Shown: positions 1 through 64,000, counted from the stretch's first letter. The stretch: DNA of 64,000 nucleotides from Beijerinckiaceae bacterium (GCA_027532775.1 JAPZTO010000008.1:62001-126000), one strand, 5' to 3'. A program made the numbers and translations. Notes: generated by a model from the sequence alone, not told the origin.

Positions 1-467
1 GCCAGGCCGACGCGATTGAACAGAAAGGCGATCTTCGCCCCCGCCGTGCCGAGGCGCAGGTCCGAGGCCATGGCGATGATCGCGCCCGCGCCGGCGCAGA
101 TGCCGTCGATCGCGGCGATGATAGGCTGCGGGCAGGCGCGCATCGCCTTGACCAGTTCGCCGGTCATCCGGGTGAATTTCAGCAGGTTGGCCGTATCCAT
201 CTCGACCAGCGGGCCGATGATCTCGAACACATCGCCGCCGGAGCAGAAATTGCCGCCGGCGCCGGTGACGACGATGGCCTTCACCGCCTCCTCCTTCTGG
301 AGGGCGAGGAAGAGATCGGTCAGCTCGCGATAGCTTTCGAAGGTCAGCGGGTTCTTCTTGTCCGGCCGGTCGAGCGTGATCGTCGCGCGCTTGCCGGACA
401 CCGCAAGCCGGAAATGCGCGGGCCGTGCCTCCGCTACCGGCAGGATGGTGGCATTGGCGACGCTCAT
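1..467 (-). CDS. Enoyl-CoA hydratase/isomerase family protein, C-terminus cut by window edge
   Basis: The reverse strand from base 467 reads [16 protein letters not shown] and then a crotonase fold: [11 protein letters not shown] (first oxyanion strand) and [12 protein letters not shown] (second). The frame is open to base 1, so the C-terminal part is missing. The start overlaps the MarR stop as ATGA (467-464), so the two are probably translationally coupled. The context (MarR, SDR, and a divergent CoA-ester hydroxylase) suggests a hydratase in the beta-oxidation-like lower part of a benzoyl-, 2-aminobenzoyl- or salicylyl-CoA pathway. The exact substrate cannot be read from the sequence. Confidence 0.88.
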
Positions 468-994
468 GCTTCCTCCGCTTCGGCGCCAGCCCGACGGATG
501 GCGCCCTGGATCGATTGTTTCGTGGTCCCCAGCAGCCGCATCAGGGCCGGCAGGTCGGCGCCGCCGAGCCCGGCGAAAAGATCGGCGATCCATTCCTCGT
601 GCCGCTCCGCCATGATGCGGAACTGGCGGCGGCCCGAGGCCGTCAGCGAGATGACCTGGACGCGCCGGTCATGCGGGGCGGGGCGCTTGTCGACCAGACC
701 CTCCTCGACAAGGCCGGCCACCACCGTGGTCACATTGCCGTTCGACACCATCAGCCGTTGCGAGACCTCGCCCACCGTCATGCCGGTGGCGGATTTCTCG
801 AGCTGGGCCATCAGGTCGAAGCGGGGCAGGGTGGTGCGGAATTCCTCGCGCAGGCGGCGGCGGATCTCGCGCTCGATCATGGTCGAGCAGGTGAGAAGCC
901 GGAGCCAGAGCCGCAACTCGTCCTTGTGGTCGCCCGGGCGCTCGCTGGCCTTGGTCTCGCGGTCGAGCGGGCGGATGGCTTCCGGCGTGTCCAT
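464..994 (-). CDS. MarR-family transcriptional regulator
   Basis: This is a 176-aa protein with the winged-helix core of MarR proteins: [37 protein letters not shown] (helices 2-4), followed by the wing [21 protein letters not shown]. Length and layout match regulators that sense an aromatic CoA thioester. Its start overlaps the upstream SDR stop by one base (TGATG), and its stop overlaps the hydratase start (ATGA), so SDR-marR-hydratase is one operon. It probably represses the divergent promoters between bases 1744 and 1978, where two related 16-bp sites occur. The ligand is inferred to be the CoA ester used by the divergent hydroxylase. Confidence 0.9.
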
Positions 995-1743
995 CAGAAT
1001 TCCCCGCCATTGATCAGGAGAGACTGGCCGGTCAGTGCGGTGGCGCCATCTCCGGCAAGGAAGAGCACACTGGCGGCGACCTCCTCCGGCCGGATCAGCC
1101 GGCCGAGCGGGTTCTCTGCCGCGAGTTTCGCCTTGGCGGCATCACGGTCGAGGCCGCCCTTGTCCTGCAGACGGTCCACCGCGCCGGCCACGAGATCGGT
1201 ATCGGTGAAGCCGGGCGAGACCGCGTTGACCGTGATGCCATGCCGCGCCACCTCGAGCGCGAGCGAGCGGACCATGCCGAGCACCGCGTGCTTCGAAGCG
1301 GCGTAGGCGCTCGTATAGGCATAGCCGCGATGCGCGGCGGTGGAGGCGATGGCGATCAGCCGGCCGCGCCGGCGTTCGATCATCGGCGGAAGGGCGGCCT
1401 GGAAGGTCAGCATCGTGCCGATGAGGTTGAGATCGAGCATGCGCCGCCAATGCGCGGCATCGGCTTTCAGGAAAGGCAGCGTCTCGGCGCCGCCGGCATT
1501 GGCCACGACGATGTCGAGCGGGCCAAGGGCGGTGATGGCAGGGGCGATGGCGCCTTCGTCGGTCAGGTCCAGCGGAAGGGCGGCATCCGCCCAGCCCTCG
1601 CCCAGAGCCGCATCGAGGCGCGCCTGGTCCCGCCCGGTGATCGTGACGCGGGCCCCGGCACCCTTCAGGGCTGCCGCCACGGCCCGGCCGATCCCCCGGC
1701 TGCCGCCGGTCACCAGCGCGTGTTGGCCCGTCAGGCTTGGCAT
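994..1743 (-). CDS. Short-chain dehydrogenase/reductase (SDR)
   Basis: This 249-aa protein is a classical SDR. It has the cofactor motif TGGSRGIG near residue 13, NAGG near residue 83, a catalytic Ser in IASTAAHRG, YAASKHAVLG (Tyr-x-x-x-Lys), and the C-terminal LTGQSLLINGGEF. A good Shine-Dalgarno (GAGGAGGCGAG) precedes the ATG. It is first in the leftward operon with marR and the enoyl-CoA hydratase. In similar aromatic-CoA clusters an SDR serves as the 3-hydroxyacyl-CoA dehydrogenase. That role is inferred from context; family membership is certain. Confidence 0.9.
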   Translation of the reverse strand: MPSLTGQHALVTGGSRGIGRAVAAALKGAGARVTITGRDQARLDAALGEGWADAALPLDLTDEGAIAPAITALGPLDIVVANAGGAETLPFLKADAAHWRRMLDLNLIGTMLTFQAALPPMIERRRGRLIAIASTAAHRGYAYTSAYAASKHAVLGMVRSLALEVARHGITVNAVSPGFTDTDLVAGAVDRLQDKGGLDRDAAKAKLAAENPLGRLIRPEEVAASVLFLAGDGATALTGQSLLINGGEF

Positions 1744-1774
1744 CTCGCCTCCTCATGCAAGGATGAGAGTTATT

Positions 1775-1790
1775 ATTTCATATTCAAACT
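1775..1790. promoter_or_regulatory. Possible MarR half-conserved operator, SDR-proximal
   Basis: ATTTCATATTCAAACT lies 31 bp upstream of the SDR start. It matches the hydroxylase-proximal site ATTTCAAGCTTAAAAT at 11 of 16 positions (ATTTCA...T.AAA.T), but its own dyad symmetry is weak. It is called because two related AT-rich sites sit in one G+C-rich divergent region next to a marR gene. Confidence 0.35.
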
Positions 1791-1935
1791 AATTGTCCAG
1801 TCAGGCGCCACGGAGGATTGCAACGCGCCGGAATTTTCGATCATACCTACGAAAAAACAGAGGCTTACGGGCGGGGTATCCAGGCGTCTTGCGGTCGAAG
1901 CCTCCTGCGGCACGGATGCCGCTTGCCACAAAAAT

Positions 1936-1951
1936 ATTTCAAGCTTAAAAT
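1936..1951. promoter_or_regulatory. Probable MarR operator, hydroxylase-proximal
   Basis: ATTTCAAGCTTAAAAT is a 16-bp inverted repeat with 7 of 8 arm positions matching. It lies 27 bp before the hydroxylase ATG in an otherwise G+C-rich leader. MarR dimers typically bind 16-20 bp dyads of this kind. Assignment to the adjacent MarR is inferred. Confidence 0.5.
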
Positions 1952-1978
1952 GCTTCTACTCGATCGCGGGAGGGTGCC

Positions 1979-4333
1979 ATGCGCATTGCGGTTGTCGGCG
2001 GCGGGCCTGCCGGTTTGTATTACGCGCTCCTGATGAAGCGGGACTGGCCCTCGCTCGACATCACGGTTTACGAGCGCAACCGCCCCGACGATACATTCGG
2101 TTTCGGCGTGGTCTTTTCCGACCAGACCCTCGACACGTTCCGCGCGACGGATGCTCCGAGCTACCGGGCGATTGCCGACAGCTTCGCCTATTGGGACGAC
2201 ATTGAAGTCCATTTCAAGGGCAGCGTCCACCGCGTCGGCGGGAATGGCTTCTGCGGCTGTTCGCGCCGGACCCTGCTGATGCTGCTGCAGGCGCGGGCGC
2301 GGGAACTTGGCGTGAAGCTCGTCTTCTCGGAAGAAGTAGTCGATGGCGATGCACTGGCCGCGACGCATGATCTCGTTGTCGCGGCGGATGGCATCAACAG
2401 CCGGATCCGCGAGACGCATCGCGGCCATTTCCAGCCGGAAACCGACCTCCGCCCCAACCATTTCACCTGGATGGGCTCAACCCGGCCCTTCGATGCCTTT
2501 ACCTTCTTCTTCAAGGAGACGGAGCAGGGCATCTTCATCGCCCATTGCTACCAATACGAGCCGGGCCATTCGACCTGGGTGCTGGAGACCGACCCGGCCA
2601 CCTTCCGCAAGGCCGGGCTTGACCGGATGGACGAGGCGCAATCGGCGGCCTTCCTCGAGGGTGTCTTCGCCGAGGAGTTGCAGGGTCACCGGCTGATCAC
2701 CAACCGCTCGATGTGGCGGAACTTCCCGATGATCCGCTGCGCGCGCTGGGTGAAGGACAATGTCGTCCTCATTGGCGATGCGAAAGCGACGGCGCATTTT
2801 TCCATCGGCTCGGGCACGAAGCTCGCCATGGAGGATTCGATCGCGCTGCATCAGGCCTTCCATGCGAAGGGGCTCGATGTTCCGGCGGCGCTTGCCCATT
2901 TCGAGACCGCGCGGCGCGAGGATGTCGAGAAGACCCAGCATGCGGCGGATGTCAGCCTCGTCTGGTTCGAGGATGTGCAGCGTTTCTGGCATTTCGAGCC
3001 GCTGCGCTTCGCCTTCGGCCTGATGACGCGCGCCAAGGCGATCACCTATGACAACCTCGCCCTGCGCGCGCCGGAGATGGTGCAGGCGGTTGACCGGATG
3101 GTGGCGGAAACCGTCGGGCCGGATGCGAAAGCCCGCCGCGATGGCTCGCCCGTTCCGCCGCTCTTCCAGCCGTTCCGGCTGCGGGAAATGAAACTGGAAA
3201 ACCGCGCCGTCGTCTCGCCGATGTGCCAGTATTCGGCGGTCGATGGAATGCCGCAGGACTGGCACCTGATGCATTACGGCTCCCGCGCGGTGGGCGGGGC
3301 CGGGCTCGTCTTCACCGAGATGGTCTGCGTGGCCGAGGATGCGCGGATCACGCCGGGCTGCGCCGGGCTCTATACCGATGCGCAGGAAGCGGCGTGGAAG
3401 CGGATCGTCGATTTCGTGCATGCGAATTCAACCGCGAAGATCGCTTTGCAACTCGGCCATGCCGGCCAGAAGGGCGCGACCAAACTGATGTGGGAGGGGA
3501 TGGACCGCCCGCTGCCCGAAGGCGCCTGGCCGATCGTCTCGGCCTCGCCGCTGCCCTATTACCCGGACAGCCAGGTGCCAGCCGAACTTGACCGTGCCGG
3601 GATGGACCGCGTGATTTCCGAGTTTGTCGCGGCGGCGGAACGGGGCCATCGCGCGGGCTTTGACATGCTGGAAATGCATGCGGCCCATGGTTACCTGCTC
3701 GCGAGCTTCCTCTCGCCGCTGACCAACCGCCGGAACGATGCCTATGGCGGCAGCCTCGAGAACCGGCTGCGCTTCCCGCTGGAGGTTTTCCGCGCCCTGC
3801 GTCGGGTGTGGCCGGCAGACAAGCCGATCTCGGTGCGCATTTCCGCGACGGACTGGAAGGAAGGCGGGCTTTCGGGCGCGGATTCGGTGGCGATCGCCGA
3901 GGCTTTCGCGGCCGAGGGCTGCGACCTGATCGATGTATCGACCGGGCAGACGGTGCATGATGCACGGCCGAATTACGGCCGCATGTTCCAGACCCCGTTC
4001 TCGGACCGGATCCGCAACGAGGCGCGCATCGCCACGATGTGCGTCGGGGCGATCACCAGCGCCGACCAGATGAATACGATCATCGCGGCGGGCCGGGCCG
4101 ATCTCGTGGCGCTCGGCCGTCCGCATCTGGCCGATCCTGCCTTTACCTTGCGCGCGGCGGCCTGGTATCAGGCGGATATCCACCAGCCCGTGCAGTATCG
4201 CCCCGGCAAGGACCAGATCTACCGCAACAGCGTGCGCGAGCGCGACGATCTCGTCGAGCTCAAGCTGAAGGCCAAGCCGGACCGGCATGCCCACAAGCCG
4301 GCGGAAAGGCCGGGCGCACAGGCGGCGGAGTGA
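1979..4333 (+). CDS. Bifunctional salicylyl-CoA 5-hydroxylase / 2-aminobenzoyl-CoA monooxygenase-reductase type enzyme
   Basis: This is a 784-aa fusion. Residues 1-390 form an FAD aromatic hydroxylase with the Rossmann motif [28 protein letters not shown], and [21 protein letters not shown]. Residues 395-760 are an old-yellow-enzyme (NADH:flavin oxidoreductase) barrel starting [16 protein letters not shown] and containing [19 protein letters not shown]. This architecture is known for 2-aminobenzoyl-CoA monooxygenase/reductase and for enzymes annotated as salicylyl-CoA 5-hydroxylase. The monooxygenase hydroxylates the CoA-activated ring and the OYE half can reduce the product. GGGAGGG precedes the ATG. 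The divergent SDR-marR-hydratase operon fits the same pathway. No aryl-CoA ligase for it is inside the window. The choice between salicylate and anthranilate is open. Confidence 0.9.
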
Positions 4334-4402
4334 ACGCCGCCTGCCCGTGGCGGTTGCATGCGGCCGCCGGGTTGTCCACCATGGCCCCCTGCTGGAGGTG
4401 CC

Positions 4403-5839
4403 ATGTCCCGAGTTTCGACCCGTTCTGACGACCTGATTTCCCAAACCGCCCTGACTGTGGTTGGCCGCCTCGCAAAAGGCGAGATCACCCCGCTCGATTG
4501 CCTCGACGCGCTGGAAGCGCGGGTGGCCCAGGTGGAGGCGCCGGTCAATGCCCTGCCGACCCGCGATTTCGGGCGGGCACGCAAGCTGGCGCAAGCGATG
4601 ATGGCGCGGCCGCCTGCGGAGCGCGGCCCGCTCTGCGGCCTGCCGGTCGCCATCAAGGACCTGACGGAAGTGGCGGGGATGCGGACGACCTTCGGCTCGC
4701 CGATCTTCGCCGATCACGTGCCGGCGCAATCCGACCCGCTGGTCGAGCGGCTCGAGGGCGAGGGCGGCATCGTCTATGCCAAGACGAATACACCCGAATT
4801 CGGCGCCGGCGCCAACACGTTCAACGAGGTGTTCGGCCCGACCCGCAACCCATGGGATACGAGGCTCTCTGCCTCCGGCTCTTCCGGCGGTTCGGCCGTG
4901 GCCTTGGCAACAGGGACCGCGTGGCTGGCCCATGGCTCGGATCTTGGCGGCTCGCTGCGCAACCCGGCCAGCTTCTGTGGCATTGTCGGCATGCGGCCCT
5001 CGCCGGGGCGCGTGGCCACGCAGCCCGCCGCGCCGATGGACCGGCTGCTCAGCGTGCAGGGGCCGATGGCGCGCAATGTCGCCGATTGCGCCTTCTTCCT
5101 CGACCTCCTCAGCGGCGAGGATATCCGCGACCCCGTCTCGCTGCCGAAGCCCGCAAGCGGCTTCCTCGCGGCGCTCGGCACGGGCTGGCGGCCGAAGCGC
5201 GTCGCCTTCTCGGCCGATCTTGGCATCACGCCGGTCGATGCCGAGGTTGCGGCGATCTGCCGGGCTGCCGCCGCGCGGTTTGCTGATGCCGGCGCGATTG
5301 TCGAGGAGGCGCATCCGGATTTCTCCGAGGCGCATGAAAGCTTCAACACCCTGCGCGCCAAGGGCTTTGCCATTTCCAAGAAGGCGCTGCTGGATACCCA
5401 CCGGGACAAGCTCAAGCCGGAAGTGATCTGGAATATCGAGAAGGGCCTGGCCCTGACGATGGACCAGATCACCCGGGCCGAAACGCAGCGGCTGGCCATG
5501 TATCAGCGGACGCTGAAGTTCTTCGGAGACTATGACCTCCTGCTCGCCCCGGGCACGATCGTGCCGCCTTTCCCGGTCGAACAGCGCTATGTCGAACGCT
5601 GCAACGGCGTCGAATTCGACAATTACGTGCATTGGCTGGCTATCGCCTATGCCATCACGCTTGTGGCCTGCCCCTCCGTCTGCATCCCCTGCGGCTTCAC
5701 CGCCAGCGGCCTTCCGGTGGGGTTGCAGGTTGTGGCGCGGCCCCGCGCCGACGCCACCGCGCTGGCAGGCGCGCATCTCCTCGAGGGCCTGTTGGGCCTG
5801 CCCTTCGGAGTGCCGATCGAGCCGAAGGTGAGGCATTGA
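4403..5839 (+). CDS. Amidase signature family enzyme
   Basis: From the ATG at 4403 (GGAGG six bases upstream) this encodes 478 aa. The track start at 4358 adds an unrelated Pro-rich stretch and is rejected. The amidase signature is complete: Lys in GLPVAIKDLTEVAG, the Gly/Ser-rich loop SASGSSGGSAVALA, and DLGGSLRNPASFCGIVGMRPS with the nucleophile Ser, giving the Ser-cisSer-Lys triad. No signal peptide is visible, so it acts in the cytosol on an amide. It follows the CoA-ester hydroxylase by about 70 bp and may release an aromatic acid from its amide. That substrate is only inferred. Confidence 0.9.
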   Translation: MSRVSTRSDDLISQTALTVVGRLAKGEITPLDCLDALEARVAQVEAPVNALPTRDFGRARKLAQAMMARPPAERGPLCGLPVAIKDLTEVAGMRTTFGSPIFADHVPAQSDPLVERLEGEGGIVYAKTNTPEFGAGANTFNEVFGPTRNPWDTRLSASGSSGGSAVALATGTAWLAHGSDLGGSLRNPASFCGIVGMRPSPGRVATQPAAPMDRLLSVQGPMARNVADCAFFLDLLSGEDIRDPVSLPKPASGFLAALGTGWRPKRVAFSADLGITPVDAEVAAICRAAAARFADAGAIVEEAHPDFSEAHESFNTLRAKGFAISKKALLDTHRDKLKPEVIWNIEKGLALTMDQITRAETQRLAMYQRTLKFFGDYDLLLAPGTIVPPFPVEQRYVERCNGVEFDNYVHWLAIAYAITLVACPSVCIPCGFTASGLPVGLQVVARPRADATALAGAHLLEGLLGLPFGVPIEPKVRH

Positions 5840-5898
5840 TTTTGGGGTTTGGGTTTCTTTCGCCCTCGGAGGCGACCTGACGGTCTCCTTGGGCAGAA

Positions 5899-5950
5899 TC
5901 CCTCGCAACGGCTCCTCCGGAGCCTGCTCGGCGTCGCGTTGCTCCTGGCC
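5899..5950. repeat. Intergenic repeat, copy 1
   Basis: TCCCTCGCAACGGCTCCTCC... is nearly identical to the copy at 5987, with one loop insertion and one substitution. It contains the small hairpin GGCTCC-TCC-GGAGCC inside flanking GCAACG/CGTTGC arms and runs into a separate long hairpin. It is probably a genome-wide palindromic repeat. Confidence 0.8.
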
Positions 5951-5978
5951 AAGGCCGTTGGCCTTGGCAGGGTCTTTT
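5948..5978 (+). terminator. Rho-independent terminator-like hairpin after amidase
   Basis: GCCAAGGCC-GTT-GGCCTTGGC is a perfect 9-bp stem with a 3-nt loop, followed by AGGGTCTTTT. It lies 110 bp after the amidase stop and fits a factor-independent terminator on the plus strand. Confidence 0.6.
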
Positions 5979-5986
5979 GATCTAGG

Positions 5987-6039
5987 TCCCTCGCAACGGC
6001 TCCTCGCGGAGCCTGCTCGGCGTCGCTTTGCTCCTGGCC
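5987..6039. repeat. Intergenic repeat, copy 2
   Basis: This is the second copy of the 52-bp repeat. The loop reads TCGC instead of TCC (GGCTCC-TCGC-GGAGCC), and GCTTTG replaces GCGTTG. Like copy 1 it ends in CTCCTGGCC and runs directly into a long perfect hairpin of unrelated stem sequence. Confidence 0.8.
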
Positions 6040-6058
6040 AGTGCCTGTAGGCACTGGC
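6037..6058 (-). terminator. Hairpin after the molybdopterin operon
   Basis: GCCAGTGCCT-GT-AGGCACTGGC is a perfect 10-bp stem with a 2-nt loop. It lies 10 bp beyond the stop of the leftward molybdopterin gene. There is no T-run on the minus strand, so terminator activity is inferred from position between convergent genes. Confidence 0.45.
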
Positions 6059-6067
6059 GGGTTACGT

Positions 6068-7996
6068 TCAGGCCGGCGTGAAGCCAAGGGCGCGCAGGGT
6101 GTCGCCGGATTCGGCGAGGGCAATCCGGAACGCCGCGATGGCGTCCGGGTTGCGCGGCGAGCGGGCCACCGCGAAATCGTAATGTTCGTCGGCCAGCGGG
6201 ATGAAGGCGAGATCGAGCGCCGCCGCGACCGGCGCAATGGCGACGCCCCAATCCGCGCGGCCCTGCGCCACGCTGGCGGCCACTGCATTGTGCGAGCGAG
6301 GCTGGTTCCAGTAGCCTGCCGGGCGGGCGCCCTTCAGCAGGGCATCGATCAAGGTGCGCGTGCCGGCGCCCTGATTGCGGTTGACCATCAGGCAATCGGG
6401 ATCGGCGATCGCGGCAGCGATCGCCTCAGCGAGGCTGCGGCCCGCAAAGCGCGGATCATCCTTCCGGTGGATGAAGCCCTGCAGCCGCTTCCAGCCGGGG
6501 ATGAGGTCAAGTTCCGGCGTCAGGAACGGCCGGTTATAGGCGCCGCTGGCGGGGTCCATCAGGTGGATCGGCGCGAGATCGGCCTCGCCGCGCTTGATGG
6601 CGCCGAGCCCGCCCAGCGAACCGAGGGCGAGGATCCGGGCCGTCAGCCCCTGCCGGCGCAGGGTGGCGACCAGCGCGTCGAGCCCGGTGCAATGACTGCC
6701 GATGATGACGAGATCGGGGATGCGGATGCCCGGCGAGAAGAGCGTCACCGGCACGAGGGCCCCGGCGGGGAGGGAATCCACCTCGGCCTCGATCGCCACG
6801 AAGCCATCGGCCTGCGAGAAGGCGGTCACCGCGCCCGAGCCCTTGCCGACCGGATGGGCGACAAGGCCTTCCGCATCCTCGGCCAGTGCCACCATGGCGA
6901 ATTCCGTCCGGCCGAGTTCGGACGGGATCCGCGCGGGGATGCGGGCCTCGGACCGGGATTCCTCGCGCGCCGGCAGCCCGGCCATTGTCCGGAGCACGGG
7001 GGCGACAATGTCATGGAAGGTGAACATCGCCGAGGTCGGGAAGCCGGGCAGCACAATGACGGGCTTGCCGTCACAGACCGCGAGGCAGAGCGGCTTGCCC
7101 GGTTTCAGCGCCACGCCATGGGCGATGATGCCCGGCGCGCCGAGCCGGCCGACAAGGCGATAGGTGAGATCACCCGCGCCCTTGGAGGTGCCGCCGGAGA
7201 GCAGGATCGCATCCGCCTCCGCATGGGCTTCGCGCAGGGCGGCCTCCAGCCGGGCTTCGTCATCCGGCACAATGCCGAGCCGCAGCGCCTCGCAGCCATT
7301 TTCCTCGAGCGCGGCGGCGATGATCGGCCCGTTGGAATCGTAGATTTGCGCCGGCCCCAAAGGCTGGCCGGGCTCGACCAGTTCGTTGCCGGTCGAGAGC
7401 ACGGCGATCCGCGGCTTGCGCCAGACGGGGATTTCCGCAAGCCCGACAGCGGCGAGCATGCCAATCTCGCGGGCGGTGAGCAACGTGCCAGCATGGAGCA
7501 GCACCTGCCCGCGGGCCATATCGGAGCCGGCATAGGAGAGGTTCTGGCCGGGGGTGACGGCGCGCGCCACGCGGATCGCTGCCTCGCCTTCCGGGTCGGT
7601 ATGCTCGATCATCACCACGGCATCCGCCCCGCGCGGGATCGGCCCTCCGGTGGAGATCGGGGTGGCGGTGCCGGGCTTCACCGCCAGCGCCGGGTCATGG
7701 CCGCAGGTGATCGTCTCGGCGTTGAGCCGCAGCAGGATCGGTGCCGCCTGACTGGCGGTGGCGAGATCGGCCGCGCGGAGCGCAAAGCCATCCACCACCG
7801 AGCGGTCGAAGGGCGGGGTATCGACAGCGGCGCGGATATCTTCGGCGAGGACACGCCCGGCGGCGCCTGCCAGCGGGCAGGTTTCCCGCCCGAGCGGAGC
7901 CGGGCGCACGGCCTCGTTGAAGCGGCGTACGGCTTCCTCGCGTGTCAGGATGCGCAGGAACTGGTCTTGCACGAGGCCGGCACGAGGTTCGGTCAC
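6068..7996 (-). CDS. MoeA-type molybdopterin protein fused to a C-terminal periplasmic-binding-protein-like domain
   Basis: The family N-terminus starts at the GTG at 7996 (VTEPRAGLVQDQFLRILT; AAAGGA upstream), giving 642 aa. The 796-aa track ORF runs into an unrelated frame. Residues 1-410 are MoeA: PFDRSVVDGFALRAAD, ISTGGPIPRGADAVVMIEHT, STGNELVEPGQPLGPAQIYDSNG, LLSGGTSKGAGDLTY, LPGFPTSAMFTF. MoeA inserts molybdate (or tungstate) into adenylylated molybdopterin. Residues 425-642 (PDLVIIGSHCTGLDALVATL onward, with RNQGAGTRTLID) form a cytosolic binding-protein-like domain as found in molybdate-sensing fusions. It is preceded by 14 bp after a degenerate MoeA paralogue, and the two probably work together. 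Confidence 0.87.
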   Translation of the reverse strand: MTEPRAGLVQDQFLRILTREEAVRRFNEAVRPAPLGRETCPLAGAAGRVLAEDIRAAVDTPPFDRSVVDGFALRAADLATASQAAPILLRLNAETITCGHDPALAVKPGTATPISTGGPIPRGADAVVMIEHTDPEGEAAIRVARAVTPGQNLSYAGSDMARGQVLLHAGTLLTAREIGMLAAVGLAEIPVWRKPRIAVLSTGNELVEPGQPLGPAQIYDSNGPIIAAALEENGCEALRLGIVPDDEARLEAALREAHAEADAILLSGGTSKGAGDLTYRLVGRLGAPGIIAHGVALKPGKPLCLAVCDGKPVIVLPGFPTSAMFTFHDIVAPVLRTMAGLPAREESRSEARIPARIPSELGRTEFAMVALAEDAEGLVAHPVGKGSGAVTAFSQADGFVAIEAEVDSLPAGALVPVTLFSPGIRIPDLVIIGSHCTGLDALVATLRRQGLTARILALGSLGGLGAIKRGEADLAPIHLMDPASGAYNRPFLTPELDLIPGWKRLQGFIHRKDDPRFAGRSLAEAIAAAIADPDCLMVNRNQGAGTRTLIDALLKGARPAGYWNQPRSHNAVAASVAQGRADWGVAIAPVAAALDLAFIPLADEHYDFAVARSPRNPDAIAAFRIALAESGDTLRALGFTPA

Positions 7997-8010
7997 GCAG
8001 GGTCCTTTCG

Positions 8011-9000
8011 TCAGGCGAGAAGCGGGGCGAGACGATATGTGGTGAAGGTCTCGCCGGCGGCAAAGCCCTCGATCCCCTGTGGCAGCACGGCATAGCTGTC
8101 CGCTGCCAGCCAGGCCGTGAGTGTGATCTCGCCGAGGGCGAGCGGTTCGAGCCGTTCCGTCCCTGTGCGGAACAGGGCGATGGCGGTGCTGCCGAGGCCG
8201 GCGCTGAGCTTGCGGGCGAGCCGGCCCGTCTGCGCCACCGGGCGGGCGCCGGTCCAATCGCAGACCAGCGGCAGGAGAACGGCGAGGATCATGGCCAGCG
8301 CGCCATCGAAGCGGGGCGGAACCTCGATGCGGTACCCTTCGGCCGTGCGTTCGATCCAGCCGGTCTCGCCGGGGTGAAGCGCGAGGCGCGGCGTGGTTCC
8401 ACGCGCCGGCTCGAGCCGGAACAGCGCGCTGTCGCCAGGGGTGATGCGGAAGCCGCATTCCTCCAGCATCCGGGTGAGCAGTGTCGCGAGCGGCGCATCG
8501 AACCCCTCGAGGCTGGCGGTGAGATCGAAGACCGGCAGGGAGTCATGTCCGGCCAGCCGGGCGGCGAGGGCATGGGCCGGCGTTACACTGCAGCCGGCCG
8601 GCAAGATGATCTGGCCCGCCGCGAGGTCCTCGCCCCGCCGGCGGATATGGAGGCCCGGCACGGCGCTGTCGGTGATTTCGAGAAAGGTGCCCTGATCCTG
8701 CACCGCCTCGGGATCGAGCAGGGCATCGGTGCCGGGGGGGAGGGCATCACCGGGCGCGAGGGCCAGCGGGCGGTCCGTCAGGAGGACCGGCGATTGCGGT
8801 CCGGCGCCGACGAGATCCTCTGCACGCACAGCGAGGCCGGCCCGGAGCGCGATCGCTTCGGCCGGAAGGGCACCGGGGGCGATCAGAGCCGAAGCGGCGA
8901 GACGGCCGATCGCGGCTTCCGGAGCCAGCCGGAGGACCGGAATTTCCGGCTGATGCCCAAGGCCATTCGTGATCAGGCTGTCGAGAGGGTGGAGCCGCAT
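8011..9000 (-). CDS. Degenerate MoeA-like molybdopterin-binding protein
   Basis: The chosen ATG at 9000 (MRLHPLDSLITNGLG, AAGGA upstream) gives 329 aa. The track start at 9102 adds a basic stretch with no family match. MoeA-like features are the N-terminal GRLAASALIAPGALPAEA, HIRRRGEDLAAGQIILPAG (domain I/II) and the C-terminal SYAVLPQGIEGFAAGETFTTYRL (domain IV). The central catalytic domain lacks the usual TGNEL and SGG(T/V)S motifs. It is therefore probably a non-catalytic partner of the downstream MoeA fusion. Alternatively it could handle a metal-specific step; the sequence does not settle this. Confidence 0.72.
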   Translation of the reverse strand: MRLHPLDSLITNGLGHQPEIPVLRLAPEAAIGRLAASALIAPGALPAEAIALRAGLAVRAEDLVGAGPQSPVLLTDRPLALAPGDALPPGTDALLDPEAVQDQGTFLEITDSAVPGLHIRRRGEDLAAGQIILPAGCSVTPAHALAARLAGHDSLPVFDLTASLEGFDAPLATLLTRMLEECGFRITPGDSALFRLEPARGTTPRLALHPGETGWIERTAEGYRIEVPPRFDGALAMILAVLLPLVCDWTGARPVAQTGRLARKLSAGLGSTAIALFRTGTERLEPLALGEITLTAWLAADSYAVLPQGIEGFAAGETFTTYRLAPLLA

Positions 9001-9188
9001 GCTGCATCCTTGCAGGGTCTTCTCTGGCCCGATTTTTTTTGGCCGGTTCTTCTTCCGGGCCCGGATGGACGGGAGGTATACAGCCAAACTGGCGGCCTGC
9101 ATCCGTTTTTCGTTCGCCGCAGCCGGGCGGCTTGTCTCGCTTCACGCTTTCCCGCATGGAAGCGGGGACGAGCGGAAGAGGTTTTCCC

Positions 9189-10004
9189 ATGGCAGAGGCC
9201 CCGGCACCCCTGCAGGCGCTGATCGCCGCGCATCATGCGCGCAAGCCGCCGCGCACCTGGTCGCTGCTGGTGACGATTTTCGGCGTGGTGGCTTTGCCGC
9301 GCGGCGAGGCCTTGCGCCTCTCCGACCTGCAGGATTGGCTTGGCGCGCTCGGCATCGAGCCCGGTCTGGTCCGGACGGCCCTTTCGCGGCTGGTCTCGAA
9401 CGGCACGTTGACCCGCGAGCGCGACGGCAAGGCCGCGCTCTACCGGCTCTCGCCCGGTGCGGAGGATGATTTCGGCCGGGCGGCGGCGCTGATCTTCGGC
9501 GATGACCGCCCGCAGCCGGATGGGCGCCTCCATCTCGTGCTGATCGAGGAGGGCAGCGACCGTGCCGGGCTCCGGGCCGAACTGGCCGAGAGCGGTTATA
9601 GCGCACTGGCTGCCAATCTCCTGATCCGGCCGGTCCATGCCGGGCGCGAGGACCGCGGCGGCGACGGGCTGACCGGCTTCCATGCCGAAGGCGATGCCGC
9701 GCTTGCCGCCCGGGTGCAGCGGCTCTGGCCGCTAGCCAGCCTGCAGGCCGGCTACCGGATGGTGGCGGGCCATGCGGCCGCGCTCATGCCGCTGGCGCCT
9801 GATCTCGGCTGGCGCGACGCGTTCCTTGCGCGGCTGCTGCTGGTGCATGAATTCCGGCGGCTGGTGCTGCGCGATCCATTCCTGCCGGAGGGCTTGCTGC
9901 CGGCGGATTGGCCGGGGCCGGAAGCCCGCCGCCTGTTCGACGGGGCGCTCGACGCGCTGGAGGCCCGGTTGAGGCTGCTCGAAGCTGCGCATGTGGATTT
10001 GTAA
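9189..10004 (+). CDS. paaX: PaaX-family transcriptional repressor of phenylacetate genes
   Basis: The start is the ATG at 9189 (GGAAGAGG upstream), giving 271 aa. The 9039 start in the track adds 50 residues without family similarity. The N-terminal winged helix (RTWSLLVTIFGVVALPRGEALRLSDLQDWLGALGIEPGLVRTALSRLVSNGTLTRERDGKAALYRLS) and length fit PaaX, the repressor released by phenylacetyl-CoA. The paaA promoter begins 10 bp after its stop, and the paa epoxidase operon follows directly. Control of that promoter is therefore very likely. Confidence 0.9.
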   Translation: MAEAPAPLQALIAAHHARKPPRTWSLLVTIFGVVALPRGEALRLSDLQDWLGALGIEPGLVRTALSRLVSNGTLTRERDGKAALYRLSPGAEDDFGRAAALIFGDDRPQPDGRLHLVLIEEGSDRAGLRAELAESGYSALAANLLIRPVHAGREDRGGDGLTGFHAEGDAALAARVQRLWPLASLQAGYRMVAGHAAALMPLAPDLGWRDAFLARLLLVHEFRRLVLRDPFLPEGLLPADWPGPEARRLFDGALDALEARLRLLEAAHVDL

Positions 10005-10036
10005 CCAGAAACGTTGACAGATTTATTTTTTGTAAC
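9998..10036. promoter_or_regulatory. Direct repeat TTTGTAAC x2 flanking the paaA -35 box
   Basis: TTTGTAAC occurs at 9998-10005 and 10029-10036, 31 bp (about three helical turns) apart. The copies bracket the -35 box, and the second touches the -10 box. They are candidate regulator-binding half-sites, most likely for PaaX. The first copy lies over the paaX stop codon. Confidence 0.4.
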
Positions 10037-10041
10037 ATACT
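10014..10041 (+). promoter_or_regulatory. Sigma70-type promoter of paaABCDE
   Basis: A consensus TTGACA (10014-10019), a 16-bp spacer and CATACT (10036-10041) precede paaA by 33 bp. The spacer is AT-rich (GATTTATTTTTTGTAA), which is rare in this genome. Confidence 0.6.
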
Positions 10042-10073
10042 CCCCCGAAACACCATCAGGGAGGATGTCGCGC

Positions 10074-11069
10074 ATGTATGCTCAGGCGCTCAACGTGGCC
10101 GAGAAGGCCCATGCCGACGATCCGGAATTGCGGGCCCGGTTCCAGCGCCGCGTCGATGCCGAGGAAAAGATCGAGCCGAATGACTGGATGCCGGAAGGCT
10201 ATCGCCGGACGCTGGTGCGGCAGATCTCCCAGCATGCCCATTCCGAGATTGTCGGCATGCTGCCCGAGGGCAACTGGATCACCCGCGCGCCGTCCCTGAA
10301 GCGCAAGGCGGCCCTTCTCGCCAAGGTGCAGGACGAGGGCGGGCACGGGCTCTACCTCTATTCCGCCGCCGAGACCCTGGGCGTCAGCCGCGAGGAGCTG
10401 GTCGAGCAATTGCTGACCGGCAAGGCGAAATATTCCTCGATCTTCAACTATCCGACGCCGAGCTGGGCCGATATCGGCATGATCGGCTGGCTGGTGGATG
10501 GTGCGGCGATCATGAACCAGATCCCGCTCTGCCGCTGTTCCTACGGGCCCTATGCGCGGGCGATGATCCGCGTCTGCAAGGAAGAAAGCTTCCACCAGCG
10601 GCAGGGCTTCGAGATCGTCATGACGCTGGCCAAGGGCAGCCCGGCGCAGAAGACGATGGCGCAGCAAGCGCTCAACCGCTGGTGGTGGCCGGCCTTGATG
10701 ATGTTCGGCCCGTCCGACCGTGACAGCCAGCATTCCGACCAGAACATGGCCTGGAAGATCAAGCGCTTCTCGAACGATGACCTGCGCCAGAAATTCATCG
10801 ATGCCACGGTGCCGCAGGGCCATTTCCTTGGCCTGACCTTCCCGGATCCTGAGCTTCGCTTCAACGAGGCGACCGGGCATTGGGAGCATGGCCCGATCGA
10901 CTGGAGCGAGTTCAACCGCGTCGTGCGCGGCGAGGGGCCCTGCAACCGCGAACGGCTGAAGGCCCGGCAGAAGGCGCATGCAGAAGGGGCCTGGGTGCGC
11001 GAGGCCGCTTTGGCTCATGCCGAAAAGCGCGCGGCCCGCAAGGCGGCAGCGAAGATCGCGGCGGAGTGA
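10074..11069 (+). CDS. paaA: 1,2-phenylacetyl-CoA epoxidase catalytic subunit PaaA
   Basis: The start is the ATG at 10074 after GGGAGG, giving 331 aa. The track start at 10014 is a TTG inside the promoter. The ferritin-like di-iron carboxylate fold shows metal ligands in [30 protein letters not shown] and [14 protein letters not shown]. PaaA is the oxygenase alpha subunit that, with PaaC and fed by PaaE, epoxidises phenylacetyl-CoA to ring-1,2-epoxyphenylacetyl-CoA in the cytosol. It heads an operon paaABCDE. The Lys-rich C-terminus ([17 protein letters not shown]) is not informative. Confidence 0.97.
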
Positions 11070-11080
11070 GGGGGATTGCC

Positions 11081-11383
11081 ATGACCGAGAAATCCGGGAC
11101 CGAGAAAACCATGCCGCTCTGGGAAGTCTTCATCCGTTCCCGCACCGGGCTCAGCCATCGCCATTGCGGCTCGCTCCATGCGCCCGATGCCGAGATGGCG
11201 CTGCAGGCCGCGCGCGATGTCTACACGCGCCGCGGCGAGGGGCTGTCGATCTGGGTGGTGCCGTCCAGCGCCATCACCGCCTCCGATCCGCAGGACAAGG
11301 ATGCGCTGTTCGAGCCGACCGCCTCGAAGATCTACCGCCATCCCACCTTCTACGAGGTGCCGGAGGAAGTGGGGCATATGTGA
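11081..11383 (+). CDS. paaB: 1,2-phenylacetyl-CoA epoxidase subunit PaaB
   Basis: This is a 100-aa protein starting at ATG 11081 with MPLWEVFIRSRTGLSHRHCGSLHAPDAEMALQAARDVYTRR, the PaaB family core, and ending FYEVPEEVGHM. PaaB is a small structural subunit that bridges the PaaAC pairs and is needed for activity. It starts 11 bp after paaA, and its stop overlaps the paaC start by one base (TGATG). The 167-aa track ORF extends back into paaA and is not the real start. Confidence 0.95.
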   Translation: MTEKSGTEKTMPLWEVFIRSRTGLSHRHCGSLHAPDAEMALQAARDVYTRRGEGLSIWVVPSSAITASDPQDKDALFEPTASKIYRHPTFYEVPEEVGHM

Positions 11384-12135
11384 TGGAAACGCCGCTCTTC
11401 ACCTACACGCTCCGGTTGGCCGACAATGCTCTCGTGCTCGGGCATCGGCTGTCGGAATGGTGCGGCCATGCGCCGATGCTGGAAGAAGACCTCGCGCTCG
11501 CCAATATGGCGCTCGACCTGATCGGGCAGGCGCGCAACCTTTACACCCATGCGGGCGCGATCGAGGGCAAGGGCCGCAGCGAGGATGACCTTGCCTATCT
11601 GCGGGATTGCCCGGACTGGCGGAACATCCTGCTGGTCGAGCGGCCACGCGGCGATTTCGCCTTCACGATCCTGCGGCAGTTTCTCTATGCCGCCTTCATG
11701 CATCCGTATTTCGAGCGCCTTGCGGCCTCGAAGGACGAGACGCTTGCCGCCATCGCGGCGAAATCGGTCAAGGAAATGGCCTATCACGTCCGCCATGCCG
11801 GGGAATGGGTCATCCGCCTCGGCGACGGCACGGAAGAGAGCGCGGCGCGGCTCAGGGAAGCGCTGGAGGATCTCTGGCCCTTCACCGGCGAGATGTTCGA
11901 GGTTGACGCGGTCGAGCAGGCGCTGATCGATGCGGGCATTGCGGTCGACCCGGCGGCGATCCGGCCTGTCTGGAACGCCACGGTGGACCATGTTTTCGGC
12001 GAGGCGCTGCTGGCCCGCCCGCGCGATGGCTGGATGCAGACCGGCGGCCGGCGCGGCGAGCATTCCGAGCATCTCGGCCATCTGCTGAGCGACCTGCAAT
12101 TCATGCAGCGCACCTATCCCGGCGCGACCTGGTGA
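11383..12135 (+). CDS. paaC: 1,2-phenylacetyl-CoA epoxidase subunit PaaC
   Basis: This 250-aa protein begins METPLFTYTLRLADNALVLGHRLSEWCGHAPMLEEDLALANMALDLIGQARNLY, the PaaC signature. VKEMAYHVRHAGEWVIRLGDGTEES and the C-terminal HLGHLLSDLQFMQRTYPGATW follow. PaaC is the non-catalytic ferritin-fold partner of PaaA that stabilises the oxygenase core. It overlaps paaB by one base and is followed after 4 bp by paaD, consistent with one mRNA. Confidence 0.96.
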   Translation: METPLFTYTLRLADNALVLGHRLSEWCGHAPMLEEDLALANMALDLIGQARNLYTHAGAIEGKGRSEDDLAYLRDCPDWRNILLVERPRGDFAFTILRQFLYAAFMHPYFERLAASKDETLAAIAAKSVKEMAYHVRHAGEWVIRLGDGTEESAARLREALEDLWPFTGEMFEVDAVEQALIDAGIAVDPAAIRPVWNATVDHVFGEALLARPRDGWMQTGGRRGEHSEHLGHLLSDLQFMQRTYPGATW

Positions 12136-12139
12136 CGCC

Positions 12140-12658
12140 ATGGGCGCGGTGCTGAGCTTCCCGCCGGAAACCGGGGATGCCGAACTTGCGGCGGCGCATG
12201 CGGCGGCGGCCTCGGTCTGCGATCCGGAAGTGCCGGTGCTGACCATCGCCGATCTCGGCGTGCTTCGCGCAGTAACGCGCAATGAAAACGGGATCGAGGT
12301 CGTGATCACGCCGACCTATTCCGGCTGCCCGGCCATGGACATGATCGCGGTGCAGGTCGATCTCGCGCTCGAGAAGGCGGGGATCACCCGGCGCAAGGTG
12401 CGGCTGTCGCTCAGCCCCGCCTGGACCACGGATTGGATGAGCGAGGCCGGCAAGGAGAAGCTCCGGGCCTATGGCATCGCGCCGCCGGTCGGCAAGGCGC
12501 AGGGGCGCGCTGCCCTGTTCGGGGTGGAGGAGGTGGCCTGCCCGCATTGCGGCTCGGCCGAAACCGAGCGTGTCTCCGAGTTCGGCTCCACGGCCTGCAA
12601 GGCGCATTGGCGCTGCCTGAGCTGCCGCGAACCCTTCGATTATTTCAAATGCATCTGA
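12140..12658 (+). CDS. paaD: Phenylacetate degradation protein PaaD (MIP18/SufT-like Fe-S maturation factor)
   Basis: This is 172 aa. The N-terminal DUF59/MIP18 domain has DPEVPVLTIADLGVLR and VVITPTYSGCPAMDMIAVQV, with the conserved Cys. A C-terminal zinc ribbon follows: CPHCGS about 50 residues from the end, and CLSCREPFDYFKCI. PaaD is thought to help install iron or the [2Fe-2S] cluster in the epoxidase system, probably in PaaE. Its place between paaC and paaE is the usual one. Confidence 0.95.
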   Translation: MGAVLSFPPETGDAELAAAHAAAASVCDPEVPVLTIADLGVLRAVTRNENGIEVVITPTYSGCPAMDMIAVQVDLALEKAGITRRKVRLSLSPAWTTDWMSEAGKEKLRAYGIAPPVGKAQGRAALFGVEEVACPHCGSAETERVSEFGSTACKAHWRCLSCREPFDYFKCI

Positions 12659-12689
12659 GGGGGCCATGATGACCCGGCTGCCATGTCGG

Positions 12690-12711
12690 GCTGCGCCCTC
12701 CTCGCAATGAC
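12690..12711. repeat. Remnant arm of a palindromic intergenic repeat
   Basis: GCTGCGCCCTCCTCGCAATGAC in the paaD-paaE gap matches the right arm of the palindrome at 22748-22833 (GCTGCGCGCTTCCTCGCAATGAC) apart from a one-base gap and a substitution. It appears to be a degraded copy inside the operon. Confidence 0.6.
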
Positions 12712-12735
12712 AAAGACCCAACCGGAAACGCCATC

Positions 12736-13812
12736 ATGTCGACGCCCCGCTTCCATGCCCTGCCCATCCGCGAGATCCGCCGCGAGACCCCCGATGCCGT
12801 GTCCATCGCCTTTGCCGTGCCGGAGGATCTGGCCGGGGCCTATCGCTTCGAGCAGGGGCAATATCTCACCCTGCGCGCGGTGATCGAAGGCGAGGATCTG
12901 CGCCGTTCCTATTCGATCTGCACCGGCGAGGACGAGGGCGAGTTGCGCGTGGCGATCAAGGAAGTGGAGGGCGGGGCCTTTTCCACTTTCGCGAACCGGG
13001 CGCTTCAGCCAGGCGCGACGCTGGAGGTGATGACGCCGATGGGCCGGTTCGGCGTCGCGAGCCGAGAGGGCAAGGGCGGGCATCTCGTGTTCTTTGCTGC
13101 CGGTTCGGGCATCACGCCGATCCTCTCGATCATCCGCACGCGGCTGGCGAAGGACCCGGATTGTCGGCTGACCTTGTTCTACGGCAACCGGAATTCGGCC
13201 GGCATCCTGTTCCGCGAACAGCTGGAAGACCTGAAGGACCGGCATCTCGGCCGGCTGTCCGTGCACCACATTCTCAGCCGGGAGGCGCAGGATATCGACC
13301 TGCTGAACGGCCGGATGACCCCCGAGAAGATCGCCCTGCTGGTGAAGACGCTTGGCGGGATCGAGGCGATCGATGATGTCTATCTCTGCGGGCCAGCAGA
13401 GATGATCGCCGGCGCGAAGGCGGTGCTGGCCGAGCTGGGTGCCAGCCCGGAGCGGATCCATGTCGAGCTGTTCACCAGCAACGCACCGCGGCTGGCAGGG
13501 GCGAAGCCGAAGCCGGCGGGTTCGGCGGCCAAGGGCATTCCGCTGAGTTTGACGCATGATGGCCAGAGCCACGCCATCTCGCTCCAGCCCGGCGAGACGG
13601 TGCTGGAAGCCGCCGAGCGGGCGGGGCTCGATGTGCCCTATTCCTGCCGGGGCGGCATGTGCTGCACCTGCCGCGCCAAGGTGACAGATGGCGATGCGGC
13701 GATGGATGTCAATTTCAGCCTCGAGCCGTGGGAGGTCGAGGCTGGCTATGTGCTGGCTTGCCAGTGCCGCCCGACCGGCGACCGGCTGTCGGTGGATTTC
13801 GACCAGATGTGA
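12736..13812 (+). CDS. paaE: 1,2-phenylacetyl-CoA epoxidase reductase PaaE
   Basis: This 358-aa protein is a ferredoxin-NADP reductase-type electron donor. The FAD-binding barrel contains RRSYSICTGEDEGE, and the NAD(P)H domain contains FFAAGSGITPILSIIRTRL and YLCGPAEMI. The C-terminal plant-type [2Fe-2S] domain has the cysteine pattern SCRGGMCCTCRAKV, with the last Cys in YVLACQC. It passes electrons from NADPH to the PaaA di-iron site. It is last in the operon and separated from paaD by 77 bp holding a repeat remnant. Confidence 0.96.
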   Translation: MSTPRFHALPIREIRRETPDAVSIAFAVPEDLAGAYRFEQGQYLTLRAVIEGEDLRRSYSICTGEDEGELRVAIKEVEGGAFSTFANRALQPGATLEVMTPMGRFGVASREGKGGHLVFFAAGSGITPILSIIRTRLAKDPDCRLTLFYGNRNSAGILFREQLEDLKDRHLGRLSVHHILSREAQDIDLLNGRMTPEKIALLVKTLGGIEAIDDVYLCGPAEMIAGAKAVLAELGASPERIHVELFTSNAPRLAGAKPKPAGSAAKGIPLSLTHDGQSHAISLQPGETVLEAAERAGLDVPYSCRGGMCCTCRAKVTDGDAAMDVNFSLEPWEVEAGYVLACQCRPTGDRLSVDFDQM

Positions 13813-13833
13813 GGGGGGCGCTTCAGTCGCTTC

Positions 13834-14004
13834 CCCCTCACCCGCCGCCGCTGCGCGCCGTCGGCCTCTCCCCCGAGGGAGAGGCGGGGTGGCTGGCTGG
13901 AACCGCGTCAGCGTTTGCAAGGAAAGGCCAAGACGGCGGAGATCTTCCCCTCTCCCCATCGGGGAGAGGGAGGCGAAGGGCAAAGCCCGAAGCCGGGTGA
14001 GGGG
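13834..14004. repeat. About 170-bp TIR-bounded intergenic element, copy A
   Basis: The element is bounded by CCCCTCACCCG and its inverted copy CGGGTGAGGGG. Inside are two hairpins, CCTCTCCCCCGAGGGAGAGG and CCTCTCCCCATCGGGGAGAGG. It fills the space between convergent paaE and paaJ. A structural twin lies at 27492-27660. There is no coding capacity, so it looks like a non-autonomous (MITE-like) element that may also terminate transcription in both directions. Confidence 0.75.
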
Positions 14005-14024
14005 TTTCGGGCGCAGCGCCCGTC

Positions 14025-15227
<1,203 letters not shown>

Positions 15228-15236
15228 GGGAAATCC

Positions 15237-17321
15237 TCAGCGTTCAGAAGCATTGAGCGAAGCGAAAGTCCGGCCGCTGCCGGCCAGTTCGCGCAGGAGC
15301 CGAGCAACGGCATAGGCCGCACCGTCGCGCGCGGCGATGGCTTCGGCCTCGGCCAGAATGCGCGCGAGGCCGGTCTCGTCGGCATAGTGCATCGGCCCGC
15401 CGCGCCAGTTCGGGAAGCCGTAGCCATTGACGAGCACGAGATCGATGTCGAGCGGGCGCGCTGCAATGCCCTCGCCAAGGATCTTCGCGCCTTCGTTGAT
15501 CATGGTGGTCAGCACGCGGCTCTGGATTTCCGCTGCCGAGAAGCTGCGTTGCGCCCGTCCGGTGCTGGCCGCATGGGCGCGGACGAGCGCGTCGATCTCC
15601 GGATCGACCTCGCGCTTGCCCTCTGCATACAGATACCAGCCTTTACCGGCTTTCTGGCCGAAGCGCCCGGCCTCGCAGAGCCGGTCAACCAGCGGGACGT
15701 CGCGCTCGGCAGGGTTCCGCGTGGCGGCGAGGCGCTTGCGGCGCGCCCAGGCTATGTCGAGGCCGGCGAGATCCTGCACCGCGAAGGGGCCCATGGCGAA
15801 GCCGAAGGCCTCCAGCGCGGCATCGATCTCCTGCGGCAGCGCGCCTTCCTCGAGCATGAACTCGCATTGCGCACGGTAGCGGGCGAGCAGGCGGTTGCCG
15901 ATGAACCCGTCGCAGACGCCGGCAATCACGGCGATCTTCTTCAGTCGCTTGCCGATGGCGAGGCCGGTGGCCAGCACTTCCTTCGCCGTGCGGCGGGCGC
16001 GGACAATCTCGAGCAGCTTCATCACATGGGCGGGCGAGAAGAAATGCAGGCCGATGAAGCGCTCCGGGTGGGGCAGGGCGTCGGCCATCACCTCCAGATC
16101 GAGATAGGAGGTGTTGGTGGCGATGATCGTCTCCGCCGGCAGCGCTGCGCCAAGCCGGCCCAGCAGGTCGAGTTTCACCGCCATATCCTCGAACACGGCC
16201 TCGATGACGAGCCCGGTTTCCGCCAGCGCCTTGATCTCGGTCGTCGGCGTCAGGCGCGACAGGCGTTCCAGCCGGATTGTCTCATCGATGCGACCGGATT
16301 TGACCGATCGGAGATACAGGCCGTTGACGCGGTCAAGCCCGGCCTGCAGGGCGGCCTCGCTGGCCTCCATCAGCGTGACGCGATACCCGGCATCGAGGAA
16401 GGCCACTGCGATGCCGGAGCCCATCGTGCCGGCACCGATCACGCCGATATGGTTGATCTCGCGCGGGGAAATGCCGGCGAGTTCCGGCACGCGGGCAACC
16501 TCGCGTTCGGCCATGAACATGTGGCGCAAGGCCTTGGATTGTGGCGAGGCCATGAGGTCGAAGAAGGTCGCGCGCTCCTTCGGCTGGCCAGCGGCGAAAG
16601 GCTCGGCCCGGGCGGTTTCGACAAGCGCGATCGCCGCGAGCGGGGCAGTCCGGCCCTTCGCGTCCTTCTTCACCTTCGCAACCGTGGCCTCCCATGCCGT
16701 CGGGTCGCTGGCGGGAACGGGGCGTTCCGAGACGCGTTCCGGTGGCTGGCCGATCAGGCTTTCGGCGAGGGCGACGGCCTCCTCGCGCAGATTGCCGGCG
16801 GCAATGGCATCCACCAGCCCGAGGGCCAGCGCCTCCTTCGCGCCGACCATGCGACCGGAGGCAATGAGATCGAGCGCGACTACGGGGCCGACAAGACGCG
16901 GCAGGCGCTGCGTGCCGCCGGCGCCGGGCATCAGGCCGAGCTTCACTTCCGGCAGGCCGACGGAACCATCGGGCGCGATGATGCGCTTGGTGGCGGCAAG
17001 GCCGATCTCGCAGCCGCCGCCCAACGCGGTCCCGTGCCAGGCGACGACCACCGGCTTCGCGCAGGCCTCGATCCGGGTGATGACATCGGGCAGGTGCGGC
17101 AGAAGTGGCGGCTTGCCGAATTCGGTGATGTCGCCGCCGGCGGTGAAGGTGCGGCCCGCGCCGGCGATCACGATGGCACCGACAGCGGGGTCGGTATCGA
17201 GGCGCTCGATCGCGTCGAGCAGACCCTGCCGCACCGCCTGCGAGGTGGCGTTGACCGGCGGGTTGTCGATCTCGAGCAGGGTCACCTTGCCGCTGGGGTG
17301 AAGATGGATCACGCGCGTCAC
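15237..17321 (-). CDS. Bifunctional enoyl-CoA hydratase/3-hydroxyacyl-CoA dehydrogenase (PaaF-PaaH function)
   Basis: This is a 694-aa FadB-like fusion. An N-terminal crotonase domain has GAGRTFTAGGDITEFGKPP, GTALGGGCEIGLAATKR and LPEVKLGLMPGAGGTQRLPRL (two catalytic Glu positions). It is followed from about residue 292 by an NAD-binding dehydrogenase domain (IGVIGAGTMGSGIAVAFLDAGY, IGLHFFSPAHVMKLLEIV) and its C-terminal helical domains. Translation starts at GTG 17321, which overlaps the paaZ stop as GTGA. No separate paaF or paaH is in the window. This protein is therefore the natural candidate for hydrating 2,3-dehydroadipyl-CoA and oxidising 3-hydroxyadipyl-CoA. The alternative is a general beta-oxidation enzyme. 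Confidence 0.92.
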   Translation of the reverse strand: MTRVIHLHPSGKVTLLEIDNPPVNATSQAVRQGLLDAIERLDTDPAVGAIVIAGAGRTFTAGGDITEFGKPPLLPHLPDVITRIEACAKPVVVAWHGTALGGGCEIGLAATKRIIAPDGSVGLPEVKLGLMPGAGGTQRLPRLVGPVVALDLIASGRMVGAKEALALGLVDAIAAGNLREEAVALAESLIGQPPERVSERPVPASDPTAWEATVAKVKKDAKGRTAPLAAIALVETARAEPFAAGQPKERATFFDLMASPQSKALRHMFMAEREVARVPELAGISPREINHIGVIGAGTMGSGIAVAFLDAGYRVTLMEASEAALQAGLDRVNGLYLRSVKSGRIDETIRLERLSRLTPTTEIKALAETGLVIEAVFEDMAVKLDLLGRLGAALPAETIIATNTSYLDLEVMADALPHPERFIGLHFFSPAHVMKLLEIVRARRTAKEVLATGLAIGKRLKKIAVIAGVCDGFIGNRLLARYRAQCEFMLEEGALPQEIDAALEAFGFAMGPFAVQDLAGLDIAWARRKRLAATRNPAERDVPLVDRLCEAGRFGQKAGKGWYLYAEGKREVDPEIDALVRAHAASTGRAQRSFSAAEIQSRVLTTMINEGAKILGEGIAARPLDIDLVLVNGYGFPNWRGGPMHYADETGLARILAEAEAIAARDGAAYAVARLLRELAGSGRTFASLNASER

Positions 17322-19375
17322 TCCGCTGCCGTCGCGGCCGGTTCCGCATAGGCATTCATGGTCAGCAGGTCATAGGTCGCGGCGGTCTCGCCGGCGCCGG
17401 TGGTGATTTCTACATCCCAACGGACCTCGCCGTAAGCGGCATTCCGGGGGGATTTCGATTTGACCGTCAGGCGAACACGGATCGACTCGCCGGGCGTGAC
17501 CGGCTTGAGGAAGCGGAGGTTGTCGAGCCCGTAATTGGCGAGGACCGGGCCGCGCTTCGGCTCGACGAAGAGGCCGGCGGCGAAGGCCAGCAGCAGATAG
17601 CCATGAGCGACACGGCCGGGGAAGAACGGGTGGCCCTTCACAGCCTCCTCGTCCATATGGGCGTAGAAGGTGTCGCCGGTGAAGTTGGCGAAATGCTCGA
17701 TATCCGCGAGGGTGATCACGCGTTCGGGCGAGTGGAAGCTCTGGCCCGGCACCAGTTCCTCGAAGGCGAGGCGGAAGGGATGGGCGGGGCTCACGGGTTC
17801 GGGCGTGCCCTTCACATAGCTCTTGGTCAGGGCGGTCAGCATGGCGGGCGAGCCCTGCAAGGCCACGCGCTGCATGTGATGCATCACGGCGCGGATGCCA
17901 CCGAGTTCCTCGCCGCCACCAGCACGGCCGGGACCCCCATGGACGAGATGCGGCATGGGCGAGCCATGGCCGGTGGATTCCGCTGCGCAATCCGCATTCA
18001 GCACCAGCAGGCGGCCATGGAAGGCGCCCGCGCCGAAAACGACGCGGCGGGCAATATCCGGATCGCGCGTGACCAGCGAGCCGGCGAGCGAGCCATCGCC
18101 CTTCCGCGCGAGCGTCACGGCTGCTTCGAGATCGGCATAGGCAAGCAAAGTCGCCGCCGGGCCGAAGGCTTCGGTATCATGCGGGCGCTCGGCAGCGTCG
18201 GCGTTCCGCGCAGCAAGCAGGATCGGCGTGACAAAGGCACCGTTCACGGCATCGACGCCGCTCAGCCCGGTTGCATCGGGATCACCCCAGACGAGGTCGC
18301 ATTCCGCCCGGAGCCGCGCGATCTGCGTCCGGACATCGGCGCGCTGGTCGAGCGAGGCGAGGGGGCCCATGCGGGTGGTCTCAAGGCGCGGATCGCCCAC
18401 CGTGACACCGGCAAGGCGCTTGGCCAGCGCGGCCTGCACGGCCTCCATGCGGGATTGGGGGATGATGACCCGCCGGATGGCGGTGCATTTTTGCCCGGCC
18501 TTCACCGTCATCTCGCGGGCGACTTCCTTGATGAAAATATCGAAATCGGGCGAGCCGGGCTCGATATCCGGCCCGAGGATGGAGCAGTTCAGGCTGTCGC
18601 GCTCCGCCGTGAAATGGACGGCGTTCTTCAGGATGTTCGGATGTGCCTGCAGCTTGGTGGAGGTGGCAAGCGAGCCGGTGAAACCCACCAAGTCCTGGCT
18701 GGTCAACTGGCCGAGGAGATCCCCGGTCGAACCGGCGATGAACTGGAAGGCGCCTTCGGGGAGGATGCCGCTCTCGACGATGATCCGCGCGGCCTTCTCC
18801 GCGACATAGGCCGTGGCGGTGGCGGGCTTGGCGATGACCGGCATGCCGCCGAGGATCGCCGGGGCCAGCTTTTCCAGCATGCCCCAGACCGGGAAGTTGA
18901 ACGCGTTGATCTGGATCGCGGCGCCCTCGCGCGGAACCCGGACATGCTGGCCGAGGAAGGTGCCGTTGCGCGAAAGGGCCTCCACCGCGCCATCGACGAG
19001 GAAGGTCTCGTTCGGCAATTCGCGCTTGCCCTTCGAGGCATAGACGAAGAGCGTGCCGATGCCGCCATCGATGTCGATCCAGCTGTCGGCGCGGGTCGCG
19101 CCCGTCAGGAACGAAAGGGCGTAAAGCTCCTCCTTGCGGGCGGTGAGTGCCTGCGCCAGCGCCTTCAGCAGGCTGGCGCGTTCGTGGAAGGTCAACGCGC
19201 GCAAGGCCGGGCCACCGCGGCGATGGGCGTGGCGCAGCAGGGCCGCCATGTCGAGCCCGCCGCTCGTCGCCTCGGCCACGGGCGTGCCGTCAATCGCCGA
19301 GACGATCAGCGCCGGGCTGCCGCTGCCGGCATGCCAATGGCCTTCCGCGTAGGAGTGCAATCTCTGGACGCCCAT
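17318..19375 (-). CDS. paaZ: Bifunctional oxepin-CoA hydrolase / 3-oxo-5,6-dehydrosuberyl-CoA semialdehyde dehydrogenase PaaZ
   Basis: This is 685 aa. The N-terminal aldehyde dehydrogenase (to about 520) has INAFNFPVWGMLEKLAPAILGGMPVIAKPAT, GFTGSLATSTKL, HFTAERDSLNCSILG (catalytic Glu) and TVKAGQKCTAIRRVIIP (catalytic Cys). The C-terminal MaoC-type hydratase (about 545-680) has FANFTGDTFYAHMDEEA and GRVAHGYLLLAFAAGLF. PaaZ opens the oxepin ring and oxidises the resulting aldehyde. The split of domains and length are typical. It is coupled to the fadB-like gene by GTGA and lies 46 bp after livF, so ring cleavage and uptake share a transcript. Confidence 0.96.
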   Translation of the reverse strand: MGVQRLHSYAEGHWHAGSGSPALIVSAIDGTPVAEATSGGLDMAALLRHAHRRGGPALRALTFHERASLLKALAQALTARKEELYALSFLTGATRADSWIDIDGGIGTLFVYASKGKRELPNETFLVDGAVEALSRNGTFLGQHVRVPREGAAIQINAFNFPVWGMLEKLAPAILGGMPVIAKPATATAYVAEKAARIIVESGILPEGAFQFIAGSTGDLLGQLTSQDLVGFTGSLATSTKLQAHPNILKNAVHFTAERDSLNCSILGPDIEPGSPDFDIFIKEVAREMTVKAGQKCTAIRRVIIPQSRMEAVQAALAKRLAGVTVGDPRLETTRMGPLASLDQRADVRTQIARLRAECDLVWGDPDATGLSGVDAVNGAFVTPILLAARNADAAERPHDTEAFGPAATLLAYADLEAAVTLARKGDGSLAGSLVTRDPDIARRVVFGAGAFHGRLLVLNADCAAESTGHGSPMPHLVHGGPGRAGGGEELGGIRAVMHHMQRVALQGSPAMLTALTKSYVKGTPEPVSPAHPFRLAFEELVPGQSFHSPERVITLADIEHFANFTGDTFYAHMDEEAVKGHPFFPGRVAHGYLLLAFAAGLFVEPKRGPVLANYGLDNLRFLKPVTPGESIRVRLTVKSKSPRNAAYGEVRWDVEITTGAGETAATYDLLTMNAYAEPAATAAE

Positions 19376-19421
19376 GGCGATCTCCTTCGTTGTCCGCTTT
19401 CCGGATCCCGTTTTCCGCCTG

Positions 19422-20120
19422 TCAGATCCCGAGATAGGCTTCCCGGACTTTCGGGTCGCCGATCAGCTGGGCCGAGGGCCCGGAATGGGTGATGCGGCCG
19501 GTCTCGATGACATAGCCGTAATCGGCCTTGGCAAGCGCGGCAGCGGCGTTCTGTTCGACCAGCAGCATCGTGATGCCCTTGGCGCGCAAGCTCTCGATCA
19601 CGCCGAAAACCTGCTCCACCAGAACCGGGGCGAGGCCCATCGAGGGCTCGTCCAGCAGGAGGAGGCGCGGCCGGCTCATCAGCGCGCGGCCGATGGCCAG
19701 CATCTGCTGCTGGCCGCCGGACAGTCCGCCGGCGGCGAGATGGCGCTTCTCGCCGAGGATCGGGAACATCGCATAGATCGCGTCGCGCTCGGAGGCGGTG
19801 CCGCCGCCATGGAGCCAGCCGCCGAGATTGAGATTGTCCTCCACCGTGAGGCTGCCGAAAATCTGCCGGCCCTCCGGCACCTGCGCGATGCCGCGCTTCA
19901 CACGCTCTTCGGCGGAAAGGCGGGTGATGTCCTGCCCGTCAAAACGGATGGAGCCGGATTTCAGCGGCTGGACGCCGGAAATCGCGCGGAGCAGGGTGGT
20001 CTTGCCGGCGCCGTTGCCGCCGATCAGGCAGACGAGCTGCGAGGCCGGCACGACAAGGCCGATGCCATGCAGCACCTCGATACGGCCATAGGCCGAGGAC
20101 AGGCCGGAAATCTCAAGCAC
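19422..20120 (-). CDS. livF: ABC transporter ATP-binding protein LivF type
   Basis: The product of about 232 aa contains Walker A GGNGAGKTTLL, ITRLSAEERVKRGIAQVPEGRQIF, signature LSGGQQQMLAIGRAL and Walker B LLLLDEPSMGLAP, with the short C-terminus of LivF. GTG at 20120 gives the family start (M)LEISGLSSAYGRIEVLHG and has GAGG seven bases upstream. The ATG at 20132 is the alternative. The 329-aa track ORF uses a wrong frame upstream. It is one of two ATPases of the branched-chain-type importer encoded with livKHMG. The operon position suggests uptake of phenylacetate or a related aromatic acid. Confidence 0.93.
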   Translation of the reverse strand: MLEISGLSSAYGRIEVLHGIGLVVPASQLVCLIGGNGAGKTTLLRAISGVQPLKSGSIRFDGQDITRLSAEERVKRGIAQVPEGRQIFGSLTVEDNLNLGGWLHGGGTASERDAIYAMFPILGEKRHLAAGGLSGGQQQMLAIGRALMSRPRLLLLDEPSMGLAPVLVEQVFGVIESLRAKGITMLLVEQNAAAALAKADYGYVIETGRITHSGPSAQLIGDPKVREAYLGI

Positions 20121-20898
20121 GGTTCGCCTCATCGCTGCCGAAGGTTCCGAGATAGGCGGCGATGACGCGCGGGTCCTCGCGCACGGCTTCCGGCTTGCCG
20201 GAGACGAGCTTGCGCCCGCGCTCCAGCACGGTGATCTCGTCCGAGATGCGCATGACGAGCCGCATGTCATGCTCGACCAGCAGGATCGCGATGCCGGCCT
20301 TCGCCACGTCATGGATGACGCGGTCGATCTCCTCGGTTTCGACAGCATTGCAGCCGGCGGCGGGCTCGTCGAGCAGGAGGATGCGCGGCTCGGTGGCGAG
20401 GGCCCGGGCAATTTCGAGCCGCTTCAGCGCGCCATAGGAAAGTGAGCCCGCCTCCTTTTCCGCGAGATCGGCGAGGCCGACCCGCGCCAGCTGCGCCATG
20501 GCAATCTCGCGCGAGTTGCGGTTCTCGGCCCGCACATTCGGCAAAGCGAGAAGATGGCTGAGGATGCCGGTGCGCTCATGGCGGTGGCAGCCGACCATGA
20601 CGTTCTCGACTGCGCTCATCCGGAAGAAGATCTGCAGGTTCTGGAACGAGCGCGACAGGCCGCGCCGGGCCAATTGCTCCGGCGGCAGGCCGGTGACATC
20701 CTCGCCCGCCAGCTTCACGCTCCCGGCGGAGGGCGTGTAGAGGCCGGAAATCAGGTTGAACAGGGTGGTCTTGCCAGCGCCGTTCGGGCCGATGATCGAA
20801 TGGATCTGCCCGGGCGAGACCGCAAGCGAGACCTGATCGACGGCGGTGATGCCGCCGAAGGCGATCGAGAGGTTCCCGGTTTCCAGAAGGGCGCTCAT
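20113..20898 (-). CDS. livG: ABC transporter ATP-binding protein LivG type
   Basis: This 261-aa protein has Walker A IIGPNGAGKTTLFNLISG, RRGLSRSFQNLQIF (LivG hallmark), the signature LSYGALKRLEIARAL and Walker B ILLLDEPAAGCNAVE. The signature reads LSYGALKR instead of LSGGQQR, which is usual for this family. The start overlaps the livM stop as ATGA. It pairs with LivF on the cytosolic side of the LivHM permease. Confidence 0.94.
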   Translation of the reverse strand: MSALLETGNLSIAFGGITAVDQVSLAVSPGQIHSIIGPNGAGKTTLFNLISGLYTPSAGSVKLAGEDVTGLPPEQLARRGLSRSFQNLQIFFRMSAVENVMVGCHRHERTGILSHLLALPNVRAENRNSREIAMAQLARVGLADLAEKEAGSLSYGALKRLEIARALATEPRILLLDEPAAGCNAVETEEIDRVIHDVAKAGIAILLVEHDMRLVMRISDEITVLERGRKLVSGKPEAVREDPRVIAAYLGTFGSDEANRA

Positions 20899-21842
20899 GC
20901 TCCGCCTCCCCGTAGGCGCGCGAGCAGCGAGGGGATGACCCCGCGCGGCAGCAGGATCATGCTGGCCATGATGATCAGGCCGAGCAGGAGATGCTCGTAT
21001 TCGTGGAAGATCGTCAGCGCCTGCGGCAGGATAACGAGCATTGCCGCACCGACAATGGCCCCGAGGACGGAGCCGAGCCCGCCGAGGACAACCATGGTGA
21101 CGAGTTCGACCGAGCGGAGGAACCCGGCCGTGCCGTCGGGCGTGATATGGCCGTTGAGGAAGGCCATGAGCGAGCCGGCGATCGAGGCATAAATCGCGGA
21201 AATGACGAAGATCTTCAGCTTGTAGGCCGCGACATCGACGCCAACGACGCGGGCGGCGATCTCGCTGTCATGGATGGCGCGCATGGCGCGGCCGGTCGGG
21301 CTCTCGATCAGGTTGAGGGCGAGGATCACGCCCAGTACCAGCGCGCCGGCGGTGATCATGTACCAGGTATCCGGCCCGCGCAGCCGCGTGCCGAAGAGTT
21401 CGAGCCGGGGTACGGCCATCCCGTCCGGCCCGCCTGTCCAGCCGGCCTCGTTGGTCAGCGCCATCGAGATGAGCAGGCCGAGGCCGAGCGTGGCGACGGC
21501 GAGGTAATGGCCCTTGAGCCGGAGGATCGGACGGCCGACGATAAAGGCCAGCAGCCCGGCAATCGCCGCGCCGGCCAGCATGGCGACGGCGCCGTTCAGG
21601 CCGAAGCGGCTGGCGCCGATGGCCACGGCATAAGCGCCGATGCCCATGAAGCCGGCATGGCCAAGGCTGACCTGCCCGGCATAGCCCATCAGCAGGTTGA
21701 GGCCGATGGCGGCGAGAGCGAAGATGTTCACCAAAGCCGCGACCCGGAAATAATAGTTCGACGGGAAGACCAGCGGCAGGGCGGCGAGAACGAAAGCAAG
21801 GGCGAGGACGAGCGCCCAGCGGGAGCGGAGAAGCCTCTCCAT
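20895..21842 (-). CDS. livM: ABC transporter permease LivM type
   Basis: This 315-aa inner-membrane permease is mostly hydrophobic. It has the LivM motif YAGQVSLGHAGFMGIGAYAVAIGASRFG and the EAA-like cytoplasmic loop SPTGRAMRAIHDSEIAARVVGVDVAAYKLKIFVISAIYASIAGSL, followed by VLGGLGSVLGAIVGAAML. The first base region overlaps the livH stop (TGATG). It forms the translocation pore with LivH. Confidence 0.94.
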   Translation of the reverse strand: MERLLRSRWALVLALAFVLAALPLVFPSNYYFRVAALVNIFALAAIGLNLLMGYAGQVSLGHAGFMGIGAYAVAIGASRFGLNGAVAMLAGAAIAGLLAFIVGRPILRLKGHYLAVATLGLGLLISMALTNEAGWTGGPDGMAVPRLELFGTRLRGPDTWYMITAGALVLGVILALNLIESPTGRAMRAIHDSEIAARVVGVDVAAYKLKIFVISAIYASIAGSLMAFLNGHITPDGTAGFLRSVELVTMVVLGGLGSVLGAIVGAAMLVILPQALTIFHEYEHLLLGLIIMASMILLPRGVIPSLLARLRGGGA

Positions 21843-22714
21843 CAGACGCGCTCCGTCGACTTCTTGCCGAACAGGCCCTGTGGCCGCACGAACAGGGTGA
21901 AGAGGATGATCAGGAAGGCGATGGCATCCTTGTACTTCGACGAGATCAGCCCCGCGCCGAAGCTCTCGGCGAGGCCCAGCAATACGCCGCCGACAATCGC
22001 GCCCGGGGCGCTGCCCATGCCGCCGAGCATGGCAGCCGCGAATCCCTTCAGCGCCATCAGCGTGCCGACATCATAGCTCGTCAGCGTGATCGGGGTGACG
22101 AGCAGCCCGGCCACGGCCCCGATCGCCGCCGAAAGCGCGAAGGACAGGGCGACGATGCGGCGGACGGGGATGCCGACAAGCCGTGCGGCCAGCCGGTTGG
22201 TGGCTGTGGCGAGAATGGCGCGGCCAAGGATGGTGCGGTCGATCAGCAGGAAGATGAGCGCGACGATCAGCGCTGCGCCAGTCAGCACGACGAGGCTCTG
22301 GGGCAGGATGGCCGCGCCGCCGAGGCGGATCGGTTCGCTGCCGAACCACGGTGGGAGGGCGTGGAAGCGCTTGTCGAAAACCACCTGCGCCACGCCGCGC
22401 AGGAAGATCGAGGCGCCAATGGTGATGATGATGATCTGCACGGCGCCGGAGCCGCGCGCGAGGTCGATCGCGAAGGCATAGAGCGCGAGGCCGACCAGCA
22501 CGGTGATCAGGATCGCGGCGAAGGCGGCGACAGGAACGGGCAGCCCGGCGAGGTGCAGGAACACCGTGATCATCCCGCCGAGCATCACGAATTCGCCCTG
22601 CGCGAAATTCACGACATCGGAGGCATTGTAGATCAGCGTGAAGCCGAGCGCGACCAGCGCATAGACCGCGCCGACCGTCAGGCCGGAAAAGGCGAATTGC
22701 AGCAATTCGGGCAT
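21842..22714 (-). CDS. livH: ABC transporter permease LivH type
   Basis: This 290-aa permease begins MPELLQFAFSGLTVGAVYALVALGFTLIYNASDVVNFAQGEFVMLGGM, the conserved LivH N-terminus. It contains the coupling loop RAILATATNRLAARLVGIPVRRIVALSFALSAAIGAVAG and ends with the GLFGKK tail common to the family. It is separated from the binding-protein gene by 140 bp that hold a large palindromic repeat. The gene probably still belongs to the same operon. Confidence 0.94.
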   Translation of the reverse strand: MPELLQFAFSGLTVGAVYALVALGFTLIYNASDVVNFAQGEFVMLGGMITVFLHLAGLPVPVAAFAAILITVLVGLALYAFAIDLARGSGAVQIIIITIGASIFLRGVAQVVFDKRFHALPPWFGSEPIRLGGAAILPQSLVVLTGAALIVALIFLLIDRTILGRAILATATNRLAARLVGIPVRRIVALSFALSAAIGAVAGLLVTPITLTSYDVGTLMALKGFAAAMLGGMGSAPGAIVGGVLLGLAESFGAGLISSKYKDAIAFLIILFTLFVRPQGLFGKKSTERV

Positions 22715-22747
22715 AATGCCTCAGCTCCCGGTTGCGTTGCACTCACC

Positions 22748-22833
22748 CGTCATTGCGAGGAGCGAAAGCGAGGAAGCAATCCAGAAGGCGCATGGATTGC
22801 TTCGTCTGCGCTGCGCGCTTCCTCGCAATGACG
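22748..22833. repeat. Palindromic intergenic element between livK and livH
   Basis: CGTCATTGCGAGGAGCGAAA... is paired with ...GCGCTTCCTCGCAATGACG across an 86-bp unit. An inner pair AAGCAATCCA/TGGATTGCTT flanks a short loop, so the whole unit folds into one long imperfect hairpin. It may attenuate expression from livK into livHMGF. A remnant lies at 12690-12711. Confidence 0.8.
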
Positions 22834-22854
22834 AGGTGCCGGCTTGGCTGGCGA

Positions 22855-24015
22855 TTACTGGACCAACGTCCAGTCGCCGTTCCGGATTTCCAGCATGCGG
22901 AAAGCCGAGAGATCGAGGCCCATATGGTCGGTCGGGGACATGTTCACCACACCGCCGGTGCCGACATAGCCCTTGGTCTTCTCGATCTCGTCGCGCACCT
23001 TGGCCGGGTTGTCGGTCCCGGCGCGTTCCACCGCCTGCTTCCAGATATGGAAACCGTCATAGGCATGGCCGCCGAAGGTCGAGACCGGCTGGCCGGTCTT
23101 CTTCGTGTAATCGGCGGAATATTGCATCACGACCTTCTTCTGCGGGTCATTGTCCGGCAGCTTGTCCGCCACCAGAAGGGCCGCAGCCGGCAGGCGCACG
23201 CCCTCGGCGGCGGGGCCGGCAAGGTCGATGAACTGCTTCGAGGCGACGCCATGGCTCTGGTAGAGCGGCACGGCGATGCCAAGCTGGCGGTAGTTGCGCG
23301 TCACGATGGCCGGGCCCTGGCCGAAGCCCGGGTTGATCACCGCCTGCACGCCCGCCTTGTTCTTGATGTTGGTGAGCTGCGGCGTCATGTCGGTATCCCG
23401 CGGGCCGTAGTTTTCTTCATGCAGGATCTCGATGCCGTATTTGCCGGCCACGCCGACACATTGGTCACGCATCGACTTGCCGAAACCGTCGGTGCCCGAA
23501 ATCATGCCGATCTTGACCGTGCCGCGCTTCTTCATGTCCTCGAAAATCTTCTCGCAGGCCATGGTGTCGGTATGCGGGGTCTTGAACAGCCATTTCTTCA
23601 CCGGCTGGACGATCTGGATCGCGCCGGCAAGACTGATGAAAGGCACCTTCGCATCATCGAAGGCCGCCTCCATGGCCAAAGTCGTGCCTGTGGTCGAGCC
23701 GCCGATCATCGCGGTCACCTTGTCCTCCTCGAGGAGGCGCGTGGCGAAGGTGCGGGCGGCATTCGCGTCGCCGGCATCATCATAGACGATCAGCCGGACC
23801 TTTCGGCCCAGCAGGCCACCCTTCGCGTTGAGGGCCTCGACCTCCATTTCCAGCGTCCGCTTTTCCGGATCGCCGAGGAACGAGGCCGGGCCCGTCACCG
23901 ACAGCACGGCGCCAAGCTTGATCTCGGCCTGCGCGAAAGCCGGCGCGGCGCCCATCATGGCGCCGAACCCTGCCGCCAGCGCGAGGCGGCGGGAAATTCC
24001 TGTCTGAATGGACAT
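22855..24015 (-). CDS. ABC transporter substrate-binding protein, branched-chain amino acid/aromatic acid type
   Basis: This 386-aa protein has a signal peptide (MSIQTGISRRLALAAGFGAMMGAAPAFAQA, cleavage after AFA or AQA) followed by a type I periplasmic-binding fold: IKLGAVLSVTGPASFLGDPEKRTLEMEVEALNAKGGLLGRKV and YDDAGDANAARTFATRLL. It captures the solute in the periplasm for LivHMGF. Such binding proteins next to paa genes usually take aromatic acids; the ligand here is inferred. It heads the leftward operon facing paaG across a 245-bp regulatory region. Confidence 0.93.
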   Translation of the reverse strand: MSIQTGISRRLALAAGFGAMMGAAPAFAQAEIKLGAVLSVTGPASFLGDPEKRTLEMEVEALNAKGGLLGRKVRLIVYDDAGDANAARTFATRLLEEDKVTAMIGGSTTGTTLAMEAAFDDAKVPFISLAGAIQIVQPVKKWLFKTPHTDTMACEKIFEDMKKRGTVKIGMISGTDGFGKSMRDQCVGVAGKYGIEILHEENYGPRDTDMTPQLTNIKNKAGVQAVINPGFGQGPAIVTRNYRQLGIAVPLYQSHGVASKQFIDLAGPAAEGVRLPAAALLVADKLPDNDPQKKVVMQYSADYTKKTGQPVSTFGGHAYDGFHIWKQAVERAGTDNPAKVRDEIEKTKGYVGTGGVVNMSPTDHMGLDLSAFRMLEIRNGDWTLVQ

Positions 24016-24041
24016 GCACTCTCTCCCTGTTGGGATGGCCC

Positions 24042-24053
24042 GACCGGATGGTC
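24042..24053. promoter_or_regulatory. Second GACC/GGTC dyad near livK start
   Basis: GACC-GGAT-GGTC lies 27 bp upstream of the livK-type gene. Its arms match the core of the operator at 24164 (GACCGGTC) but with a 4-bp spacer. It is possibly a weaker site for the same TetR regulator acting on the leftward operon. Confidence 0.3.
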
Positions 24054-24133
24054 AGCCTATCCGTTGCGTTTCCACCGTGCCGCCTGCCTTGCCGGCAGAT
24101 CGGATCTGTTTTTGACCGGGCCTGACAAGCCCG

Positions 24134-24163
24134 TTGACAAGTCCGTCGTCTTCCCAAGATAAT
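24134..24163 (+). promoter_or_regulatory. Sigma70 promoter of paaG-paaI-paaK-tetR
   Basis: TTGACA (24134-24139), an 18-bp spacer and GATAAT (24158-24163) lie about 98 bp upstream of paaG. The -10 box runs directly into the palindromic operator, so repression by steric block is expected. Confidence 0.65.
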
Positions 24164-24181
24164 TATCCGACCGGTCAGTTA
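24164..24181. promoter_or_regulatory. Palindromic operator, probably for the TetR regulator (PaaR)
   Basis: TATCCGACCGGTCAGTTA is an 18-bp dyad with a perfect 8-bp core GACCGGTC; 14 of 18 positions are symmetric. It sits immediately after the -10 box, over the expected transcription start. The size suits a TetR dimer. The gene for the only TetR protein is the last gene of the operon this promoter drives. Confidence 0.65.
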
Positions 24182-24260
24182 GTCAAGTGGGTTTTGCGAA
24201 TTGCCATCGCCCGACCCCGCAAAAAGAAGACCGGCGGGACGAAACGAAAAGGAGTGCAGG

Positions 24261-25055
24261 ATGGCTGAACCCTCACCGGTTCTTCTGGAGACGCATGGGG
24301 CGCTGGCCATTGTCACGCTCAACCGCCCGGACAGGCTCAACTCCTTCAACGAGGCGCAGCATCGCGCCTTGAAAGCCGCGATCGATGCGCTTGCAGCCGA
24401 TCCCGGCTGCCGCGCGATCATCCTCACCGGGGCCGGGCGCGGCTTCTGTGCCGGGCAGGACCTGTCGGACCGGGTGCAGCCGGAAGGCGGCGCCGCGCCC
24501 GATCTCGGCTCTACGCTCGAGACCTTCTACAACCCGCTGATCCGGACGATCCGCGCCTTGCCGAAGCCGGTCATCGCGGCGGTCAACGGTGTCGCTGCCG
24601 GGGCGGGGGCCAACCTTGCCCTCGCCTGCGACATCGTGCTGGCGGCGAAAAGCGCGAAATTCATCCAGGCCTTCTCGAAGATCGGGCTGGTGCCGGATTC
24701 CGGCGGCACCTGGATGCTGCCGCGCCTCGTCGGCGAGGCCCGTGCCAAGGCGCTGACGATGCTGGCGATTCCGGTTCCGGCGGAGGAGGCGGAGCGGATC
24801 GGCATGATCTATCGCGCGGTGGAGGATGCCACGTTGATGGAAGAGGCGATGGCGCTGGGCACCCGCCTTGCCGATGCACCGACGCTCGGCCTTGCCGATA
24901 CCAAGGTGCTGATCCAGAAGGCCTTCACGCAGGGGCTCGACGCGCAGCTCGATGACGAGCGCGACGCCCAGCGCCGGCTCGGCCGCAGCGCGGATTACGC
25001 CGAGGGCGTGCGCGCCTTCATGGAGAAGCGGGAAGCCCGTTTCGAGGGGCGCTGA
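24261..25055 (+). CDS. paaG: 1,2-epoxyphenylacetyl-CoA isomerase PaaG
   Basis: The start is the ATG at 24261 after AAAAGGAG, giving 264 aa. The crotonase fold has ILTGAGRGFCAGQDLSDRV, AAVNGVAAGAGANLALACDI and SKIGLVPDSGGTWMLPRLVG. The Asp in VPDSGG is the catalytic acid of PaaG isomerases, distinguishing it from hydratases, which carry Glu there. It converts the epoxide to oxepin-CoA and can shift the double bond of a later intermediate. It is first in paaG-paaI-paaK-tetR, and paaI starts two bases after its stop. Confidence 0.95.
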   Translation: MAEPSPVLLETHGALAIVTLNRPDRLNSFNEAQHRALKAAIDALAADPGCRAIILTGAGRGFCAGQDLSDRVQPEGGAAPDLGSTLETFYNPLIRTIRALPKPVIAAVNGVAAGAGANLALACDIVLAAKSAKFIQAFSKIGLVPDSGGTWMLPRLVGEARAKALTMLAIPVPAEEAERIGMIYRAVEDATLMEEAMALGTRLADAPTLGLADTKVLIQKAFTQGLDAQLDDERDAQRRLGRSADYAEGVRAFMEKREARFEGR

Positions 25056-25056
25056 C

Positions 25057-25506
25057 ATGGCCACGATGACACGGGATGAATTGGCGAAAGCCTGCGCCGA
25101 AGCGATGTGGCGCGAGGACAACGCCTCGGCCGGGCAGGGCATGGTGCTGGTTTCGGTGGGGCCGGGCCGCAGCGAGATCGCAATGGAAGTGGCCGCGCAT
25201 ATGGTCAACGGGCATGGCTCCTGCCATGGCGGCTTTATCTTCGCCCTGGCGGATTCGGCCTTCGCCTTTGCCTGCAACACGCATAACCAGCGCACGGTGG
25301 CGCAGCATTGCTCGATCACCTATCTCGCGCCGGGCCGGAAGGGGGACCGGCTGGTGGCGCGGGGCGAGGAAGTGTCGCGGCAGGGGCGGAGCGGCATCTA
25401 CGATATCACCGTGACCAACCAGGACGGCGCGACGATCGCGCTGTTCCGGGGACATTCGCGCACGGTGAAGGGTGAATTCTTCCCCGGCGTGACGATCGAG
25501 GGGTGA
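25057..25506 (+). CDS. paaI: Hydroxyphenylacetyl-CoA thioesterase PaaI
   Basis: This 149-aa hot-dog thioesterase has VNGHGSCHGGFIFALADSAFAFACNTHNQRTVAQHCSITYLAPGRKGDRL. The HGG-x(5)-D segment carries the active-site Asp of PaaI. It releases CoA from dead-end ring-hydroxylated or epoxidised phenylacetyl-CoA, protecting the CoA pool and limiting toxic epoxide. It is coupled closely to paaG (one base between stop and start) and followed after 7 bp by paaK. Confidence 0.94.
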   Translation: MATMTRDELAKACAEAMWREDNASAGQGMVLVSVGPGRSEIAMEVAAHMVNGHGSCHGGFIFALADSAFAFACNTHNQRTVAQHCSITYLAPGRKGDRLVARGEEVSRQGRSGIYDITVTNQDGATIALFRGHSRTVKGEFFPGVTIEG

Positions 25507-25513
25507 GGGGGCG

Positions 25514-26818
25514 ATGTTTTCGATTTCCACATACACGCCGCTGACCGACCCGATCGAGACCGCCTCGCGGGACGAGATCGCCGCGTTGCAACTCGGCCGG
25601 CTGAAATGGTCGCTCGACCATGCGTATCGTAATGTCCCGGCCTACCGGAAGAAATTCGACGATGCCGGCGTGCATCCGGATGACCTGAGGAGCCTCGCCG
25701 ATCTCGCGAAATTCCCCTTCACCACCAAGGCGGACCTGCGCGACAATTACCCGTTCGGCATGTTCGCCGTGCCGCGCGAGCAGGTGGTGCGGATCCATGG
25801 TTCTTCCGGTACGACCGGCAAGCCGACCGTGGTGGGATACACCGCGGCGGACATCCAGACCTGGGCCGATGTCGTGGCGCGGTCGTTGCGGGCTTCCGGG
25901 GCGAGGCCGGGCATGATCGCCCATGTCGCCTATGGCTATGGCCTCTTCACCGGCGGGCTCGGCGCGCATTACGGCGCGGAGAAGCTGGGCTGCACAGTGA
26001 TCCCGATTTCCGGGGGCATGACCGAAAGGCAGGTCCAGCTGATCCAGGATTTCCGGCCGGACATCATCATGGTCACGCCAAGCTACATGCTGGCGATTCT
26101 CGATGAATTCCGGAAAGCCGGGCTCGATCCGCGCGCCTCCTCGCTGCAGGTCGGCATTTTCGGCGCCGAACCCTGGACCAACGCGATGCGCGGCGAGATC
26201 GAGCAGAGCTTCGACATGCATGCCGTGGACATTTACGGCCTGTCCGAGGTGATCGGGCCGGGTGTCGCCAATGAATGCGTGGAGACCAAGGACGGGCTCC
26301 ATATCTGGGAGGACCATTTCTACCCGGAGATCATCGACCCCGAGACCGGCGCCGTGCTTCCCGATGGCGAGAAGGGCGAACTGGTCTTCACGGCGCTGAC
26401 CAAGGAGGCGATGCCGATCATCCGCTACCGCACGCGGGACCTGACGCGGCTGCTGCCGGGGACGGCGCGCTCGATGCGGCGGATGGAGAAGGTGACCGGC
26501 CGCTCGGATGACATGATGATCGTGCGCGGCGTCAATGTTTTCCCCACCCAGATCGAGGAAATGCTGCTGACTCTGGAGTCGCTTTCCGCGCATTACCAGA
26601 TCGTGCTCACCCGCGAGGGGCGCATGGACGAGATGGCGGTGAAGGTCGAGGCCCGTCCGGGCGCCGGCGATGCGGCAAAGGCGGCCGGCAAACTGCTTGC
26701 CCAGCGCATCAAGGACAAGATCGGGATTTCCGCCCGGGTTGACGTGCTGCCGCCGGACGGGATCGAGCGGTCAGCCGGCAAGGCCCGCCGGATCATCGAC
26801 CAGAGGCCGAAAGGATAA
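25514..26818 (+). CDS. paaK: Phenylacetate-CoA ligase PaaK
   Basis: This 434-aa AMP-forming ligase of the PaaK subgroup has the P-loop VRIHGSSGTTGKPTVVGYT, GAEPWTNAMRGEIEQ, DIYGLSEVIGPGVANEC, YRTRDLTRLLPG and RSDDMMIVRGVNVFPTQIEEML. It activates phenylacetate with ATP and CoA, the first committed step; its product is the usual inducer of paa regulators. The length is normal for the family. It sits between paaI and the tetR gene in one operon. Confidence 0.97.
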   Translation: MFSISTYTPLTDPIETASRDEIAALQLGRLKWSLDHAYRNVPAYRKKFDDAGVHPDDLRSLADLAKFPFTTKADLRDNYPFGMFAVPREQVVRIHGSSGTTGKPTVVGYTAADIQTWADVVARSLRASGARPGMIAHVAYGYGLFTGGLGAHYGAEKLGCTVIPISGGMTERQVQLIQDFRPDIIMVTPSYMLAILDEFRKAGLDPRASSLQVGIFGAEPWTNAMRGEIEQSFDMHAVDIYGLSEVIGPGVANECVETKDGLHIWEDHFYPEIIDPETGAVLPDGEKGELVFTALTKEAMPIIRYRTRDLTRLLPGTARSMRRMEKVTGRSDDMMIVRGVNVFPTQIEEMLLTLESLSAHYQIVLTREGRMDEMAVKVEARPGAGDAAKAAGKLLAQRIKDKIGISARVDVLPPDGIERSAGKARRIIDQRPKG

Positions 26819-26822
26819 GGAT

Positions 26823-27470
26823 ATGGCACGCCCCATCGCGGCCGATCATGATGACAAGCGCCGGGCCATCCTCAAGGCTGCGGCGGCGATGTTCGCGCGG
26901 AACGGGTTCGACCGGGCCTCGGTGAACGACATCGCTGCGGCCTGCGGGGTCTCGAAGGCGCTGCTCTACCATTACTACACGAACAAGGAGCAGCTCCTGT
27001 TCGATATCATCCGGGCGCATCTGGATGATCTCGTCGCGGCGATCGAGGCGGTGCCGGAGAGCCTGAAACCGGCCGAGACCCTTCGCGCCATGATCGCGGC
27101 CCTGCTCGAGGCCTATCGCCATGCCGACGAGGAGCACCAGATCCAGATCAGCGACATGAAGCGACTGCCGGAAGACAAGAAGGCCGAATTGATCGAGCGC
27201 GAGCGGGTGCTGGTCCGGAAGTTTTCCGGGGCGATCGCCGCGCTTGAGCCGGCTCTGGCCGGGCACCGCGCCGCGCTGACGCCGCTGACGATGAACCTGT
27301 TCGGCATGATGAACTGGAAATTCATGTGGTTCCGGGAGAACGGCCCTGTCAGCCACGAGGCCTTTGCCGATCTCGTCATGACGATGATCGAGGCGGGCGC
27401 GCGTGAGGTCGCGCGGGGGCTTTCGCCGGCGCCGGGCGGCGGGCCGCGCATCCGTGTGGTGCAGGGGTAG
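26823..27470 (+). CDS. TetR-family regulator (PaaR-like)
   Basis: This 215-aa protein has an N-terminal TetR helix-turn-helix, KRRAILKAAAAMFARNGFDRASVNDIAAACGVSKALLYHYYTNKEQLLFDI, then an all-helical ligand domain with FGMMNWKFMWFRENGP. The last-gene position in paaG-paaI-paaK, 4 bp after paaK, and the dyad at the operon promoter suggest autoregulation of the phenylacetate regulon. It would act alongside PaaX. Some bacteria use a TetR called PaaR for this job. The identity is inferred from context. Confidence 0.88.
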   Translation: MARPIAADHDDKRRAILKAAAAMFARNGFDRASVNDIAAACGVSKALLYHYYTNKEQLLFDIIRAHLDDLVAAIEAVPESLKPAETLRAMIAALLEAYRHADEEHQIQISDMKRLPEDKKAELIERERVLVRKFSGAIAALEPALAGHRAALTPLTMNLFGMMNWKFMWFRENGPVSHEAFADLVMTMIEAGAREVARGLSPAPGGGPRIRVVQG

Positions 27471-27491
27471 GCAGGCCCTCGCCCGGCATTT

Positions 27492-27660
27492 CCCCTCACC
27501 CGCCGATGCTCCGCATCGTCGGCCTCTCCCCGAGGGGGAGAGGCGGGATGCTGGCGGGAGCGGCGGCGAGCGAGGAAAAGCGAAGACGAAGGTGCGCTTC
27601 CCCTCGCCCCGCTTGCGGGGAGAGGGTGGTCGAGGGAGAAGCCCGAGACCGGGTGAGGGG
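27492..27660. repeat. About 170-bp TIR-bounded intergenic element, copy B
   Basis: It has the same terminal inverted repeats as copy A (CCCCTCACCCG ... CGGGTGAGGGG) and the same two-hairpin layout (CCTCTCCCCGAGGGGGAGAGG; CGCCCCGCTTGCGGGG). It fills the gap between the convergent tetR and lrp genes and ends one base before the lrp stop codon. Confidence 0.75.
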
Positions 27661-27661
27661 C

Positions 27662-28126
27662 TCACAAGGGAAGGGCCGTGGTGAGCTTCACATCCTTCAG
27701 CACCACATTGGTGCGGACATGCGCGATGCCGGGCAGGCGGAAGAGGAATTCGTCGAGGAAGCGGTTGTAGCTGTCCTTGTCCGGCGAGACGACGCGCAGA
27801 TGGTAATCGGCCTCGCCGGTTGTCGCGAAGCATTCCAGCACTTCCGGCCGGCGCGAGACGGCCTCGATGAAATGATCCACCGGGGCGCGTTCATGCCGGG
27901 CGAGGCTCACATGGACGATGGCCGAGAAGGTGAAGCCGGCGGCTTCCGGCGCGAGGATGGCGGCATAGCCGGCGATCAGCCCGGCCTCTTCCAGCGCCTT
28001 GACGCGGCGCCAGCAGGCCGAGGGCGACATGCCCGCCGCCTCGGCGAGATCCTGGTTCGAGATGCGGCCATCACGCTGCAGGAGGCGGAGCAGGCGGAGA
28101 TCGCTGTCAGAGAGTGGCAAAGGCAT
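27662..28126 (-). CDS. Lrp/AsnC-family transcriptional regulator
   Basis: This 154-aa protein has the Lrp helix-turn-helix LLRLLQRDGRISNQDLAEAAGMSPSACWRRVKALEEAGLI and a C-terminal RAM ligand domain (VSLARHERAPVDHFIEAVSRRPEVLECFATTGEADYHLRVV). It is divergent from the indolepyruvate oxidoreductase gene. Lrp proteins beside amino-acid catabolic genes commonly sense the amino acid; here an aromatic amino acid is the likely effector (inferred). Confidence 0.92.
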   Translation of the reverse strand: MPLPLSDSDLRLLRLLQRDGRISNQDLAEAAGMSPSACWRRVKALEEAGLIAGYAAILAPEAAGFTFSAIVHVSLARHERAPVDHFIEAVSRRPEVLECFATTGEADYHLRVVSPDKDSYNRFLDEFLFRLPGIAHVRTNVVLKDVKLTTALPL

Positions 28127-28194
28127 GGCAATGTCTTTCTGTATTTACTCCAGAAATGGCAGATTTTGTCAAAAAAGGAAGCGGGCGCGCGAAG

Positions 28195-28228
28195 TCCGGC
28201 ATGATCTTTCCGGCAGATCCGGCATGAT
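28195..28228. promoter_or_regulatory. Direct repeat TCCGGCATGAT x2 upstream of the oxidoreductase
   Basis: TCCGGCATGAT occurs at 28195-28205 and 28218-28228, a 23-bp period (about two helical turns). The second copy ends 24 bp before the ATG. Lrp proteins bind phased sites, so these may be Lrp contacts in the divergent region. Confidence 0.4.
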
Positions 28229-28252
28229 TCTCCCAAAAATCGGGAGGACGCC

Positions 28253-31200
28253 ATGCAGCATCATGCGCCGCAGGAATTCGGGCCGGAGGCCTATCGGCTG
28301 GAAGATCGCTACACCGCCCGCGAGGGCCGCGTCTTCCTGACCGGCACGCAGGCGCTGGTGCGGATCCTGCTCGATCAGGCCCGGCGCGACCGGGCGGCGG
28401 GGCTGGATACGGCCGGCTTCGTCTCAGGCTATCGCGGCTCGCCGCTCGGCGCCGTCGACCAGGAACTCTGGCGCGCGAAGAACCTCGTCGCCGAACACGG
28501 GATCGAGTTCCTGCCCGCCGTCAACGAGGATCTTGCGGCAACCGCTGTGCTTGGCTCGCAGCAGGTGGAGACGCAGCCGGGCAAGCGCGTGCAGGGCGTG
28601 TTCGGCCTCTGGTATGGCAAGGGGCCGGGCGTGGACCGGGCGGGCGATGCGCTCAAGCATGGCAATGCCTATGGCGCCTCGCCGCATGGCGGCGTGCTGG
28701 TCGTGGCGGGGGATGACCATGGCTGCGTCTCCTCCTCGATGCCGCATCAGAGCGACGTCGCCTTCATGAGTTTCTTCATGCCGACACTGCACCCGGCTTC
28801 GGTGGCGGAATACCTGGAATTCGGCGCTTATGGCTATGCACTCAGCCGGTATTCCGGGATGTGGGTCGGGTTCAAGGCGATTTCGGAAGTGGTGGAGAGT
28901 GCCGCCAGCGTGGTGTTGCCGCCCGAGCGGGTGTTCCTGCCGCCGGATTTCACCCCGCCGCCGGGCGGTTTGCATTATCGCTGGCCGGACCTGCCGGGGC
29001 CGCAGATCGAGGCGCGGATGGAGGCGAAGAAGCACGCCGTCTATGCCTTTGCCCGCGCCAACCCGATCGACCGGCGGATCTACGACATTCCCGGGGCACG
29101 GTTCGGCCTCGTCACTACCGGCAAGGCCCATCTCGACCTGATGGAGGCCTTGCGCCTGCTCGGCCTCGGCGAGGCGGAATGCCGGCGGCTGGGCATCGAC
29201 ATCTACAAGGTGGGCATGGTCTGGCCCTTGCCGCTGCATGATGCGCTCGCTTTCGTGACGGGCAAGCAGGAAATCCTCGTCATCGAGGAGAAGCGCGGCA
29301 TCATCGAGAGTCAGTTCAAGGAGTATTTCTACGATGCCCCGGCCGCCAAGCCGGAGCGTATGGTCGGCAAGCATGACGAGCACGGAAATCGCCTGATCCC
29401 ATGGACGGGCGAGCTCTCGCCGCGCCTGCTGGCGCCGATCGTTGCCGGCCGGCTCGACCGGTTCTTCCCCGAACTCGGCCTGCCGGCCCGGGCTGCTGCG
29501 CTGCAGCCACAGGCCGGACGCGTGCTCGAGATTGCCGGGGCGACGCGCACGCCGTTTTTCTGTTCCGGCTGTCCGCACAATACCTCCACCCGCGTCCCGG
29601 AGGGCTCCAAAGCGCTGGCCGGAATCGGCTGCCATTTCATGGCGAGCTGGATGGAGCGCGACACCTCCTCGCTGATCCAGATGGGCGGGGAAGGGGTGAA
29701 CTGGGTTGCCTCGTCGCGCTTCACCGGCAGCAACCATGTGTTCCAGAATCTCGGCGAGGGCACCTGGTATCATTCCGGCTCGATGGCGATCCGGCAGGCC
29801 ATCGCGGCGGGTGCGAACATCACCTACAAGATCCTGTTCAACGATGCTGTCGCGATGACCGGCGGCCAGCCGGTGGACGGGCCGATCTCGGTGGAGGCGA
29901 TCGCCCATTCCGTCCGGGCGGAGGGGGTGGAGCGCATCGCCGTGGTGTCGGATACGCCCGAGGCTTTCGCGCCGGGCGCCTTTCCTGCCGGCACGACGCT
30001 CCATCCGCGCGAGGAGATGGACGCCGTGCAGCGCGAATTGCGCGAGGTGTCCGGCGTCAGCGTGCTGATCTATGCCCAGACCTGCGCAACCGAGAAGCGC
30101 CGCCGCCGCAAGCGCGGGCAGATGGCGGATCCGGCGCGGTTCGTGGTGATCAACGACCTTGTCTGCGAGGGCTGCGGCGATTGCTCGGTGCAATCGAACT
30201 GCCTCTCCGTCGAGCCGAAGGAAACGCCGTTCGGCCGCAAGCGGCAGATCAATCTCTCGAATTGCAACAAGGATTTCTCCTGCCTCGACGGGTTCTGCCC
30301 CAGCTTCGTCACGGTGGAAGGCGGGCGGCGGCGCAAGCCGGCGGGGCGGGCCTTGCCCGAGGCGGCGAGCCTGCCGATGCCGGTGCTGCCCGATCTCGCC
30401 CAGGGCTGGGACGTGCTGATCACCGGAGTCGGCGGCACGGGCGTCATCACCATCGGGGCGGTGGCCGCGATGGCCGCGCATCTCGAGGGGCGGGGCGTTT
30501 CGGTGCTGGATTTCACCGGTTTCGCCCAGAAATTCGGGCCGGTGCTGAGCTTTCTCCGGCTGTCGGCGCGGCCGGAGGATCTCCGTCAGGTGCGGATCGA
30601 CCAGGGCGCGGCGGATGCGCTGATCGGCGGCGACATCGTCGTCTCGTCCTCGCCCAAGGCTTCGGGCACCTATCGCGCGGGGATGCGCGGGGTGGTCAAT
30701 CTCGCCGAGATGCCGACGGGCGATGTCGTGCGCCGGCGCGATGCCGATCTCGCCGTTCCCGCCCGGCTGGCGGCCATCACCCGCATGGCCGGCGAGGGGA
30801 TGATCGAGGCGTTCGACGCCAACCGCCTGGCCGAGCAATGGCTGGGCGATGCGGTCTTTGCCAACATGATCCTGTTCGGCGCGGCCTGGCAGAAGGGCCT
30901 GCTGCCGCTTTCCCTGCCGGCGATCGAGCGGGCGATCACGCTCAACGGCGTGGCGGTGTCGCAGAACCGCGAGGCCTTCACGCTCGGCCGGATGGCGATG
31001 GCCTGCCCGGAGCGGCTGGCCATGCCGGACAAAGCGGCGCCCGAAACGCTCGAAATGCTGGTGGCGCGCCGCGTGGATTTCTTCACCGCCTATCAGGATG
31101 CCGCCTATGCCGCACGCTTTGCCCGGCAGGTCGAGGCGATGCGGCAGGCGGAGGCCGGTTTCGGTTCCACCCGGCTGACCGAGGCCGTCGCGCGCAGCCT

Positions 31201-31678
31201 CTTCAAGCTGATGGCCTACAAGGATGAATACGAGGTGGCCCGGCTTCACACGCAGAGCGGTTTTGCAGAACAGATCGCCCGCGACTTCGAGGGCGATTAC
31301 TCCCTGCGTTATCATCTCGCGCCGCCGCTTCTGCCGGGCGCGTCGGATCATCGCGGCCGGCCGCGCAAGCGCGCCTTCGGCGGCTGGATGCAGGGCGCGT
31401 TCCGCCTGCTCGCGCCGATGAAGCGCCTGCGCGGCACACCGTTCGATCCGTTCGGCCATACAAGCGAGCGGCGGATGGAGCGCGCGCTGATCGGCTGGTA
31501 CGAGGCGCGGATCGCGGAATGGATCCGTGTCTTGCCGGAGCGCGGCGTTGCGGCGCTCGTGCCGCTGGCCGAGGCGCCGATGGATTTGCGCGGCTATGGC
31601 CCGGTCAAGGAGGCAGCATTCGGAAGGCTGGAGCGGTTCTGCCGCGAGAACGGCATCGTGCCGCCGCCGCAATCCTGA
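28253..31678 (+). CDS. Indolepyruvate ferredoxin oxidoreductase family protein (single-chain)
   Basis: This is a single 1141-aa chain with the order of the fused IorA-IorB type. The N-terminal part has GTQALVRILLDQ and GYRGSPLGAVDQEL. The TPP domain has PFFCSGCPHNTSTRVPEGSKALAGIGCHFMASWM and TGGQPVDGPIS. An Fe-S type motif CEGCGDCSVQSNC follows near residue 640, and the C-terminal gamma-type domain has ITGVGGTGVITIGAVAAMAAHLEG. The family decarboxylates arylpyruvates (indolepyruvate, phenylpyruvate) to aryl-acyl-CoA with ferredoxin as acceptor. Phenylpyruvate would give phenylacetyl-CoA, the substrate of the neighbouring epoxidase. Only one cysteine cluster motif is obvious, fewer than in archaeal IorA. 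Confidence 0.93.
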   Translation: MQHHAPQEFGPEAYRLEDRYTAREGRVFLTGTQALVRILLDQARRDRAAGLDTAGFVSGYRGSPLGAVDQELWRAKNLVAEHGIEFLPAVNEDLAATAVLGSQQVETQPGKRVQGVFGLWYGKGPGVDRAGDALKHGNAYGASPHGGVLVVAGDDHGCVSSSMPHQSDVAFMSFFMPTLHPASVAEYLEFGAYGYALSRYSGMWVGFKAISEVVESAASVVLPPERVFLPPDFTPPPGGLHYRWPDLPGPQIEARMEAKKHAVYAFARANPIDRRIYDIPGARFGLVTTGKAHLDLMEALRLLGLGEAECRRLGIDIYKVGMVWPLPLHDALAFVTGKQEILVIEEKRGIIESQFKEYFYDAPAAKPERMVGKHDEHGNRLIPWTGELSPRLLAPIVAGRLDRFFPELGLPARAAALQPQAGRVLEIAGATRTPFFCSGCPHNTSTRVPEGSKALAGIGCHFMASWMERDTSSLIQMGGEGVNWVASSRFTGSNHVFQNLGEGTWYHSGSMAIRQAIAAGANITYKILFNDAVAMTGGQPVDGPISVEAIAHSVRAEGVERIAVVSDTPEAFAPGAFPAGTTLHPREEMDAVQRELREVSGVSVLIYAQTCATEKRRRRKRGQMADPARFVVINDLVCEGCGDCSVQSNCLSVEPKETPFGRKRQINLSNCNKDFSCLDGFCPSFVTVEGGRRRKPAGRALPEAASLPMPVLPDLAQGWDVLITGVGGTGVITIGAVAAMAAHLEGRGVSVLDFTGFAQKFGPVLSFLRLSARPEDLRQVRIDQGAADALIGGDIVVSSSPKASGTYRAGMRGVVNLAEMPTGDVVRRRDADLAVPARLAAITRMAGEGMIEAFDANRLAEQWLGDAVFANMILFGAAWQKGLLPLSLPAIERAITLNGVAVSQNREAFTLGRMAMACPERLAMPDKAAPETLEMLVARRVDFFTAYQDAAYAARFARQVEAMRQAEAGFGSTRLTEAVARSLFKLMAYKDEYEVARLHTQSGFAEQIARDFEGDYSLRYHLAPPLLPGASDHRGRPRKRAFGGWMQGAFRLLAPMKRLRGTPFDPFGHTSERRMERALIGWYEARIAEWIRVLPERGVAALVPLAEAPMDLRGYGPVKEAAFGRLERFCRENGIVPPPQS

Positions 31679-31758
31679 GCAGCTTGCCGGGCTGTCATCG
31701 AACCGTCATCCTTCCCCGCTAGCGCAACCGGAAGGTTTGCCGGCGGGGAGGTCGAGGA

Positions 31759-32433
31759 ATGGCGTTGCGGGCACGGCTTGTCGCCGAGGCGCTGGGGACT
31801 GCGCTTCTCGTTGCCACGGTCATCGGCTCCGGCATCATGGCAACGCAGCTCAGCCGCGATACCGGCGTGCAGCTCATGGCCAATGCAATTGCAACCGGGG
31901 CGATGCTTGTCGTGCTGATCACGATGTTCGGGCCGGTTTCCGGTGCGCATTTCAACCCCGTGGTCAGTTTCGTCTTCGCCCTGCGCAGGGAACTGGGCTG
32001 GTCCGCGCTGGCGCCTTATGTTCTGGCGCAGGTGCTGGGCGGGCTGGCGGGCACCGCCATTGCCCATCTGATGTTCGGCATGGCGCCGCTGATGACCGGC
32101 GGGGCCACGCGCACCGGGGTCGCACTCTGGTTCTCGGAAATCGTCGCCACCTTCACGCTGGTCCTCGCCATCCTGATGACGCTCCGGCACAAGTCAGGGA
32201 ATGTCGCGGTGATTGTCGGCCTCGTCATCACGGGGGCCTACTGGTTCACGGCCTCGACCTCCTTCGCCAACCCAGCCGTCACGCTGGCCCGCGCCTTCAC
32301 GCCCAGCTTCGCGGGCATCGCGCTGGCCGATGTGCCGGCCTTCATGTTCATGCAGGGGGTCGGTGCTTTGGCCGCGTGGCAGGCGGAACGCTGGCTCGCC
32401 GGTGGCCTTTCCGAGGAGAGTTCCGATGTCTGA
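31759..32433 (+). CDS. Aquaporin/MIP-family channel, AqpS-like
   Basis: This 224-aa protein has six membrane segments and two half-helix motifs: GAHFNPVVSF (NPV in place of NPA) and SFANPAVTLARAF. ArsC follows with an 8-bp overlap (ATGTCTGA). An aquaglyceroporin beside arsC is known from rhizobial ars operons (AqpS), where it releases arsenite or methylated arsenicals produced in the cell. No arsR or arsB/acr3 is present here. The function is inferred from this pairing. Confidence 0.88.
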   Translation: MALRARLVAEALGTALLVATVIGSGIMATQLSRDTGVQLMANAIATGAMLVVLITMFGPVSGAHFNPVVSFVFALRRELGWSALAPYVLAQVLGGLAGTAIAHLMFGMAPLMTGGATRTGVALWFSEIVATFTLVLAILMTLRHKSGNVAVIVGLVITGAYWFTASTSFANPAVTLARAFTPSFAGIALADVPAFMFMQGVGALAAWQAERWLAGGLSEESSDV

Positions 32434-32872
32434 TGCCCTTCCCGTCGTGATCCATCACAACCCGGCCTGCGGCACTTCCCGCAACGTGCTCGCCATCCTC
32501 GAGGCGGCAGGCTACGCCCCGGTGGTCATTTCCTATCTCGAGACCGGCTGGACGCGGCCGCAACTGCTCGGACTTTTCGCCGCGGCTGGCCTCACGCCGC
32601 GCGAGGCCCTGCGCGAGACGAAATCGCCGGCCGCCGAGCTTGGCCTGCTGGAACCCGGCGTGACGGATGAAGTGCTGCTCGCGGCCATGATCGAGCACCC
32701 GGTGCTGGTCAACCGGCCGATCGTCTGCACGCCACGTGGGGTGAAGCTCTGCCGGCCGAGCGAGACCGTGCTCGACCTGATGGACCGCCTGCCGCCCGGG
32801 CCGCTCCATAAAGAGGATGGGGCGCTGCTGATCGATGCCGAGGGCCGCCGCGTGGGCGAGAAGTCCCGCTGA
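32426..32872 (+). CDS. arsC: Arsenate reductase (glutaredoxin type) ArsC
   Basis: The start is the ATG at 32426 inside the end of the channel gene; the 32213 track start is rejected because it is in overlap with the channel. The 148-aa product has the active-site Cys15 in HHNPACGTSRNVLAIL, and the arginines of the family in LRETKSPAAELGL and VNRPIVCTPRGVKLCRPSE. It reduces arsenate to arsenite with glutathione/glutaredoxin. Translational coupling with the channel argues for reduction followed by export through it. Confidence 0.94.
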   Translation: MSDALPVVIHHNPACGTSRNVLAILEAAGYAPVVISYLETGWTRPQLLGLFAAAGLTPREALRETKSPAAELGLLEPGVTDEVLLAAMIEHPVLVNRPIVCTPRGVKLCRPSETVLDLMDRLPPGPLHKEDGALLIDAEGRRVGEKSR

Positions 32873-32921
32873 ACCGGAGACAGGGGTCTTCCGGCCCTTT
32901 TCCTTCAGGAACTTATTCCGC

Positions 32922-32938
32922 ATCACCATTGTGGTGAT
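32922..32938. promoter_or_regulatory. Perfect inverted repeat ATCACCA-TTG-TGGTGAT
   Basis: Arms of 7 bp match perfectly with a 3-bp spacer, 50 bp after arsC and 34 bp before the small exported-protein ORF. It could be a terminator stem for arsC or an operator for the next gene. There is no T-run immediately after it. Confidence 0.45.
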
Positions 32939-32971
32939 CCAGAGTTAACTTTTTCCGCCTAACGCTGGCGG

Positions 32972-33274
32972 ATGGCCCTGCCTTCCCCTTTGCGGTCGAT
33001 CCTCGCCAGCGCCCTGATCGCGCTCGCCCTGCCTCTTGGCGTGGCGACGATGCCGCGCGCGGCGACGCCGCTGCTGCTGATCGCGCCGCCCTGGCGCGGC
33101 GAGGCCGAGGCCATGCAGATCCTCGCGACGGCCGATGCGCGCCTGCTGGCAAGGGGCAGGTTCGACGGCACGCTGCTGGTGGCACCGGATGGCCCCGATC
33201 TCGCGCGACGGCTCTATGCGGCCGGCGCATTCCTCGTTCTCAACGGCGATCTCTACACAGGATGTACCCCGTGA
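32972..33274 (+). CDS. Small exported hypothetical protein
   Basis: This 100-aa ORF has a clear signal sequence (SPLRSILASALIALALPLGVATMPRAA). The mature part is short and hydrophobic: TPLLLIAPPWRGEAEAMQILATADARLLARGRFDGTLLVAPDGPDLARRLYAAGAFLVLNGDLYTGCTP. No family is recognised. Its end overlaps the start of the chemoreceptor gene by 13 bp, so the two may be co-translated. The Shine-Dalgarno is weak (CTGGCGG directly before the ATG), so the exact start is uncertain. Confidence 0.55.
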   Translation: MALPSPLRSILASALIALALPLGVATMPRAATPLLLIAPPWRGEAEAMQILATADARLLARGRFDGTLLVAPDGPDLARRLYAAGAFLVLNGDLYTGCTP

Positions 33275-34776
33275 CCCCTTCGTCCTCCCTGATCTCCTGC
33301 TCGTCTCCGGCCGGATCCGCTGGCTCCATGGATGTATCCAGTATTCGCCGGATCAGTGCCACCTACATCCTCGCTTCGCAGGCGATCCTGCTGGCCATGA
33401 TTGCTGCAATCGGCATCAGCCGCGACTTCGGATTCGTGCCCGCTCTGGCCAGTGGCATCCTCCTGGCCGGCGCCGGTGCGATGCAGCGTTTCAAGTCCAA
33501 TGAAACGGTGACGCGCAACGTGCTCGCGACGACGCTGATGGGGCAGGTAATCCTGCTGCTGGGCGTGCTGTCGGGGCATGCCTACCAGATGGACATCCAC
33601 ATGGCTTTCTTTGCCGGGCTCGGGCTGGTGGCCGGCTTGTGCTGCTGGCACAGCATCGTGGCGGCGACGCTGGTGGTTGCCTTGCACCATCTCGGCCTGA
33701 ACTATCTGATGCCGGCGGCGGTTTTCAATTCCGGTGCCGATTTTACCCGGGTCATGATCCATGCCGTCATTCTGGTTGTGGAAGCCGGCGCGCTGATCCT
33801 GCTTGTCGTCATGCTCGACAAGGCCTTCCGGTCCAGCCAGAGCTCCCTCGAGGCGGCGATCGAGGCCAGCCGGACGGCGCAACAACTGGGGGATGACGTT
33901 TCCCGCCGGCAGCAGGCGGATGAAGCCCGCCGCCAGTCGCTCGAACAGGCCATCCATGGCTTCGAGCCGGTTATCCGCTCCACCTTGCAGGATGCGGGCG
34001 CGCAGGCCACGAACATGCATGCGGCGGCGCAGGGGCTCGCTGGCATTGCCGATGCCGCGCAGGACGGCATGGCGGAGGCGGCGCGCTCGGCCAGCGATGC
34101 GGCGGCGAATGTCTCGAACCTTGCCGTGTCGATCAGCGAATTGTCGCGCTCGATCGGCGAGATCGCCAACCAGGTCCAGAGCACGAGCGAGGCGCTCGGT
34201 GCGGTCCGTCAGTCCGGCGAGGGTTCGCGCGCGAGCATGGCTGAACTCACGGAGGCGAGCCTGCGGATCGGCGATGTGATCACACTGATCGAGAGCCTCG
34301 CCTCGCAGACCAACCTGCTCGCGCTCAACGCGACGATCGAAGCGGCGCGCGCGGGTGAAGCCGGCCGCGGATTCGCGGTGGTGGCGCAGGAGGTGAAGAC
34401 CCTTGCAGCCCAGACGGCTGCGGCGACCGAGGAAATCCGCCAGCAGATCCAGGCGGTGCAGAGCGCGACGCGGGCTTCGGCCGGCGGCATCGATGTGATT
34501 GTCGGCCGGGTGGTGGAGATCGACCAGTTCATGACCTCGATCGCTGCGGCCATCGAGGAACAGGATGCGACGACGCAGCAGATTTCCGGGACGATGCAGG
34601 ACGCGGCCTCGAATGCCGCCGGCGTGACGGCCTCGCTCGGCGCGCTTCAGGAGAAGATGGGCCGGGTCGACGAGGTGACGCGGAAAGTGCGCGAGAGCGC
34701 CGAGCGCGTGGCCGGCAGTTCGGGCATTGTCCAGCAGGAAGTCGAGCGCTTCATCGGCGTGGCGCGCGCGGGTTGA
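33262..34776 (+). CDS. Methyl-accepting chemotaxis protein with multi-helix membrane sensor
   Basis: This is 504 aa. The N-terminal third has about five or six hydrophobic segments (YILASQAILLAMIAAIGI ... AVILVVEAGALILLVVML) and no large periplasmic loop. The C-terminal signalling domain has the MCP tip [48 protein letters not shown]. No HAMP domain is obvious. The start may be 33262 or the internal ATG at 33328; neither has a strong Shine-Dalgarno. It probably senses a membrane or cytoplasmic signal and feeds CheA. Confidence 0.9.
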   Translation: MYPVTPSSSLISCSSPAGSAGSMDVSSIRRISATYILASQAILLAMIAAIGISRDFGFVPALASGILLAGAGAMQRFKSNETVTRNVLATTLMGQVILLLGVLSGHAYQMDIHMAFFAGLGLVAGLCCWHSIVAATLVVALHHLGLNYLMPAAVFNSGADFTRVMIHAVILVVEAGALILLVVMLDKAFRSSQSSLEAAIEASRTAQQLGDDVSRRQQADEARRQSLEQAIHGFEPVIRSTLQDAGAQATNMHAAAQGLAGIADAAQDGMAEAARSASDAAANVSNLAVSISELSRSIGEIANQVQSTSEALGAVRQSGEGSRASMAELTEASLRIGDVITLIESLASQTNLLALNATIEAARAGEAGRGFAVVAQEVKTLAAQTAAATEEIRQQIQAVQSATRASAGGIDVIVGRVVEIDQFMTSIAAAIEEQDATTQQISGTMQDAASNAAGVTASLGALQEKMGRVDEVTRKVRESAERVAGSSGIVQQEVERFIGVARAG

Positions 34777-34782
34777 GGCTCC

Positions 34783-35679
34783 TCAGCCCGGGCCGGCTGC
34801 CGCTTCCTTGACCAGAGCGGCGATATCGGCGAGGCGCGGCGCAAGCGGGTTTGTGCGCCGCCAGACCATGCCGATGGTGCGCGAGGGCTGCTCGCCCTCG
34901 AACCGCACCACGGAAACCGGGGCCGAGCGCGTTTCCACCGCCAAAGCCATTTCCGGAATCAGCGTGATGCCGATGCCGGCGCCGACCATCTGGACGAGCG
35001 TGGACAGCGACGAACCATCCAGCCACTCGCGCGGGCGGGACGAGGGCATGTGGCAGAAGGCGAGCGCCTGGTCGCGGAAGCAATGGCCTTCCTCCAGCAG
35101 GAGCAGCCGCATTTCGGGCAATTGCCGCCGGTCGGGCACCGGCAGGCCTTCCTGATCGCCCGGGCGCACCAGCACGAAGCTTTCCGAAAACAACGCCACT
35201 TCCTCGAGCGAGGCTTCCGAGACCGGCAGGGCGACGATGGCGGTATCGAGCCTGCCCTCGTTCAGCTCCTCGATCAGCTTGGGCGTCATCGTCTCGCGGA
35301 CATGCAGGTCAAGCGCCGGATGGACGCGCGTCAGGTCGGCGATGATCCGCGGCAGGAGGTAGGGTGCAACGGTGGGAATGATGCCGATGCGCAGCCGCCC
35401 GGCCAGGCCTTCCCGCGCGCCGCGGGCGAGATCGCCCAGCTCATCGACCGCGCGCAGGATATCGCGTGCCCGCTGCGCGACCTCCTCGCCGAAGGCGGTG
35501 AGGCGGACCTGCCGTGCGCCGCGTTCGAACAGGCCGGTGCCGAGCGCCTGTTCCAGCTCGCGGATCTGCATCGACAAGGCCGGCTGGGAGATGGCGCAGG
35601 CCTCGGCCGCACGGCCGAAATGGCCATGCCGGGCCAGGGCCTCGAAATAGCGGAGCTGACGCAGGGTAAGATTGATCAT
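34783..35679 (-). CDS. oxyR: Hydrogen peroxide-sensing LysR-type regulator OxyR
   Basis: From the ATG at 35679 (298 aa) it begins MINLTLRQLRYFEALARHGHFGRAAEACAISQPALSMQIRELEQ, the LysR helix-turn-helix. The GTG at 35694 would place the start inside a palindrome in the regulatory region. The redox pair of OxyR is present in LLLEEGHCFRDQALAFC (two Cys nine residues apart). Oxidation by peroxide forms a disulfide and activates transcription. It is divergent from katG, the classical target. Confidence 0.93.
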   Translation of the reverse strand: MINLTLRQLRYFEALARHGHFGRAAEACAISQPALSMQIRELEQALGTGLFERGARQVRLTAFGEEVAQRARDILRAVDELGDLARGAREGLAGRLRIGIIPTVAPYLLPRIIADLTRVHPALDLHVRETMTPKLIEELNEGRLDTAIVALPVSEASLEEVALFSESFVLVRPGDQEGLPVPDRRQLPEMRLLLLEEGHCFRDQALAFCHMPSSRPREWLDGSSLSTLVQMVGAGIGITLIPEMALAVETRSAPVSVVRFEGEQPSRTIGMVWRRTNPLAPRLADIAALVKEAAAGPG

Positions 35680-35689
35680 AGAAAAACTT

Positions 35690-35700
35690 ATCACAGTGAT
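35690..35700. promoter_or_regulatory. Palindrome ATCACAGTGAT in the oxyR-katG region
   Basis: The 11-bp palindrome lies 10 bp before the oxyR ATG in an AT-rich stretch. It is a candidate part of the OxyR binding region controlling both genes. Confidence 0.4.
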
Positions 35701-35803
35701 CAGAAAATAAAACTTAATCTAATCGTTCGGGCTTGCTAGAAGCATTCCAGTCTTCCGGACCACCGCCGCGACCCGACGAAATTCCGTCACCCCCGGCCGG
35801 TAG

Positions 35804-38059
<2,256 letters not shown>

Positions 38060-38082
38060 CCGGCCCGAACCCGAATGACGGG

Positions 38083-38105
38083 ACAGCCGGCCTCGCGCCG
38101 GCTGT
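38083..38105. terminator. Bidirectional hairpin between katG and CoA-transferase
   Basis: ACAGCCGGC-CTCGC-GCCGGCTGT is a perfect 9-bp stem with a 5-nt loop, 23 bp after the katG stop and 7 bp before the CoA-transferase stop. It is followed by TCGCGTTT. It probably terminates both convergent transcripts. Confidence 0.65.
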
Positions 38106-38112
38106 TCGCGTT

Positions 38113-39306
38113 TCAGGCCTCCTCGACCGTCATCGTACCATCCGCCAGCAAGGCCTCGATTTCGTCCTCGCCGAGGCCGAGTTCGCGGCAGAGCGCTACC
38201 CCCTGCTCGCCTGCGCCCGGGATGTCGTGCCGGAGGCCCGGCCGCAACCCGTCGAATTCCAGCGGCAAGGCCGGCGCCCGGGCGGCACGGCCATCCGGCA
38301 GGGTGACGGGCACCATCGCGCCGGGATGGTTGAGATGGGGGTCGTCGAACATGTCATGCGGCTTGTTGATCGGCGCGAAGGGCAGGCCGATTCGCTCGCA
38401 TTCTGCGAGGATCTCCGCGCGTGACCGGCTGGCGAACAGCGTCCGCAAGCGGGGCATGAACTGGTCGCGTGCCAGCACGCGGTCGCGGTTGGTGGCGAGG
38501 GCGGGGTCGGCGAGCAGGTCCTCCAGCCCGAAAGCGGTGCAGAAGGCTGACCATTGCGTATCCGAGACAACGCCGACGAAAATCTGGCTGCCATCGGCCA
38601 CATCGAACACATCATAGACAGCCCAGGCCGCGAGCCGGTTCGGCATGGGCGCAGCCGGTTTGCCGGTGACGGCGAATTGCATCATGTGCGTCGACATCAG
38701 GTAGATGCAGTTCTCGAACAGGCCCGCCTTGACGGATTGGCCCCTGCCGGTGGCATGGCGCTCGTTGAGGGCAGCGAGGATGCCGATCGCGGCGAACATG
38801 CCGCCCATGATATCGTTGACCGACGCACCGGCGCGGAGCGGGCGACCGGGCGGGCCGGTCATGTAGGCGAGGCCGCCGAGCATCTGGACCACCTCGTCGA
38901 GAGCGGCGCGGTTTTCATAGGGGCCGGTCAGGAAGCCCTTGAGCGAGCAATGGATCAGCCGGGGGTTGTCGGCCTTCAGCGAATCGTATCCGAGGCCGAG
39001 CGCCTCAAGTGCACCGGGGCGGAAATTCTCGGTCATCACATCTGCGGTGGCGATCAGCCGGCGCACCAGAGCGAGGCCGCGCGGGGATTTCAGATCGAGC
39101 GCGATGGAGCGCTTGTTGCGGTTGAAGCTGACGAAGAAGCCCGCACCCGACCCGGCAAGGCGGCGGGTATTGTCGCCCGCGCCGGCCGGCTCGACCTTGA
39201 TCACATCCGCGCCGAGATCGGCCAGGACCAGCCCGCAGCTCGGCCCCATGACCATGTGGGAGAATTCGACGACGCGGATCCCGGCCAGCGGCGAGGGGGT
39301 GGTCAC
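38113..39306 (-). CDS. CaiB/BaiF family (class III) CoA-transferase
   Basis: This 397-aa protein starts at GTG 39306: LAGIRVVEFSHMVMGPSCGLVLADLGADVIKVEPAGAGDNTRRL is typical of class III CoA-transferases. The catalytic Asp is in GASVNDIMGGMFAA. It moves CoA between an acyl-CoA donor and a free carboxylic acid. The GTGA overlap with the HMG-CoA-lyase-like gene shows the two are co-translated. Transfer of CoA to a dicarboxylic or branched acid followed by lyase cleavage is the natural reading; the acid is unknown. Confidence 0.92.
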   Translation of the reverse strand: MTTPSPLAGIRVVEFSHMVMGPSCGLVLADLGADVIKVEPAGAGDNTRRLAGSGAGFFVSFNRNKRSIALDLKSPRGLALVRRLIATADVMTENFRPGALEALGLGYDSLKADNPRLIHCSLKGFLTGPYENRAALDEVVQMLGGLAYMTGPPGRPLRAGASVNDIMGGMFAAIGILAALNERHATGRGQSVKAGLFENCIYLMSTHMMQFAVTGKPAAPMPNRLAAWAVYDVFDVADGSQIFVGVVSDTQWSAFCTAFGLEDLLADPALATNRDRVLARDQFMPRLRTLFASRSRAEILAECERIGLPFAPINKPHDMFDDPHLNHPGAMVPVTLPDGRAARAPALPLEFDGLRPGLRHDIPGAGEQGVALCRELGLGEDEIEALLADGTMTVEEA

Positions 39307-40241
39307 GCGCGATCTCCGGCATAAAGGAAGCCCTTCGGCAGGCCGGCCTCGGCGACATGGCCGTAGAGCGGTTCGCCCGGCAGGGCCTCGGCGAGGATGG
39401 CGCGCGCCCCGACAAGGCGGTCGATGTCGATGCCGGTGGTCAGGCCCGAGGCTTCCAGCATGAAGACGAGATCCTCCGTCACGATATTGCCCGTCGCGCC
39501 CGGGGCATAGGGACAGCCGCCAAGGCCGGCCAGCGAGGAATCGAAGGTGGTGACGCCCGCCTCCAGAGCCGCGACGACATTGGCGAGGCCCTGGCCGCGC
39601 GTGTTGTGGAGATGCGCGCCGCCGGCCTTCGCGCCGAGTTCGCTGCGGAGCCGGGTGAACAGGCGCTTGACCTGCGCCGGATTGCCCATGCCGGTCGTGT
39701 CGGACAGGCCCACGGAATCCGCGCCCGCTTCCGCCGCCAGCACGGCCAGCCGGATCACGCGGTCTTCCGCGACCGGGCCCTCGATCGTGCAGCCGAACGC
39801 CGTCGACAGCCCGACCTCGACGCCGCGATCCGCCGCATCCGGCAGGCTGTTCCGCAGCGCAGTGACCGCCCGGACCTCGGCGATGGCCTCCTCCGACGAG
39901 CGGTTGATGTTCTGACGGGAATGCGAATCCGACACCGAGACCGGCATCGAGACGCGATGCGCACCGGCAGCAAAGGCGCGCTCCGCGCCGACAAGATTCG
40001 GAACGAGTGCAATCACCGACAGGCCGGGCAAGGTGATCGCATCGGCGACAATTTCGGCCGTATCGGCCATCTGCGGCAGGCGCTTCGGATTGACGAAAGA
40101 GCCGACCTCGATCTCGCGCAGGCCGGCGGCGGCGAGGGCGCGGATCCAGCGTTGCTTCGCCCCGGTCGGCAGGGTGCGGGCGATACTCTGGAGCCCGTCG
40201 CGCGGGCCGACCTCGCTGATGATGATCTCGGGTTGGGTCAT
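39303..40241 (-). CDS. Hydroxymethylglutaryl-CoA lyase family protein
   Basis: From ATG 40241 (MTQPEIIISEVGPRDGLQSIARTLPTGAKQRWIRALAAAG) it encodes 312 aa. The track start at 40292 lies in the operator region. HMGL features are EVGPRDGLQ, SVSDSHSRQNINRSSEEA, GLSDTTGMGNP, HLHNTRGQGLANVVAALEAG (metal ligand HxH) and GLGGCPYAPGATGNIVTEDL (catalytic Cys). It cleaves 3-hydroxy-3-methylglutaryl-CoA or a similar 3-hydroxyacyl-CoA such as citramalyl-CoA. It is paired with a CoA-transferase under an IclR regulator; leucine-pathway partners are absent, which favours a different substrate. Confidence 0.92.
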   Translation of the reverse strand: MTQPEIIISEVGPRDGLQSIARTLPTGAKQRWIRALAAAGLREIEVGSFVNPKRLPQMADTAEIVADAITLPGLSVIALVPNLVGAERAFAAGAHRVSMPVSVSDSHSRQNINRSSEEAIAEVRAVTALRNSLPDAADRGVEVGLSTAFGCTIEGPVAEDRVIRLAVLAAEAGADSVGLSDTTGMGNPAQVKRLFTRLRSELGAKAGGAHLHNTRGQGLANVVAALEAGVTTFDSSLAGLGGCPYAPGATGNIVTEDLVFMLEASGLTTGIDIDRLVGARAILAEALPGEPLYGHVAEAGLPKGFLYAGDRA

Positions 40242-40255
40242 CAAAATTCCGCTAG

Positions 40256-40273
40256 ACAGAATTATTATTCTGT
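40256..40273. promoter_or_regulatory. Perfect dyad operator between HMGL-like gene and iclR
   Basis: ACAGAAT-TATT-ATTCTGT has perfect 7-bp arms and a 4-bp spacer. It lies 14 bp upstream of the lyase start and 51 bp upstream of iclR. It is the expected place and size for an IclR-family operator controlling the divergent genes. Confidence 0.65.
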
Positions 40274-40324
40274 TTTTAGAAAATACCATCATCAGCCTGC
40301 CGTCAAGGGCAGCGAGGGGGGATC

Positions 40325-41047
40325 ATGGCCGGGAGACCGCCCAAGCGGTGCAAGGGGGAAGGCTCGGAACTGCCGCGCGTCGAGGCGGTGGAGCGTGCGC
40401 TGGCACTGCTCGCCTGTTTCGGCGAGGGGCGCACGCATCTTGCCCTCAAGGAACTGGCCGAGGCGGCGGGGCAATATCCCAGCACCGTGCTCCGGCTGTC
40501 CGGCTCGCTGGAACGGTTCGGCTATCTCCGCCGCGAAGCGGACGGACGGTTCCGGCTCGGCCCGGCCGTGCTGCCACTGGCGCGGGTCTACCGGCTCGGC
40601 TTTCCGCTTGAAGGGATCATCCGCCCGGCTTTGCAGGACCTCTCACGCGAATCCGGCGAGACGGCCGCCTTCTATATCCGCGAGGGCGAGGCGCGGCTCT
40701 GCCTCTACCGCGTCAATGGCCCGCGGCCGCTGCGCTCCCATCTCGAGGAGGGCAGCCTTTTGCCGCTCGTCATCGGTGCGAGCGGCCATGTGCTCTCGGT
40801 CTGGTCCGGTGCCGGCCATCCGCGTGAGGCGGAAATCCGCGCGGCCGGCCATGCTGTTTCGCGCGGTGAGCGCGATCCGGACAGCGCGGCGGTTGCGGCA
40901 CCGGTTTTCGGCGCGGATGGCGCGCTGCTCGGCGCGCTCGGCCTTTCCGGGCCGATCACCCGGTTTGGTGCCGGCGAGGTGCCACGCCTCGCCGGGCTCG
41001 TGCAGGCCATGGCGGCGCGGCTGAGCGCGGCGGTTCAGGCGGGTTGA
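40325..41047 (+). CDS. IclR-family transcriptional regulator
   Basis: This 240-aa protein has an N-terminal winged helix (VERALALLACFGEGRTHLALKELAEAAGQYPSTVLRLSGSLERFGYLRREADGRFRLGP) and a C-terminal IclR effector domain (DLSRESGETAAFYIREGEARLCLYRV, APVFGADGALLGALGLSGPITRF). It is divergent from the lyase/CoA-transferase pair with a perfect dyad between them. It should control that pair in response to the organic acid or its CoA ester. Confidence 0.92.
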   Translation: MAGRPPKRCKGEGSELPRVEAVERALALLACFGEGRTHLALKELAEAAGQYPSTVLRLSGSLERFGYLRREADGRFRLGPAVLPLARVYRLGFPLEGIIRPALQDLSRESGETAAFYIREGEARLCLYRVNGPRPLRSHLEEGSLLPLVIGASGHVLSVWSGAGHPREAEIRAAGHAVSRGERDPDSAAVAAPVFGADGALLGALGLSGPITRFGAGEVPRLAGLVQAMAARLSAAVQAG

Positions 41048-41054
41048 AGGCCTG

Positions 41055-42437
41055 TCAGCCGCCCGCCTCGCGCGGGGCCATGCCCAGCCTGGCCATCCGG
41101 TCGCTGAGGGTGCGGCGGGGCAGGCCCAGCCGCTCCGCTGCGGCGGAGACGGTACCGCCGGTTTCCGCCAGAGCAGCGCGGATGAGCATGCGCTCGTAAT
41201 CTTCCAGCCGCGGGATCAGGCCCGCCTCGCTGCCCGCAGGTGCATCCGCGCCGAGAAGCAGGCGCGCCAGCCCGCCCTGCGGTTCGACAAGCCCATAGGC
41301 GAAGCGTTCGGCGACGGCCTTCAATTCGCGCACATTGCCGGGCCAGGCATGGGACAGGATCGCCTCGCGATCGACAAGAGCGAGTTGCGGCACAGGCAGG
41401 TTCTGGCTGCGGGCCGCCCGGCTGGAAAAAAGCTCGAAGAGCAGCAGCGCGTCCTGATCACGCAACCGCAGCGGCGGCAGGTGCAGTTCCGCGCCATTCA
41501 GGCGGTAGAACAGGTCCGCCCGGAATCGCCCGTCCTCGCTGGCCTTGCGCAGATCCGCCTTGGTGGCAGCGATGACCCTGAGGTCGAGCGGGCGCGGCTT
41601 GTTGGAGCCGAGGCGCTCGACCTGCCTTTCCTGCAGGACGCGCAACACCTTGACCTGGAGCGCCAGCGGCATGCTCTCGATCTCGTCGAGGAAAATGGTG
41701 CCGCCCTGCGCCGCCTCGAACTTGCCGGCCCGCGCGGCCCGCGCGCCGGTAAAGGCGCCGTCCTCGTGGCCGAACAGCTCGCTTTCGGCGAGATCGGCGG
41801 GGATTGCGGCGCAGTTCAGCGCCACGAAGGGTCTACTCGCCCGGGGGCTTGCGGCATGCAGCGCCTCGGCGAGAACATCCTTGCCGGTGCCGGTCTCGCC
41901 GGCGACCAGCACATCCACCGGCAGTCCGGCCAGTTTCAACGCCTGCCGCCTGACCTGCTCCATCGCCCGCGAAGGGCCAAGCAGCCGGGCCTCGATCGGG
42001 CTCGCACCTGCCGCGTCGCTGCGCAGGGCGGCGAGTTCGGCCCGCAGCCGGCGGAACGCAAGGCCGCGCGCGATGATCGCGGCGAGATGATCCGGATCAT
42101 AGGGCTTCGTCACGAAATCATGCGCCCCGCCCTGCATGGCGGCGACAGCCATCGGCACGTCGCCATGGCCGGTCACGAGCACAACCGGAAGATCGGGATC
42201 GACGGCGCGGATCCGGGCCAGCAGATCGAGACCGGACAGGCCGGGCATTCGGATATCCGACAGCACCAGTTCCGGTGATGCCTGCGGGAGTTGGGCCAAA
42301 GCCGTGGCGCCATCCTCCGCCTCGATGACATGATGCCCGGCAATGCCGAGCCATTCGACGAGGGCGCGCCGGACCATGCGGTCATCCTCGACGACGAGAA
42401 TGCGGCCGGGCTCCGGCGGGGCGGGGTTCTGGCTCAT
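41055..42437 (-). CDS. Sigma54-dependent response regulator, DctD type
   Basis: This is 460 aa. The receiver domain (ILVVEDDRMVRRALVEWLG; phospho-acceptor Asp in LVLSDIRMPGLSG; Lys in FVTKPYDP) is followed by an AAA+ domain with Walker A AGETGTGKDVLAEAL, the sigma54-contact loop HEDGAFTGA and Walker B GGTIFLDEIES. A Fis-type helix-turn-helix ends it (VSAAAERLGLPRRTLSDRMARLG). The start overlaps the sensor kinase stop as ATGA. It should activate a sigma54 promoter; one lies before the binding-protein gene upstream in the same cluster. Confidence 0.94.
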   Translation of the reverse strand: MSQNPAPPEPGRILVVEDDRMVRRALVEWLGIAGHHVIEAEDGATALAQLPQASPELVLSDIRMPGLSGLDLLARIRAVDPDLPVVLVTGHGDVPMAVAAMQGGAHDFVTKPYDPDHLAAIIARGLAFRRLRAELAALRSDAAGASPIEARLLGPSRAMEQVRRQALKLAGLPVDVLVAGETGTGKDVLAEALHAASPRASRPFVALNCAAIPADLAESELFGHEDGAFTGARAARAGKFEAAQGGTIFLDEIESMPLALQVKVLRVLQERQVERLGSNKPRPLDLRVIAATKADLRKASEDGRFRADLFYRLNGAELHLPPLRLRDQDALLLFELFSSRAARSQNLPVPQLALVDREAILSHAWPGNVRELKAVAERFAYGLVEPQGGLARLLLGADAPAGSEAGLIPRLEDYERMLIRAALAETGGTVSAAAERLGLPRRTLSDRMARLGMAPREAGG

Positions 42438-44215
42438 CGGGCGTCACCTTCCCTGGTCGCGAGGGGCAGTCGCAATTCGGCCGAAACGCCGCCCGCAACG
42501 CGCGGGGCAAGGCCCAGGCGGCCGCCATGCTCCGCCATGATGCCCCGCGAGATCGACAAGCCAAGGCCGAGGCCACGCCCGGTGGCCTTGGTGGAGAAGA
42601 ACGGCTCGAATACCCGGTCCGGGGGCAGGTCACCGAGGCCGGTGCCCTCATCCTCGACAAGCAGGCAGGCCTCGTTCCCCTCGATGGCCAGAGTGACATC
42701 GATCCGCCGCGTGCGCGGTTCGAGCCGTGCGGCTTCCTCGCTGGCATCGATCGCATTGGCCAGCAGGTTCACAATCACCTGTTCGAGGCGGTTGGGCCTT
42801 GCCTCCACAACCACCGGTTCTGCCGGAAGATGCCGCGCCAGCGTGATGTCCTGCGCCTTGAGACGATGCTCGATCAGCGAGACCGCGCCATGGACCAGAT
42901 CCTGCAGGCCGACCCGCCGTGGCGCTTCCTTGTCCGGCCGGGCGAAATTCCGCAGTTGGGCGCCAAGTTTCTCGACCCGGTCGGCGATGGCGGCGAGGCC
43001 TTCGGCGGTCCCCAGCGCCTTGGCCTTGTCACCGGTGCCGATGAAATGGGCGAGGCTGGCCAGCGAGACGCGCATCGCCGCCAAAGGCTGCGCCATTTCA
43101 TGGGCGATGCCCGCGAGGCCCTGCCCGAGACCGGCCAGCTTGGCGCTCTGGACCAGCCCGTCCTGCGCCGCGCGGAGGGCGAGGGTGCGTTCCTCCACCC
43201 GCCGTTCCAGTTCGGCATGGGCACGCTCCCGCGCTTGGGCATGGGCCCGGCGCTGGGCGAGGACAGTGCTGGCGAGGAAGGCGACGAGACCGAGGACCAG
43301 CACCGAGAAGGCGGCGAGCGAGGCCATTTCACTGGCCCGCGTCACAGGGGCCAGCAGCATCAGCCGCCAGCCATGACCGGGGAGGGGGTGGGCCAGTTCG
43401 AACAGGGTCTCGGCCTGCCCGGGCGCCGGCTCGAGCGTGGTGAGGGCCAGCCCGAAGCGGATGCTGCTGCCCTGCGTCAAGGGCGGGCCGATCTGCGGCG
43501 GCGAGCCGTATTTCCGCGTCTCCTCGAGATAGCGCAGGGCTTCCGGCGTCAGTGGCGCCAGCGGGTGGTAAAGCCATGCCGGGTCGGTGGCGAGGAAGAC
43601 GACGCCCTGCTCGTCGACAAGCGCGACCTTCTCCGCGGTGCGGCGCCATTCCGCTTCCAGCGGCGCGAGATCGACCTTGACCACCGCCACGCCGAGCGGG
43701 CCCTGCGGCCCGTCAATCCGCGAGGCAAGGAAATAGCCGGGCTTCCCGGTTGTCGCGCCCACGGCATAGTAGCGGCCGGAGCCGGCTTCTATGGCGGCGC
43801 GGTAATAGGGCCGGAAGGCGTAGTTCTGCCCGACGAAGGAGGTGGGTTCGCCGGCATTGCTGGCGGCGAGGGTCAGCCCGTCCGCATTCATCACGAAGAG
43901 GACGTCGGCGCCGGCAGAACGGGCAATGCGCAGGAGATGGGCATCCGCTTCTGCAGCCCGGGCCGCATCCGGCGCTTCGAGCAGGGCCTTTACGGGCTCC
44001 GTCAGGGCCATGAATTCCGGCAGGTAGCGGAAGCGTTCCACCGCAGCGTCGAGCGAGGTTTCGTACAGGGTCAGCCGGTCACGCGCCGTGTCGACAATGG
44101 CCCGTCCCGTCCAGAGCCAGGCCCAGAGCGAGGCGCTGGTGGCCAGAAGCAGGATGACACCCGCCATCAGGGCGGATGTCATCGCGGCTCTCATGGGTCT
44201 TGGTGCTGGCTGCAC
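42434..44215 (-). CDS. Sensor histidine kinase, DctB type
   Basis: This is 593 aa. Two membrane helices (VILLLATSASLWAWLW; near residue 300 MASLAAFSVLVLGLVAFLAST) flank a periplasmic dCache/PAS-like sensor with GQNYAFRPYYRAAIEAGSGRYYAVGATTGKPGYFLASRI, typical of C4-dicarboxylate sensors. The H-box is GIAHEMAQPLAAMRVSL, with N-box VNLLANAIDA and G-boxes VEDEGTGLGD and GRGLGLGLSISRGIM. Start GTG 44215 or ATG 44194. It phosphorylates the coupled DctD-type regulator in response to a periplasmic organic acid. Confidence 0.93.
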   Translation of the reverse strand: MQPAPRPMRAAMTSALMAGVILLLATSASLWAWLWTGRAIVDTARDRLTLYETSLDAAVERFRYLPEFMALTEPVKALLEAPDAARAAEADAHLLRIARSAGADVLFVMNADGLTLAASNAGEPTSFVGQNYAFRPYYRAAIEAGSGRYYAVGATTGKPGYFLASRIDGPQGPLGVAVVKVDLAPLEAEWRRTAEKVALVDEQGVVFLATDPAWLYHPLAPLTPEALRYLEETRKYGSPPQIGPPLTQGSSIRFGLALTTLEPAPGQAETLFELAHPLPGHGWRLMLLAPVTRASEMASLAAFSVLVLGLVAFLASTVLAQRRAHAQARERAHAELERRVEERTLALRAAQDGLVQSAKLAGLGQGLAGIAHEMAQPLAAMRVSLASLAHFIGTGDKAKALGTAEGLAAIADRVEKLGAQLRNFARPDKEAPRRVGLQDLVHGAVSLIEHRLKAQDITLARHLPAEPVVVEARPNRLEQVIVNLLANAIDASEEAARLEPRTRRIDVTLAIEGNEACLLVEDEGTGLGDLPPDRVFEPFFSTKATGRGLGLGLSISRGIMAEHGGRLGLAPRVAGGVSAELRLPLATREGDAR

Positions 44216-44264
44216 GATCCGTCATCCCGGGGCAGCCGGAGGGCCGCCCGGGCCGACATTACCC

Positions 44265-45275
44265 TCAGTTGATCTTGATACCAGAGGACTTGATGGTGGT
44301 TGTCCACTTGGCAAATTCCTCGGCCGTGAAGCGCTTCAGGCCTTCCGGGGTCATCCGGTCACCCGAGGGGCGCTCGGAGACCAGCTGTTCCAGCCGCTGG
44401 TTGATCAGATCGGAACGCCCGGCCTGGTCAAGCGCGTCGGTCAGCGCCTTGATGACCGGGGCCGGGGTGCCCTTCGGCGCATAGATCGCGGTCGAGGCGT
44501 TGACGATCAGCCCTTCGAGGCCGGCTTCCTTGGTGGTCGGGACATCCGGGAACGCCTTCGAGCGGGCATCCTGCGCGATGGCGAGCGCCCGGACGGTCTC
44601 GGCCTTGAGTTGCTGGCCGACATTCAGCCCCTGGTCGCACATCATGTCGACCTTGCCGGAGATCAGGTCATTGAGCGCCGGGCCCGTGCCGCGATAGGGA
44701 ATGTGCAGCATGTCGATGCCGGCCTTCAGCTTCAGCAATTCGCAGGCGAGATGCGTGGCCGAGCCCGAGCCGGCCGAGGCGAAGCTGATCTTGCCCGGAT
44801 TGGCCTTGCCGTATTCAAGGAATTCCTTGAGCGTCTTCGCCGGGAAATCCTTGCGGACGACAATGTAGATCGCTGCTTCGGCCAGCGAGGCGACGGGCTC
44901 GAAATCCGAGACCGGGCTGTAGGTCGCGCCGGCATAGAGGGCCGGGCCGGCCACGTGCGGCGCCACGTTATGGACAAGGAACGTATAGCCATCCGGCGCG
45001 GCCTTGACGGCGCGGTTGGTGCCCGTCACGCCGCCGGCGCCGACGACATTCTCGACGAGGAAAGGCTGGCCGAAGGCCTTGGAAAGCTGTTCGCCATAAA
45101 GCCGGGCGATGGTGTCGGTCGGACCACCCGCCGCAAAAGGCACGATCAGCGAGACCGGCTTGGACGGGTAGGCCTGTGCCCATGCGGCCGTGGCCGGCAG
45201 CAGCGCGAGGATGGAGGTGGCAAGGACGGATTTGGCAAGGATGGATTTGGCAAGAAGGCGGATCGGCTTGAACAT
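44265..45275 (-). CDS. Tripartite tricarboxylate transporter substrate-binding protein (Bug family)
   Basis: From ATG 45275 (GAGGGA at proper spacing) it encodes 336 aa; an ATG two codons earlier is possible. A signal peptide ends at ATAAWAQ. Bug family features are YPSKPVSLIVPFAAGGPTDTIARLYGEQLSKAFGQPFLVENVVGAGGVTG, SGSATHLACELLK and HIPYRGTGPALNDLISGKVDMMCDQ. It binds a carboxylate in the periplasm. The TctA/TctB membrane partners are not in the window. It may deliver ligand to a transporter elsewhere or act as a signal receptor for the adjacent DctB-type kinase. Confidence 0.93.
   Translation of the reverse strand: MFKPIRLLAKSILAKSVLATSILALLPATAAWAQAYPSKPVSLIVPFAAGGPTDTIARLYGEQLSKAFGQPFLVENVVGAGGVTGTNRAVKAAPDGYTFLVHNVAPHVAGPALYAGATYSPVSDFEPVASLAEAAIYIVVRKDFPAKTLKEFLEYGKANPGKISFASAGSGSATHLACELLKLKAGIDMLHIPYRGTGPALNDLISGKVDMMCDQGLNVGQQLKAETVRALAIAQDARSKAFPDVPTTKEAGLEGLIVNASTAIYAPKGTPAPVIKALTDALDQAGRSDLINQRLEQLVSERPSGDRMTPEGLKRFTAEEFAKWTTTIKSSGIKIN
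45208..45252 (-). repeat. Three 15-bp tandem repeats inside the Bug signal peptide
   Basis: The units AGGATGGAGGTGGCA, AGGACGGATTTGGCA and AGGATGGATTTGGCA run head to tail in the codons for the hydrophobic core LAKSILAKSVLATSI. The repeat is in frame (5 residues per unit), so copy-number change would lengthen or shorten the signal peptide without frameshift. Confidence 0.7.
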
Positions 45276-45333
45276 GGTCATCTCCCTCGATGGATGCGCG
45301 TTCTCGGGGCGGCGCATTTCCACCGGGGGGACC

Positions 45334-45349
45334 AGCACGCATCATGCCA
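45334..45349 (-). promoter_or_regulatory. Sigma54 (-24/-12) promoter of the Bug gene
   Basis: On the minus strand TGGCATG-ATGC-GTGCT matches the sigma54 consensus TGGCACG-N4-TTGCW at all but two positions, with exact GG-N10-GC spacing. Transcription would start about 48 bases before the Bug ATG. The 341 bases between the Bug and oxidoreductase starts otherwise hold only this, an inverted repeat and the opposing promoter. Confidence 0.65.
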
Positions 45350-45377
45350 GAAGCAGGTCTTCCGGATAATCCAGATA

Positions 45378-45390
45378 TAACAGCATGTTA
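45378..45390. promoter_or_regulatory. Inverted repeat TAACA-GCA-TGTTA, possible activator site
   Basis: Perfect 5-bp arms lie about 60 bp upstream of the predicted sigma54 transcription start of the Bug gene. It is a candidate enhancer for the DctD-type regulator, though closer to the promoter than most. Confidence 0.35.
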
Positions 45391-45499
45391 GAGATGGGTG
45401 ATCTTTCCGGTTCCGGCGGGATCCCGCCGGAGGAGGCCGGCGAGGTGGCGGAAACCCGCCGGATCGGCGGCGCCATGGTCGCAGCCCGGACCGGCCGGA

Positions 45500-45527
45500 T
45501 TGCCTCGTCTTCCGCAGCGTGCATAAT
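45500..45527 (+). promoter_or_regulatory. Possible sigma70 promoter of the stand-alone oxidoreductase
   Basis: TTGCCT (45500-45505), a 16-bp spacer and CATAAT (45522-45527). Transcription would begin near 45534, at or just before the track's ATG at 45536. This argues for a later start codon unless the mRNA is leaderless. Confidence 0.4.
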
Positions 45528-45616
45528 GTATTCAGATGGCTGGCGGTGCGCGTCGTTCCGCGCGCGGCCGGTCTGTCGCCCTTCGGTTTTCCCTCCCCGC
45601 ATGGACGAGTTCTCCC

Positions 45617-46723
45617 TTGGCTTCACCCCAGTTGTTCACGCCGCTCCATGTCGGCGGCATCGATCTCTCCAACCGGATCGTCATTTCCCCGATGTGCCAG
45701 TATTCGGCGGTCGATGGCTGCATGAATGCGTGGCATATCCAGCATTACGGGATGCTTGCCCAATCCGGTGCCGGCGCGCTGACCATCGAGGCGACTGCGG
45801 TCGAGCCGATCGGCCGCATCACGCCCGCCTGCGTCGGGCTTTATGACGACGCCACGGAAGCGGCGATGAAGGCCATGCTGGAAAGTGTGCGCGCGTGGTC
45901 GGGCATCCCGCTCGTGCTGCAGCTCGCACATGCCGGACGCAAGGCCTCGTCGGACCGGCCGTGGCGGGGCGGGCGGCAGATCCCGCCCGATGCGGCCGAT
46001 GGATGGCAGCCTGTCGCGCCCAGCGCCCATCCGATGATCGAGGGCGACCACCCCTCCGCCATCCTCGACCGGGCCGGGATGGAGCGCATCCGCGATGCCT
46101 TCGTGGCCTCGGCCCGGCGTGCGGTCCGGCTCGGGGTGGACGGCATCCAGCTTCATGCCGCGCATGGCTATCTGCTGCACAATTTCCTCTCGCCCATCTC
46201 GAACCGGCGCGAGGATGCCTATGGCGGCAGCCTCGAGAACCGGATGCGCTTCCCGCTCGAGGTTTTCGAGGCTGTGCGCGCTGTCGTTCCGGCAGAACGC
46301 CCTGTCACCGTGCGCGTCTCGGCGACGGACTGGATCGATGGCGGCTGGGATATCGACAGCTCGATCCGGTTCGCGCGGGAACTCAAGGCGCGGGGTTGCG
46401 CCGCGATCAATGTCTCGAGCGGTGGCATCGATCCGAAGGCCTCGATCCCGATCGGGCCCGGCTACCAGGTGCCGCTGGCCCGGCGCATCCGCGAGGGCGC
46501 GGAAATGCCGGTCGTGGCGGTGGGGCTGATCACCGGGTTCGAACATGCCGAGGCGATCGTCGCCACGGGCGATGCCGACATGGTCGGCCTGGCGCGGACG
46601 ATCCTGTTCGATCCGCGCTGGCCCTGGCATGCCGCCGCGCATCTCGGCGGCACGGTCAATGCGGCGTCGCAATATCTGCGCGCCCATCCGGCGCGGTACC
46701 GGAACCTGTTCCGGGCCCCGTGA
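45617..46723 (+). CDS. NADH:flavin oxidoreductase, old yellow enzyme family
   Basis: The family match begins at [32 protein letters not shown], so the TTG at 45617 (MASPQLF..., 368 aa) is preferred. The ATG at 45536 adds 27 basic residues and coincides with the predicted transcription start. OYE features are [55 protein letters not shown] and ADMVGLARTILFDPRWP (YqjM-like). It reduces activated alkenes such as enones with NAD(P)H through FMN. It is strikingly similar to the C-terminal half of the hydroxylase/reductase at 1979, including an identical 29-bp stretch. It stands alone between the Bug and chemoreceptor genes. Confidence 0.9.
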   Translation: MASPQLFTPLHVGGIDLSNRIVISPMCQYSAVDGCMNAWHIQHYGMLAQSGAGALTIEATAVEPIGRITPACVGLYDDATEAAMKAMLESVRAWSGIPLVLQLAHAGRKASSDRPWRGGRQIPPDAADGWQPVAPSAHPMIEGDHPSAILDRAGMERIRDAFVASARRAVRLGVDGIQLHAAHGYLLHNFLSPISNRREDAYGGSLENRMRFPLEVFEAVRAVVPAERPVTVRVSATDWIDGGWDIDSSIRFARELKARGCAAINVSSGGIDPKASIPIGPGYQVPLARRIREGAEMPVVAVGLITGFEHAEAIVATGDADMVGLARTILFDPRWPWHAAAHLGGTVNAASQYLRAHPARYRNLFRAP

Positions 46724-46735
46724 GCAAAGCGGTTA

Positions 46736-46755
46736 CCGGGCGGCATGCCGCCCGG
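46736..46755. terminator. Perfect 20-bp palindrome between convergent genes
   Basis: CCGGGCGGCATGCCGCCCGG is fully self-complementary and lies between the oxidoreductase stop and the chemoreceptor stop. It probably forms the shared termination hairpin. No T-tract follows. Confidence 0.55.
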
Positions 46756-46759
46756 GAGA

Positions 46760-48505
46760 TCAGGCCGCGCGCACCCGCGCCAGGAAGCACGAGACGTTCT
46801 CGCGCATGGATTCGGCCTGCTGCGCGAGTTCCGTCGCCGCGCTCAGCACCTGGCTTGACGCAGCCGCGGTGTTGCCGGCCGCGCTGGAGACATGGCCGAT
46901 CGACTGCGTGACATCCTCGGTGCCCTTGGCCGCTTCGCGGACATTGGCGGCGATTTCCAGCGTCGCGCTCTGCTGCTGCGAGACCGTGCCGGAAATCTCG
47001 GTGCTGACGCGGTCGATGCTCTGGAGCGAACCATCGATCGCCTGGATCGAGTCGATGGTCGAGTTGGTCACGTTCCGGATCTCCGTCACGATGGTCGCGA
47101 TATCGGTCGTGGCCTTGCCGGTCTGCGCCGCGAGATTCTTCACCTCCGAGGCGACAACCGCGAAGCCGCGGCCCGCCTCGCCGGCGCGGGCGGCCTCGAT
47201 CGTCGCGTTGAGCGCCAGAAGGTTGGTCTGGGCAGCGAGATTGTTGATGAGTTCGACCACCGTGCCGATCTTGTCGGCCGCGAGGGCGAGGGCCTGGATG
47301 TCGGTATCGGTGGCGCGCATCCGCTCGACCGAGAAGCGGATGGAATGCGTTGCCGTTTCGAGTTGCCGCGCGATCTCGCCGGCCGTGGCGTTGAGCTCCT
47401 CGCCGGCTGCCGCGACACCGTTGACATTGGCGCTGGCCTGTTGCGAGGCAGCGGCCACACTGGCGGCTTCCATGGTCGACTCCCGGGCCGACCTTGTCAG
47501 ATCGTCGGCAGCGGCGGCGAGTTCGGTCGAGGCGGAGGAAATCGTCAGCATCACGGATTCCGCCGTGCGCTCGAATTCGCCGATGGCGGCCTCGATCTCC
47601 GCCGCGCGGCGGGCATCCTGCTCGCGGCGGCGTGCAGCCTCCTGCTCCATCCTGTCATTGGCAACCAGCCCGTCACGGAATGTGGCAAGGGCGCAGGCCA
47701 TCTCGCCGAGTTCGTCACGGCGGCCGATTGCGGGAATGACCGTGCCGTATTCCTTCGCCGCGACTGCGCGCATCGCGTCGGTCATCGCCACGATCGGCCG
47801 CGAGATTGTGCGGACCATGATGAAGACGACAAACGCCGCAACGAGCAGCGCGATGCCGGCGAGCAACTCGTTGGCGAAGATCATGTGATCGATGGTTGTC
47901 TTGGCTTCGCGGGTCTCGCCGATGGCGAGAGCGACCTGGCGCTTCTTCAGGCCCTCGTCGCCCTTGCCGTCGCCCTCGATGATCTCGATGGCACGGTTGA
48001 TCTTCGGGGCATGGGTCTCGCTGTAGCTCCTGATCTGCGCGTCGCTGGCGCGGGTGTTGACGGGGATCGAGGCTTCCAGTCGGTCCTGCAGGGTCCGGAT
48101 CTCGGAGAGGAGCGCATCGAGTTCGGCCCAGCGCGTCCTGTTGATTTCTTGCGTGAAGGTTTTCGCTTCCTCGCGATAGGCGATGCGATGCTCCTCGAGG
48201 GATTTCCACGAGGCAGCCCGCGCCTCGCGGAAGGCCGGATCGCCGGAGAGCATATAGCCGCGCGCCGCGCCGATCGAATCCGCCAGCTCGAAGGCCATAG
48301 TCGACAGATGGACCAGGGTCGGTAGTCGCTGCTCTGCAACATGGTCAATCTTGCGGTCCGCGACGGCAACTTGTTGCATCGAGTAAATTGTTGACGCAGT
48401 CAACGGTGCCAGAAGCGCCGCGAGTACAACAATGATCTTGTAGACCAGCTTGAGATTGGCGAACCAATTGCTGGATGATTTGTGTCCAAGATCTTCGTGC
48501 TTCAT
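46760..48505 (-). CDS. Methyl-accepting chemotaxis protein with four-helix-bundle sensor
   Basis: From ATG 48505 (GAGGAG seven bases upstream) it encodes 581 aa; the 48532 track start lacks a ribosome site. An N-terminal membrane helix ([22 protein letters not shown]), a periplasmic helical domain of about 170 residues with [22 protein letters not shown], and a second membrane helix ([20 protein letters not shown]) are followed by HAMP ([36 protein letters not shown]) and the MCP tip [45 protein letters not shown]. It is a conventional transmembrane chemoreceptor. Confidence 0.93.
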
Positions 48506-48740
48506 CGATGATCTCCTCAGGGATTTGATCACAGTGCGGCCTAATTCGTTAATGGAAACATAATCCTGAGGATCGGCCGGCCAGAAAATTTCGCAGTTTC
48601 AGGAATTTGGGAAATCCGGATGATTCTCCGGATCGTATGTTTGCCCCCGGCCCGGGATGTGGCGATTGCCACAGACACGGGCTCCGCTCCGGCCCACGCT
48701 GCGCCCCGCGCGGATGCAGCAACGATGGACGGGGTGCAGC

Positions 48741-49565
48741 ATGAAGGCGGGTTGGACAAGGCAACTGGGAGCCGCAGGCCTGATCACACTGGCCTGCCTC
48801 GGCACCGCCCTCGCGCAGAACCCGGCACCGGACCCGGCGGGCCTGCCCAAGGTCCTGACAGACAAGCTCCTGCCGGAACTGGCCGGGTTGCTGGCCGTGG
48901 CGACGGTGATGGAAACCGCGTTGACGACCCTGTTCAACTGGCGGCTCTACCGGGAGTTCTTCAACGGGCGCGCGGTGAAGACCGTCGTCATGGTTCTGTT
49001 CGGCGGGATCATCGTCTCGGTTTTCAGCTATGATGTCATGGCCCGGATCATCGTCTTCGCCGGGGGCAAGGAAACGGTGACGCCGGTTTCCGGCATTCTC
49101 TCGGCGCTGGTCCTCGCCGGCGGAAGTGCCGCCGTGTTCGAGCTTTTCACCCGGCTGGGCCTGCGCTCGCCCGTCAAGCCGGAGGCGGAGCGGCCGCTGC
49201 CGCCGCAGGATCGCGCCTGGGTTTCCGTCCGGATCGAGCCGATCAGCCTTGTCGGGCCGGCCGAGATCTTCATCGAGAAAATCGCCAGCCCGTCGGAAGA
49301 GGAGAAGGCCATGGCGCCCCTGTCCGGCGTTCTCGGCGAGAAGGGCATCGGGGAACGCATTCGGGCTGTCTTCATGACCGATCCGCTGCGCTTTCCCCCT
49401 TCCGGCGGCTATTCCGTCGAAGCCGGCCCGGTCTACCGGATCACGGCCCGCGCGGCCCGGATGGTCCAGCGCGACCAGACCCGCGAAAAGGCCGTGCAGA
49501 CGGAGACGATCTTTGTCGGGCGTTTCGCGGGGCGGGCGATCATCGATCTCGTCCACCGCATCTAG
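48741..49565 (+). CDS. Exported/integral membrane protein of unknown function, first gene of the patatin-S8-MBL island
   Basis: ATG 48741 (GGGG upstream) gives 274 aa: a signal peptide (MKAGWTRQLGAAGLITLACLGTALAQ) and three hydrophobic helices (ELAGLLAVATVMETALTTLF, VVMVLFGGIIVSVFSYDVMA, ILSALVLAGGSAAVFELFTRLGL). A soluble beta-rich C-terminal domain of about 130 residues follows (VSVRIEPISLVGPAEIFIEKI ... GYSVEAGPVYRITARAARM). No known family is recognised. The gene is 26 bp from the patatin gene on the same strand. A role as membrane anchor or pore for the island's enzymes is a guess. Confidence 0.72.
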   Translation: MKAGWTRQLGAAGLITLACLGTALAQNPAPDPAGLPKVLTDKLLPELAGLLAVATVMETALTTLFNWRLYREFFNGRAVKTVVMVLFGGIIVSVFSYDVMARIIVFAGGKETVTPVSGILSALVLAGGSAAVFELFTRLGLRSPVKPEAERPLPPQDRAWVSVRIEPISLVGPAEIFIEKIASPSEEEKAMAPLSGVLGEKGIGERIRAVFMTDPLRFPPSGGYSVEAGPVYRITARAARMVQRDQTREKAVQTETIFVGRFAGRAIIDLVHRI

Positions 49566-49591
49566 GGTTCGAACCATAGGGGAGGGTGGCC

Positions 49592-50713
49592 ATGCCGGAC
49601 CATGATGTCCAACACAGTGCCGACAGGACCAAACCCGCCCTCGCGCTTTCAGGCGGCGGCTTCCGGGCAACCCTGTTCCATTGCGGCGCGTTGATCCGGT
49701 TGAACGAACTCGGCCTGCTGACCCGGTTCGAACGGATCTCCTCCGTTTCCGGAGGGTCGATCGCGGCCGGCATGCTGGCTGCCACCTGGAAGCGCCTCGT
49801 CATCAAGGATGGCGTGATCACCAATCTCGGCGCCGCGGTGATCGATCCGCTGCGCGTCTTCTGCACGCGGTCGCTCGATACCTCCGCCGTCGGATGGGGC
49901 GCGCTGCTGCCGGGCGTCAGTGTCGGCGACATGCTGGCCGACGCCTATGACGATCTCTTCGGCGGCATCACCCTGCAGGACCTGCCCGATTCACCGCAAT
50001 TCGTGTTCAACGCCACCAACCTGCAGACAGGGCGCCTTGTCCGGCTGCAGAAGCGGCGGCTGGCGGATTACACGATCGGGGAAATTCAGAACCCGAAAGT
50101 CCGGCTGGCTGTGGCGGTGGCGGCGTCCAGTGCCTTCCCGCCCGTCCTCTCCCCGGTCGAGATTGTGACGGATCCCGGTTCGTGGCGGAAGCTCAAAGGG
50201 GCGATCCACCATGGCGATCCGGCCTATACGGGCAAGCTGTCGCTGACCGATGGCGGCGCCTATGACAATCTCGGGCTCGAGACGGTCGATGATTTCCGGA
50301 CGATCGTGGTCAGCGATGCCGGGGCGCCGTTCGGCACCGAGGAAGAGGCCAGCGGCTTCTGGCCGAAACAGGCGATGCGCGCGCTCGACATCGCGACAGA
50401 TCAGGCGCGCGGCCTGCGCAAGCGGCTGCTTTTCGCCGAATGCGCTGCCAGCGGCCGGCAGCCTGTCTATGCCGGGATCGATGGCGATCCGGCCGCCTAT
50501 CCGGCGCCGCAGGGGCTCAAGGCCGGTCCTGCCCGCCGCCGCGCGCTGGCCCGAATGAGGACGCGGCTGAACCCGTTCTCGGAAGCCGAGCAGGGGCAGT
50601 TGATCAACTGGGGCTGGCTCGCGATGGATGTGGCTGCGCGGTCGTTCCTCGTTCCAGGGGCTGCGCCACCGACCGAGTTCCCCGTGCCGGCCTTCCCGCT
50701 GGATGACCGGTGA
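49592..50713 (+). CDS. Patatin-like phospholipase
   Basis: ATG 49592 (GGGGAGGG upstream) gives 373 aa. The oxyanion loop is ALALSGGGFRATLFHCGALIRLNELGLL (residues 17-44). The nucleophile elbow is ISSVSGGSIAAG, with Ser53 where the first Gly of GxSxG is Ser, and the dyad Asp220 is in LSLTDGGAYDNLGLE. The Ser-Asp dyad is intact, so acyl-hydrolase activity on membrane lipids is expected. No signal peptide is present, so it would act from the cytosolic face. Patatins are recurrent effectors in bacterial conflict systems. Here it is grouped with a protease and an MBL hydrolase. Confidence 0.9.
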   Translation: MPDHDVQHSADRTKPALALSGGGFRATLFHCGALIRLNELGLLTRFERISSVSGGSIAAGMLAATWKRLVIKDGVITNLGAAVIDPLRVFCTRSLDTSAVGWGALLPGVSVGDMLADAYDDLFGGITLQDLPDSPQFVFNATNLQTGRLVRLQKRRLADYTIGEIQNPKVRLAVAVAASSAFPPVLSPVEIVTDPGSWRKLKGAIHHGDPAYTGKLSLTDGGAYDNLGLETVDDFRTIVVSDAGAPFGTEEEASGFWPKQAMRALDIATDQARGLRKRLLFAECAASGRQPVYAGIDGDPAAYPAPQGLKAGPARRRALARMRTRLNPFSEAEQGQLINWGWLAMDVAARSFLVPGAAPPTEFPVPAFPLDDR

Positions 50714-50720
50714 GGGCGCC

Positions 50721-51350
50721 ATGCTGGAGACCCTGCAGAAGCTGGCCGATATCGCACAGAAAGGTGTCGTCGCCATCGCGCTGGCCTTCGGGGGGTATCT
50801 GCTTTCGCGCGAGCAGGCCAATGTGACGATTGGCAAGTCCTGCGACGAGATGTTCTCGAAGATCCTCGATTTCGTCAGTGCCAACAACCTGACCGACCGC
50901 ACCAACAACCTCGCCGATTACCGGCTTGAAACCTATGGCAAGGCCTGCGGTGCGCTGAGCGAGGACCGGCTTCGCTACATCAAGAGTTCGTGGAAGCCTT
51001 CGCAGGGCCCGGCCCTCTCGATGGTCGTCGATGCGATGGAGACGAACGAGCCGCCCGCCTCCAAGCTGGGCTGGGTCGCGACCGGGCGGATTCCGCCGCA
51101 ACGCTACAGCGACACCAATTTCGACAGGCTCGACAAGCCGCAGGCCAGTGCAGACGAGGTCGGCGCGATCATCGAGCCGCGCTGGCAGGTGAATGTCCGC
51201 AAGAGCAACACCCCTGTCGCCACCACCAACAACCCGGTGGTCGGACAGGTGGCGCCGGGGGAATGCCTGAAGGTCATCACCGCCGTGAAGGGCCAGCTCA
51301 ACAGCTGGGCGGAGGTGGCATCGGTCACCTGCCCCGTCAACCGGCGCTGA
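50721..51350 (+). CDS. Membrane-anchored protein with C-terminal SH3-like domain
   Basis: ATG 50721, 7 bp after the patatin stop, gives 209 aa. A single hydrophobic helix lies near the N-terminus (GVVAIALAFGGYLLSREQ). The last 60 residues look like a bacterial SH3 domain: WQVNVRKSNTPVATTNNPVVGQVAPGECLKVITAVKGQLNSWAEVASVTCP. Such domains bind cell-wall peptides or proteins. The middle region is not recognised. It lies between the patatin and the S8 protease with very short gaps. Confidence 0.68.
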   Translation: MLETLQKLADIAQKGVVAIALAFGGYLLSREQANVTIGKSCDEMFSKILDFVSANNLTDRTNNLADYRLETYGKACGALSEDRLRYIKSSWKPSQGPALSMVVDAMETNEPPASKLGWVATGRIPPQRYSDTNFDRLDKPQASADEVGAIIEPRWQVNVRKSNTPVATTNNPVVGQVAPGECLKVITAVKGQLNSWAEVASVTCPVNRR

Positions 51351-51360
51351 GGAGGGGAGC

Positions 51361-53592
51361 ATGGAGACAGGCCGCAATGCTGCCCCCCTTGCCCGCGAGG
51401 AACGCGCCGTCCTGACCGATCTCGTGCACCGGACCTTCGGGCACAGCCGCTTCACGCAGGACAGCCCGGTGAGGCCCGATGTCTGGCTGATGCTCTGGGA
51501 GGACCTTGCGCAGGGCCTTGCCGATCCGCGTCCGGACCTGATGATCCAGCCGCGCGACGGTGTTCCGGCGGGCAGCGTGGCCGTGGCGATGGAACTCAAC
51601 CTCGTCGAGGATCCCGACAATCCGGCCCTCAAGCTTTCCATGCGGCGGCGGACGCAGCTCGCCTATTCCCGCTCGACCGTGCATGCGCATCTGACGGTCA
51701 CCGAACTTCTCCGGGCCGTCGTGCCGATGACCGATTGGTGGCACCGCCTTGCGGAGACCGGCACGACCTCGCTTCCGATGGAGGAAGTCGTGCCCGTCGG
51801 CACGCTGGGCCGCGAGTTGCTCCAGTCCGTGAACGAGTTCGCTGCTTCCCTGCGGGACCGGGGCAGCCGCTACACGGTCGATGACGCGATCAAGGAAAGG
51901 CGGACCTCGTTCCAGCTCTACCGGTTCGTCGCCCTGGCCAGCTTCACCGTGCTCTGGCAGCGGCGGCTTGGGCTGGATGCGGCCGGTGCGAGCCTGACAG
52001 CGGTGCTCGAAACCCGGCAGGTCATGCTGGGGGTTGCGCGGTCGCTCACCAACCCGGATGTCGCGCTGCCCGGCCTGCTCGCAGTGCTGAACGAGGCCAT
52101 GAGCCTCGTTCTCCGGACGATCGACGAGGGTTGCGTCCGGCTGCAGGGCGGCAGCCAGCGCTCAGGCGCGGACCGGCTCGTCCAGCAGCAGGACAATCTG
52201 GCCCGGCTCCGCATCCACAGCATCGCCCTCAACCGCCGGGCCGAACATGCGGCCACGCGCTCGCGCCGGACCGTGAAGGCCGATGCTACCCATCGCCTGT
52301 TCCAGACCGACACGACCGGGATCCGGTGGGCGGTGGTCGATAGCGGCATCGATGCGCGGCACGCCGCTTTCGGCGGCAGGGAGGGGGATCATCCCGGTGA
52401 TCAGGCGATCGACAGCAGCCGGATCGTCAGGAGTTATGATTTCACCTATGCCCGGGAACTGCTCGCCACGGCCCGGCTGCCGGTGATCGCGCCCGACCTG
52501 CCGGCGATGAACCGCAGGGCGCTCGACGCTATCCTGCAGGGCGAGGACCATTCCGATCTGCCTCCGCCGCGGCGTCTGGCCTTCGATATCGAGATTGCCG
52601 GCTGGAACGGCGAGTTGCAGACCATCCAGAAAAGATGGGCCGAGTTCCTCGCCTTCGTCACGGCCAGACATTCCGTGGCGCTTGAACGGGTGGCGATCCG
52701 CCGCGAGAGCGGCGCGCCGGTGGATTGGTCGCTGATCGAGCCACTGCTCGAGATTCCCCATGCCGCGCCGCATTACAGGCCGCCGCTGAACGAGCATGGC
52801 ACCCATGTGGCCGGCATTCTCGCCGGGGACTGGCCAGAGGCCAGCCGGACCGCGCAGGGCGCGGAATGCGGGCCGGAAGGGTTCCAGGGCGTGTGCCCGC
52901 GCCTTGCCCTCTACGATATCCGCGCCTTCGATTCCGACGGGCGCGGCCGCGAGGATACGCTGATCTACGCGTTGCAATTCATCGAGCATCTCAACCGTTC
53001 CAGCACCCAGCCGGTGGTCCATGGCGTCAATCTCTCGCTGGCGGTGGGCCATGATGTGCAGGCCTATGCCTGCGGCCAGACGCTTGTCTGCCAGGCCAGC
53101 AACCAGCTGGTGCGCTCGGGCGTGGTTGTCGTCGCGGCGGCCGGCAATATGGGCTTCGAGGGCGATCCCGGCCTCCTCTCGACCGGACAGAATGCGCGCG
53201 ACATCAGCATCACCGATCCCGGCAATGCCGATCTCGTCATCACGGTCGGCGCGACCCACCGGGACAAGCCGCATACCTATGGGGTGAGCTATTTTTCCTC
53301 GCGCGGTCCGACAGCGGATGGCCGGATGAAGCCGGATCTCGTCGCGCCGGGCGAAAAGATCCTCGGTCCGGTGCCGGGGAATGACGCGCTGAAACTGCTC
53401 GACGGCACCAGCATGGCCGCGCCGCATGTCAGCGCGGTTGCTGCGATGCTGATGGCGCGGAACCGCGAGCTGATCGGCCAGCCGCTGCGGATCAAGACGA
53501 TCCTGATGGATTCCGCGATGGATCTCGGCCGGTTGCCGGCCTTTCAGGGCGCGGGGCTGCTCGATGCCCTCAGGGCGCTCCAATCGGTCTGA
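51361..53592 (+). CDS. S8 (subtilisin-like) serine protease, cytoplasmic, with large insert
   Basis: This is 743 aa. About 300 N-terminal residues are mostly helical and unrecognised, with no signal peptide. The S8 triad is complete: Asp327 in WAVVDSGIDARH, His479 in LNEHGTHVAGILAG and Ser684 in LLDGTSMAAPHVSAVAAML; the oxyanion Asn is in VVVAAAGNMGFEG. The Asp-to-His spacing is 152 residues instead of about 32 in subtilisin, owing to an insert (DFTYARELLATARLPVIAP ... GNGELQ-like helical stretch). The absence of export or inhibitor-propeptide features suggests an intracellular, regulated protease, perhaps activating or cleaving an island partner. It is 24 bp from the MBL gene. Confidence 0.9.
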   Translation: METGRNAAPLAREERAVLTDLVHRTFGHSRFTQDSPVRPDVWLMLWEDLAQGLADPRPDLMIQPRDGVPAGSVAVAMELNLVEDPDNPALKLSMRRRTQLAYSRSTVHAHLTVTELLRAVVPMTDWWHRLAETGTTSLPMEEVVPVGTLGRELLQSVNEFAASLRDRGSRYTVDDAIKERRTSFQLYRFVALASFTVLWQRRLGLDAAGASLTAVLETRQVMLGVARSLTNPDVALPGLLAVLNEAMSLVLRTIDEGCVRLQGGSQRSGADRLVQQQDNLARLRIHSIALNRRAEHAATRSRRTVKADATHRLFQTDTTGIRWAVVDSGIDARHAAFGGREGDHPGDQAIDSSRIVRSYDFTYARELLATARLPVIAPDLPAMNRRALDAILQGEDHSDLPPPRRLAFDIEIAGWNGELQTIQKRWAEFLAFVTARHSVALERVAIRRESGAPVDWSLIEPLLEIPHAAPHYRPPLNEHGTHVAGILAGDWPEASRTAQGAECGPEGFQGVCPRLALYDIRAFDSDGRGREDTLIYALQFIEHLNRSSTQPVVHGVNLSLAVGHDVQAYACGQTLVCQASNQLVRSGVVVVAAAGNMGFEGDPGLLSTGQNARDISITDPGNADLVITVGATHRDKPHTYGVSYFSSRGPTADGRMKPDLVAPGEKILGPVPGNDALKLLDGTSMAAPHVSAVAAMLMARNRELIGQPLRIKTILMDSAMDLGRLPAFQGAGLLDALRALQSV

Positions 53593-53616
53593 GGCTTGTG
53601 AAGGAAGGAGGGGCCG

Positions 53617-54774
53617 ATGGTCACGTTCGAGGCGCTGGATGCCGCCTATGGCGATTGCCTGATGGTGCATTATTCCCAGAATGACGAAGCAGGCCAGCCG
53701 CAACGGCAGCTCTGGCTGATCGATGGCGGGCCGACCGAGACCTATCCGAGGGCGCTCGCGCCCCGACTGCGCGAGCTTCAGGCCCAGCAGGGCGGGAATG
53801 GCCCGCTGCGGATCCGGCTGGGCGTCGTCACCCATATCGACGATGACCATATCGATGGCATGGGCAAGCTGATCGGCGCCATGGCCGAGAACCCGCCACC
53901 GGCCGGGACGCCGGATCTGCGGTTCCAGGAATTCTGGTTCAACGGTTTCCAGGCGACTTTCGGCACGACGGCACAGGCCGGGGGTTCGGTGGCTTCGCTG
54001 GCCAGCAATGATGTGTTCATGGCCAGTGCCCCCGGGCCGGAGACGGCGATGTTCATCCAGGGCGTTCGCGACGGCGAGACGCTGCTGCGGAATCTCGGCG
54101 CCCTGAAGCCCGGCGGACGTGTGCCGCAAACACTCAACCAGAGTTTCGGGAGCGAGGCGCACCAGAAGGCGCTGGCCCCCCGCGTGATCCGGTTCGGCAC
54201 CAACGGGCCGAAACTGGAGATCCTGACGCCGACCCAGCCGAGGCTCGACGCGCTGAAGACCAAATGGGCGGAAGCGACAGGATCGGACGCGGCGCTGCAG
54301 GCCTTCGTCCGCGGCAAGATCGATACCTCCGTCGCCAATCTCTCCTCGATCGTGTTTCTCGCAACAATTGATCGGAAGACCCTGCTCCTCACCGGAGATG
54401 GCCTTGCCGAGCACATCATCGAGGGCTGGAAGGACCGGGCGGGCAACACCGATCCGTTCCCGATCGACCTGATGAAGGTTCCGCATCACGGCTCTTCGGC
54501 CAACAATTCCGAGGCGCTCTTCCGGCTGTTCCCGGCCCGGCATTACGTGTTCTGCGCCAATGGCAAGCATGACAACCCGGACATGTTCACGCTGCAGGCG
54601 CTCAAGAACGCATGCGGCCAGAACCGGTTCACCGTGCATCTGACCTATGAGGAGGCCCATCCGGCAACCGCAGCCCAGACCGCCTTCCTCAAGGCCATGG
54701 CCGCAGCCTCGAATGGCCGGATCGATCTGAATTTCCGCAAGCCCAACGCACTCTCGGTGCCGGTCGCGCTCTGA
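53617..54774 (+). CDS. Metallo-beta-lactamase-fold hydrolase, ComEC/Rec2-like
   Basis: This is 385 aa. The first motif reads GVVTHIDDDHIDGMG (His73-x-Asp75-x-Asp77-His78), that is HxDxDH in place of the canonical HxHxDH. SSIVFLATIDRKTLLLTGDGLAEHI and MKVPHHGSSANNSEALFRLF follow as in the ComEC C-terminal nuclease-like domain. No membrane helix or signal peptide is present. Phosphodiesterase or nuclease activity is possible. Stand-alone MBL proteins with an adjacent protease occur in AVAST type 1 defence loci, but the NTPase of those loci is absent here. Confidence 0.86.
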   Translation: MVTFEALDAAYGDCLMVHYSQNDEAGQPQRQLWLIDGGPTETYPRALAPRLRELQAQQGGNGPLRIRLGVVTHIDDDHIDGMGKLIGAMAENPPPAGTPDLRFQEFWFNGFQATFGTTAQAGGSVASLASNDVFMASAPGPETAMFIQGVRDGETLLRNLGALKPGGRVPQTLNQSFGSEAHQKALAPRVIRFGTNGPKLEILTPTQPRLDALKTKWAEATGSDAALQAFVRGKIDTSVANLSSIVFLATIDRKTLLLTGDGLAEHIIEGWKDRAGNTDPFPIDLMKVPHHGSSANNSEALFRLFPARHYVFCANGKHDNPDMFTLQALKNACGQNRFTVHLTYEEAHPATAAQTAFLKAMAAASNGRIDLNFRKPNALSVPVAL

Positions 54775-54884
54775 ATCTTAACGCCCTGTTCATCTTTGTG
54801 GGAATCCCCACCGACAGAGGAGGGCGCGCGCCTAGGCTGGGACACCCGGAAATCCGGCGAGACCTTCGGCAGGGGGGAGCGAGC

Positions 54885-55937
54885 ATGAGGGCAGGGCATT
54901 CCGGCATTCCGGCGCCGATCCATGCACGGGCCTTGCCCCGGTTCTGGCTGGTTCTTCTACCGCTTCTGTTCCTTTCTGCCTGCATGGGCGATGTGAAGCT
55001 GATGCGCGAGGGTGCCGGCACGACTTTGGCCTGGGAAGGCCAGTCCGATGCCTTGGCGGCGCAGGACCAGTATCTTGGCCAACTCTGCGTCCAGGCCGGG
55101 TTTCCCGGCCCGGCCGAGACCTGCCGGCCGACGCGCCCCTCTGACTGGAAGCTGATCGTCCAGGCCGGCCTCAATGACATCGATGCGCGCTGCGATGCCT
55201 ATCTCGCCTGGCTCGACGACAAGCGGCGCTCGGCCCGGCCCATCCAGCAGCAGCTGGCCGATGCCCGGACGGCCACGACCGCCATTCTGGCTGCGACCGG
55301 GGTCGGTGTCGATCCGATCGCCATTGTCAGCGCGGCTTTCGGTTTTGCGACCAGCAGCTTCACGAATTTCCAGTCCCGCCTTGTGCTGGAGGTCAACCAT
55401 TCCACCGTCCAGTCCATCGTGCTGGGCGCGCAAAGGCGGCTTCGCGAGGAGATCCGGCCGCTCCTCATCACGAACCGGCCCGATGCGGTGCATGCGATGC
55501 GGCAATATCTCCGCCTGTGCATGCCTTTCACCATCGAGACCGAGATCAACACCACGCTCACGACGCTCGAGCGGAGCGGCATGGTCCGCTCGCCGCTGAT
55601 CGATGGCTCGACCATCGAGGCGACCATTATCGGCTCGGCGGGGGACCCTGTCGGCCCGTTCCAACGTCCTAAACCGCCGCCGCTCAAGGGCGAGCCGCTG
55701 GGGGCCTACGAGACCGGCCTCCGCGACCCGCTGATCCGGCAATTCGAGACGATCGCCTGCCTGAAACCTTCCGGGGTGCTGACAAAGGCGGTGCGCGAAG
55801 GCCTGCTCGCCTTCCTCAACGGGAACAACTCGAAGGGAGAGGTCTTCAAGGATCCGAGCGAGAAGGACCGGCTGACGCCGCTCGATGGCGCCATGTTCCG
55901 GCAGATGAAGAGCGACGGCATCACCTGCAAGCGCTGA
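54885..55937 (+). CDS. Lipoprotein of unknown function
   Basis: ATG 54885 (GGGGGGAGC upstream) gives 350 aa with a type II signal peptide: FWLVLLPLLFLSACMGD, lipobox LSAC, Cys33. The mature part is helical with QQLADARTATTAILAATGVGVDPIAIVSAAFGFATSSFTNFQSRLVLEV and several Cys. No family is recognised. A 110-bp gap with a weak hairpin (GTGGG-AATC-CCCAC) separates it from the MBL gene, so it may start a second transcript. The next gene, a cell-wall hydrolase, follows after 10 bp. Confidence 0.78.
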   Translation: MRAGHSGIPAPIHARALPRFWLVLLPLLFLSACMGDVKLMREGAGTTLAWEGQSDALAAQDQYLGQLCVQAGFPGPAETCRPTRPSDWKLIVQAGLNDIDARCDAYLAWLDDKRRSARPIQQQLADARTATTAILAATGVGVDPIAIVSAAFGFATSSFTNFQSRLVLEVNHSTVQSIVLGAQRRLREEIRPLLITNRPDAVHAMRQYLRLCMPFTIETEINTTLTTLERSGMVRSPLIDGSTIEATIIGSAGDPVGPFQRPKPPPLKGEPLGAYETGLRDPLIRQFETIACLKPSGVLTKAVREGLLAFLNGNNSKGEVFKDPSEKDRLTPLDGAMFRQMKSDGITCKR

Positions 55938-55947
55938 GGAGGCATCC

Positions 55948-57663
55948 ATGGCCATCAACCGCGAAGACTTTGCCCAGCAATGCGTCGAGAGCGGGGTGTG
56001 GGTGGGTGTCCAGCCCCATTTCCTGATGGCGCTCGCCCAGCTCCGCAGCGGCATCGTCAACACGACGACCGGCGAGGCGATCGGCCCCTACCGCGTGACC
56101 GAGGCCGAATGGAATGCCGATGGATCGCATCAGGAGTTGCAGATCCATCTCGGTGCCGACCGGCGGAGGTTCCCCTTCGTTCAGGTGCTGCATGCCGCGA
56201 TCCGGACCTTGCGGGTCAGCCAGGCCTTCTCGCTCGAACAGGGCCGGCACCCGACGAGTGTCGAACTCTACAAGGCGGGATGGCCGGATGATCCGGATAT
56301 CGCCGTCGCGGGGTTCGAATCCCGCCTGCAGGCCGCGCTCGACGCCACACGGGCGGAGATCGTCGATGCGTTTGCCGTGCTCTACCCTGCCACGATTTCC
56401 GACGATGCGGCGCTTGGCGGTGCGGATCCGAATATCCCGCCCCGGACCGGCGATGGCGCCGGCCCCGGCATCCAGCCATCGGAGAAACTGTTCGCCGAGA
56501 AGTGCCTCTGGATCATGGTCCGGCTGGTCGATGCCTTCGACCTGACCGGTTTCCAGGTAGCAGGGATCCTCGGCAATCTCGGGCATGAATGCGCCGGCTT
56601 CCGCGACATGCACCAGAAGGGCGTGAGCATAGCCACGGGCGGGCTCGGCTGGGCGCAATGGTCCGGCTCGCGGCGGAATACCTTCGAGGCTTTCGCCGCG
56701 GAAAAGGGCCTGACGGTCTATTCGGACGAGGCCAATTTCGGCTTCCTGATGCATGAGTTGCGGACGACGCATGCCGTCGCGATCACCGAATTGCGCAAGA
56801 CCACCACCCTGTCCGAGGCGGTGAAGAGTTTCGAAGCCACCTACGAGAAGGCCGGGGTGAAGAACTTCCCCAGCCGGGAACGATGGGCGACCCTCGCGCT
56901 CGATCTCTACCGGGCCGGCGGCCAGCCCGGCGCCGCCATCAGCCCGTTGCCGGCACGGGCGACCGACCTGTTGCAGGCCGCCGTGCCTTTCCGTGTGCTT
57001 GCCAGCGCCAAAGCCGGAAAGCGGCAGTTCTGGCTCGTGGGCGAGGGCGGCGAGGTGCCCGGGCAGGTCCTGATCGAGCAGCGCTCGGACGGGGAAGTGC
57101 GGGTCCTCAAACGCGATACGCTCGTCGTGCCGCTGAAAGGACTGGGCCTGCCCTCCGAGGTCGTGGCGGATCTCGAAAGCGATATCGAGAGCCCCGATCC
57201 TGTCGGGAAAACACCCGGCATCACAGTTCCCGCCAGCGATCGCGCCGGCCGGCTTTTTGCCGCCGCCGTCGCTGCAGTGAACACGCTGGTCTCCCGCCAT
57301 GTCAAAGGCACCAGCAACGGCCAGCTGGCCTGTGCCTGGGCGGTCAACACGCTGGCCAGCCAGGCGCTGGGCAAGCCGATCGGCGGCAATCTCGCGACGG
57401 CTGCCATGGCCAAGGTGCTGGTGGCGAACCATCAGGAACTGGCGGAAAACGCGCTGGTTGCCGGGGCGATTGTCATTTCTCCCACAGCCGGGGGTGTGAC
57501 GGGCCATGTCGGCATTGCCGGGGAGCCGGCAGTGCCGGTCGGCAAGACGAAGATCTATTCGAACAGTTCCTCGCGCGGAGTGTTCCTGCAGAACTACACG
57601 GTGGAGAGCTGGCATGCGCGGTTCGACAAGCGCGGCCTCGATATCCGCTATTTCCTGCCCTGA
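55948..57663 (+). CDS. Phage-tail-lysozyme domain plus papain-like C-terminal domain protein
   Basis: This is 571 aa with no signal peptide. Residues about 185-330 match the phage tail lysozyme fold: DLTGFQVAGILGNLGHECAGFRDMHQ (candidate Glu214) and GLGWAQWSGSRRNTFEAFAAEKG. Residues about 440-571 look like a papain/CHAP-type peptidase: GQLACAWAVNTLASQALGKPIGGN (Cys462) and GVTGHVGIAGEPAVPVG (His520). The N-terminal 150 residues are not recognised. The protein should cut peptidoglycan glycan and peptide bonds. Lack of its own export signal means delivery by another route or release on lysis. It is last in the island. Confidence 0.85.
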   Translation: MAINREDFAQQCVESGVWVGVQPHFLMALAQLRSGIVNTTTGEAIGPYRVTEAEWNADGSHQELQIHLGADRRRFPFVQVLHAAIRTLRVSQAFSLEQGRHPTSVELYKAGWPDDPDIAVAGFESRLQAALDATRAEIVDAFAVLYPATISDDAALGGADPNIPPRTGDGAGPGIQPSEKLFAEKCLWIMVRLVDAFDLTGFQVAGILGNLGHECAGFRDMHQKGVSIATGGLGWAQWSGSRRNTFEAFAAEKGLTVYSDEANFGFLMHELRTTHAVAITELRKTTTLSEAVKSFEATYEKAGVKNFPSRERWATLALDLYRAGGQPGAAISPLPARATDLLQAAVPFRVLASAKAGKRQFWLVGEGGEVPGQVLIEQRSDGEVRVLKRDTLVVPLKGLGLPSEVVADLESDIESPDPVGKTPGITVPASDRAGRLFAAAVAAVNTLVSRHVKGTSNGQLACAWAVNTLASQALGKPIGGNLATAAMAKVLVANHQELAENALVAGAIVISPTAGGVTGHVGIAGEPAVPVGKTKIYSNSSSRGVFLQNYTVESWHARFDKRGLDIRYFLP

Positions 57664-57690
57664 CATCGCGGCCCTGGATCTGCCGGAGCG

Positions 57691-58581
57691 TTATCGTGCC
57701 GTCTCGCCGGCCAGCTTGAGGAACCAGTCCCGCACGCGCTTGGCGCCGGGGGGCAGGGGCGCGCCTTTCGGCGTCACGAGGTGGTAGCTGAAGCTGGTCG
57801 GCCAGGATTGGCCGAACGGGTTGACCAGCGCCCCGGAGGCAAGCTCTCCCCGGACCAGCCATTCCGCGAACAGGGAAATCCCGAGGCCGTTGATCGTCGA
57901 GCTGAGCTGGAAATGCCGGTCCTCCAGCATCATGCTGGATTGTTCGGCCCGCAGGGTCGTGCCGCAGCGCTCCATCCATTCCGCCCACATCCGCTTGTCA
58001 TCGACATGCAAGAGGGTGCAGCGCTGGACATCCGCCGGCTGCTCGATGGCGAGCCGCGCCCGGTAATCCGGGCTGCAAACGGCCACGAGCCGCTCGTCCC
58101 ACAGCCGGACCGCGTGGAATTTCGGCCAGTTGCCGCGGCCCCACTGGATGCCGAAATCGGCGAAGCTGCGCGGGTCCGGAAAATCGACGAATGTGTTGTT
58201 GTGGTTGAGCAGCACCACCTCGACATCCGGGCAGGATTGCTGCAGCCGGCTGATGCGCGAGGAGACGAAGCGGCTCGCGAACATCGGCACCAGCGCCACC
58301 CGGACGGTGGCATGGCGTCGGGCAACCTCTTCGATCCCCTTGCCGATCTGCCGGAGGCCGGCATCGACATGGCTGGCCAGCCTTGCCCCGTCTTCGGTCA
58401 GCTCAAGCCCGTGGGCCGTTCGCCGGAACAGCACCACGCCGAGATCGGCTTCGAGTTTCTTGATATGGTAGCTGACCGAGCTCTGCGTGCTGCCCGAGTG
58501 ATGCGCCGCCTTCGTCACGCTGCCAAATCGCGCAACGCTGTCAAAGACATGGATGGAATTGATATTCCGGATGCGGACCAT
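57691..58581 (-). CDS. LysR-family transcriptional regulator, GcvA-like
   Basis: This 296-aa protein has the LysR helix-turn-helix INSIHVFDSVARFGSVTKAAHHSGSTQSSVSYHIKKLEADLGVVLFRRT and a C-terminal effector domain (VRVALVPMFASRFVSSRISRLQQSCPDVEVVLLNHNN). The N-terminal pattern (AAHHSGSTQSSVSYHIKKLE) resembles the GcvA branch. It is divergent from the second ABC transporter operon with a perfect short dyad between them, so it probably controls that operon. Confidence 0.9.
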   Translation of the reverse strand: MVRIRNINSIHVFDSVARFGSVTKAAHHSGSTQSSVSYHIKKLEADLGVVLFRRTAHGLELTEDGARLASHVDAGLRQIGKGIEEVARRHATVRVALVPMFASRFVSSRISRLQQSCPDVEVVLLNHNNTFVDFPDPRSFADFGIQWGRGNWPKFHAVRLWDERLVAVCSPDYRARLAIEQPADVQRCTLLHVDDKRMWAEWMERCGTTLRAEQSSMMLEDRHFQLSSTINGLGISLFAEWLVRGELASGALVNPFGQSWPTSFSYHLVTPKGAPLPPGAKRVRDWFLKLAGETAR

Positions 58582-58641
58582 GGGCGGCCTTGAAGGCTTC
58601 TGTTCTCCCCTGAGCCTATCATCGAAAAATTGAATATCTAG

Positions 58642-58655
58642 CGCAAATCTTTGCG
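58642..58655. promoter_or_regulatory. Perfect dyad CGCAAA-TC-TTTGCG, likely LysR site
   Basis: Arms of 6 bp with a 2-bp spacer lie about midway in the 137-bp gap between lysR and the livG-type gene, beside AT-rich promoter-like sequence (ATTGAATATCTA). This is the expected position for a LysR-type recognition site. Confidence 0.5.
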
Positions 58656-58718
58656 ATACCCCGCCGGCACCGGACCTGCCTACACTCCTGCGGGTAGTGT
58701 CGCTGGTGGAACCGCATC

Positions 58719-59486
58719 ATGACCGAACCGATCCTTCGCGTGGACAACCTTGCCAAGAGTTTCGGCGGCGTCAGGGCCGTGCGGGACCTGTCCTTCACGG
58801 TTTCGGCGGGGGAGATCCTCGGCCTGATCGGCCCGAACGGTTCCGGAAAATCAACCACGGTCAATGTCCTGTCGGGCGTATTTCCCCCGACCTCCGGTTC
58901 CATCCTGCTGGGCGGCGAGGCCATCGAGGGTCTGCCGGAGGCGCAGCGTGTCGGCCGGGGCCTGAGCCGCACCTTCCAGACGGCCCGGGTTCTTCCCGAA
59001 TTCACGGTGCGGCAGCATGTGGCGATGGGCTGCCATGCGATCCGGCAGGTCAACCCGTTTGCCTCGATTCTGCCCTTCGGCGCCTGGCGCAGCGAACAGG
59101 CCGATATCGATGGCCAGGTCGACGGAATTCTCCGGCTCTGCGCGCTGCATGCGGTTGCGGACCGGCCGGTCGCCAGCCTGTCCTCAGGCCAGCAGCGCTT
59201 CCTGATGATCGCGACGGCGCTGGCCGCGCGGCCGCGCATCCTGCTGGTCGACGAGCCGGCTGCGGGGCTGGTCGAGCACGAGCGGCAGGACCTCGCGGAG
59301 TTGATCCGCGGTATCCGCCAGCAGGGCATCGCGGTGGTGATCATCGAGCACCATATGGCGCTGATCATGGCCCTGTGCGACCGGATCGTCGTGCTCAATT
59401 TCGGCGCCAAGATCGCCGAGGGCAGCCCGGCCGAGATCCGCGCCAACCCTGCTGTCATCGATGCCTATCTCGGCGAGGCAGCCTGA
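58719..59486 (+). CDS. ABC transporter ATP-binding protein LivG type (second system)
   Basis: This 255-aa ATPase has Walker A IGPNGSGKSTTVNVLSG, VGRGLSRTFQTARVLPEFTV, signature LSSGQQRFLMIATAL and Walker B ILLVDEPAAGLVEHE. It begins an operon livG-livF-livK-livH-livM-acyl-CoA dehydrogenase. It is a different lineage from the first LivG in this window (signature and spacer residues differ), so it is a separate importer rather than a recent duplication. Confidence 0.94.
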   Translation: MTEPILRVDNLAKSFGGVRAVRDLSFTVSAGEILGLIGPNGSGKSTTVNVLSGVFPPTSGSILLGGEAIEGLPEAQRVGRGLSRTFQTARVLPEFTVRQHVAMGCHAIRQVNPFASILPFGAWRSEQADIDGQVDGILRLCALHAVADRPVASLSSGQQRFLMIATALAARPRILLVDEPAAGLVEHERQDLAELIRGIRQQGIAVVIIEHHMALIMALCDRIVVLNFGAKIAEGSPAEIRANPAVIDAYLGEAA

Positions 59487-59487
59487 C

Positions 59488-60189
59488 ATGCTGAGCGTCC
59501 GCGATCTCAAGGTCAGCTATGGCGGCATCGAGGTGGTCCACGGGGTCAGCCTCGATGTGGCCGCAGGCGAATGTGTGGCGCTGATCGGCGCGAATGGCGC
59601 CGGAAAATCCTCGACGCTCAAGGCGATCTGCGGGCTGGTCCCGGCCGCGGGCGGATCGATTGCGTTCGAGGGGAACGATATCACCCGGGCGAGCGGCCAT
59701 GCGATTGTCCGCGCCGGCATCACCATGTGCCCCGAGGGGCGGCAGGTCTTTCCGCAGATGAGCGTGATCCAGAACCTCAGGATGGGGGCCTATACCCGCA
59801 ATGATTCCGAGCAGGAGGCCGATCTCTCGCGGATGATGGACATGTTCCCGATCCTGCGGGAGCGGCAATCCCAGGCGGCGGGGAAGCTCTCCGGCGGCGA
59901 GCAGGAAATGCTGGCCATCGCGCGGGCACTGATGGCGCGGCCGCGGATCTGCCTGTTCGACGAGCCCTCGCTGGGCCTCGCGCCGAAAATTGTCGCCAGC
60001 GTGTTCGAGACCCTCGCCCGGATCAAGGCCATGGGCGTGACCATCCTGCTGGTGGAGCAGAATTCGATGATGGCGCTCAACCTCGCGGACCGCGCCTACC
60101 TGTTCGAAGCCGGGCGGATCGTCATGGAGGGTGCCGCCGGCGCCCTCAAGAACCACCCGGATGTGATGCGTGCCTATCTCGGTCACTGA
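59488..60189 (+). CDS. ABC transporter ATP-binding protein LivF type (second system)
   Basis: The ATG at 59488, one base after the LivG-type stop, gives 233 aa: MLSVRDLKVSYGGIEVVHGVSLDVAAGECVALIGANGAGKSSTLKAI, ITMCPEGRQVFPQM, signature LSGGEQEMLAIARAL, Walker B ICLFDEPSLGLAP. The 59461 track start is inside the upstream gene. It partners the LivG-type ATPase. Confidence 0.94.
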   Translation: MLSVRDLKVSYGGIEVVHGVSLDVAAGECVALIGANGAGKSSTLKAICGLVPAAGGSIAFEGNDITRASGHAIVRAGITMCPEGRQVFPQMSVIQNLRMGAYTRNDSEQEADLSRMMDMFPILRERQSQAAGKLSGGEQEMLAIARALMARPRICLFDEPSLGLAPKIVASVFETLARIKAMGVTILLVEQNSMMALNLADRAYLFEAGRIVMEGAAGALKNHPDVMRAYLGH

Positions 60190-60217
60190 CCGACAAGAAA
60201 CGACAACGGAGGAAACC

Positions 60218-61432
60218 ATGTCCAATCACACGTTCACGCGTGCCTGCGCCGCTCTGGCGATAACCCTTGTCGCCGGCTCGTCGCTGGCGGCGGAAAAGAA
60301 GCTCAGCGTCGGCGTTGCCGATGCCCTGACCGGCGGCGGGGCCGTCTATGGCCTGCCGCAGGCCAATGCGGTGAAGATGGCGGCGGAGGAAATCAACGCG
60401 GCCGGCGGCATCAAGGTCGGCCCGGATGTCTACAAGATCGATGTCATCGCCTATGACGACAAGGCCAACCCGACCGAAGCCACGAATGCCGTGCGCAAGC
60501 TGATTGACCGGGACGGCGTGAAATACATCCTCGGCTTCTGCTGCTCGGGCTCGACCAGCGCTGTGGCCTCCTTCATCGGCAACGAGAAGGCGGTGATGCT
60601 GGTCGGCAATGCCGCCGAGCGCTCGATCACCACCAAGAAGATCCCCAATCTCGTCCGCACGCGCCCGCCGGCGGATTATACCGGCCAGGCGGCCGGCACT
60701 TTCATCGCGCGGAAGGGACAGAAGCGGATTGCGGTGCTGGGGGCGCTCGATGTCGGCTTCTACGCGCAGTATGTCGATTCGGTCGAACGCGAGATCAAGA
60801 AGGCCGGCGGCGAGATCATCGCCCGCGAGGTCTTCTCGCTGAAGGATCGGGACATGACCCCGCAGCTGACCAAGATCCGCGGGCTCAATCCCGATGCCAT
60901 CCTCGTCGTTGGCTATGTCGAGCCGGCCGCCTTCGTCTACCGGCAGGCGGTCGAGCTGGGCATGAACATCCCCCGCTATGGCTTCACCAGCGGCAGCGAG
61001 GAGCAGTTCCTGCGCGTCACGACCTCGGAACAGATGGAAGGCGTCTGGGATCTCCGCCCCACCGAGCTGACGCTGCTCTCCGCCAGCAAGAACGGCGTCG
61101 CCTACCATGCGAACTACACCAAGAAGTACAATGCCTCGCCGTCTCCCAGCTCGCCTTACGCCTATGACCAGCTCTACGCGCTGAAGGCGGCGATCGAGGC
61201 GGCCGGCACGGTGGATAACACGGAAGCTGTCGCCAAGGCCCTGCGCAACCTCGCCGTGCCGCCGCAGGTGGTCATGCAGTACCAGCCGGTTGACGGGAAG
61301 ATGTTCGACGTCAACGGGCAGGCCTACACGTCCAACGGGGCCTTCCAGTGGCAGAAGGGCAAATGGGTGTTCGTCGAGGATCTGCCCTCGGATTCGAAGG
61401 CCTATTCGCAGTTCCTCAGCACGTTGAACTGA
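60218..61432 (+). CDS. ABC transporter substrate-binding protein (second system)
   Basis: ATG 60218 (ACGGAGGA upstream) gives 404 aa. The signal peptide is SNHTFTRACAALAITLVAGSSLAA. The mature type I binding fold has LSVGVADALTGGGAVYGLPQANAVKMAAEEINAAGG, YILGFCCSGSTSAVASFIGNEKAVMLVGNAAER and DRDMTPQLTKIRGLNPDAILVVGYVEPAAFVYRQAVELGM. The ligand is unknown; the acyl-CoA dehydrogenase at the operon end points to a carboxylic acid that is later CoA-activated. Confidence 0.93.
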   Translation: MSNHTFTRACAALAITLVAGSSLAAEKKLSVGVADALTGGGAVYGLPQANAVKMAAEEINAAGGIKVGPDVYKIDVIAYDDKANPTEATNAVRKLIDRDGVKYILGFCCSGSTSAVASFIGNEKAVMLVGNAAERSITTKKIPNLVRTRPPADYTGQAAGTFIARKGQKRIAVLGALDVGFYAQYVDSVEREIKKAGGEIIAREVFSLKDRDMTPQLTKIRGLNPDAILVVGYVEPAAFVYRQAVELGMNIPRYGFTSGSEEQFLRVTTSEQMEGVWDLRPTELTLLSASKNGVAYHANYTKKYNASPSPSSPYAYDQLYALKAAIEAAGTVDNTEAVAKALRNLAVPPQVVMQYQPVDGKMFDVNGQAYTSNGAFQWQKGKWVFVEDLPSDSKAYSQFLSTLN

Positions 61433-61448
61433 CGGATCGGGCAGGCCG

Positions 61449-62312
61449 ATGCTGATCGAAATCCTCCAGCAGACGATCAACGGTCTGGCGATCGGCGGCG
61501 TCTATGTGCTGATCGCCCTCGGCCTGACCACCGTCTTCGGCATCCTCGGGATCGCCCATTTCGCCCATGGCTCGATCTCGATGTTCGGCGGGTATCTCAC
61601 CTATTTCCTTGCGACCTCGCAGGGTCTGCCGGTGCTGGCGGCCATCCCGGTTGCGCTGCTTGCCGGCTTCCTCCTCGGGGTGCTGGTCGAGATCCTCGCC
61701 TATCGCCCCGTGCGGAATGCCAACCACATCAACGCCTTCATCGTTGCCCTCGGCCTGACCATGATGGTCGAGGGCATCAATCTCCAGCTGTTCGGCCATG
61801 AGCAGGTCGTCATCCCCACCGGGCTCACCCGGGTGTTCCGGCTGGGCGGGATCACCGTTCCGGAACTGCGCCTCTACGTGATCGTCGCCGCCATCGTTCT
61901 GGTCGTGGCGATGATGATCTTCGTCGAGCGGACCAAAACCGGGCAGGCGATCCGCGCCGTAGCCGAGAACCGTGACGCGGCGATCCTGATGGGCGTCAAT
62001 GTCCGCACCATCCCGCTCATCGTGTTCGGCATGTCGACGGCGTTGGGCGTCGCGGCCGGCATCATGGTCGGGGCGCTCTTCGCCATCGCTCCGGGTATCG
62101 GCGAGGGGCTGGTGGTCAAGGGGTTCGCCGTGCTGATTCTCGGCGGGCTCGGGTCCTTCCCCGGCGCGATCCTCGGCGGGACCGTGCTCGGGATCACCGA
62201 ATCCATCGCCGCCGGCTTCATTTCCTCCGCCTACAAGGATGTCATTGCCTTTGTCGTGATGATCCTTGTGCTGCTGATCCGCCCGCAGGGCCTGCTGGGG
62301 CGCGCGCCATGA
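61449..62312 (+). CDS. ABC transporter permease LivH type (second system)
   Basis: This 287-aa permease starts MLIEILQQTINGLAIGGVYVLIALGLTTVFGILGIAHFAHGSISMFGGYLTY and has the coupling loop FVERTKTGQAIRAVAENRDAAILMGVNVRTIPLIVFGMSTALGVAAG. It ends RPQGLLGRAP. The last 4 bp overlap the LivM-type start (ATGA). It forms the inner-membrane channel with the next gene. Confidence 0.94.
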   Translation: MLIEILQQTINGLAIGGVYVLIALGLTTVFGILGIAHFAHGSISMFGGYLTYFLATSQGLPVLAAIPVALLAGFLLGVLVEILAYRPVRNANHINAFIVALGLTMMVEGINLQLFGHEQVVIPTGLTRVFRLGGITVPELRLYVIVAAIVLVVAMMIFVERTKTGQAIRAVAENRDAAILMGVNVRTIPLIVFGMSTALGVAAGIMVGALFAIAPGIGEGLVVKGFAVLILGGLGSFPGAILGGTVLGITESIAAGFISSAYKDVIAFVVMILVLLIRPQGLLGRAP

Positions 62313-63256
62313 ACCGGATCCTCGCCCTCCTTCCCTGGCTTCTGGCCTTGGCCCTGCTTGCGGCCCTGCCGCAGGTGCTGACGGTGAAATACTATCTCCA
62401 TCTCAGCATTCTCGCGCTGATCTGGGTGATCGTCGCGCAGGGGCAGAACCTCATCCAGGGCTTTACCGGCTATGTCTCCATCGTACAGGCCGGCTTCATG
62501 GGCATCGGTGCCTATGGCTCGACGCTGATGGGGCTCAACTTCCAGTGGCCGCTCTGGGCCACCATGCTCGTGGCGCCGCTGATCACCGCCCTGTTCGCCC
62601 TTGCCACCGGCTATCCGAGCCTGCGGGTCAAGGGGCATTACTTCGCCATTGTCACGCTGGCCTTCAACCTGATCATTGTGATCGTGCTGGTGAACTATTC
62701 CGAGCTGACCAAGGGCGAAGCCGGGATTTCCAACATCCCGAAACCCTGGGGTGGCAATCGCGAGGCCTTCTATTATCTCGCGCTCGTGCTGGCCGCATCG
62801 CTGACGCTGCTGGCGGCGCTGATCGCGCGCTCCCGCGTGGGCGAGATCCTGCTCGCGATCCGCCAGAACGAGGATCTCGTGGCCGCGCTCGGGATCGCCG
62901 CGTGGAAATACAAGCTCTTCGCCTTCGTCATCTCGGCCATGTATGCCGGGCTGGGCGGCGCGCTCTACGCCCATTTCCAGGGCTTCATCAACCCCGAGAT
63001 CTTCGGCGTGGCGCAATCGCTTGATGCGATCCTCGCGGTCATTCTCGGCGGCTCGGGCACGATTGCCGGGCCGGCCATCGGCGCCTTCCTCGTGGTCTTC
63101 CTGCCGGAAATCCTGCGCTTCGCCGACAGTTTCCGGCTGATCCTCTACGGACTGATCCTCGTTCTCGCGACGATCTTCATGCCGATCGGCATTGTCGGGA
63201 TCGTCAAGGCCGCTTTCGCCCGGATCACGCGCCGGGAGGCCCGCCATGGCGGATGA
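62309..63256 (+). CDS. ABC transporter permease LivM type (second system)
   Basis: This 315-aa permease has LIQGFTGYVSIVQAGFMGIGAYGSTLMGLNF, LRVKGHYFAIVTLAFNLIIVIVLVNYSELTKGEAGISNIPKPWG and the coupling loop RVGEILLAIRQNEDLVAALGIAAWKYKLFAFVISAMYAGLGGALYAHFQGFINPEIFG. LGGSGTIAGPAIGAFLVV follows. It overlaps the acyl-CoA dehydrogenase start by 11 bp, so they are co-translated. Confidence 0.94.
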   Translation: MNRILALLPWLLALALLAALPQVLTVKYYLHLSILALIWVIVAQGQNLIQGFTGYVSIVQAGFMGIGAYGSTLMGLNFQWPLWATMLVAPLITALFALATGYPSLRVKGHYFAIVTLAFNLIIVIVLVNYSELTKGEAGISNIPKPWGGNREAFYYLALVLAASLTLLAALIARSRVGEILLAIRQNEDLVAALGIAAWKYKLFAFVISAMYAGLGGALYAHFQGFINPEIFGVAQSLDAILAVILGGSGTIAGPAIGAFLVVFLPEILRFADSFRLILYGLILVLATIFMPIGIVGIVKAAFARITRREARHGG

Positions 63257-64000
63257 GGCCACCCGGCTTTTCCTCGCCGAGGTCCGGGCCTTTGCGCGGG
63301 AGGGTTTGGCTCCGGCCGCGCCCGGCTGGGCGCGGGGCAGCGCGGTGGATCCGGCCATCTTCGCTCGCGCGGGAGAAATCGGCCTGACAGCGATCGAGGT
63401 CCCCGCAGCCATTGGCGGGCTTGGTCTGTCGTTCCGCGCGAAGGTCGAGGCCTGTGCCATCCTCGCCGCTGTCGATTTTGGCCTCGCGATGGCGCTGGTG
63501 AATACGCATAACGTCGCCAAGCGCATCGTCCTCTCCGCTCCGACCGAGCTGGCCCGCGCGCTGCTGCCGGATCTGCTGGCCGGGCGGGCCAGCGCCTGCA
63601 CCGCGTTGACGGAGCCCGGCGCCGGCTCGGATGCCGCGGCCATGCAGTGCCGGGCCGAAAGGACCTCCGCTGGCTGGGTGCTGGACGGCGAGAAGCGGTG
63701 GATCGTCAATGCGCGCCATGCACGCCATGCCATCGTCTATGCGCAGACCGGGCAACCCGGACAGGGTGCCGGAATCGCCGCCTTCCTTGTCGACCTGACG
63801 GATCCCGCCGTCACGCGGTATCCTGTGGATTCCGTCATCCCGCAGGCCAGCATCGGCACGGGCGGGTTCCGGCTCGACCGGTGCCACGTTCCGGATGACC
63901 GCCTTCTCCTGCCGGCCGGCACCGCCTTCAAGGCCATCCTCGAGGAGATCAACGGTGCGCGGATCTATGTTGCCGCGATGTGCTGCGCCATGGTCTCGGC
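63246..64000 (+). CDS. Acyl-CoA dehydrogenase, C-terminus cut by window end
   Basis: The ATG at 63246 opens a frame that runs past base 64000 (about 251 residues visible). N-terminal helical domain: ADEATRLFLAEVRAFAREGL and IFARAGEIGLTAIEVPAAIGGLGLSFRAK. The FAD/substrate motif is CTALTEPGAGSDAAAMQCRAERTSAGWVLDGEKRWIVNARHA, followed by DRCHVPDDRLLLP. It introduces an alpha,beta double bond in an acyl-CoA with FAD. It is operonic with the second Liv-type transporter, suggesting the imported acid is catabolised as its CoA ester. The catalytic Glu region lies outside the window. Confidence 0.92.
   Translation, partial: MADEATRLFLAEVRAFAREGLAPAAPGWARGSAVDPAIFARAGEIGLTAIEVPAAIGGLGLSFRAKVEACAILAAVDFGLAMALVNTHNVAKRIVLSAPTELARALLPDLLAGRASACTALTEPGAGSDAAAMQCRAERTSAGWVLDGEKRWIVNARHARHAIVYAQTGQPGQGAGIAAFLVDLTDPAVTRYPVDSVIPQASIGTGGFRLDRCHVPDDRLLLPAGTAFKAILEEINGARIYVAAMCCAMVS

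What the first reader, a model, noticed from the sequence alone, without database searches (positions are those of the whole stretch)
48741..57663. Seven-gene island joining patatin, S8 protease, MBL hydrolase and a cell-wall hydrolase: candidate undescribed system
All seven genes point the same way, with gaps of 7-26 bp inside the first five and 10 bp inside the last two. Recognisable members each attack a different cell polymer: lipid (patatin), protein (S8), probably phosphodiester (MBL) and peptidoglycan (lysozyme plus papain-like). The others are envelope-located: an exported three-helix protein, a membrane-anchored SH3-like protein and a lipoprotein. No metabolic pathway joins these. Patatins, S8 or trypsin-like proteases and MBL proteins are known effectors of bacterial conflict systems (AVAST type 1 pairs MBL and protease with a STAND NTPase). 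Here no NTPase sensor is present, so this would be a different design: possibly an abortive-lysis or envelope-attack module in which the cytosolic protease is the switch.
Basis: partly seen in the sequence, partly recalled or inferred. Interest (0 to 1): 0.85.

Follow-up and report, generated by a model that had tools for sequence, protein, structure and literature searches.

The report
Protease-triggered DNA-cutter and lipase island
A seven-gene block in an alphaproteobacterium is built around a subtilisin-type protease next to a DNA-cutting enzyme that looks locked until it is cut, plus a lipid-cutting enzyme and a membrane protein, and most likely kills or arrests the cell when a virus attacks; the same parts recur together in distant bacteria.

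Summary
In detail: seven intact, co-directional genes sit in a block about 9.0 kb long that is missing cleanly from a close relative. The reading as one seven-part system is only partly right. The conserved core is an S8 protease (g4) directly upstream of a ComEC-like metallo-beta-lactamase nuclease (g5). This pair recurs in at least 14 unrelated loci, including Actinomycetota. Its catalytic residues are intact, the two genes co-evolve (r=0.83), and the modelled nuclease has two disordered insertions. That matches the 'gated pro-nuclease plus activating protease' pairs shown experimentally for AVAST, Hachiman and Canu (Science 2025, PMC12799240), but with a subtilisin-type protease. The patatin (g2) and the three-helix membrane protein (g1) are recurrent partners. 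Independent searches with g1 or g2 alone repeatedly land beside an MBL nuclease and a protease (S8, caspase, or a zinc protease with no family model). g3 is an orphan. g6-g7 (lipoprotein plus cell-wall hydrolase) is a separable unit that co-occurs only sometimes. Most likely function: abortive-infection defence in which the protease releases a DNase and, by inference, works with a phospholipase. Not tested in a cell. New variant of a known kind.

The parts
48692..57688 (.). whole accessory block, present or absent as a unit
   Evidence: empty site in G002: flanks align to 48588 (plus a patch 48655-48691) and from 57689; LysR and MCP adjacent
48741..49565 (+). g1: exported or membrane protein, three hydrophobic helices plus C-terminal domain; recurrent partner of protease-MBL pairs
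49586..50713 (+). g2: patatin-like phospholipase, recurrent partner of protease-MBL pairs
   Evidence: Pfam E 4e-20; neighbourhoods
50721..51350 (+). g3: small protein with N-terminal hydrophobic stretch and weak SH3-like C-terminus; orphan outside the genus
   Evidence: SH3_3 E 0.06; no relative on plasmids
51361..53592 (+). g4: S8 (subtilisin-like) protease, triad D327/H479/S684 plus N596 intact
51361..52290 (+). g4 N-terminal region (residues 1-310), found only in S8 proteases paired with this MBL; candidate regulatory or sensing part
53617..54774 (+). g5: ComEC-like MBL, predicted gated pro-nuclease
53944..54177 (+). g5 predicted gate 1 (residues 110-187, pLDDT below 50)
   Evidence: length varies 25-67 aa between fixed anchors N109 and G153 in relatives
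54268..54327 (+). g5 predicted gate 2 (residues 218-237, pLDDT below 50)
54885..55937 (+). g6: lipoprotein (lipobox LSAC); first gene of a separable two-gene unit
55948..57663 (+). g7: lysozyme-like plus papain-like (CHAP-type) cell-wall hydrolase
   Evidence: Phage_lysozyme2 E 3e-22; relatives beside g6 homologs

Best explanation
The block is a mobile or accessory bacterial immunity (abortive-infection) island. Its core, g4-g5, is an S8-protease version of the gated pro-nuclease/protease pairs known from AVAST type 1, Hachiman, Lamassu, DRT and Canu. Proposed working: the MBL DNase is made inactive because two disordered insertions cover its active site. On an infection cue, probably read by the S8 N-terminal region and/or by g1 at the membrane, the S8 protease cuts these insertions, and the freed nuclease degrades DNA and stops the cell. 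The patatin is a second, membrane-directed killing arm. It may be released by the same protease; g1 is its membrane partner or the sensor. g6-g7 is an add-on that opens the cell wall. Shown: gene content, recurrence, co-evolution, intact active sites, modelled insertions. Inferred: cleavage, DNase activity, trigger, phage defence, and the roles of g1, g2, g3, g6 and g7.
For: S8 directly upstream of MBL on the same strand in the window, L013-L016, L018, L019, L037-L045. MBL best solved-structure match is the ComEC nuclease domain, E 1e-9. The two stretches with pLDDT below 50 are 110-187 and 218-237. S8 and MBL distance matrices correlate, r=0.825 over 13 loci, 0 of 20,000 permutations. MBLs group by partner protease: S8, caspase, zinc protease. 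The S8 N-terminal region occurs only in MBL-paired proteases; 0 of 80 viral S8 loci carry this MBL. Patatin searched alone: MBL nearby in 9 of 13 loci, with S8, caspase or zinc protease. g1 searched alone: protease plus MBL nearby in 8 of 10 plasmid loci and 4 of 8 chromosomal loci. Published biochemistry of the MBL-protease mechanism: PMC12799240. Defence neighbours: TIR/E2/cyclase (L015), SIR2 (L018), McrBC (L011), CBASS (L202), restriction/NACHT (L051).
Against: No experiment. Gate sequences are not conserved across S8-linked MBLs, so no shared cut site (the conserved Ile or Gly of the known pairs) is visible. Low confidence in the gates may partly reflect a shallow 10-sequence alignment. 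The window block itself sits among metabolic genes, not in a defence island. No sensor is identified; the S8 structure model failed. The MBL profile was built from S8-linked MBLs, which biases recovery of such pairs.
Confidence: 0.68

Rival explanations
1. Interbacterial antagonism or plasmid-competition cargo: lipase, peptidoglycan hydrolase, nuclease and protease are weapons delivered to or released on neighbours, with g6 or g1 as immunity or release proteins.
For: g6-g7 and g1 relatives sit in conjugative-plasmid cargo regions next to LysR and tra genes, with amidases and GH25; g7 and a lipase resemble secreted effectors.
Against: S8, MBL and patatin have no hydrophobic signal-like stretch and no recognised delivery domain; the MBL is of the ComEC/Avs1a/LmuA defence kind; S8-MBL occurs without any wall hydrolase in most loci.
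Confidence: 0.15
2. Anti-plasmid or anti-conjugation system rather than anti-phage: same protease-nuclease core, but triggered by incoming plasmids.
For: Many relatives are on large rhizobial plasmids.
Against: Mechanistically compatible with the main reading; the closest characterised pairs stop phages (PMC12799240).
Confidence: 0.1
3. Envelope maintenance or stress operon with a housekeeping role (lipid, protein and wall turnover).
For: g1, g6 and g7 look like envelope proteins; genes are under purifying selection.
Against: Patchy: g6 in 3 of 17 genomes of the genus, and the block is cleanly absent in a close relative; MBL profile found in 11 of 398 genomes of the order.
Confidence: 0.07

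Closest known systems
Gated MBL pro-nuclease / protease pairs of AVAST type 1, Hachiman, Lamassu and DRT (Tuck et al. 2025, PMC12799240)
   Same: Same MBL kind with ComEC-like fold, two predicted disordered insertions, co-evolving adjacent protease
   Different: Protease is S8 (subtilisin-like) and standalone, not trypsin-like fused to a sensor/effector core; protease is upstream of the MBL; no STAND, helicase, SMC or RT; patatin and g1 are partners
Canu (caspase-nuclease) systems
   Same: Standalone protease gene upstream of the MBL nuclease; variable extra genes; DUF2235 or patatin neighbours in related caspase-MBL loci L020, L054
   Different: Subtilase instead of caspase; MBL falls in a separate clade; in the caspase-linked MBLs compared, gate 1 is short and gate 2 long, the reverse of S8-linked MBLs
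Lamassu LmuA
   Same: Best PADLOC match of g5 (E 2e-46)
   Different: No LmuB SMC partner in the island
CBASS with patatin effector (CapV-type)
   Same: Patatin-like phospholipase as membrane-directed killer
   Different: No cyclase in the island; g2 homologs lie with MBL and protease instead (L202 has both nearby)
IetAS
   Same: S8 protease in defence (weak match E 2e-10)
   Different: No IetA ATPase; score far below the IetS cut-off

Membership tests
Gated MBL nuclease-protease pair | MBL of the ComEC-like nuclease fold with intact metal ligands | tested here: met
   Foldseek best hit 9ic4 ComEC, E 1.2e-9; D36, H73, D75, D77, H78, D261, H290 and H291 invariant in 14 loci
Gated MBL nuclease-protease pair | two disordered insertions at the active site | tested here: met
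   the two low-confidence stretches are 110-187 and 218-237; caveat: shallow alignment, and closeness to the active site was not measured
Gated MBL nuclease-protease pair | adjacent, catalytically intact protease that co-evolves with the nuclease | tested here: met
   triad intact in 13 of 14 (Asp unaligned in divergent L042), Mantel r=0.825
Gated MBL nuclease-protease pair | conserved cleavage residue in each insertion | tested here: inconclusive
   insertions vary in length and sequence; no shared residue seen
Gated MBL nuclease-protease pair | protease cuts the MBL and switches on DNase | not testable with these tools
   needs biochemistry
AVAST type 1 | Avs1a MBL above the curated cut-off | tested here: not met
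   126.8 bits against a cut-off of 420
AVAST type 1 | trypsin-like protease with STAND NTPase | tested here: not met
   S8 instead; no NTPase family and no convincing P-loop in the seven proteins
Canu | caspase-family protease upstream of the MBL | tested here: not met
   protease is Peptidase_S8; MBL outside the caspase-linked clade
Lamassu | LmuB SMC-like partner | tested here: not met
   no SMC in the block
CBASS | CD-NTase cyclase gene | tested here: not met
   none in the block
IetAS | IetS above NCBIfam cut-off with IetA ATPase | tested here: not met
   25 bits against a cut-off of 900; no ATPase in the block

The most novel reading that the evidence does not exclude
A sensor-NTPase-free, caspase-like proteolytic cascade in which one subtilisin-type protease, controlled by its own N-terminal region and a three-helix membrane protein, activates two executioners at once, a DNase and a phospholipase, with lipase, protease class and wall-hydrolase modules swapped freely between lineages.
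Probability: 0.3. Interest if true: 0.85.

Novelty: new variant of a known kind. Interest (0 to 1): 0.68.

Why it matters
Proteolytic activation of killer enzymes is central to animal immunity and was only recently shown for MBL nucleases in bacteria. This finding adds a third protease class (subtilases), and points to a fourth (zinc proteases), that appears to have been coupled to the same nuclease kind. It also shows that patatin and a membrane protein g1 recur as partners whatever the protease class. That makes a testable prediction: the protease, nuclease and lipase form one modular death cascade.

Tried and rejected
Seven genes as one indivisible system: rejected, since g6-g7 and S8-MBL occur separately. 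NTPase sensor: no P-loop in the block except a non-convincing ANVTIGKS in g3. Single-sequence search of 337 genomes with g5 found only the window; a profile was needed. Structure of g4 failed (mean pLDDT 30.5), so nothing is concluded about its N-terminal region. Pfam on the S8 alignment gave only Peptidase_S8 in more than one member. Viral-contig scans with MBL alignments gave distant MBLs used only to deepen the alignment. Two further viral-contig scans, with another MBL and with g1, found nothing. Literature searches found no S8-MBL system; supplementary files of PMC12799240, which may list S8 partners, could not be read.

Full report
WHAT IS THERE. The dS values are close to those of the flanking chemotaxis gene, so the block is old in this lineage. 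In another close relative, G002, the flanking LysR and MCP genes are neighbours with about 165 bp between them instead of the block of about 9.0 kb. Because G002 resembles the window at the flanks more than G015 does (LysR 99% against 95%), loss as one block in G002 is the simpler reading. The g6 gene is present in 3 of 17 genomes of the genus.

WHAT THE PROTEINS ARE. g2 is a patatin, g4 an S8 protease and g7 a Phage_lysozyme2 protein with a weak CHAP-like C-terminus. g5 is an MBL protein whose best defence-library matches are LmuA (E 2e-46) and Avs1a (E 7e-28), far below the NCBI equivalog cut-off for Avs1a (126.8 against 420 bits). g1, g3 and g6 match no family above cut-off. g1 has three hydrophobic helices after a signal-like start and g6 has a lipobox.

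THE CORE PAIR. tblastn on plasmids and profile searches of genomes found relatives of g5. In the window set, L013-L016, L018, L019, L037-L041, L044 and L045 an S8 protease of the g4 type lies immediately upstream on the same strand; L042 and L043 have divergent S8 proteases in the same place. All eight genome hits of the MBL profile with E at or below 1e-60, apart from the window's own, have an S8 directly upstream; one more at 7e-50 does too. The profile was made from S8-linked MBLs, so this count is biased towards such pairs. The hosts include several families of the order Hyphomicrobiales, Rhodobacterales (L019) and an actinobacterium (L014). The pair is rare: the MBL profile hit 11 of 398 genomes in the order sample and 4 of 349 in the phylum sample, the window's own included. 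Catalytic residues of the MBL are invariant in 14 loci; the S8 triad is intact in 13, with the Asp unaligned in L042. S8 and MBL distances correlate with r=0.825 over 13 loci (0 of 20,000 permutations as high). Shared species history could add to this, but the loci come from many genera and plasmids. The S8 N-terminal region (residues 1-310) is found only in these MBL-paired proteases, and none of 80 S8 loci from viral contigs carries this MBL, g1 or the patatin (viral S8s are an imperfect control).

THE MECHANISM. Tuck et al. (PMC12799240) showed that MBL nucleases of AVAST type 1 and Hachiman are pro-enzymes whose active site is blocked by two disordered insertions, that a partner trypsin-like protease cuts these and unleashes a DNase, and that caspases do the same in Canu. 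[quoted passage not shown] In our model of g5 the only two segments with pLDDT below 50 are 110-187 and 218-237, and the best solved-structure match is the ComEC nuclease domain, the kind of enzyme those authors compared with. The stretch between the fixed residues N109 and G153 varies from 25 to 67 residues across S8-linked MBLs. No shared cut site is visible, so that feature is undecided. Closeness of the insertions to the active site was not measured on the model. The tree of MBLs separates S8-linked (support 94/96), caspase-linked (97/93, with one MBL of unknown partner) and zinc-protease-linked (100/100) groups.

THE PARTNERS. Searching plasmids with the patatin alone and reading 13 neighbourhoods, 9 contain an MBL of these families within the fetched 5-7 kb or so: with S8 (L016, L019), caspase (L054), zinc protease (L049, L050, L202, L203), or a partner not identified (L055, L205, where the MBL match is weak). 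The two other patatins of the same genome have none of these neighbours (L047, L048). Searching with g1 alone, 8 of 10 plasmid loci and 4 of 8 chromosomal loci with usable flanks have a protease plus MBL nearby. The zinc protease (HExTH...HEAFAD) has no Pfam, PADLOC or NCBIfam model and is sometimes fused behind another S8 domain. In other S8-MBL loci the patatin is replaced or joined by a DUF2235/Tle1-like lipase (L014, L039), a DUF900 hydrolase (L045), an FRG protein (L013, L018) or a cyclase-E2-TIR set (L015). The Paroceanicella locus (patatin-g1-S8-MBL) is nearly g1-g2-g4-g5 in another order of bacteria; the S. meliloti locus (patatin-S8-MBL) is the smallest set.

g6-g7 AND g3. g6-g7 relatives form a two-gene unit on Rhizobium plasmids with no protease-MBL pair within the fetched stretch in L009 and L012. 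In R. etli (L011) the pair stands next to S8/zinc protease-MBL-g1, and in Rhizobium 32-5/1 the two modules are about 13 kb apart. g6-g7 is therefore an add-on. g3 has no relative on plasmids.

VERDICT. The best explanation is an S8-type gated-nuclease/protease immunity module with a patatin and a membrane partner, plus an attached wall-hydrolase unit. It works like the published pairs but is not a member of AVAST, Lamassu, Canu, CBASS or IetAS, since defining features of each were tested and not met. Function in phage defence, cleavage, DNase activity and the roles of g1-g3, g6 and g7 are inferred.

Noticed in passing
L050:2129-4087, L018:1808-3550, L051:9825-11702, L202, L203; fused to S8 in L011:13524-17234, L056, L192, L194, L197: Zinc metalloprotease family (HExTH...HEAFAD) with no model in Pfam, PADLOC or NCBIfam, paired with a second MBL family, patatin and g1: probably a fourth protease class in nuclease-protease pairs.
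   Followed up: partly
L015:4564-11239: Methylorubrum pCMU01: adenylate/guanylate cyclase, E2-domain protein and TIR protein directly upstream of S8-MBL, suggesting a nucleotide-signal version.
   Followed up: no
L052:2266-4581: Trypsin-like domain fused to a DNA/RNA non-specific endonuclease, in the same plasmid region as a g1 homolog: another protease plus nuclease design.
   Followed up: no
L202:706-10177: Patatin-zinc protease-MBL beside a CBASS cyclase and SAVED protein on a Rhizobium rhizogenes plasmid.
   Followed up: no
L009, L013, L052, L056: Rhizobial plasmids share HTH and LysR genes beside changing conflict-gene cargo; in L009 and L056 an ArdC-like or zincin-like gene, WGR and the conjugation genes follow.
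   Followed up: partly
L020:2241-10779: Bradyrhizobium plasmid with DUF2235-caspase-unknown-MBL facing a separate S8 protease plus AAA ATPase pair (IetAS-like composition).
   Followed up: no
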